A stretch of DNA of 32,558 nt from positions 1 through 32,558 of the forward strand of contig JAURLI010000038.1 in assembly GCA_030831315.1 (NCBI GenBank). Reading direction: 5' to 3'. The stretch comes from Alphaproteobacteria bacterium. GTDB lineage: Bacteria; Pseudomonadota; Alphaproteobacteria; SMXQ01. Position numbers and translations under genes: made by a program. Of the stretch, positions 1 to 32,558 are shown piece after piece; the first letter of the stretch is position 1; each line of letters begins with the position of its first letter. The notes beneath the pieces were generated by a model. It made no database searches, was not told the origin of the DNA, and was given only the letters and a program-made list of their open reading frames with translations.

Positions 1-1270
1 CGTAGCCCTTTACCGCGGGCTCAAGGATGGCGGCCTGCCAGTCCTTGAGACCATCGAGAGTCGGCAGCAGTTTCGCGAGGTGATCGCGGCCCGGGCCGGC
101 CAGAAGCTTGGCCGCCTTGGCGTCGGGGACGAGGGGCCGGGCGGCGACGTAGATCATGGCCTTGTCGGCGAGTTCCACCAGCGTCTGCGCCCGCGGCTTG
201 AGGCCGGAAAGACCGCGCTTCAGGCGCTCAAGGCTCTCGGGGGAAGGTGGGGCGCCAAGCGCCGCGGCAAGGCGCGGGGTGATCAGCTCGATCAGGTGGC
301 CGTCGTCGGCCTCCTTGATGTAATGGGCATTCAGGTTTGACAGTTTCGCCAGGTCGAAACGCGCCGGTGCCTTGCCGACGGACTCGAGCCCGAACCATTG
401 GATGGCCTGTTCGCGGCTGATGATCTCGTCATCGCCGTGGCTCCAGCCGAGCCTGAGCAGGTAATTGAACATCGCCTCGGGCAGGAAGCCCATGTCGCGG
501 TAGGCTTCGACCCCGAGCGCGCCGTGGCGCTTGGACAGCTTGGCGCCGTCGGGCCCGTGGATCAGCGACATATGGGCGAAGGCCGGGGGCGTCCAGCCCA
601 TCGCCTCGTAGATCTGCAGCTGGCGGAAGGTGTTGGTCAGGTGGTCGTCGCCCCGGATGACATGGCTGACGCCCATGTCATGGTCGTCGACCACGACCGA
701 GAGCATGTAGGTCGGCGTGCCGTCGGAGCGCAGCAGCACCATGTCGTCGAGTTCGCTGTTGGCGACGCGCACCTCGCCCTGGATCAGGTCCGTGACGACG
801 GTTTCCCCGTCCTGGGGCGCTTTCAGGCGGACCACGGGCTTCGCGCCGGCGGGGGCTTCGGACGGGGCACGGTCGCGCCAGCGCCCGTCGTAGCGCATGG
901 ACCGGCCCGCCGCCTTGGCGGCTTCGCGCATCTGCTGAAGCTCTTCGGGCGTGGCGTAGCAGTGATAGGCGCGGCCGGCATCGAGCAGTTCCTGGGCGAC
1001 GGCCGCATGGCGGGCGGCGCGGGAAAACTGGAACACCGGCGGCTCGTCCCCCGAAAGCCCCATCCACGCGAGGCCGTCGAGGATGGCCTCGATCGCGGCG
1101 TCGGTCGAGCGCTCGCGGTCGGTGTCCTCGATGCGCAGCAGGTAAGTGCCGCCGTGATGGCGCGCGAACAGCCAATTGAATAACGCCGTACGCACGCCGC
1201 CGATATGCAGGAAACCGGTCGGGCTCGGCGCGAAACGGGTAACGATTTTGGCGGGGGATGTGTCGGACAT
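1..1270 (-). CDS. gltX: Glutamyl-tRNA synthetase (partial, C-terminus off the window)
   Basis: Charges tRNA with glutamate in the cytoplasm; in many alphaproteobacteria the family also makes Glu-tRNA(Gln) for later amidation. The translated minus strand starts [19 protein letters not shown] and carries the class I signature as HIGG at residues 22-25. The second class I signature, KLSKR, is at about residues 244-248, followed by the helical anticodon-binding region. About 423 codons are present; the family is usually about 470 residues, so roughly the last 45-50 residues lie beyond position 1. The start at 1270 is supported by the conserved N-terminal motif and a GGAG ribosome site just upstream. 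It is transcribed divergently from comEC. No internal stop or frameshift was seen. The family assignment is secure; a second glutamyl/glutaminyl-type paralogue elsewhere in the genome cannot be excluded. Confidence 0.95.
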
Positions 1271-1335
1271 GGCTCCGGCGTCGGCTGCTTGGTAAACTCG
1301 TCTGGCGCGGGGTTAGTATCATATTCCCGCGCCCG

Positions 1336-3582
1336 ATGCCATTTTGCGTACCAGGCCCAATTTTTCGCGGGTGTCGCTTGGCTTTCGATGTGCAGGGCCC
1401 ACGGCGCAGGGCCGCAGGCCTGAGCCTTCCCGACCCGGCCGCGCTGTGGCGCGCCGCGGGCGAGTTGTTCGCCGCCGAGCGCGAGCGATGGCCGCTGTGG
1501 CTGCCGGTCGCCTTCGCCGCCGGCATCGCCCTTTATTTTGCCCTGAAGATCGAGCCGTCGGCGCCGGCGTTGCGCGTGATCGCGGGCATTGCCGTATTTG
1601 GCCTGCCGCTCGGCTGGTATTTCGCCCGTGGCCGCGTGGCGGGTCAGGTCGCGGCGGCGGTTCTGTTTCTGGGCGCGGCCGGGGCTATCGGTTTTTCCGT
1701 CGCGGGCTGGCGTGCGGCCGATGTCGCGGCGCCGGTTCTCGTCAAGCGCATCGGCCCGGTGCCGGTGACAGGCCGCCTTGTCGCGGTCGAGCCCGGCTTC
1801 AAGGGCGCGCGCATCACCATCGAGGATCCCGAGATCCCGCGCCTTGCCGCGGCCGAAACCCCCAAGCGTGTGCGTCTGCGCCTGCTGCGGCGCGATGGTG
1901 CCGGGCTGGCGCTGGGCGACACCATCAGGGTGACGGCGACGCTGATGCCGCCGCCCGCACCTGCGGCCCCCGGTGCTTATGACTTCGCCCGCGATGCGTG
2001 GTTCAACCGTCTCGGCGCGGTGGGATTTGCCTACGGCCAGCCGCGTGTCATCGCGCGCGACGATGGGCCCACTGGGGAAGGCGCGAAAGCTGCCTTCATG
2101 CGCTGGATGGCGGAATTGCGCCGCACCCTTCACGAGCGGGTGACGGCGCTGGTGCCGGGTGACCGCGGGGCGATGACGGCGGCGCTGCTGACCGGTGATC
2201 AGGGCGGCATATCGCCCGTCACCATGGACGCCATGCGCGATTCGGGGCTTGCCCATATCCTCTCGATCTCGGGACTGCATCTGGCGCTCGTCGCGGGGAT
2301 CCTGTTCTTTTCCCTGCGTGCGCTGCTGGCACTTTCGCCCACCCTTGCCCTCGAATACCCGATCAAGAAATGGGCGGCGGGGTTCGCGCTCGTCGGCATC
2401 GCGGTCTACACGCTGTTCACCGGCGCCGCGGTGCCGACCCAGCGTTCCTTCCTGATGGCGGGGATCGTGCTGTTTGCCGTCATGGTGGACCGCAACGCCA
2501 TCAGCATGCGCCTTCTCGCCTGGGCGGCAGTGGCGGTGCTGCTGGTCGCCCCCGAAAGCCTGCTCGGCCCCAGTTTCCAGATGTCGTTTGCCGCGGTCGG
2601 CGGGCTGATCGCGGCTTTTGAGGTCGCGCGTCCCGTATTGGCGCGATTGCGCGGCGAAGGCGGGCTTTGGGGCAGCCTGCGCGTGGCGCTCGCGGGCGCG
2701 GTATTGACGACTTTGGTCGCCGGGACCGCGACGGCGGTGCCCTCGCTTTATCACTTCGACCGGGTGGCGCTGCTCGGGCTCGTCGCCAATTTTGCGGCGG
2801 TGCCGGTGACCAGTTTCTGGGTCATGCCCTGGGCGGTGATTTCCTACATTCTGGGGCCCTTCGGCCTCGACGGTTTCGCCATTCGCGCCATGAGCTGGGG
2901 GGTGGAGGCGACCATCTGGATCGCCCGGACCGTCGCCTCCTGGCCCGGGGCCGCGACGCGCCTGCCGGAAATGCCGCCGCTGGCTTTCGCCGTCGTCATG
3001 TTCGGCTTTGCCTGGCTGATGCTGTGGCGCTGGCGGTTGCGGCTGTGGGGGGCCGGTTTCGTCGCCATCGGCGCGATCATGACACTGCTGGCGCGCCCGC
3101 CCGACCTGCTGGTCGCGGGAGACGGGCAGAGCTTTGCCGTGCGCGACGGCTCCCGCATGGTCATGGTCGGCGAAAGGCCCGGCCGCTTCGAGCGTGAAAC
3201 CTGGCTACGCCGGGCGGGCATCGACCCGGAGGCGCCGCTCGCGGCCAGTCTTGTCGGATGGCCCGGGCCCGGGGCGACCGGCATGGGCAGCCTTGCCTGC
3301 GACGCCGCGGCCTGTCTTTACAGGGGTGCTGGCGGGGTACGGGTCAGCCTCGTGCGCGAGCCTTCGGCGGCGGTCGAGGATTGCCGCCGTGCCCATGTCG
3401 TCGTCGCGCTGGTTTCGTTGCCGCGGATCAGGTGCAGTGAACCGAAGCGCTTCATCGGCCGTTTCGACCTGTGGCGCGAGGGCGCCCATGCGCTGTGGTT
3501 CGATGATGCAGGCACGGTCAAGGTACGCACGGTCATGGCCGAGCGTGGCGCGCGGCCCTGGGTGCTGTTACGCGGTCGCTGA
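1336..3582 (+). CDS. comEC: ComEC/Rec2-family membrane protein
   Basis: Polytopic inner-membrane protein of the ComEC/Rec2 family, the channel that takes single-stranded DNA across the membrane in competent bacteria. An N-terminal soluble loop after the first two or three helices (DUF4131-like, about residues 95-230) is followed by the Competence domain. The family hallmark SISGLHLALVAG lies near residue 310, in a helix-rich region. The C-terminal 130 or so residues form a short soluble domain, with no HxHxDH metallo-beta-lactamase motif. I chose ATG 1336 (748 residues); an upstream in-frame ATG at 1258 would overlap the divergent gltX start, and GTG 1390 is an alternative. It converges on lexA with an 8-bp gap. 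Family identity is clear; whether the organism is naturally transformable is not shown. Confidence 0.88.
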   Translation: MPFCVPGPIFRGCRLAFDVQGPRRRAAGLSLPDPAALWRAAGELFAAERERWPLWLPVAFAAGIALYFALKIEPSAPALRVIAGIAVFGLPLGWYFARGRVAGQVAAAVLFLGAAGAIGFSVAGWRAADVAAPVLVKRIGPVPVTGRLVAVEPGFKGARITIEDPEIPRLAAAETPKRVRLRLLRRDGAGLALGDTIRVTATLMPPPAPAAPGAYDFARDAWFNRLGAVGFAYGQPRVIARDDGPTGEGAKAAFMRWMAELRRTLHERVTALVPGDRGAMTAALLTGDQGGISPVTMDAMRDSGLAHILSISGLHLALVAGILFFSLRALLALSPTLALEYPIKKWAAGFALVGIAVYTLFTGAAVPTQRSFLMAGIVLFAVMVDRNAISMRLLAWAAVAVLLVAPESLLGPSFQMSFAAVGGLIAAFEVARPVLARLRGEGGLWGSLRVALAGAVLTTLVAGTATAVPSLYHFDRVALLGLVANFAAVPVTSFWVMPWAVISYILGPFGLDGFAIRAMSWGVEATIWIARTVASWPGAATRLPEMPPLAFAVVMFGFAWLMLWRWRLRLWGAGFVAIGAIMTLLARPPDLLVAGDGQSFAVRDGSRMVMVGERPGRFERETWLRRAGIDPEAPLAASLVGWPGPGATGMGSLACDAAACLYRGAGGVRVSLVREPSAAVEDCRRAHVVVALVSLPRIRCSEPKRFIGRFDLWREGAHALWFDDAGTVKVRTVMAERGARPWVLLRGR

Positions 3583-3590
3583 AAGCGGGA

Positions 3591-4304
3591 TCAGTACTTG
3601 CGCATGATGCCGACGAGGCGGCCCTGCACCTTGACCTGATCGGGGCCGAAGATGCGGGTCTCGTACTTGGCGTTGGCGGGTTCCAGCGCGATGGACTGGC
3701 CCTTGCGGCGCAGGCGCTTGAGGGTCACTTCGCTGTCTTCCACCAATGCCACGACGATGGTGCCGTTCTCGGCGGTGTCGCCCTGCCTTATGACGGCTAT
3801 ATCGCCATCCAGAATCCCGGCGTCGATCATCGAATCGCCTTCGACCTCGAGCGCGTAGTGCTCGCCGCGACCGAGCATGTCGGGTGGAACGCCGACGTAA
3901 GCCGAATGATCGCGCAGCGCTTCTATCGGCGTGCCGGCGGCGATCTTGCCGTAGAGCGGCAGTTCGACCGCATCGCCCGGGCGTGCGACGGGGGCGCCCT
4001 TGATGGCGGGTGGAGAGAAATTGCCGGAAATGACCTTGGGATCGAAGCCGGTGCGCGCGGGCTGGGGTGCGGGGGCAGCGGCCTTCGCGCCTTCGGGTTC
4101 GCGCAGGATTTCCAGCGCGCGGGCGCGATGGGGCAGGCGGCGGATGAAGCCGCGTTCCTCCAGTCCCGAAATGAGGCGGTGGATGCCCGACTTGGACTTG
4201 AGGCCGAGCGCGTCCTTCATCTCGTCAAACGAGGGGCAAACGCCGGTCTCCCTCAGCCGTTCGGTGAGAAAGACGAGCAGTTCGTGTTGCTTGCGGGTCA
4301 GCAT
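3591..4304 (-). CDS. lexA: LexA repressor, SOS regulator
   Basis: Transcriptional repressor of the SOS regulon, inactivated by RecA-stimulated self-cleavage. The 237-residue protein has an N-terminal winged-helix domain (about 1-65, beginning [13 protein letters not shown]). An Ala/Pro-rich linker follows, then the S24 peptidase domain. The cleavage site is Ala123-Gly124 in GKIAAGTP; the catalytic serine is Ser158 in GDSMIDAG and the lysine is Lys196 in VTLK. The reading frame is open for 14 more codons upstream, but ATG 4304 gives the conserved family N-terminus and has a GGGGGAA ribosome site. Two SOS-type sites lie just upstream, so autoregulation is expected. It sits downstream of the trp/moa operon but has its own promoter, and converges on comEC. 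Confidence 0.96.
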
Positions 4305-4334
4305 GAAGGTTCCCCCGTCTCCGGCCCAGAAATG

Positions 4335-4349
4335 GAACAAAACCAAAAC
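4335..4349. promoter_or_regulatory. Second, degenerate LexA (SOS) box
   Basis: The site reads GAAC-N7-AAAC on the plus strand. It matches the alphaproteobacterial direct-repeat SOS pattern GAAC-N7-GAAC at seven of eight fixed bases. It lies 31 bp upstream of the lexA start codon and 10 bp from the perfect box. A paired arrangement is plausible for autoregulation, but binding to this weaker copy is inferred only. Confidence 0.5.
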
Positions 4350-4359
4350 ATCTACGGTT

Positions 4360-4374
4360 GTTCTAGTTTAGTTC
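4360..4374. promoter_or_regulatory. LexA (SOS) box, perfect alphaproteobacterial consensus
   Basis: The sequence GTTCTAGTTTAGTTC is an exact GTTC-N7-GTTC direct repeat, the known LexA operator of alphaproteobacteria. It overlaps the predicted -10 of the lexA promoter, so bound LexA would block RNA polymerase. This fits autorepression of lexA. Confidence 0.9.
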
Positions 4375-4389
4375 TCATCCTCGAGTCAA
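4360..4389 (-). promoter_or_regulatory. Predicted lexA promoter (-35 TTGACT, -10 TAGAAC)
   Basis: On the minus strand TTGACT (4389-4384) is followed after an 18-bp spacer by TAGAAC (4365-4360). The -35 matches the sigma-70 consensus at five of six bases and the -10 at four of six. The -10 is embedded in the perfect SOS box, which supports the assignment. The lexA ATG begins 55 bp further on. Confidence 0.6.
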
Positions 4390-4404
4390 GAACCTTGGTC
4401 GGCA

Positions 4405-5373
4405 CTAGAGATAGCCCAGCGACGTCCAGTACGCGGCGGCGGCGGGATGCAGGGGCACGCCGAGGGGCGCTTCGGGCACGTCGCGGCACATGCGGTCGAG
4501 CGGCAGGGGGCCGGAGCCTTCCCACGGGATCGCATTTCGGCGGGCTTCGAGCGCCGCGCAAAACTGCCGGACCGTGGCGTCGTCGGTCTCGGCATGGGTC
4601 AGCACCGGCCAGCCGGAGAAATCGAGGGTCGGGACATCGGCCGGGAGGCTCGGGTAACGGCTTTTCGGCAGCACATCGCGGCGATACCCAATCTCTTCGA
4701 GCCGCGCCAGGGTTTCCTCGCCGAAGCAGAGCGGCGTCAGGCCCGCCGTCACCACCGCGTCGGCCCAGCCGTGCACGCCTTCGTCGAATATGGCGGTCAG
4801 TTCGCCGCGGACCAGCGCGTCGAACTTTTCCGCGCCGGGGCGGGGAATATGGCCGGTCTTGTGGACGCTGCCACCCCAGGAAACGAGATCGTCTAGGGAA
4901 AAGCCGGCGGCCGCGAAAATATCGTCGAGCATGTTGTGCAGCCAGTGCTGCGCCTTTCCGCGCAGGCCCAGCTTGAGCGGGTATTTGGCGCGGCCGATGT
5001 CCTCGATGCTGGCAAGGCCGGTCGAGGCGTGTACCGCGAAAAGGCACTGGTCGCGCGACGGCAGCACGGTGACGGCACGCACCGGCTGGGGAGCCTTGAA
5101 ATACGAACCAGTGCCACGCCAGGCGAGCGTCAGCGCCGCCGAGGGGTTGATGAAGGCGAAGTCGATCTCGCACGCCACCACGCGCGCGATGCCGTCGATC
5201 ACGCTCGATGAACTGATACGGACGTGCCCGTCTCCATCGGCGCGCGCGAGCCGGATTTCACTTTCCCCAAAGGGTTCATCCGCGTCGGCCCCCATGCCAG
5301 CGGCCGCTTCGAGCATGAAGCGCGCACGCATGGCGCTGGCACCGATGGCGCGTGGGGAGGGAGTTTTTGCCAT
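4405..5373 (-). CDS. TAXI/NMT1-like substrate-binding protein without a visible signal peptide
   Basis: Resembles TAXI-type TRAP or ABC substrate-binding proteins (322 residues). Family-like features are an N-terminal ligand-lobe stretch with SEIRLAR and HVRISSS, the segment DFAFINPSAALTLAWRG, a hinge-like KYPLKLGLRG and a C-terminal VPTLDFSGWPVLTH. These proteins normally bind small organic anions in the periplasm. Here the N-terminus (MAKTPSPRAIGASAMRARF) has no hydrophobic signal segment or lipobox, so the product looks cytoplasmic unless the start is wrong. No transporter membrane subunit lies nearby. The ATG at 5373 has a good AAGG ribosome site 7 bp away and sits 24 bp after moeA, so it probably ends the trpGDC-moaC-moeA operon. 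The ligand is unknown; a cytoplasmic sensor, an enzyme-like relative and a missed export signal are all possible. Confidence 0.72.
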   Translation of the reverse strand: MAKTPSPRAIGASAMRARFMLEAAAGMGADADEPFGESEIRLARADGDGHVRISSSSVIDGIARVVACEIDFAFINPSAALTLAWRGTGSYFKAPQPVRAVTVLPSRDQCLFAVHASTGLASIEDIGRAKYPLKLGLRGKAQHWLHNMLDDIFAAAGFSLDDLVSWGGSVHKTGHIPRPGAEKFDALVRGELTAIFDEGVHGWADAVVTAGLTPLCFGEETLARLEEIGYRRDVLPKSRYPSLPADVPTLDFSGWPVLTHAETDDATVRQFCAALEARRNAIPWEGSGPLPLDRMCRDVPEAPLGVPLHPAAAAYWTSLGYL

Positions 5374-5397
5374 GATGCGGCCTTCCCGGTCGTTCGT

Positions 5398-6621
5398 TCA
5401 GGCACCCAGGATATCGGCGAGCGAGATCACCTCGACCACGTCGCCCTTCTTGGCGGGGGCGGCATTGGGGGCGCGGCGGATTAGGCAGCCCGCCTGGGCA
5501 AGGCGCGACATCATCGAGGAATCCTGCACCGGGAACGGCGTGGCGACGGGCAGATCGCCGTCGCCATCAGTGAGGGTGGCGCGCATGAAGTCCTCGCGGA
5601 AATTGTTGGGCCCGACATCGGCGCCGAGGCGCGCGCGCATCATCGGCACGCCCGAGCCGGGCAGGCCCAGCATGGCGTCGATGGCGGGGCCGAGGAACAG
5701 GAGCGCGCAGACCATGCTGGACACGGGATTGCCGGGCAGGCCGAGGACGCGTGTTGCGGGCAGGCTGCCGAACATCAGCGGCTTGCCCGGCTTCATGGCG
5801 ATCTTCCAGAAATCGACGGTGAGGCCCGCTTCGGACAGAACCTTCTGCACGAGATCGTAATCGCCCACCGACACGCCGCCCGTGGTGATCAGCAGGTCCG
5901 ACCCGCGCGCCCCTTCGGTCAGCGCGGTGAGCGAGCCCACCTCGTCGCGGGCGATGCCGAGGTCGATGGCAACCCCGCCGCGGGCCTGAATGAAGGCGGC
6001 AAGAGCGGGTCCGTTCGACGACACGATCTGGTTTGGGCCGATGGGATCGCCGGGACGCACCACTTCGTCGCCGGTGGCGAGGATGGCGATGCGCGGGCGC
6101 CGCGTCACCGCGATCCACGGATGGTTCATGGCGGCGGCAAGGCCGATGTCGCGCGCCGTCAGGCGGCGCCCGGCCCTGAGCAGCACCTGCCCCTCGCTGA
6201 AGTCGATGCCGGCGGCGCGGATGTTTTCGCCGGGCTTCAAAGTTTCCTTCACCGTCACCATGGGTTTGCCCATGTCGGTGTCTTCCTGGATGACGACGGC
6301 ATCGGCACCTGCCGGTACCGGCCCGCCGGTGAAAATGCGCACGCATTCGCCCGCACCAACGGTGCCCGCGAAGGCCCCGCCCGCGGGGGCCTCGCCGACC
6401 ACTTTCAGTTTCGCCGGGACGCTGGCGACGTCGGCAACGCGCAAGGCATAGCCGTCCATCGCCGAGACCGCCGTGGCCGGCTGGGTGCGCCGCGCGGCAA
6501 GGTCTTCGGCGAGCACGCGCCCGACCGCCTCGCTCAGCGCCACGGTTTCGGCGGCGAGCCTCGGGAACGCGCCCTGGATGCGCGCGCGCGCCTCATCGAC
6601 GGAAAGGAGCGTGTCCGCCAC
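5398..6621 (-). CDS. moeA: Molybdopterin molybdenumtransferase MoeA
   Basis: Inserts molybdate into adenylylated molybdopterin, the last general step of molybdenum cofactor synthesis in the cytoplasm. The 407-residue protein has the typical order: the MDGYA motif near the N-terminus, then the MoCF-binding domain with TTGGVSVGDYD, MKPGKP and GLPGNPVSS, and a C-terminal domain IV. I chose the GTG at 6621 (VADTLLSVDEARARI). It lies 2 bp after the moaC stop with a purine-rich site in front, whereas the longer reading frame would run back into moaC. It is translated from the trpGDC-moaC-moeA operon. A MogA-like paralogue was considered, but the length and the domain I-II motifs fit MoeA. Confidence 0.95.
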   Translation of the reverse strand: MADTLLSVDEARARIQGAFPRLAAETVALSEAVGRVLAEDLAARRTQPATAVSAMDGYALRVADVASVPAKLKVVGEAPAGGAFAGTVGAGECVRIFTGGPVPAGADAVVIQEDTDMGKPMVTVKETLKPGENIRAAGIDFSEGQVLLRAGRRLTARDIGLAAAMNHPWIAVTRRPRIAILATGDEVVRPGDPIGPNQIVSSNGPALAAFIQARGGVAIDLGIARDEVGSLTALTEGARGSDLLITTGGVSVGDYDLVQKVLSEAGLTVDFWKIAMKPGKPLMFGSLPATRVLGLPGNPVSSMVCALLFLGPAIDAMLGLPGSGVPMMRARLGADVGPNNFREDFMRATLTDGDGDLPVATPFPVQDSSMMSRLAQAGCLIRRAPNAAPAKKGDVVEVISLADILGA

Positions 6622-6623
6622 GG

Positions 6624-7106
6624 CTATTCCTTCGCCTTGTAGGTGCCTGAACGGCCGCCCGCCTTGTGGACAAGGCGGATGTCGGTGATGCGCATGGTTT
6701 TGTCGGCGGCCTTGCACATGTCGTAGACCGTGAGCGCCGCAATCGAAACGGCGGTCAGCGCTTCCATCTCGACGCCGGTCTTGGCGGTGACCTTGCAGGT
6801 CGCGGTGATGTCGATGGCGGCGGTGCCGTCCTTCGCCGCTTCCAGCTCGACCTTGACCGAACTGAGGGGCAGGGGATGGCAGAGCGGGATCAGGTCCGGC
6901 GTTTTCTTTGCGCCCATGATGCCCGCAAGGCGGGAGACCGAGAACACATCGCCCTTCTTCACTCCGCCTTCGAGGATCGCCTTTAGCGTCGCCTTGGCCA
7001 CATGGATGCGGCCCTTGGCGGTGGCGGTGCGGGCCGTCACTTTCTTGTCGCCGACATCGACCATGCGGGCATTGCCTTTGGCGTCGAGATGGGTGAAGCG
7101 GGCCAT
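6624..7106 (-). CDS. moaC: Cyclic pyranopterin monophosphate synthase MoaC
   Basis: Works with the radical SAM enzyme MoaA in the first step of molybdenum cofactor synthesis, forming cyclic pyranopterin monophosphate from the MoaA product. The 160-residue length is normal for the family. Conserved blocks are visible: MVDVGDK near the N-terminus, [10 protein letters not shown] at the middle and [25 protein letters not shown] in two adjoining stretches toward the C-terminus. The start ATG at 7106 lies 8 bp after the trpC stop and the stop lies 2 bp before moeA, so all are probably cotranscribed. moaA, moaD and moaE are not in the window. Confidence 0.97.
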
Positions 7107-7114
7107 GATCGTTC

Positions 7115-7939
7115 CTATTCGGTGGGCGCAGGCGCGGGTTTGCGGTTGCTTTCGCCGATCAGCGCGCGCACGGCGGCGGCGACGTCGGGCTGGCGCATCA
7201 GGGATTCGCCGACAAGGAAGGACCGGGCACCTACCTTCGCCATGCGGGCGACGTCGGCGGCGCTGCCGATGCCTGATTCGCAGACCAGCATGTAGCCCGG
7301 CGGGGCCAGTGGCGCCAGGCGCTCGGTCGTGGCGAGATCGGTCTTGAGGGTCTTGAGATTGCGGTTATTGATGCCGATGAAGCCGGTTTCAAGCTTTGCC
7401 GCGCGTTCCATCTCGGCCTCGTCGTGGACCTCGACCAGCACGTCCATGCCAAGCAGCCGCGCCGCATGGGTCATCTCGGCGGCGAGCCCGTCTTCGAGCA
7501 CGGCCATGATCAGCAGCACGCAGTCCGCGCCGATGGCGCGGCTTTCGGCGATCTGCCACGGGTCCACCATGAAATCCTTGCGCAGCACCGGCAGCAGGCA
7601 GGCCTTGCGCGCCGCCATCAGGTATTCGTTGCGGCCCTGGAAATAGGGTTCGTCGGTCAGCACCGACAGGCAGGCGGCGCCGCCTTCTTCGTAGGCCTTG
7701 GCCAGCGCTTCAGGATCGAAGTCGGGACGGATCAGTCCTGCCGAGGGGCTCGCCTTCTTGATCTCGGCGATCAGGCCGTAATCGCCCGCGGCATGACGCG
7801 CGGACAGGGCGGCGCGGAACCAGCGTACGGGCGGCGCGCCCTTGGCGATGGCCTCGACCTGGGCGAGGGATGTCTGGGCCTTGCGTTCGGCCACCGTTTC
7901 GCGCGTGCGCCCGCAGATTTCGGCAAGTACGTCGGACAC
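7115..7939 (-). CDS. trpC: Indole-3-glycerol phosphate synthase
   Basis: Catalyses the ring closure of carboxyphenylamino-deoxyribulose phosphate to indole-3-glycerol phosphate in tryptophan synthesis. The 274-residue TIM-barrel protein shows the catalytic lysine motif in [12 protein letters not shown], then [21 protein letters not shown] and VCESGI. It is the monofunctional type: no TrpF domain is fused, since the length fits TrpC alone. It starts 4 bp after the trpD stop, which suggests translational coupling. The final residues (APAPTE) are a short low-complexity tail. No unusual feature was seen. Confidence 0.97.
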
Positions 7940-7943
7940 TCGT

Positions 7944-8969
7944 TCAACCCTTGGTGATGGCGACCAGCTTGTCGAGCGTGGCCTTGGCCTTGCCCGAATC
8001 GATTGCCTGGGCGGCGAGGCCGACGCCCGCTTTCAGATCCTTCGCCTTGCCCGCAACGATGAGCGCGGCCGCCGAATTCAGCAGCACGATATCGCGGTAG
8101 GGACCGGGTTCGCCCGCCAGCATGTCGTTGATGGCTGCTGCATTGGCGGCGGGATCACCGCCCTTGAGCTGGGCCGGGTCGGCGCGTTTCAGGCCAGCGT
8201 CTTCGGGCGTCACCTCGAAGCTCGTCACCTTGCCGTTCGCGAGTTCGGAAACGTAAGTAGTGCCGGTGGTGGTGACCTCGTCGAGCCCGTCGGAACCATG
8301 CACCACCCAGGCGCGTTCGGAGCCGAGCTGGCCCAGCACTTCCGCCATCGGCCGCGTCCACTGGCGGTGGAACACGCCGATCAGCTGGCGCGTCGTGCCT
8401 GCCGGGTTCGAAAGCGGCCCGAGAAGGTTGAAAATCGTGCGCGTGCCAAGCTCGACCCGGGTCGGGCCGACGTGGCGCATCGCCGAATGGTGACGCGGCG
8501 CCATCAGGAAGCCGATGTTGGCCTCCGCCAGCGCCTTTTCCACCAGCTTCATGTCGGCTTCGATGTTGACGCCAAGTGCCGCGAGAACGTCGGCCGAGCC
8601 GGACTTCGACGACAGCGCCCTGTTGCCGTGCTTGGCCACCGGCACGCCGCAGGCGGCGACGACGATGGCAGCACCTGTCGAGATATTGAAGGTGCCGCGC
8701 GCGTCGCCGCCGGTGCCGCAGGTATCGATGGCGCCGGCAGGGGCTTTCACATGCACGGCCTTGGCCCGCATGACCTTGGCCGCGCCCGCGATCTCGTCCA
8801 CGGTTTCGCCGCGTACCCGCAGCGCCATCAGGAAGGCGCCCATCTGCGACGGCGTCGCTTCGCCCGACATGATGATCTCGAAGGCCTTTTCGGCGGCGGC
8901 CTGTGACAGCGGCTTGCCGTCGGCGACGTAGGCGATCAGTCCCTTGAAGTCGGTCGTATCCGTGGTCAT
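7944..8969 (-). CDS. trpD: Anthranilate phosphoribosyltransferase
   Basis: Transfers phosphoribosyl from PRPP to anthranilate, the second step of tryptophan synthesis. The 341-residue protein is the stand-alone type and has the family motifs [17 protein letters not shown] (PRPP-binding glycine loop) and [21 protein letters not shown] (anthranilate and metal site, given here in one conserved block). Its ATG overlaps the trpG stop by 4 bp (ATGA), typical of coupled translation. It belongs with trpG and trpC in one minus-strand operon. Assignment is secure. Confidence 0.97.
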
Positions 8970-9556
8970 GCGGCGAGGCCCCCCTTGCCCGCGAGTGTCA
9001 GGAAATTGCGCAGCAGGTCGTGGCCATGCTGGGACGCAATGCTTTCGGGATGGAACTGGACCCCGTGGATCGGCAGTTCGCGGTGCGAGAGGCCCATGAT
9101 CAGGCCATCGTCGGTTTCGGCGGTGATTTCGAGGACGGCGGGCAGGCTGGCGCGGTCCACCACCAGCGAATGGTAGCGCGTTGCCCGGACGGGCGAGGGC
9201 AATCCGGCAAAAACGCCGCGCCCGGTATGGCGGATGTCGCTGACCTTGCCGTGCATCGGCACCGGTGCACGCACCACCTTGCCGCCGAAGGCCTGGCCGA
9301 TCGACTGATGGCCGAGACAGACGCCGAGCAGCGGCCGCTTGCGCTTCGCCGCCGCCGCGATCAGGTCGAGGCAGATGCCGGCGCGGTCGGGATCGCAGGG
9401 GCCGGGCGACAGCACGATGCCTTCGTCGCCAAGCGCCAGCGCTTCATCGACGCTAATGGCGTCATTGCGGCGCACGGCGATCTTCGCCCCAAGCTCGCCC
9501 AGGAAGTGAACGAGGTTGTAGGTGAAGCTGTCGTAGTTGTCGATCAGTACAAACAT
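8966..9556 (-). CDS. trpG: Anthranilate synthase component II (glutamine amidotransferase)
   Basis: Supplies ammonia from glutamine to TrpE for anthranilate formation; in some organisms the same subunit serves para-aminobenzoate synthesis (PabA). The 196-residue class I amidotransferase begins [15 protein letters not shown]. The triad is Cys80 in GVCLGHQ, and His169 and Glu171 in GVQFHPES. It heads the trpG-trpD-trpC-moaC-moeA operon. Its partner gene trpE is about 6.5 kb away, beyond an unrelated block. The start at 9556 is fixed by the conserved N-terminus. No strong ribosome site precedes it, and a -10-like TATTAT lies only 11 bp upstream, so a leaderless or near-leaderless transcript is possible. 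Confidence 0.95.
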
Positions 9557-9770
9557 TTCAATGCTTTATAATATCTTTCTAAACCAGTGCCCGAACCGGG
9601 GCGGACCGTTATACCAGCAAGGCCAGCCCCTTGGAAAGCCCGGCCCCTTCGGTAAAACAAGGTGAAACAGGACGTTAGACCATCGCTTGCCGTGCCGGAA
9701 GGACTTCTCCATATATGGGGTATTCTTCCTTCCCCGTAATGCCCCGCGCAAAACAACAGGCGTCAGCACC
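9557..9770. promoter_or_regulatory. Divergent trpG/copA intergenic region
   Basis: This 214-bp region separates trpG (minus) from the copper ATPase gene (plus). On the trpG side a TATTAT (9573-9568, minus) could be a -10 very close to the start codon. I see no Trp-codon leader peptide followed by an attenuator. On the copA side there is a perfect 10-bp palindrome CCATATATGG (9709-9718), flanked by GGAAGGA (9697-9703) and TCCTTCC (9727-9733), and a TTGCCG (9687-9692) 19-20 bp ahead of the AT-rich centre. A long spacer with a dyad is the layout of MerR/CueR-type metal promoters, but the exact CueR consensus is not met. Regulator identity is speculative. Confidence 0.4.
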
Positions 9771-12449
9771 ATGACCGAAAAAGACAAGCCCCATCACCAC
9801 CATGGCGATCACGACCACGGGCACGACCACGACGACCATAAGCACGGGGCCCACGATCATGATCACGGGCATGACCACGATCATGGGCATGGGCATGGGC
9901 ATGATCATCCCCATCCGCACCCGGAACACGACGAACAGGATGTGCGCACGACGCGCCACGTGATCGTGCCGGCCGGGCGCATCGTCAGCAGCCAGACCTT
10001 CAAGAAGCCCCAAGAACATGATCACGGGCATGATCATGGGCACGACCACGGCCATGACCATGACCATCACGACCATGGGCACGGGCACGACGATCATGGC
10101 CATGACCATCACGACCACGGGCACGAAAAGCACGATCATGGCCACAAGGATCACGGCCACGCCCATGCCGCCCACGGCAGCCCGTGCTGCCACGAGTCCA
10201 AGCCCGCGTCCGGCCCGCGGCCGACCAGCGGCTACATCTGCCCGATGTGCCCGGGTGTCCATTCGGACAAGCCGGGCGCCTGCCCGTACTGCGGCATGGC
10301 GCTGGAACCGGCGATGCCGGGGGCGGCGACCCGCACGGTTTATACCTGCCCGATGCATCCGGAAATCCGTCAGGACCACCCCGGCTCATGCCCGATCTGC
10401 GGCATGGCGCTGGAGCCGATGACCATCGCCGCCGAGGAAGGCCCGAGCGAGGAACTTCGCGACATGACGCGGCGCTTCTGGGGATCGCTGGTGTTCACGC
10501 TGCCGCTGCTGGCGATGGCGATGGGCGAAATGACTCCGTTCTGGCCCAAGGGCGGCCTGTGGTCGGCGGCGACCGACCGCTGGATCCAGTTCGCGCTGGC
10601 GACGCCCGTGCTGCTGTGGGCCGGCTGGCCGTTCTTCGTGCGGGCGTGGACCTCGGTCCTTAACCGCAGCCTCAACATGTTCACCCTGATCGGCATGGGT
10701 ACCGGTGTCGCCTACGTCTACAGCACCGTTGCCGTTCTGGTGCCCGGCGTGTTCCCGGCGTCCTTCGTCGGCCATGGCGGCCATGTCGGCCTGTACTTCG
10801 AGGCGGCGGCGGTGATCGTCACCCTCGTGCTGCTGGGCCAGGTCCTTGAACTGCGCGCGCGCGAGCGCACCTCGGGCGCAATCCGGGCGCTGCTTGATCT
10901 GGCGCCCAAGATGGCGCGGCGCATCGCCTCCGACGGCAGCGAATCGGACGTTCCGCTCGATACCGTTCAGGTGGGCGACCGCCTGCGCGTCCGCCCGGGT
11001 GAAAAGGTTCCCGTCGACGGCGTGGTGGAGGATGGGGCGTCGGCAATTGACGAATCGATGATGACGGGCGAGCCGATACCCGTCGAAAAGCACAAGGGCG
11101 ACCGGGTCACGGGGGCGACGCTCAACGGTACGGGCAGCCTCGTCATCCGTGCCGACAAGGTGGGCGCCGATACGCTGCTTGCGCGCATCGTGCAGATGGT
11201 CGCCGATGCCCAGCGCACCCGCGCGCCGATCCAGCGCATGGCGGATGTCGTCTCGGGCTGGTTCGTGCCCGCGGTTATCGCCATTGCCGTTATCGCGTTT
11301 GCGGCCTGGGCGTTGGTCGGGCCGGAGCCGCGCCTTGCCCATGCGGTGATCAACGCGGTCGCCGTGCTCATCATTGCCTGCCCCTGCGCCCTTGGCCTTG
11401 CCACGCCGATGTCGATCATGGTCGGCACCGGGCGCGCGGCGCGTTCGGGCGTGTTGTTCCGCGACGCCGAGGCGCTCGAGATTCTCGAGAAGGTCGATAC
11501 CCTCGTGGTCGACAAGACCGGCACGCTGACCGAGGGCAAGCCGCGCTTCCAGGGTGCGGAGCCGGCCGAAGGCTTCGGCCGCGACGAGGTCCTGATGATG
11601 GCCGCCGCCCTTGAACAGAACAGCGAGCACCCGCTTGCCGCCGCCATTCTGGCCGGGGCTGCCGAACGGGGCCTGCGCCCGGGATCGGTGTCGGACTTCC
11701 GCGCCGTCACCGGCAAGGGCGTCACCGGGCGCGTCATGGGCAAGACCGTGGCGCTCGGCAACCGCGCCATGATGGAAGTGGCGGGGGCTTCGCCCGATCC
11801 GCTCGCTGCGCGCGCGGGGGAAATGCAGAAGGAAGGCGCCACCGTGATGTTCGTCGCCGCCGACGGCAAGCTTGCGGGGATCATTTCCGTCGCCGACCCG
11901 GTCAAGGAAACGACGGCGGAGGCGCTCAAGCTGCTGGCCGACGAAGGCGTGCGTGTCGTCATGCTGACGGGTGACAACAAGCTGACGGCGGAAGCCGTGG
12001 CGAAACGGCTCGGCATCGCCGAAGTGCGCGCCGAAGTGCTGCCCGAAGACAAAGGCGCCATCGTGCGCCAGCTTCGCTCCGAAGGCCGCATTGTCGCCAT
12101 GGCGGGCGACGGCATCAACGACGCCCCGGCACTGGCGGCGGCGCAGGTCGGCATCGCCATGGGCACGGGCACAGATGTCGCCATGGAAAGCGCCGGTGTG
12201 ACGCTGGTAAAGGGCGATCTGCGGGCGATTGCCCGCGCGCGCGCCATTTCGCGAGCGACCATGCGCAATATCCGCCAGAACCTGATGTTCGCCTTCGGCT
12301 ATAACGCGCTCGGCATTCCGGTGGCGGCGGGGGTGTTGTACCCGTTCTTCGGCCTGCTGCTGTCGCCCATCATCGCCGGTGCGGCGATGAGCCTGAGCTC
12401 GGTGTCCGTGATCGGCAACGCGCTCCGGCTCAACCGGGTGCGCCTCTAG
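9771..12449 (+). CDS. copA: Cu(+)-type P1B ATPase with histidine-rich N-terminus
   Basis: ATP-driven exporter of monovalent copper (possibly silver) across the inner membrane, 892 residues. The N-terminus has two His/Asp/Gly-rich stretches (about residues 8-53 and 82-138) with roughly 50 histidines. Two heavy-metal-binding (HMBD) modules follow, YICPMCPG and YTCPMHPE, each ending CGMALEP (about 155-180 and 191-216). No ferredoxin-like HMA domain with CxxC is seen. The core has MTGEP in the actuator domain, the transmembrane CPC at 537-539, the phosphorylated Asp581 in DKTGTLT, SEHPL and GDGINDAP (about 779-786). The last helices carry YN and MSLSS, the Cu(+) (P1B-1) signatures. ATG 9771 precedes the His-rich arm; an in-frame ATG at 9687 has no good ribosome site. 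It may be coupled to the downstream deacetylase gene. Confidence 0.9.
9795..10173. repeat. Low-complexity His-codon repeat inside copA
   Basis: Two tracts (about 9792-9930 and 10014-10173) are built from degenerate 6-bp units of the form catgac, cacgac, catggg and similar, encoding HD and HG dipeptides. They are separated by about 80 bp of ordinary coding sequence. Such tracts can expand or contract by slippage. They also produce a spurious hydrophobic reading frame on the opposite strand. Confidence 0.8.
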
Positions 12450-12465
12450 GCGGCGGAGCGGGATC

Positions 12466-13620
12466 CTGGCGAAATCGAAAGCCTTTTTCGCAGCCCTGAT
12501 CGGCGCCGCGGTCGTTGGCGGCGTCGCACTCGGCTTCGGCGTCGGCGCCCTGATCGCGCCTGATGGCGCAGCGAACGGCAACGGCAACGGCGTGCCCTAT
12601 GCCGCCTCGCGCGAGGCGTTTTCCGAATTCGAACCCGAACGCCCCACCCGCGACGGCCCCCGCGCGGGGCTTCCGGCCCTGACCGTCAAACCGGGAACCG
12701 AGATCACGCGCGATCGTTTGCCTTCGACGGGGGCTGTCCCCCCCGGCCTGACCGGGAGGATCGAGGCGCCGCCGCCGCCCGCCGCCGATCCTTACGCTGC
12801 TGCGCCCCGTGAGGTGCCGCCGCAGAAAACACCGCAGAAAACACCGCAAACCGCGGCACAAACGGCTGTCTTGGCGGTGGTGCCGCCCGCCGCAGTGGTG
12901 GCCCCGGCGGGTGAGCCTCTGTGGAAGCGCAACGCGGCCCGCATCGCCCTTCAGCCGGGCCTGCCCAGGATCGGCGTGGTGATCGACGACCTAGGCCTCG
13001 ACCGCAAGCGCACGGAACGCGCCATGCGCCTGCCCGCGCCGGTGACGCTGGCGTTCCTGCCTTACGGGCGCAGGCTCGGCGATGAAACGGCGCGCGCGCG
13101 CAAGAGCGGCCATGAAATCCTCGTCCACGTGCCGATGGAACCGGAAGGCAAGGGCGCCGACCCGGGACCGAATGCGCTTTTGACCGGAAGCGGCACGGCG
13201 GAGCTGCGCGTGCGTCTCGACTGGGCGCTGTCACGCTTCGATGGCTATGTCGGAATCAACAACCACATGGGTTCCAAGTTCACCTCGGACCCGAAGGCGA
13301 TGGACCTCATTGCTGCGGAGTTGAAGGCGCGCGGGCTTTTGTTTCTGGATTCGCGCACGGCCAAATCGGCTGTTGCGTTTGATCGCGCCCGCGCTGCCGG
13401 CGTGCCCGCGGCGGTGCGCCAGGTGTTTCTCGACCGCGACCCGGCGCGCAAGGCGATAGACGCGGAATTGAAACGGCTGGAAGACCTTGCGCGCCGTCAC
13501 GGCAGCGCCATCGCCATCGGCCATCCCCACGACAAGACGCTCGATGCGCTCGATGCATGGCTGCCGACACTGGCGGCAAAGGGGCTTCAGCTTGCCCCGG
13601 TCAGCGCGCTGGTGGAGTAG
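12466..13620 (+). CDS. Divergent polysaccharide deacetylase family protein, membrane anchored
   Basis: Member of the divergent polysaccharide deacetylase family (PF04748, DUF610), distant relatives of NodB-fold carbohydrate deacetylases; the substrate is unknown and envelope polysaccharide is a guess. From the chosen start the 384-residue product has a short basic N-terminus, one transmembrane helix (about residues 6-31), and a Pro/Ala-rich linker with a 12-bp tandem repeat encoding KTPQKTPQ. The catalytic domain has Asp174-Asp175 in VVIDDLGLD, HMGS at 267-270, DSRT and HPH at 353-355. The frame is open from 12412 but has no ATG, GTG or TTG before GTG 12592, which would delete the helix. CTG 12466 lies 7 bp after GGAG and restores it, so I infer a CTG start. 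It begins 16 bp after copA. Confidence 0.8.
   Translation: MAKSKAFFAALIGAAVVGGVALGFGVGALIAPDGAANGNGNGVPYAASREAFSEFEPERPTRDGPRAGLPALTVKPGTEITRDRLPSTGAVPPGLTGRIEAPPPPAADPYAAAPREVPPQKTPQKTPQTAAQTAVLAVVPPAAVVAPAGEPLWKRNAARIALQPGLPRIGVVIDDLGLDRKRTERAMRLPAPVTLAFLPYGRRLGDETARARKSGHEILVHVPMEPEGKGADPGPNALLTGSGTAELRVRLDWALSRFDGYVGINNHMGSKFTSDPKAMDLIAAELKARGLLFLDSRTAKSAVAFDRARAAGVPAAVRQVFLDRDPARKAIDAELKRLEDLARRHGSAIAIGHPHDKTLDALDAWLPTLAAKGLQLAPVSALVE
12823..12846. repeat. 12-bp tandem duplication in the deacetylase linker
   Basis: The unit CAGAAAACACCG occurs twice in direct succession and encodes part of QKTPQKTPQ in the Pro-rich linker between the membrane anchor and the catalytic domain. Its length is a multiple of three, so the frame is kept. 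Confidence 0.8.
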
Positions 13621-13623
13621 GAA

Positions 13624-14229
13624 TTACGGCTTCACGTAGCCGTAGTTGACGACCTTCTTCACGCCTTCGGTGCGCGAGACGACGTCGAGCACTTTTTTCA
13701 TTTCTTCCGACGAACGCGCGCGGCCGAGGATATAGATCGTCGCGAAGGAATCGATGGCGGTCTTGTAATTGACGTCGGCGATGCCGCGGGTGCCGATCAG
13801 GTTGGCGCGGACCTTGGTTTCGATCACCAGCGCGTCCTTCCAGTCGACCATGCTTTTCTTGCGCCGTTCCTGTTCCTGCTTCGACATGTAGGCGGCGTGC
13901 CAGCGCAGCTTCTTGACGCCCTTCACCTTGTTCACGCCGGCGCGGAACTTGTCGTAAACGGCGCGGTCGTCGAAGATTCCCGTGATCAGGAGCTGCTGTT
14001 CATAGATTTCGGTGGAGGCCTTGATGGTGCCGAGGTTGGCCATGACCTTGTTCACGTCGATGACGATGCGGTTGTCTTCGACGATGTCGCCTGCCTTGCG
14101 CGCCTCGATGGCGCGGTCCACCAGCGTCTTGGGCGCCGTCAGCATGTCGAGAAGCTGGGCGGAAACCGGGGCCGGCAGAGTGACGGCAAGGCCGAGAACG
14201 GCTGAGAGCACGAGGGCGGCGCGACGCAT
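13624..14229 (-). CDS. Secreted BON-domain protein
   Basis: Predicted exported protein of 201 residues with two BON (OsmY/nodulation) domains, a fold linked to binding of membranes or phospholipids in the periplasm. A Sec signal peptide is visible: MRRAALVLSAVLGLAVTL is followed by a probable cleavage after APVSA, near residue 24. The BON repeats span about 48-115 and 120-200. They contain NKVMANLG and IYEQQLLITGIFDD in the first, and VRANLIGTRGIADVNYK and SFATIYILGRARS in the second. It converges on the deacetylase gene with only 3 bp between the stops, and its start is 141 bp from the divergent transporter gene. The exact role is unknown; OsmY-like or YraP-like envelope maintenance is the usual analogy. 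Confidence 0.85.
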   Translation of the reverse strand: MRRAALVLSAVLGLAVTLPAPVSAQLLDMLTAPKTLVDRAIEARKAGDIVEDNRIVIDVNKVMANLGTIKASTEIYEQQLLITGIFDDRAVYDKFRAGVNKVKGVKKLRWHAAYMSKQEQERRKKSMVDWKDALVIETKVRANLIGTRGIADVNYKTAIDSFATIYILGRARSSEEMKKVLDVVSRTEGVKKVVNYGYVKP

Positions 14230-14370
14230 GGGCTGACCTTTCGGTACGTTCTTTATCCGGATTGAACTCTAGCATGGATCGCAAGCGCAGGAAGCGCCCC
14301 CTTGGCCCGGGCGCGGGGAGTGGTACTCTTGCGCCGGGTGCGCAACGGCACCCATCGAGCGGAGACAGCC

Positions 14371-15987
14371 TTGTACGCGTGGATCGAGCGCACGATTTTC
14401 GACCTGGCCCGCCAGCTGCGGTGGTCGTTCCTGCCGCCGCTGATGGTTTACCTGGCCGCGGGCGTGTCCGGCCTGACGGCCATCGTCGGTACGTTCTTCG
14501 TCAAGGATTACCTCGGCCTGTCGGCGGCCTTCCTGGCAGCGCTCGGCTTCTGGGCTGGTATTCCCTGGGCGCTCAAGATGCCGATCGGCCATCTCGTCGA
14601 CCTGATCTGGCGCTGGAAGTCGTTGCTCGTCTATGCGGGCGCGGGGCTGATCGCGGTGAGCCTGGGGGGCATGTACGGGCTGATCGCCCATCGCGAGGCC
14701 ATGACGGCCATCGCTTCGGCCGAAGCGTGGTTCGTGGCGAGCGCATTGCTGGCGCCCATCGGCTACGTGCTGCAGGACGTCGTCGCCGATGCGATGACGG
14801 TCGAGGCCGTGCCCCTGCACGATGCCGAGGGCAATCCCATTCCCGACGGCGAAGTGCGCGCCATGCACACGACGATGCAGACGCTCGGCCGCTTCGCCAT
14901 CATCTCGGGCACCGTTTTCGTCGCCGCGCTCAACATCTTCATGTTTGCCGGCGTCGAAACCATGGCCGAGGCTGACAAGGTCCGCATCTACGCCAATATC
15001 TACCTGATGGCGATGGCCATCCCTGTGGTTTCGGTGGCGGGGGTCGTTTTTGCCTCGATCCTTCGCGCCTCGCGTCGGCGCAACCTGTTGAGGCAGGGGA
15101 TGGGAACCGACGAGATCGCCAGAATTCTCGATGGCGCGGTGGAGGCGGCCCACCCCAACTGGTGGATCCTCGGCGGCAGTATTGTCTTCGTCGTGTTCAC
15201 CGTTTCCCTCGGCCTGAGCCCGCTGCCTTTCGCCCAGGAAATCATCTTCGTCGGTTCCATGACGATCGTGCTGTTCCTGATGTCGCGGCTTTTGAAGGAG
15301 CTGGCGCCGGATGTGCGCCTTGCCCTTGTCGGTACGGCGGTGATCGTTTTCGTCTTTCGCGCCGTGCCGCTGCCGGGCGCAGGCGTTGCCTGGTTCGAGA
15401 TCGACGTGCTCGGCTTCGACCAGCAGTTTCTGTCGATCCTCAACCTGATTGCTTCGTGTCTGGCGCTGGCGGGCATGGTGGTGCTGCGCCCGCTGATGGC
15501 GTCGCGTTCCATCGCGTGGCTGGTGGTGCTGCTGACCGTGGCGGGCGGCATCCTGATGCTACCCAATATCGGCCTTTACTACGGCATCCATCACTGGACC
15601 GCGGCCATGACCGGGGGCGTGGTGGACGCGCGCTTCATCGCCGTCATCGACACGGCGATCGAATCGCCGCTCGGCCAGGTCGCCATGATCCCGATGCTGG
15701 CCTGGATCGCCAAGAATGCGCCGGCGCACCTGAAGGCGACGTTCTTCGCGGTGATGGCGTCGTTCACCAACCTGGCGCTTTCGGCGGCGAGCCTCGGCAC
15801 CAGGTACATGAACGAGATCTTCATCATCACCCGCGAGGTCAAGGATCGCGCCACCGGCGCGGTCCAGATGGCGGCTGATTACAGCCAGCTCGGCTGGCTG
15901 TTGATCGCGGTGACGGTGATTTCGGTGGCGGTGCCGCTCGGTGTCGTCTGGATGGTGCAGGCCTCGCGCCTGCGCACGAGTCAGTAG
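14371..15987 (+). CDS. Folate/biopterin transporter-like MFS membrane protein
   Basis: Polytopic membrane protein of 538 residues with about 12 hydrophobic helices, resembling the folate-biopterin transporter (BT1, PF03092) branch of the major facilitator superfamily. The segment QDVVADAMTVEAV (about residues 135-147) resembles the conserved Asp-containing motif of that family. A hydrophilic insert with NPIPDGEVRAMHTTMQTLGR follows. I chose TTG 14371 because GGAG lies 6 bp ahead of it and the N-terminus then starts cleanly before the first helix; the frame continues to TTG 14302 without a comparable ribosome site. It converges on trpE with 19 bp between them. Transport of folates, pterins or another aromatic solute is only a family-level inference; the amino-acid or muropeptide (AmpG-like) branch is an alternative. 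Confidence 0.68.
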   Translation: MYAWIERTIFDLARQLRWSFLPPLMVYLAAGVSGLTAIVGTFFVKDYLGLSAAFLAALGFWAGIPWALKMPIGHLVDLIWRWKSLLVYAGAGLIAVSLGGMYGLIAHREAMTAIASAEAWFVASALLAPIGYVLQDVVADAMTVEAVPLHDAEGNPIPDGEVRAMHTTMQTLGRFAIISGTVFVAALNIFMFAGVETMAEADKVRIYANIYLMAMAIPVVSVAGVVFASILRASRRRNLLRQGMGTDEIARILDGAVEAAHPNWWILGGSIVFVVFTVSLGLSPLPFAQEIIFVGSMTIVLFLMSRLLKELAPDVRLALVGTAVIVFVFRAVPLPGAGVAWFEIDVLGFDQQFLSILNLIASCLALAGMVVLRPLMASRSIAWLVVLLTVAGGILMLPNIGLYYGIHHWTAAMTGGVVDARFIAVIDTAIESPLGQVAMIPMLAWIAKNAPAHLKATFFAVMASFTNLALSAASLGTRYMNEIFIITREVKDRATGAVQMAADYSQLGWLLIAVTVISVAVPLGVVWMVQASRLRTSQ

Positions 15988-16005
15988 CCGGGGCGAGTAG
16001 CCGGG
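15983..16005. repeat. Short direct repeat at the transporter stop codon
   Basis: AGTAGCCGGG occurs at 15983-15992 and again at 15996-16005, a 13-bp period, between the convergent transporter and trpE stops. The first copy contains the transporter stop codon. It looks like a small tandem duplication. Confidence 0.6.
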
Positions 16006-16006
16006 T

Positions 16007-17515
16007 TCAGTCCTTGCGGGCGGCGAACTTGACCGCTTCCTCGGCCGCGCGAATCAGCGCGCGCGCCTTGTTGCAGGTTTCCTGGTATTCGGCTTCGGGA
16101 TCGGAATCGGCGACCACGCCGCCGCCCGCCTGTACGTGCATGACGCCGTCCTTGATGACGGCGGTACGCAGCGCGATGCAGGTATCCATCGCGCCGTTGC
16201 CGGCGAAGTAGCCGACCGCACCTGCATAGATGCCGCGGCGCGCGGTTTCCAGTTCGTCGATGATTTCCATCGCCCGCACCTTGGGCGCGCCCGACACGGT
16301 GCCCGCCGGAAAGCCCGCAATCAGCGCATCGATGGCGGTGGCGTCGTCGCGGGCATAGCCTTCGACGTTGGAAACGATGTGCATGACATGGGAATAGCGC
16401 TCGATCACGAACTGGTCGGTCACGCGCACGGTGCCGATCTTGGCGACGCGGCCGACGTCGTTGCGCCCGAGGTCGAGCAGCATCAGGTGTTCGGCGATTT
16501 CCTTCGGGTCTGCCAGCAGGTCTTCTTCAAGCCGCTTGTCTTCGGCGGCCGTCGCGCCGCGCGGGCGGGTGCCGGCGATGGGGCGGATGGTGACCTTGCC
16601 GTCGCGCAGGCGCACGAGAATCTCGGGTGACGATCCGACGACGCTGAACGCCCCGAAATCGAGGAAGAACAGGAACGGCGACGGATTGAGGCGCCGGAGC
16701 GCACGGTAAAGTGCTATCGGCGGCAGGGTGAAGGGCAGCGAGAAGCGCTGGGACGGCACCACTTGGAAGATGTCGCCGGCAAGGATGTACTCCTTCGCCT
16801 TGGCGACGATCTCGTGATAGCGCTCGCGCGTCGTGTTCGATACCGGCACCGGCGCCGCCGGCACGTGATCGGCGGTGGTCAGCGAATGGTCGAGCGGTTG
16901 CGCCAGCGCCGTCACCATTTCCGACAGCCTGTTTTCGGCCGCCGCGTGGGCCGCGCGCGCGTCCGTTCCCTGTTTCGGCCAGACCGGGGTGATCAGCGTG
17001 ACGACGTCTTCGATGTTGTCGAAGATGGCGATCACGGTCGGGCGCAGGAACATGCCGTCGGGCACGCCGAGGGTATCGGGATTGTCGTCGGGCAGGCGCT
17101 CCATCAGGCGTACGGTGTCGTAACCCATGTAGCCGAAGAGCCCCGTCGCCATCGGCGGCAGCCCCGCCGGGATGTCGAGGCGGCACTCGGTGACGAGCGC
17201 GCGCAGGCTGTCCAGCGTCGCTTCCTTGCACGGCACGAAGGCATCGGGGCGGGCGAGGGCGTCGCGGTTGATCTCGGCTTTCTCCCCGCGGCAGCGCCAG
17301 ATCAGGTCGGGCTTCAGCCCGATGAAGGAATAGCGCCCGCGTGCCGCACCGCCTTCGACCGATTCGAACAGGAAGCTCATCGGCTGGCCCTTGGCGAGCT
17401 TGAGCAGCGCGGAAACCGGCGTTTCAAGATCGGCGACCAGCCGCGTCCACACAAGCTGGGGCTTGCCCGCGCCGTAGGCCGCTTCGAACGCGGAAAACTC
17501 GGGGAGGCTGTCCAT
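16007..17515 (-). CDS. trpE: Anthranilate synthase component I
   Basis: Condenses chorismate and ammonia (from TrpG) to anthranilate, committing carbon to tryptophan. The 502-residue protein has the chorismate-binding fold, with PIAGTRPRG at about 312-320, DLGRNDVGR at 348-356, RYSHVMH at 373-379, and PAGTVSGAPK at 403-412. A likely tryptophan-feedback site is LFES at 49-52, the counterpart of the enterobacterial LLES motif, so feedback inhibition by tryptophan is expected. Its start is 16 bp after the ppiD stop, so ppiD and trpE probably share a transcript. It is separated from trpGDC by copA, the deacetylase, the BON and the transporter genes. No leader peptide or attenuator was seen. PabB was considered, but length and context favour TrpE. 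Confidence 0.95.
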   Translation of the reverse strand: MDSLPEFSAFEAAYGAGKPQLVWTRLVADLETPVSALLKLAKGQPMSFLFESVEGGAARGRYSFIGLKPDLIWRCRGEKAEINRDALARPDAFVPCKEATLDSLRALVTECRLDIPAGLPPMATGLFGYMGYDTVRLMERLPDDNPDTLGVPDGMFLRPTVIAIFDNIEDVVTLITPVWPKQGTDARAAHAAAENRLSEMVTALAQPLDHSLTTADHVPAAPVPVSNTTRERYHEIVAKAKEYILAGDIFQVVPSQRFSLPFTLPPIALYRALRRLNPSPFLFFLDFGAFSVVGSSPEILVRLRDGKVTIRPIAGTRPRGATAAEDKRLEEDLLADPKEIAEHLMLLDLGRNDVGRVAKIGTVRVTDQFVIERYSHVMHIVSNVEGYARDDATAIDALIAGFPAGTVSGAPKVRAMEIIDELETARRGIYAGAVGYFAGNGAMDTCIALRTAVIKDGVMHVQAGGGVVADSDPEAEYQETCNKARALIRAAEEAVKFAARKD

Positions 17516-17531
17516 CGGCCGATCCGGCGCG

Positions 17532-19409
17532 TTACGGGCGCTGTTCGCGCAGAAGCTGGGTCTTCACCGTCACTTCGTAACGCGAGCGCAGGCTGCCGAC
17601 GAACTGCTGGAACAAATCGCCTGCAATGCCCTGGCGCATTTCCTCGCGCAGGTTGGTGGCGGTCTCGGACTTTTCCTTTTCCGTGGGCGCGCGCACCTCG
17701 GTCAGGACGGCGATGGTGTAGCCGTTGTTGCCTTCGGCCATCGCGACCTCGCCCTGCCTGAGGGAGAACAGCTGATCCATCAGCGCCGCGGGCAGGCCGC
17801 TCTCGGCATCGTGGGTCAGCCGTGTGAAGGGGGCCGTCGTCTTGAGCGTCAGCTTTTCCGCTTTGGCGACGGCGTCGATCTTCTGGCCGCCGCGGATCTT
17901 CTGGGTGATCGCCTTGGCGCGGGCCTCGGTCGCCTTGGCGCGGGCTTCGGCCTTGCGGGCCTTGACCACGTCGGCGCGCACGGCGTCGAGGGGACGTGCC
18001 GCGGGCGGCGTGATCTTGTTCACGTGCAGGACGAAAAAGCCGCCGTTTTCGGTTTCTGTCAGGGCGCTGTCCTGGCCGTCCTGGGTTTCGAAGGCAACAC
18101 GGATGAACGCGCCCTTGGGCAGGTCCTTGACCGCGTCGCCACCGGCATTGCGGCCGCGGGCATCGAGGCTTTCGGCGCGGCGCGCCTTGAGGTTCAGCTG
18201 GCGGGCGGCCTCGTCCAGGGTGGCGCCCGCGGCCAGCGCGTCCTCCAGCTTGTTGGTCAGGGCGAAGATGGCGTCCACTGCCTCGCGCGAGGCCAGTTCC
18301 TTGCGCAACTGGTCGCGCACTTCGGCAAAGGCCTTTTGACGGCCGATCTCGGCATTCTTGACCGTGACGATGTGCCAGCCGAGTGCCGACTTCACCGGCT
18401 TCGACGTTTCGCCCTTCTTCAACGCGAACACAGGGCCGGCGAGTTCGGGCGGCACGTCTTTCTTTTCTACCCAGCCGAGCGGCACGGGCTTGAGGGCGGC
18501 ATCGACCGCCTTGGCCGCAACCGCAAGGGACTTGCCCGCCGCGATCTGCTTCGCCGCCTGGGCGGCGGCGGCTTCGGTACGGAAGACGACCTGCTCCGCC
18601 TCGCGCCGGTCGCGGGTGGTGAATTCGTCGCGGCGGTCCTCAAAGGCTTTCTTGAGCCGGTCCTCGGACACAGCGATTTCCGCCGAGACCGCGTTGGGAT
18701 CGAGTTCGATCCAGCTCACGTCGCGCAACTGCGGCGCCATGAAGCGCTGGGTATTGGCCTTGTAATAGGCTTCGATTTCCGCCGCCGTCGGTTCCTTGAC
18801 CGAAGACTCAGCCACAAGCGGCACCTGGGCCGTCCGCGCTACCCGCTTTTCGGAGCGAAACCGCACCAGCGGGTCAACCATGAGGGCGGGGACCGGTACG
18901 GCGGCCGCGATGGCGCGGTTGATCTCGGCCGCAGCCAGGTCGCGCTTGAGATTGGTGACGTAGAAGCCTTCGGTCATGCCTGCCCGCGACAGGACCTGGG
19001 CGAATATGGCGCGGTCGAACTGGCCGCGGCTGTTGAAGAAGGTCGCGTCGGACTGGATGCGGCTGGCCACCAGCTGGTCGGAAATGGTGATGCCGAGATC
19101 GCCCGCGCCCTGGCTGATGGCGGCGCGGTTGACGATGTTCTCGACGACCTGGGCGGTGATGCCCATGCGGTCCGCTTCAGCGCGGTCGAGCCGGCCGCCG
19201 AACAGCGGCTGCAGCCGGTTCATCTCCTCGCGGATTTCGTCGTTGACCTGGGAGCGTGTCAGTTTGACGGTGCCGACCTTGGCGACGACGGGATCGCGTT
19301 CGCCGAGGAACACATCGTTGATGCCCCATATGGCGAAGCTCACGATCAGAAGACCGAGCAGGATCTTGATGACCCAGGATGAAGCCTGGTTGCGGAGCGC
19401 CTGAAGCAT
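17532..19409 (-). CDS. ppiD: PpiD-like periplasmic folding factor (SurA_N and rotamase domains)
   Basis: Inner-membrane-anchored, periplasm-facing chaperone with a parvulin-type prolyl isomerase domain, acting on proteins leaving the Sec channel. The 625-residue protein begins MLQALRNQASSWVIKILLGLL, giving a single N-terminal membrane helix (about 12-34) with positive residues on the inside. A SurA_N-like helical region (about 40-210) follows, then a parvulin-like domain around 245-365 containing LGWVEKKDVPPEL and SALGWHIVTV, then a second long helical region. Length matches PpiD. It is divergent from tpiA across 211 bp and lies 16 bp before trpE, the order seen in many alphaproteobacteria. 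Isomerase activity is not certain; several PpiD homologues act mainly as chaperones. Confidence 0.9.
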   Translation of the reverse strand: MLQALRNQASSWVIKILLGLLIVSFAIWGINDVFLGERDPVVAKVGTVKLTRSQVNDEIREEMNRLQPLFGGRLDRAEADRMGITAQVVENIVNRAAISQGAGDLGITISDQLVASRIQSDATFFNSRGQFDRAIFAQVLSRAGMTEGFYVTNLKRDLAAAEINRAIAAAVPVPALMVDPLVRFRSEKRVARTAQVPLVAESSVKEPTAAEIEAYYKANTQRFMAPQLRDVSWIELDPNAVSAEIAVSEDRLKKAFEDRRDEFTTRDRREAEQVVFRTEAAAAQAAKQIAAGKSLAVAAKAVDAALKPVPLGWVEKKDVPPELAGPVFALKKGETSKPVKSALGWHIVTVKNAEIGRQKAFAEVRDQLRKELASREAVDAIFALTNKLEDALAAGATLDEAARQLNLKARRAESLDARGRNAGGDAVKDLPKGAFIRVAFETQDGQDSALTETENGGFFVLHVNKITPPAARPLDAVRADVVKARKAEARAKATEARAKAITQKIRGGQKIDAVAKAEKLTLKTTAPFTRLTHDAESGLPAALMDQLFSLRQGEVAMAEGNNGYTIAVLTEVRAPTEKEKSETATNLREEMRQGIAGDLFQQFVGSLRSRYEVTVKTQLLREQRP

Positions 19410-19620
19410 GTCTGAACAACGCCTGTTAAGTCGTTGAAAACGATAAATTGCGGCGGTCCCGCACAGGGGCGCCGGAAGCCCGGCATCATAGGTGGCCCCC
19501 CAAGGCGCTGCAACATGGTTTGCGGGGTAGCCAGGTATTGCCAGGAATAGGGCTTTCGTTGGCTTTCATGGTGTTGGCGGGCGTGCTAAACAGCGGTCGG
19601 TTCCGAACAGGGGGATTATC
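19410..19620. other. Divergent ppiD/tpiA intergenic region
   Basis: This 211-bp spacer must hold the promoters for ppiD (minus) and tpiA (plus). The tpiA GTG is preceded by AGGGGGA as ribosome site. I see no convincing operator, repeat or RNA gene here. Confidence 0.5.
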
Positions 19621-20373
19621 GTGGCCGAGCTCAAGACGCTTATTGCGGGAAACTGGAAGATGAACGCTGGCGGTGCAGATGGCATCGCGCTGGCCAAGGC
19701 GGTATTGAGCGGAGCCACGAAGGAGAGTTTCTCCTGCGAGTTGCTGCTGTGCCCGCCTGCCGTCGTGCTGGCCGCTGTTTCCCACGTCGTCGACGGCAGT
19801 CCCATCGCCACCGGCGGCCAGGATTGCCATGCCAAGGCAAAGGGCGCCCACACCGGCGACGTCGCCGCCGAGATGCTGGCGGCGGCGGGGGCCACCTATG
19901 TCATCGTCGGCCATTCGGAACGGCGCACCGATCACAAGGAAACCGACGCCATCGTGCGCGCCAAGGCGGAAGCCGGCCACAGGGCGGGGCTTGTTGCCGT
20001 GATCTGCATCGGCGAGACGGAGGCCGAGCGCGATGCGGGCGAAACCCTCGCCGTGCTCACGCGCCAGATCGCGGGCTCCATTCCTGCGGGCGCCAGCGCC
20101 GCCAACACGGTGATCGCCTATGAGCCGGTCTGGGCCATCGGTACCGGACGCACGCCGACCATCGCCGAAGTGGCCGAGGCCCATGCCCATATCCGCAGGG
20201 AGATCGGCGGCAAGGTGGCCGAACCGGCGCTCACGCGCATTCTTTATGGTGGTTCGGTCAAGGCCGACAACGCGGCGGAGCTGCTCAAGGTCGCCAACGT
20301 CAATGGCGCGCTGGTGGGCGGTGCCAGCCTCGAAGCCGCCTCGTTTCTGGGCATCGCCCGGGCGGCGGGCTAG
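19621..20373 (+). CDS. tpiA: Triosephosphate isomerase
   Basis: Interconverts dihydroxyacetone phosphate and glyceraldehyde 3-phosphate in glycolysis and gluconeogenesis. The 250-residue TIM barrel has Asn11 and Lys13 in AGNWKMN, the catalytic His98 in IVGHSERR, the catalytic Glu168 in [11 protein letters not shown] and a phosphate loop near GGSVKADN. The GTG at 19621 is supported by the N-terminal alignment ([15 protein letters not shown]) and a strong AGGGGGA site. An intrinsic-terminator-like hairpin follows its stop, so it may be largely monocistronic although it is the first gene of the long plus-strand run. Assignment is secure. Confidence 0.98.
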
Positions 20374-20382
20374 GAGACAGGG

Positions 20383-20414
20383 GGAAAAAGTGCCGGTTTC
20401 CGCCACTTTTTTCC
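20383..20414 (+). terminator. Intrinsic terminator after tpiA
   Basis: GGAAAAAGTG is followed by an 11-nt segment with an internal CGG-TTT-CCG stem and then CACTTTTTTCC. The arms pair with one bulge, and the right arm supplies a six-T run. It starts 9 bp after the tpiA stop. The flanking A and T runs mean it could work in both directions. Confidence 0.75.
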
Positions 20415-20493
20415 GGTCCAATTGGTTCTTTCCATTGCCGCGCTATGGAATTATGTTCCTGCCAACTTCCGCCGGACCTCACACAGGCTCAGC

Positions 20494-20832
20494 ATGACCA
20501 CTATTCTTCTCGTCATTCATGTCCTTCTCGCACTCGGCCTCGTCGGCTCGATTCTGCTGCAGCGCTCCGAAGGGGGCGCGCTCGGCATCGGCGGCTCGGG
20601 CGGCGGAATGATGACGGCACGCGGTCAGGCGAATTTCCTGACCCGCCTCACGGCGATCCTCGCGACCGCGTTCATCGTTACCTCTCTTGTCCTTGCCATC
20701 CTCGCCAGCCAGAACCGCAAGCCGCGCTCGGTGCTCGATGTTGCGCCCGCGCAGTCCGGCCAGCCGGCACAGCCTGCCAAGCCCGCGGTGCCCACCGCGC
20801 CGGCGAAACCTGCCGCGCCGCTCGGGCGCTGA
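20494..20832 (+). CDS. secG: Preprotein translocase subunit SecG
   Basis: Small accessory subunit of the SecYEG export channel in the inner membrane. The 112-residue protein has two membrane helices (about 2-20 and 50-70). Between them lies the SecG loop with LLQRSEGGALGIGGSGGGMMTARG, given here as the conserved block. A Pro/Ala-rich tail (PAQPAKPAVPTAPAKPAAP) follows. ATG 20494 is chosen because the helix starts immediately after it; the open frame runs back to 20422 without a family-like N-terminus. It is placed between tpiA and pyrG, as in many alphaproteobacteria. It is flanked by terminator-like hairpins on both sides, so it probably has its own promoter. Confidence 0.93.
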   Translation: MTTILLVIHVLLALGLVGSILLQRSEGGALGIGGSGGGMMTARGQANFLTRLTAILATAFIVTSLVLAILASQNRKPRSVLDVAPAQSGQPAQPAKPAVPTAPAKPAAPLGR

Positions 20833-20861
20833 CGTAAGCATTCCCCCGCGGGGATAAGCGC

Positions 20862-20893
20862 AAAGGGCGGCGACGGAAGTCCCGCCCTTTCCC
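20862..20893 (+). terminator. Intrinsic-terminator-like hairpin after secG
   Basis: AAAGGGCGG (20862-20870) and CCGCCCTTT (20882-20890) form a perfect 9-bp stem with an 11-nt loop, starting 30 bp after the secG stop. The downstream T content is modest (CCCTTTG), so it may be a weak terminator or an RNA-stabilising stem. A 10-bp palindrome CCCCGCGGGG lies just ahead at 20844-20853. Confidence 0.6.
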
Positions 20894-20974
20894 TTTGAAC
20901 TGTGGAAAACTTTTCCTGTTTCCGATGAAGTTTTGAATCGGACATATCAACCCGTTGCTGTATTCTCAGGTTCC

Positions 20975-22602
20975 ATGACGCGGTTCATATTTATCACCGG
21001 TGGCGTCGTGTCTTCGCTAGGCAAGGGACTTGCCTCGGCGTCGTTGGGGGCACTCCTGCAGGCCCGTGGCTACAAGGTCCGCCTCCGCAAGCTCGATCCT
21101 TATCTCAACGTCGATCCCGGCACGATGTCGCCGACCCAGCACGGCGAGGTGTTCGTCACTGACGACGGCGCCGAAACGGATCTCGACCTCGGACATTACG
21201 AACGCTTTACCGGCGTCTCTGCGCGCCAGTCCGACAACGTCACGACCGGGCGCATCTATTCCACGGTGATCGCGCGCGAACGCCACGGCGACTACCTTGG
21301 CGCCACGGTCCAGGTCATTCCCCACGTCACCGACGCCATCAAGGAATTCATCGCCACCGATCCGGGCGAGGCGGACTTCCTGCTGTGCGAGATCGGCGGC
21401 ACCGTGGGCGACATCGAAAGCCTGCCGTTCCTCGAGGCCATCCGCCAGTTCGGCAACGAGGTCGGGCCGGAACGGGCGATGTACGTGCATCTGACCCTGC
21501 TGCCCTATATCCCGACGGCGGGCGAGCTCAAGACCAAGCCGACCCAGCATTCGGTCAAGGAACTGCTGTCCGTCGGCATCCAGCCCGACGCACTTCTGTG
21601 CCGTGCCGACCGGCCGATTCCGCCGGAAGAGCGCCGCAAGATCGCGCTTTTCTGCAATATCCGCCGCGATGCGGTGATCCAGGCGCTCGACGTCGACAGC
21701 ATCTACCAGGTGCCGATTTCCTATCATGCCGAGGGTCTCGACGGCGTGGTGCTGCGCCACTTCGGTCTCGACGACAGCAAGGAACCGGACCTTTCGCGCT
21801 GGACCGGCATCATGGAACGCGTCCGCAAGCCCGAAGGCGAAGTGCGGATCGCCGTCGTCGGCAAGTACACGGCGCTGCTCGACTCATACAAGTCTCTGTC
21901 CGAGGCGCTCGCCCACGGGGGTATCGCCAATAACGTCAAGGTCAGCCTCGACTGGATTTCATCGGAAATCTTCGAGGGCGAGGGCACCCTCGAATTGCTC
22001 GAAAACGTCCACGGCATCCTCGTTCCCGGCGGGTTCGGCGAGCGCGGGGCCGAAGGCAAGATCGCAGCCGCCCGTTTCGCGCGCGAGAAAAAGGTTCCCT
22101 ATTTGGGTATCTGTTTCGGCATGCAGATGGCGGTGATCGAGGTGGCGCGCAACGTCGCCGGCATCCAGGGCGCAGGATCGACCGAGTTCGGCCGTCCCAA
22201 GGAACCGATCGTCGGCCTGATGACCGAATGGCTGCGCGGCAACGAGCGCGAGGTGCGCTCGTCAGCCGACAACCTGGGCGGCACCATGCGCCTTGGCGCA
22301 TACGAATGTCACCTCAAGCCTGGTTCGCGGGTGCGCGACATCTATGGTGCTGACGTCATCTTCGAGCGTCATCGCCACCGCTACGAAGTGAACATCAATT
22401 ACCGTGACGCGCTGGAAAGTTCGGGCATGACCATCTGCGGCCTGTCGCCAGACCAGCGCCTGCCGGAAATCGTCGAGCTGGAAGACCATCCCTGGTTCAT
22501 CGGCGTGCAGTTCCACCCGGAACTGAAGTCGAAACCCTTCGATCCGCATCCGCTGTTCTCGTCCTTTATCGAGGCGGCGGTGACCCAGTCGCGCCTCGTC
22601 TG

Positions 22603-22603
<1 letters not shown>
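20975..22603 (+). CDS. pyrG: CTP synthase
   Basis: Converts UTP to CTP using ATP and glutamine-derived ammonia in the cytoplasm. The 542-residue protein has the synthetase domain first: [18 protein letters not shown] with the ATP-binding lysine, then the [15 protein letters not shown] block and [12 protein letters not shown] class I amidotransferase domain follows, with Cys380 in GICFGMQ and the downstream His/Glu in VQFHPE. The start at 20975 is fixed by the invariant N-terminus; the frame runs 14 codons further upstream without conservation. Its TGA overlaps the kdsA ATG (TGATG), so the two are likely coupled. Assignment is secure. Confidence 0.98.
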
Positions 22604-24767
<2,164 letters not shown>

Positions 24768-24805
24768 GGCGGCGCGCAACAAAAGAATCTGGCGTTGAAA
24801 TAAAA

Positions 24806-24852
24806 GAATCAGGAATCAGTGGTAATTGGGACTTCAAACTGATTCCCGATTC
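24806..24852. repeat. 15-bp imperfect inverted repeat in the GANTC cluster
   Basis: The left arm GAATCAGGAATCAGT (24806-24820) pairs with the right arm ACTGATTCCCGATTC (24838-24852) at 14 of 15 positions, across a 17-nt loop. Each arm contains two GANTC sites, so four methylation sites lie in one dyad. It could form an RNA hairpin after eno or a protein-binding dyad. Confidence 0.8.
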
Positions 24853-24853
24853 G

Positions 24854-24894
24854 AAGACTCCTAACTAGATTCCAGATTCTATTGAGTCTTTTTT
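24854..24894 (+). terminator. Probable intrinsic terminator after eno
   Basis: AAGACTC (24854-24860) pairs with GAGTCTT (24884-24890), followed by further T residues giving a six-T run at 24889-24894. The 23-nt loop can form an inner TAGA/TCTA pairing. It lies 87 bp after the eno stop. The stem is short and AT-rich, so efficiency is uncertain. Confidence 0.55.
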
Positions 24895-24895
24895 C

Positions 24896-24923
24896 TTGAC
24901 GCCAAGGAATCGCCTGTGATTCC
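24896..24923 (+). promoter_or_regulatory. Predicted ftsB-like gene promoter containing two GANTC sites
   Basis: TTGACG at 24896-24901 matches the -35 consensus at five of six bases. A GAATC lies inside the spacer (24907-24911), and the 16-bp-spaced -10 position reads GATTCC (24918-24923), a poor -10 that contains another GANTC. GGAATC and GATTCC form a 6-bp dyad. Initiation would fall about 3 bp before the ATG at 24933. In Caulobacter, GcrA activates sigma-70 promoters carrying methylated GANTC near the core elements; assigning this promoter to that class is inference. Confidence 0.5.
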
Positions 24924-24932
24924 CTCGCCGTC

Positions 24933-25346
24933 ATGACGCTATTGGGGCACATCAGGACACGCGCGCGGCTGATCATCGGACCGGTGATGGCGGCGACCCT
25001 GTTTGCCTATTTCACCTATCACGCCGTTCAAGGCGACCGCGGCCTCCTTGCCTGGATCAAGCTGGGCCAGCGGGTGGATGAGGCGCGTCTCGAACATGAC
25101 CGCATCTCCGGCCAGCGCGCAGCGCTGGAAAACAAGGTTCGGCTCCTGCAGCCGGGCAGCCTCGACGCCGATTTGCTGGAAGAGCGTACCCGGGCGATGC
25201 TGGGCTACGTTCATCCCGATGATGTCGTTCTCGGCGTTGACGGGCAGAGCCCGACGGGATTGAGCCCGATCAACACCGCGCCGGTTCCCGAAGCGACACC
25301 GAAGCGGCCCCTTCAGGCCGGTTTCGTGGTCCGTATCGGCTACTAG
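24933..25346 (+). CDS. ftsB: FtsB/DivIC-type septum formation initiator protein
   Basis: Small bitopic membrane protein of the FtsB/DivIC family (137 residues), expected to join FtsL and FtsQ in the cell-division complex. The sequence shows a short basic cytoplasmic N-terminus, one membrane helix (about 13-31) and a periplasmic coiled coil (about 40-72, LEHDRISGQRAALENKVRLL). The conserved DADLLEERTRAMLGYVHPDDVV follows in the region 77-99, then a Pro-rich tail. The eno-ftsB-pdhA order is usual for alphaproteobacteria. No purine-rich ribosome site precedes the ATG, and a promoter-like element ends about 10 bp upstream, so translation may be leaderless. It lies directly downstream of the GANTC cluster, pointing to cell-cycle control. 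Confidence 0.85.
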   Translation: MTLLGHIRTRARLIIGPVMAATLFAYFTYHAVQGDRGLLAWIKLGQRVDEARLEHDRISGQRAALENKVRLLQPGSLDADLLEERTRAMLGYVHPDDVVLGVDGQSPTGLSPINTAPVPEATPKRPLQAGFVVRIGY

Positions 25347-25624
25347 CCGCCGTTTTCCGCCTTCCTGACATGCCGGCCTGACGATGCCCGGGGCAGAAAC
25401 GCCTCCGGACGTTTCCTTTCGTTCTTGGCGGGTGGCGCCATCCGAATATTGCGCGGGCAGGGGGGCAAAAAGATCAAATTTTCTATAATTAATCTAAATC
25501 ACGTTAAAAGCTAATATATCATTGAATTCTAATGTTTTTTGACGCTTTTCGGCGGGCCGAGATCGGGTGTATCTTTCCCATCCTTTCGCTTTTCCGGTCC
25601 ACGTTCTTTTCGAGGAACCCGCCC
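25347..25624. promoter_or_regulatory. ftsB-pdhA intergenic region with AT-rich promoter segment
   Basis: The first 100 bp is GC-rich and holds TGCCCGGGGCA (25385-25395) and a GAAACG/CGTTTC stem (25396-25401 and 25410-25415) that may end the ftsB transcript weakly. About 75 bp of strongly AT-rich DNA (25466-25540) follows, including TATAAT at 25484-25489. This is the likely control region of the pyruvate dehydrogenase operon. A convincing -35 at normal spacing is not visible. A long pyrimidine-rich leader (25545-25611) precedes the GAGGAA ribosome site. Confidence 0.5.
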
Positions 25625-26683
25625 ATGGCCCGTGCCGCAAAGTCCAAACCCGCCGCGAAATCCTCAGTCAAATCGGCAAGAGGCAAGCGCCAGCTCTCAG
25701 CGAAGCCGTCGAAGCCCGCGCTCGGCAAGTCCGAGCTTCTGGCGATGTACCGCAACATGCTGCTGATCCGCCGTTTCGAGGAAAAGGCCGGCCAGCTTTA
25801 CGGCCAGGGCCAGATCGCCGGCTTCTGCCACCTCTATATCGGCCAGGAAGCGGTCGTCATCGGCATGCAGGCCAACATCACCCGCGACGACGCGGTGGTG
25901 ACCACCTACCGCGACCACGGACACATGCTGGCTTGCGGCATGGACCCCAAGGGCGTGATGGCCGAACTGACGGGGCGCCGGGGCGGCTATTCCAAGGGCA
26001 AGGGCGGCTCCATGCACATGTTCTCCAAGAAGGAGAGCTTCTACGGCGGCCACGGCATTGTCGGCGCCAGCGTGCCGGTCGGCACCGGCCTCGCCTTCGC
26101 CAACCGTTACCGCGGCAATGACCGCGTATCGCTGACCTACTACGGCGACGGCGCCGCCAACCAGGGCCAGGTGATCGAAAGCTTCAACATGGCGGCCCTG
26201 TGGAAGCTGCCCTGCATCTTCATCATCGAGAACAACCAGTACGGCATGGGCACTTCCGTTGCCCGCGCTTCGGCGAGCCCCGACTTCTACAAGCGCGGCG
26301 AACCTTTCGGCATTCCCGGCCGCAAGGTGGACGGCATGGATATCCTTGCGGTGTACGAGGCGGGGGCCGAAGCCGTCGCCCATGCGCGCGCCGGCAAGGG
26401 GCCGTTCATCCTGCAGATGGAAACCTACCGCTATCGCGGCCATTCGATGTCCGATCCCGCGCGCTATCGCACCCGCGAGGAAGTGCAGAAGGTGCGCGAG
26501 GAACGCGATCCCATCGATCACCTGTCCGACATTCTTTTCGAGAACAGCTATGCCAAGGCCGACGATCTCAAGAAGATCGACGGCGAGGTGAAGAAGATCG
26601 TCACTGCCGCCGCCGAATTCGCCGTGACCGATTCCGAGCCGGCGCCCGAAGAACTCTACACCGACGTTTTGCTGGAGGCCTGA
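25625..26683 (+). CDS. pdhA: Pyruvate dehydrogenase E1 component, alpha subunit
   Basis: Thiamine-diphosphate-dependent subunit that decarboxylates pyruvate with PdhB and passes the acetyl group to the lipoyl arm of the E2 protein. The 352-residue protein starts with a Lys/Ala-rich tail of about 35 residues, then LLIRRFEEKAGQLYGQGQIAGFCHL. The TPP motif is GDGAANQGQVIESFNMAALW ending near IIENNQYGMGT. The loop YRGHSMSDPARYRTREEVQ is typical of E1-alpha. ATG 25625 has GAGGAA 7 bp ahead; the frame extends to 25532 but without conservation. It is 3 bp from pdhB and heads the pdhA-pdhB-pdhC-lpdA run. It is the two-gene (alpha/beta) E1 type, not the single-chain AceE. Confidence 0.97.
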   Translation: MARAAKSKPAAKSSVKSARGKRQLSAKPSKPALGKSELLAMYRNMLLIRRFEEKAGQLYGQGQIAGFCHLYIGQEAVVIGMQANITRDDAVVTTYRDHGHMLACGMDPKGVMAELTGRRGGYSKGKGGSMHMFSKKESFYGGHGIVGASVPVGTGLAFANRYRGNDRVSLTYYGDGAANQGQVIESFNMAALWKLPCIFIIENNQYGMGTSVARASASPDFYKRGEPFGIPGRKVDGMDILAVYEAGAEAVAHARAGKGPFILQMETYRYRGHSMSDPARYRTREEVQKVREERDPIDHLSDILFENSYAKADDLKKIDGEVKKIVTAAAEFAVTDSEPAPEELYTDVLLEA

Positions 26684-26686
26684 GAG

Positions 26687-28090
26687 ATGGCGATTCCCGT
26701 TCTGATGCCGGCGCTGTCGCCGACCATGACCGAGGGCAAGATCGCCCGCTGGCTGAAAAAGGAAGGCGATAACGTGCGCGCTGGCGACGTCATCGCCGAG
26801 ATCGAAACCGACAAGGCGACGATGGAGGTCGAAGCCGTGGATGAAGGCACGCTGGGCAAGATCCTCGTTGCGGAAGGCACCGAAGGCGTTGCCGTGAACA
26901 GCGAGATCGCCATCCTTCTTGAGGAAGGCGAGGACGCCGCCGCCGCCAAGCCCGCGAAAAAGGCGAAGGCACCCGCGAAAACCGAGGAAGCGCCCGCGGA
27001 AGCCCCGGCCGAGACAAAGACCGCCGAAGCCAAGACCGCTGATGCGCGTCTTGCCGCGCCGCAGGTCTCTGCGCCTGCCGATGCCGATCCGCGCTTTTAT
27101 GAAAACACCGCGACCATCACCGTGCGCGAGGCGCTCCGCGACGCGATGGCCGAGGAAATGCGCCGCGATGCGGACGTCTTCCTGATGGGCGAGGAAGTCG
27201 CCGAGTACCAGGGCGCCTACAAGGTCAGCCAGGGGCTGCTCGACGAATTCGGCCACCAGCGCGTCGTCGACACGCCGATCACCGAACAGGGCTTCACCGG
27301 CCTTGCCGTCGGCGCGGCGTTCTCGGGCCTCAAGCCCATCGTCGAATTCATGACCTTCAACTTCGCCCTGCAGGCGATGGACCACCTCATCAACTCGGCC
27401 GCCAAGACGCTTTACATGTCGGGCGGCCAGATCCAGTGCCATATGGTGTTCCGCGGCGCCAACGGTGCGGCGAGCCGCGTCGGCGCCCAGCACTCCCAGT
27501 GCTTTGCGAGCTGGTATGCGCATATTCCGGGCCTCAAGGTCGTCTCGCCCTATTCGGCCGACGATGCCAAGGGGCTGCTCAAGGCCGCGATCCGCGATCC
27601 CAACCCGGTGATCTTCCTCGAAAACGAAATCCTCTACGGCCGCTCCGGCGAGGTACCGGTCGATGCCGATTTCACCGTGCCCATCGGCAAGGCGCGCATC
27701 CTGCGCGAAGGCAGCGACGTGACGGTGGTTTCGTTCTCGCGGCCGCTCGATTACGCGCTGGAAGCCGCAGACCAGCTTGCCGCAGACGGCATTTCGGTCG
27801 AGGTCATCGACCTGCGCACGCCCCGCCCGCTCGATGCCGAAACCATCGTGCGTTCGGTCGCCAAGACCAATCACATCGTCACGGTGGAAGAGGGCTGGCC
27901 CTATGCGGGCATCGGCTCGGAAATCGCCGCCGTGATCATGGAGCAGGCTTTTGATCATCTCGATGCGCCGCTCAAGCGGGTCTGCGCCGCCGATGTGCCG
28001 CTGCCCTATGCGGCGAACCTCGAGCGTCTTGCGTTGCCCTGCACCGAAGACGTCATCGCGGCGATCCGCGACGTCACCTACCGCGGTTGA
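26687..28090 (+). CDS. pdhB: Pyruvate dehydrogenase E1 component, beta subunit with N-terminal lipoyl domain
   Basis: Beta subunit of the alpha2beta2 pyruvate dehydrogenase E1, here 467 residues because a lipoyl domain is fused at the N-terminus. That domain (about 1-83) has Lys43 in [11 protein letters not shown] as the lipoylation site. A Lys/Ala/Pro/Glu-rich linker (about 84-140) leads to the transketolase-like beta domain, with [46 protein letters not shown] and [10 protein letters not shown]. This architecture is known from alphaproteobacteria. The lipoyl domain is about 84% identical to that of the neighbouring pdhC product. It follows pdhA by 3 bp and is translationally close to pdhC. 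Confidence 0.97.
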
Positions 28091-28101
28091 GGAGGCAGGC
28101 C

Positions 28102-29406
28102 ATGCCCATCACCATAAAGATGCCGGCGCTGTCGCCGACGATGACGGAAGGCAAGATCGCCAACTGGCTGAAGAAGGAAGGCGACAAGGTCCGGTCCGGC
28201 GACGTGATCGCCGAAATCGAAACCGACAAGGCGACGATGGAAGTCGAAGCCGTGGACGAAGGCACCCTTGGCCGGATTCTGGTCAAGGCGGGGACCGAAG
28301 GCGTTGCCGTGAATGCGCCGATTGCGCTGTTGCTGGAAGAGGGCGAGGACAAGTCGGCGCTCGACGCCGCGGCCAAGTCGGCTGCTGCCGCGCCCGCGCC
28401 GAAACCAGCGCCCAAGGCCGAAGCAGCGCCTGCGCCCGCGCCGCAACCTGCGGCCAAGGCACCTGTTCCGGCGCCCGCGCCGAAACCCGCTGCGCCCGCG
28501 CCGCGACCTGCCGCGCCTGTCGCGGCATCAGGTGGCCGCGTGTTCGCTTCGCCGCTCGCGCGTCGCATTGCCAAGGATGTCGGTGTCGATATTTCGCGCG
28601 TGACCGGTTCGGGCCCGCATGGCCGCGTGGTGCGTGCCGACGTCGATGCCTTCGTGGCTTCGGGCGGCTCCAGTGCGGCGGGCGGCGTTTTCGCAGGGAT
28701 GGGCCAGAAGTTCGCCGCGGCCTCCTCGCGTGTCGTTCCCAACAGCTCGATGCGCAAGGTCATCGCCAGGCGGCTCTTGGAATCGAAGCAGACCGTGCCG
28801 CATTTCTACGTGACGATGGATTGCGACATCGGCGCGCTGCTGGCATTGCGCAAGGAAATCAACGACAGCGACGAGAGCCTCAAGGTCTCGGTCAACGATT
28901 TCGTCATCCGCGCGGCTGCCCTCGGCCTGAAGAAGGTGCCGGAAGCGAACGCCTCCTGGGGTGATGACGGCATCCGCTATTTCGATGCCGCCGATATCTC
29001 GGTCGCCGTCGCCACCGAAGGCGGCGGGCTGATCACGCCGATCGTCCGCGCCGCCGACCGCAAGGGGCTTGCCGCCATATCGGCGGAAATGAAGGACCTG
29101 GGCGCGCGTGCGCGCACCGGCAAGCTTTTGCCCGAGGAATACCAGGGCGGCAGCTTCTCGGTTTCCAACATGGGGATGTTCGGCGTGCGCGAGTTCGCCG
29201 CGATCATCAACCCGCCGCAGGCCTGCATCCTAGCCGTCGGCGCGGGTGAGGAGCGGGCGGTCGTTCGTGACGGCAAGCTTGCCGTCGCCACCATGATGAC
29301 CCTGACGCTTTCGTGCGATCATCGCGCGGTCGATGGTGCGCTGGGGGCGAAGCTCCTTGGCGCCATCCGCGAGCTGATCGAGCATCCGGTCCGTCTGATC
29401 CTCTAG
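28102..29406 (+). CDS. pdhC: Dihydrolipoamide acetyltransferase (E2) of pyruvate dehydrogenase
   Basis: Core subunit that carries the acetyl group on its lipoyl arm and transfers it to coenzyme A. The 434-residue protein has one lipoyl domain (1-83, Lys43 lipoylated), a Pro/Ala-rich flexible linker (about 92-148), and a peripheral subunit-binding domain (FASPLARRIAKDVGVD to GPHGRVVRADV, about 150-187). The catalytic domain ends with His407 and Asp411 in SCDHRAVDG. ATG 28102 lies 7 bp after a GAGGAGG ribosome site that overlaps the pdhB stop. The single lipoyl domain plus the one on PdhB is the usual alphaproteobacterial arrangement. Confidence 0.97.
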   Translation: MPITIKMPALSPTMTEGKIANWLKKEGDKVRSGDVIAEIETDKATMEVEAVDEGTLGRILVKAGTEGVAVNAPIALLLEEGEDKSALDAAAKSAAAAPAPKPAPKAEAAPAPAPQPAAKAPVPAPAPKPAAPAPRPAAPVAASGGRVFASPLARRIAKDVGVDISRVTGSGPHGRVVRADVDAFVASGGSSAAGGVFAGMGQKFAAASSRVVPNSSMRKVIARRLLESKQTVPHFYVTMDCDIGALLALRKEINDSDESLKVSVNDFVIRAAALGLKKVPEANASWGDDGIRYFDAADISVAVATEGGGLITPIVRAADRKGLAAISAEMKDLGARARTGKLLPEEYQGGSFSVSNMGMFGVREFAAIINPPQACILAVGAGEERAVVRDGKLAVATMMTLTLSCDHRAVDGALGAKLLGAIRELIEHPVRLIL

Positions 29407-29425
29407 TTCCTGAAGGGAGAGCCTT

Positions 29426-30844
29426 GTGGCTGAAACATCCTTCGACCTCATCGTCATCGGCGGTGGTCCGGGCGGCTACGTAGCGGCGATCCGCGCGGCC
29501 CAGCTCGGCCTCAAGACCTGCGTGGTCGAGCGCGCCCACATGGGCGGCATCTGCCTCAACTGGGGTTGCATCCCGACCAAGGCGCTGCTGCGTTCGTCGG
29601 AAATCGCCCACCTGGTCGCCCATGCCGGTGAATTCGGCGTCAAGGCGAAGCTCGAGGGCGTCGACTTGAAGAAGGTGGTTGAACGCTCCCGCGCCGTCGC
29701 GGGGCAGCTTTCCAAGGGCGTCGCCGGCCTGATGAAGAAGAACAAGGTGACTGTCATCGACGGGCATGCGCGTCTCGACGGCACCGCGGGCGCTTTGCGC
29801 AAGGTCGCGGTGACGGGTGCCGACGGCAAGTCGGCCACGGCGCTGACGGCGAAGAACGTCATCCTGGCGACCGGCGCACGGGCGCGCACGTTGCCGGGAC
29901 TGGAACCCGACGGCAAGCACATCGTCACCTACAAGGAAGCGATGGTGCCCGAGTCCCTGCCGAAGTCGCTGCTGGTCATCGGTTCGGGCGCCATCGGCAT
30001 CGAATTCGCGAGCTTCTATTCGACCCTTGGTTCCGCCGTCACGGTGGTCGAGGTCATGGACCGCGTGCTGCCGGTCGAAGATGCCGATATTTCCGCATTC
30101 GCTGAGAAGGCCTTCAAGAAGCAGGGCATGACCATCATGACCTCCACCAGCGTCAAGTCGCTGAAGGTGGAGAAGGGCAAGGTCAGCGCCGAGATCGAGC
30201 CAAAAGGTGGCAAGGCGGAAAAGCAGGCGTTCGACCGCGTCATCCTCGCCGTCGGCATCACCGGCAATGTCGAGGACCTCGGCCTTGAAAAGACCAAGGT
30301 CAAGGTCGATCGCGGCCATGTCGTCATCGACAAGTGGGGTGCTACGGGCGAACCGGGTGTCTGGGCCATCGGCGATCTCGCCGGGCCGCCCTGGCTCGCG
30401 CACAAGGCGAGCCATGAAGGCGTCGTCGCCGTCGAAAAGATCGCGAATGTGGCCGGTGTGCATCCGCTGGATGCCGGCAACATTCCGGGCTGTACCTATT
30501 GCCGCCCGCAGGTGGCCTCCGTCGGCCTGACCGAAGCCAAGGCCAAGGAAAAGGGCCATCAGGTGAAGGTCGGCAAGTTCCCCTTCATCGGCAACGGCAA
30601 GGCAATCGCGCTGGGCGAGGCCGAGGGCCTGATCAAGACCGTGTTCGATGCCAAGACCGGCCAGCTTCTTGGTGCGCACATGATCGGCGCCGAAGTCACG
30701 GAACTCATTCAGGGTTTCGCCCTTGCCCGTACCCTGGAAACGACCGAGGCCGAATTGATGGCGACGGTCTTCCCGCATCCGACGCTGTCTGAAATGATGC
30801 ACGAGTCGGTCCTTGACGCTTACGGCCGCGTTATCCACATCTAG
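29426..30844 (+). CDS. lpdA: Dihydrolipoamide dehydrogenase (E3)
   Basis: FAD enzyme that reoxidises the dihydrolipoyl arm of E2 and makes NADH. The 472-residue protein has the FAD-binding GGGPGGYVAAIRAAQLG at the N-terminus. The redox disulfide is Cys43 and Cys48 in GGICLNWGCIP, and the NAD-binding GSGAIGIEFASFY lies near residue 190. The C-terminal His451 and Glu456 (FPHPTLSEMMHES) form the catalytic base pair from the partner subunit. The GTG start at 29426 is preceded by GGGAGA and the family N-terminus follows. It lies 19 bp after pdhC and 6 bp before lipA, so it belongs to the pyruvate dehydrogenase operon. Confidence 0.97.
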   Translation: MAETSFDLIVIGGGPGGYVAAIRAAQLGLKTCVVERAHMGGICLNWGCIPTKALLRSSEIAHLVAHAGEFGVKAKLEGVDLKKVVERSRAVAGQLSKGVAGLMKKNKVTVIDGHARLDGTAGALRKVAVTGADGKSATALTAKNVILATGARARTLPGLEPDGKHIVTYKEAMVPESLPKSLLVIGSGAIGIEFASFYSTLGSAVTVVEVMDRVLPVEDADISAFAEKAFKKQGMTIMTSTSVKSLKVEKGKVSAEIEPKGGKAEKQAFDRVILAVGITGNVEDLGLEKTKVKVDRGHVVIDKWGATGEPGVWAIGDLAGPPWLAHKASHEGVVAVEKIANVAGVHPLDAGNIPGCTYCRPQVASVGLTEAKAKEKGHQVKVGKFPFIGNGKAIALGEAEGLIKTVFDAKTGQLLGAHMIGAEVTELIQGFALARTLETTEAELMATVFPHPTLSEMMHESVLDAYGRVIHI

Positions 30845-30850
30845 GAAACG

Positions 30851-31774
30851 ATGAGCAAGATCCACAACCTCAACGACAAGACCCCGCGCCAGCCGAAGCC
30901 CGCGTGGATCCGGGTGAAGGCGCCGACCTCGCCCGAATACAACGAGACGCGCAAGCTGATGCGCGAGTTGCAGCTGCACACGGTCTGCGAAGAGGCGGCC
31001 TGTCCCAATATCGGCCAGTGCTGGGCCAAGGGCCATGCCACGGTGATGATCCTCGGCGATACCTGCACGCGGGCCTGCGCATTCTGCAACATCAAGACCG
31101 GCAAGCCGCTGGCCCTTGACCCGCACGAGCCGGAACATCTGGCCGAGGCCGTGGCCGCGCTCAAGCTCGAACATGTCGTGATCACCTCGGTCGACCGCGA
31201 CGACCTGCCCGACGGTGGCGCCTCGCAGTTCGTCAAGTGCATCGCGCGTATCCGCGAAACCTCGCCCGCCACGACCATTGAAGTGCTGACGCCCGATTTC
31301 CTGCGGAAAGATGGCGCCATCGAGGCGGTCGTGGAAGCGAAGCCCGATGTCTACAACCACAACCTCGAGACCGTGCCGCGGCTTTACGCGACCGTGCGTC
31401 CCGGCGCGCGCTACTTCCATTCCCTCAAGCTTCTCGACCGCGTGAAGGAACTGGACCCGTCCATCTTCACCAAGTCCGGCCTGATGGTGGGGTTGGGCGA
31501 AGAGCGCGAGGAAGTGCTTCAGGTCATGGACGACCTGCGCGCGGCCGATGTCGATTTCATCACCATCGGCCAGTACCTGCAGCCGACGGCGCGTCATATC
31601 GCGGTCGAACGCTTCGTCACGCCCGATGAATTCAACGCCTATGCGTCCGCGGCGCGGGCCAAGGGTTTCCTGCTGGTCTCAAGCTCGCCGCTGACCCGTT
31701 CGAGCTACTTCGCCGCCGAGGATTTTTTCAAGCTGCGCGCGGCGCGCGAAGAAAAGCTCGCCCGCGGGCGTTAG
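30851..31774 (+). CDS. lipA: Lipoyl synthase
   Basis: Radical SAM enzyme that inserts two sulfurs into protein-bound octanoyl groups to make the lipoyl cofactor needed by PdhB and PdhC just upstream. The 307-residue protein has both iron-sulfur sites: the auxiliary cluster cysteines Cys46, Cys51 and Cys57 ([12 protein letters not shown]), and the radical SAM CX3CX2C at Cys72, Cys76 and Cys79 (CTRACAFC). The C-terminal [15 protein letters not shown] provides the conserved serine that ligates the auxiliary cluster. It begins 6 bp after lpdA, so cofactor synthesis is probably co-expressed with its target complex. The octanoyltransferase LipB is not in the window. Confidence 0.98.
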
Positions 31775-31780
31775 ACGCCC

Positions 31781-32245
31781 ATGCACAGTTTCGACGACAG
31801 CCGCTTTCTTCCCTATACGCCCCGGCAGCTTTTCGACCTCGTCGCCGATATCGCGAAGTATCCCGAATTTTTGCCCTGGTGCCTCGGCGCGCGTGTAGGT
31901 GCCCGCACGCCCGAAGGCGACCAAGAGATTGTCATGGCCGATCTGATCGTCGGCACCCGCATCTTTCGCGAAACCTTTACGTCCCGCGTCACCCTGTCGC
32001 CCGAAGCCGTGCCGCCCGCCATCAGCGCGGCATACGTCAAGGGACCGATGCGGCACATGGAAAACCGCTGGCGTTTCGTTCCGGAGGGCGAGGGCACGCG
32101 GCTCGAATTCCATGTCGCCTTCGAATTCCGCTCGGCGCTTCTGGAAAAGATGATGGGCGCATTCTTCGACGACGCCCAGCGCCGCATGATCGCCGCCTTC
32201 GAGGCCCGCGCCGCCGTGCTTTACGGACGGGGGACCGGTGCCTGA
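31781..32245 (+). CDS. ratA: RatA/COQ10-family START-domain protein
   Basis: Member of the SRPBCC/START-like family that includes eukaryotic COQ10 (ubiquinone binding) and the protein named RatA in Escherichia coli. The 154-residue protein shows the family pattern PYTPRQLFDLVADIAKYPEFLPWC near the N-terminus, in adjoining blocks. The middle strand has FTSRVTL, and MRHMENRWRFVP precedes the C-terminal helix FFDDAQRRMIAAFEARA. It lies 6 bp after lipA, a placement common in alphaproteobacteria, and near respiratory metabolism genes, which favours a role in coenzyme Q binding. A toxin role is the annotation tradition and is not supported by anything seen here. Its end overlaps the next gene by 8 bp. 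Confidence 0.88.
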   Translation: MHSFDDSRFLPYTPRQLFDLVADIAKYPEFLPWCLGARVGARTPEGDQEIVMADLIVGTRIFRETFTSRVTLSPEAVPPAISAAYVKGPMRHMENRWRFVPEGEGTRLEFHVAFEFRSALLEKMMGAFFDDAQRRMIAAFEARAAVLYGRGTGA

Positions 32246-32558
32246 AATCTTCGTCGATGGCGATGCCTGCCCGGTCAAGGACGAGGTCCTGCGGGTCGCT
32301 ATCCGTCATGGCTTGCGCGTGCATCTGGTCGGCAATACCTGGCTGCGCGCGGGCGGCGACAATCCCCTAATCAGCCGCGTGGTGGTTGCGGAAGGACTGG
32401 ATGCCGCCGACGACTGGGTCGCCGAACATGTTTCGGCCTCCGACATCGCGGTAACCGCCGACATACCGCTTGCGGCGCGCTGTCTTGAGCGTGGCGCGCA
32501 GGTGATCGGCCACACCGGCCAGCCCTTTACCGAAGCGGGCATCGGTAATGCCCTTGCC
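32238..32558 (+). CDS. YaiI/YqxD family protein (DUF188), partial
   Basis: N-terminal 107 codons of a DUF188 (PF02639) protein; the rest lies beyond the window, the family usually being about 150 residues. The start reads MPEIFVDGDACPVKDEVLRVA, and later ISRVVVAEGLDAADDWV, DIAVTADIPLAARCLERGA and GQPFTEAGIG all match the family. These proteins have a PIN-like fold with conserved acidic residues, but no established reaction. The GTG start at 32238 lies within the last codons of ratA, suggesting coupled translation. Function is unknown; nuclease activity is a fold-based guess. Confidence 0.9.
   Translation, partial: MPEIFVDGDACPVKDEVLRVAIRHGLRVHLVGNTWLRAGGDNPLISRVVVAEGLDAADDWVAEHVSASDIAVTADIPLAARCLERGAQVIGHTGQPFTEAGIGNALA

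Follow-up and report, generated by a model that had tools for sequence, protein, structure and literature searches.

The window, the whole stretch of 32,558 nucleotides that was analysed, carries eno and ftsB on the same strand, with a dense group of GANTC sites, the target of the adenine methyltransferase CcrM, in the DNA between them. The features of the locus are as follows.

23478–24767, + strand: eno, an open reading frame and the upstream neighbour of ftsB on the same strand, with a homologue in 11/11 family genomes (relatives 73–88% identical).
24778–24817, no strand: outer left array, with GANTC at 24785, 24806 and 24813; missing from the sister genome G010.
24841–24860, no strand: middle array, with GANTC at 24841, 24848 and 24856; partly common to G010, in which the first and third sites align.
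24868–24888, no strand: proximal upstream array, GATTC-N2-GATTC-N4-GAGTC; the three sites are kept in genera g1 and g2.
24889–24895, + strand: T tract TTTTTTC adjoining the −35 element on its upstream side; conserved in the family and putatively UP-element-like in function.
24896–24901, + strand: −35 element TTGACG, identical throughout the family and also found class-wide.
24907–24911, no strand: spacer CcrM site GAATC between −35 and −10; present in 60/77 anchored promoters, with a variable middle base.
24917–24925, + strand: predicted extended −10 element TGA-TTCCCT, assigned from its spacing and overlapped by GATTC at 24918–24922.
24933–25346, + strand: ftsB (septum formation initiator, DivIC/FtsB family), an open reading frame with a Pfam DivIC match at E = 5.7e-10.

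The GANTC sites start at 24785, 24806, 24813, 24841, 24848, 24856, 24868, 24875, 24884, 24907 and 24918, and a recount of the window confirms the 11 sites that the original prediction placed in 24785–24922. Its expectation of 0.4–0.5 sites likewise agrees with the value of 0.49 calculated from the base composition of the segment itself (P = 6e-12). Across the whole window GANTC is depleted approximately three-fold, with 49 sites compared with 146 expected from dinucleotide shuffles, and the expectation for the cluster taken from the rest of the window is 0.16 per 138 bp (Poisson P = 4e-17), corresponding to a local excess of about 70-fold over the remainder. When the rest of the window was sampled in 138 bp stretches at 20 bp steps, none contained more than two sites, and the seven further palindromic pentamers of like composition occur three times in total within the segment, which is AT-rich (41% GC versus 66%).

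The genome (2.70 Mb in 89 contigs) was scanned with the pattern GANTC-N2-20-GANTC-N2-20-GANTC, which occurs at 14 places, seven of them within the eno–ftsB cluster and the remainder with three or four sites each; one of the latter is the ccrM promoter. A similar density in many intergenic regions, the outcome that would have spoken for a generic feature, was thus not found, and generic GANTC-rich intergenic regions are ruled out by the small number of such places. A repeat family or mobile element is also ruled out, since a DNA search of the genome returned no second copy of the segment. Elsewhere in this genome, a GANTC-rich palindrome (GAATCGGGCCGGAATCCGCCCGATTC) at G000:C48:21136–21190 (locus L015, 1501–1551) lies directly 3′ of an apparent tRNA gene and is probably a terminator.

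The 3′ end of the cluster has the layout TTGAC-N6-GAATC-N6-GATTC-N10-ATG, in which the −35 element TTGACG is separated by 18 bp from the extended −10 element TGA-TTCCCT, a hexamer without the usual A at position 2; a plain σ70 consensus scan did not call the ftsB promoter. Judged from the sequence, the GANTC cluster is the promoter of ftsB, and by its layout it is probably of the σ70 type. The spacing puts the predicted transcription start at or beside the ATG, so that the ftsB mRNA is probably leaderless; the distance from the end of the −10 GANTC to an in-frame start codon is 8–13 nucleotides in 60/77 of the promoters found in the class-wide survey described below.

The part of the cluster conserved in an alignment of the family is this same 3′ end, comprising GATTC-N2-GATTC, the T tract, TTGACG, the spacer, TGTGATTC and the ftsB ATG. 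The middle site of the proximal array (24875) is invariant in 11/11 family genomes, whereas the number of GANTC sites is 11 here and 7, 6, 8–9 or 3 in relatives. From this comparison the core is old and the extra sites have been gained and lost, and the rapid loss of the cluster in close relatives that would have undermined the original prediction did not occur. The two sites within the core promoter look like the functional heart of the cluster. The outer left array consists in part of inverted copies of right-array sequence, with 24790–24811 matching 24883–24904 (22 nt, 77% complementary) and 24780–24792 matching 24872–24884 (13 nt, 92%); together with its absence from the sister species, this suggests that the cluster grew by inverted duplication. 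A near-identical upstream array, GAGTCCAGATTCTATTGATTCTTTTTACTTGAC, was seen at locus L110 of a genome from another family (G118) in which GcrA was not found, and the proximal array may therefore be older than the family.

The ftsB locus was then compared across the class. An FtsB profile located ftsB in 168 of the 182 genomes sampled from Alphaproteobacteria with a completeness threshold of 90%, and the upstream DNA of 148 ftsB loci was examined, 107 from genomes with CcrM and 41 from genomes without it, CcrM presence being defined by matches of 1e-100 or better and GcrA presence by PF07750 matches. The core pattern TTGAC-N15-18-GANTC precedes ftsB in 70/107 genomes with CcrM compared with 7/41 without (Fisher P = 1e-7, with no tree correction for kinship); it is missing in the other 37 of the 107. 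The genomes without CcrM belong mostly to small, low-GC lineages, and among low-GC genomes the pattern is present in 10/21 with CcrM versus 0/26 without. Among high-GC genomes the numbers are 41/52 and 6/11, with no clear link to CcrM, although the CcrM calls here come partly from incomplete assemblies, and several of the high-GC genomes without detected CcrM are incomplete or have a genus mate that bears CcrM (G104, G195).

The pattern is specific both to its sequence and to its position. Built with seven control palindromes in place of GANTC, it occurs zero or one time each, and it was found 77 times in 27 kb upstream of ftsB compared with three times in 916 kb elsewhere in the surveyed loci. 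In genomes with CcrM, GANTC occurs upstream of ftsB at 2.93 per 230 bp against a background of 0.39, a 7.5-fold excess, whereas seven other palindromic pentamers range from 0.8- to 1.7-fold. A T precedes the −10 GANTC in 75/77 promoters and occupies the last hexamer position in 71/77. The 11 sites found here are the maximum among the 148 loci, and the eno–ftsB cluster is better described as the extreme case of a class-wide ftsB promoter than as the isolated oddity that it first appeared to be. Two further observations concern individual genomes. In one genus in which CcrM was found in neither member examined, G175 (locus L186) keeps the −10 GATTC and G076 (locus L180) has GATTTC, possibly a decayed form left after the loss of CcrM. 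Two genomes of another genus each contain two ftsB-like genes (G024:C1:532011 and 776824; G148:C214 and C176).

The middle base of the sites distinguishes between possible selective agents. CcrM is indifferent to the middle base of GANTC, whereas a sigma factor would not be. The spacer site has A in 39, C in 11, T in 6 and G in 4 promoters, and the upstream sites use the four bases evenly (41/36/32/29), which points to CcrM as the selective agent for these sites; the −10 site is GATTC in 76/77 promoters, its middle base being fixed as T, as would be expected if it is kept also for sigma. The free middle base is the strongest argument that the sequences offer for CcrM over a GATTC-reading factor at the spacer and upstream sites, and on the comparative evidence GANTC upstream of ftsB is under selection.

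The methyltransferase invoked by the original prediction is encoded in the genome. The ccrM gene at C31:20580–21617 matches NF050803 with E = 1.9e-185 and 615 bits (the curated cut-off of 830 is passed by no surveyed genome), and its product is full length, with a match of E = 4.7e-161 to CcrMI (PDB 6pbd) and a RAMA domain. The promoter of ccrM itself (L014, 1501–1542; G000:C31:20496–20537), in this genome without GcrA, has two GANTC sites after TTGACG and a third upstream, and a similar TTGAC-GANTC-GANTC-like layout precedes ccrM in 14/20 genomes, including that of the window. A wider regulon was sought with TTGAC-N0-9-GANTC-N4-8-GANTC and was rejected: the pattern recurs only at ftsB and ccrM, 25 of its 54 matches in 20 genomes lie at neither gene, and the one examined in this genome (L035) is apparently within coding sequence.

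GcrA, in contrast, which the original prediction also invoked, has no PF07750 match at E = 0.001 in 11/11 family genomes, that of the window included, with a positive Caulobacter control; across the class PF07750 matches 118/182 genomes, in many of them as short split matches. To our knowledge, GcrA is the only well-known protein that reads CcrM marks. On this result GcrA is unlikely to be what reads the marks here, although the Pfam model could miss a divergent homologue. Among genomes with CcrM, the ftsB core is present in 19/23 without GcrA versus 51/84 with it, and GANTC upstream of ftsB averages 4.2 per 230 bp without GcrA and 2.6 with it. The core is thus at least as frequent and the site counts are not lower where GcrA is undetected, which indicates that conservation of the promoter is independent of GcrA. 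The 23 of 107 genomes with CcrM and an ftsB locus in which GcrA was undetected include genomes reported as 99–100% complete, and from this survey the loss of GcrA with retention of CcrM seems to be common.

Several other explanations of the cluster were weighed. Control by GcrA and CcrM identical to that in Caulobacter, the GcrA of this family being too divergent for detection, would account for a GANTC between −35 and −10, which is the layout of CcrM/GcrA promoters; it is nevertheless distinctly improbable, given that PF07750 is unmatched throughout the family while matching most of the class, and that CcrM-containing genomes in which GcrA was not detected carry the promoter at least as often as those with it. 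It is quite unlikely, too, that GANTC simply belongs to a promoter element or factor site recognised by its sequence, such as a −10 element preferring TGATTC, to which methylation is irrelevant. The near-fixation of GATTC at the −10 site and the seven genomes that keep the pattern without detected CcrM would fit such a site, but it explains neither the spacer GANTC, present in 60/77 promoters with a free middle base, nor the upstream excess, nor the complete lack of the pattern in the 26 low-GC genomes without CcrM.

The array may also be imagined as an operator covered by MucR or another protein, so that during part of the cell cycle its sites escape methylation and act as an occupancy switch; a bound protein keeping the site unmethylated was also among the proposals of the original prediction. 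In Caulobacter and Sinorhizobium, MucR shields the GANTC sites of promoters, among them one with four such sites (PMC5172544), and the upstream array is repetitive, with paired sites 7 bp apart and inverted arms, as well as AT-rich. We consider this unlikely, since the middle base is free in the upstream and spacer sites, the spacing of adjacent sites is broad except for the core pair and so unlike a fixed operator, and the survey columns upstream of −35 contain no strongly conserved bases. An origin mainly as an eno terminator or RNA structure, with GANTC as a by-product of inverted repeats, was rejected as highly improbable. Inverted repeats are present and the region folds better than its dinucleotide shuffles (z = −4.45), but with the GANTC letters fixed z is only −1.9 (15/300); the excess largely disappears because the palindromic sites pair with one another in any case. 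Moreover, a terminator scan of the eno–ftsB segment called none, the segment has no Rfam match and its outer arms lack conservation in the family.

The promoter can be compared with known CcrM-controlled promoters. In Caulobacter, CcrM activates ftsZ and mipZ via GANTC, the ftsZ site lies between −35 and −10, and ftsZ activity is highest when the promoter is fully methylated and lowest when it is unmethylated (PMC3708114). The ftsB promoter resembles the C. crescentus ftsZ and mipZ promoters (Gonzalez and Collier 2013) in belonging to a division gene, in having GANTC in the core promoter and in the presence of CcrM in the genome. It differs in the gene, in having two core sites, one of them within the −10 region, with up to nine further sites, in its conservation class-wide and not just among close relatives, and in that GcrA is undetected here; Gonzalez and Collier reported strictly conserved GANTC sites at ftsZ, mipZ and ftsE, but not at ftsB, for Caulobacter and six close relatives (PMC3708114). 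Transcription start sites whose promoters carry GANTC between −35 and −10 constitute a separate cell-cycle class (PMC4287350). The ftsB promoter shares this arrangement, and probably the σ70-type layout, with the GcrA–CcrM regulon, but it tracks CcrM and not GcrA, which is undetected in the genome and the family. The ccrM promoter has a comparable TTGAC followed by paired GANTC sites, although with shorter and less regular spacing and, in this genome, three sites compared with 11. GANTC-rich repABC regions (PMC11514494) similarly pack GANTC into a promoter acting on replication or the cell cycle, but they are part of the replicon module on secondary chromosomes and plasmids, and the example described has three sites in each promoter. 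The hypomethylated promoters shielded by MucR (PMC5172544) also have several GANTC sites each, the likeness to ftsB being one of site count alone. CcrM control of division genes is already known; what appears to be new is an ftsB promoter found across the class that has CcrM sites in its core and is retained in genomes without GcrA, and in the open-licence literature searched, the coverage of which is incomplete, we found no paper that mentions both ftsB and GANTC.

We therefore favour, at a probability of roughly 0.7, a CcrM-methylated, replication-timed and probably leaderless ftsB promoter, with core sites and a variable upstream array, that is read without GcrA. The part of the original prediction that tied the cluster to expression of a septum gene stands, the cluster being the ftsB promoter with GANTC under selection and tracking CcrM, whereas GcrA is probably not involved here. 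We infer methylation of the sites in vivo and an effect on transcription, the timing and direction of which may be as follows. CcrM would methylate the promoter sites late in the cell cycle, and a passing replication fork would leave them hemimethylated; the methylation state would set the ease with which RNA polymerase opens the promoter, and the supply of FtsB would then track the completion of replication. By analogy with Caulobacter ftsZ, the preferred direction is that the methylated promoter would be active and hemimethylation would cause a dip. Since GcrA is missing, the mark would be read directly on RNA polymerase or by some other reader; in the direct route, N6-methyladenine in or beside the −10 element would alter melting and the contact with sigma. 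The extra upstream sites would supply more methylation targets, or more steps, to one switch.

The position of the gene is consistent with this timing. In 15/16 closed or nearly closed genomes, ftsB lies at 0.80–0.98 of the origin-to-terminus distance (with mnmG as the origin proxy), and ccrM lies closer to the origin, at a median of 0.34. Near the terminus, the ftsB promoter would be fully methylated for most of S phase and hemimethylated briefly until CcrM appears. Such a location suits a division protein that acts late, but it may reflect no more than conserved synteny, and we do not take it as evidence, since a weaker match to an mnmG-like paralogue is also near the terminus in several genomes.

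In conclusion, CcrM sites lie in the core promoter of ftsB in about two thirds of the sampled genomes with CcrM, whether or not GcrA is detected, which makes ftsB a candidate common target of this methyltransferase and its promoter a convenient place to test if adenine methylation can act on RNA polymerase without GcrA. A bolder reading, which we advance only tentatively, is that transcription of ftsB is an ancient, class-wide CcrM-controlled step in which N6-methyladenine in the −10 element acts on promoter opening with no protein reader. If this were true, methylation would link the completion of replication to the divisome, and GcrA would have joined promoters of this kind later or as an optional component.
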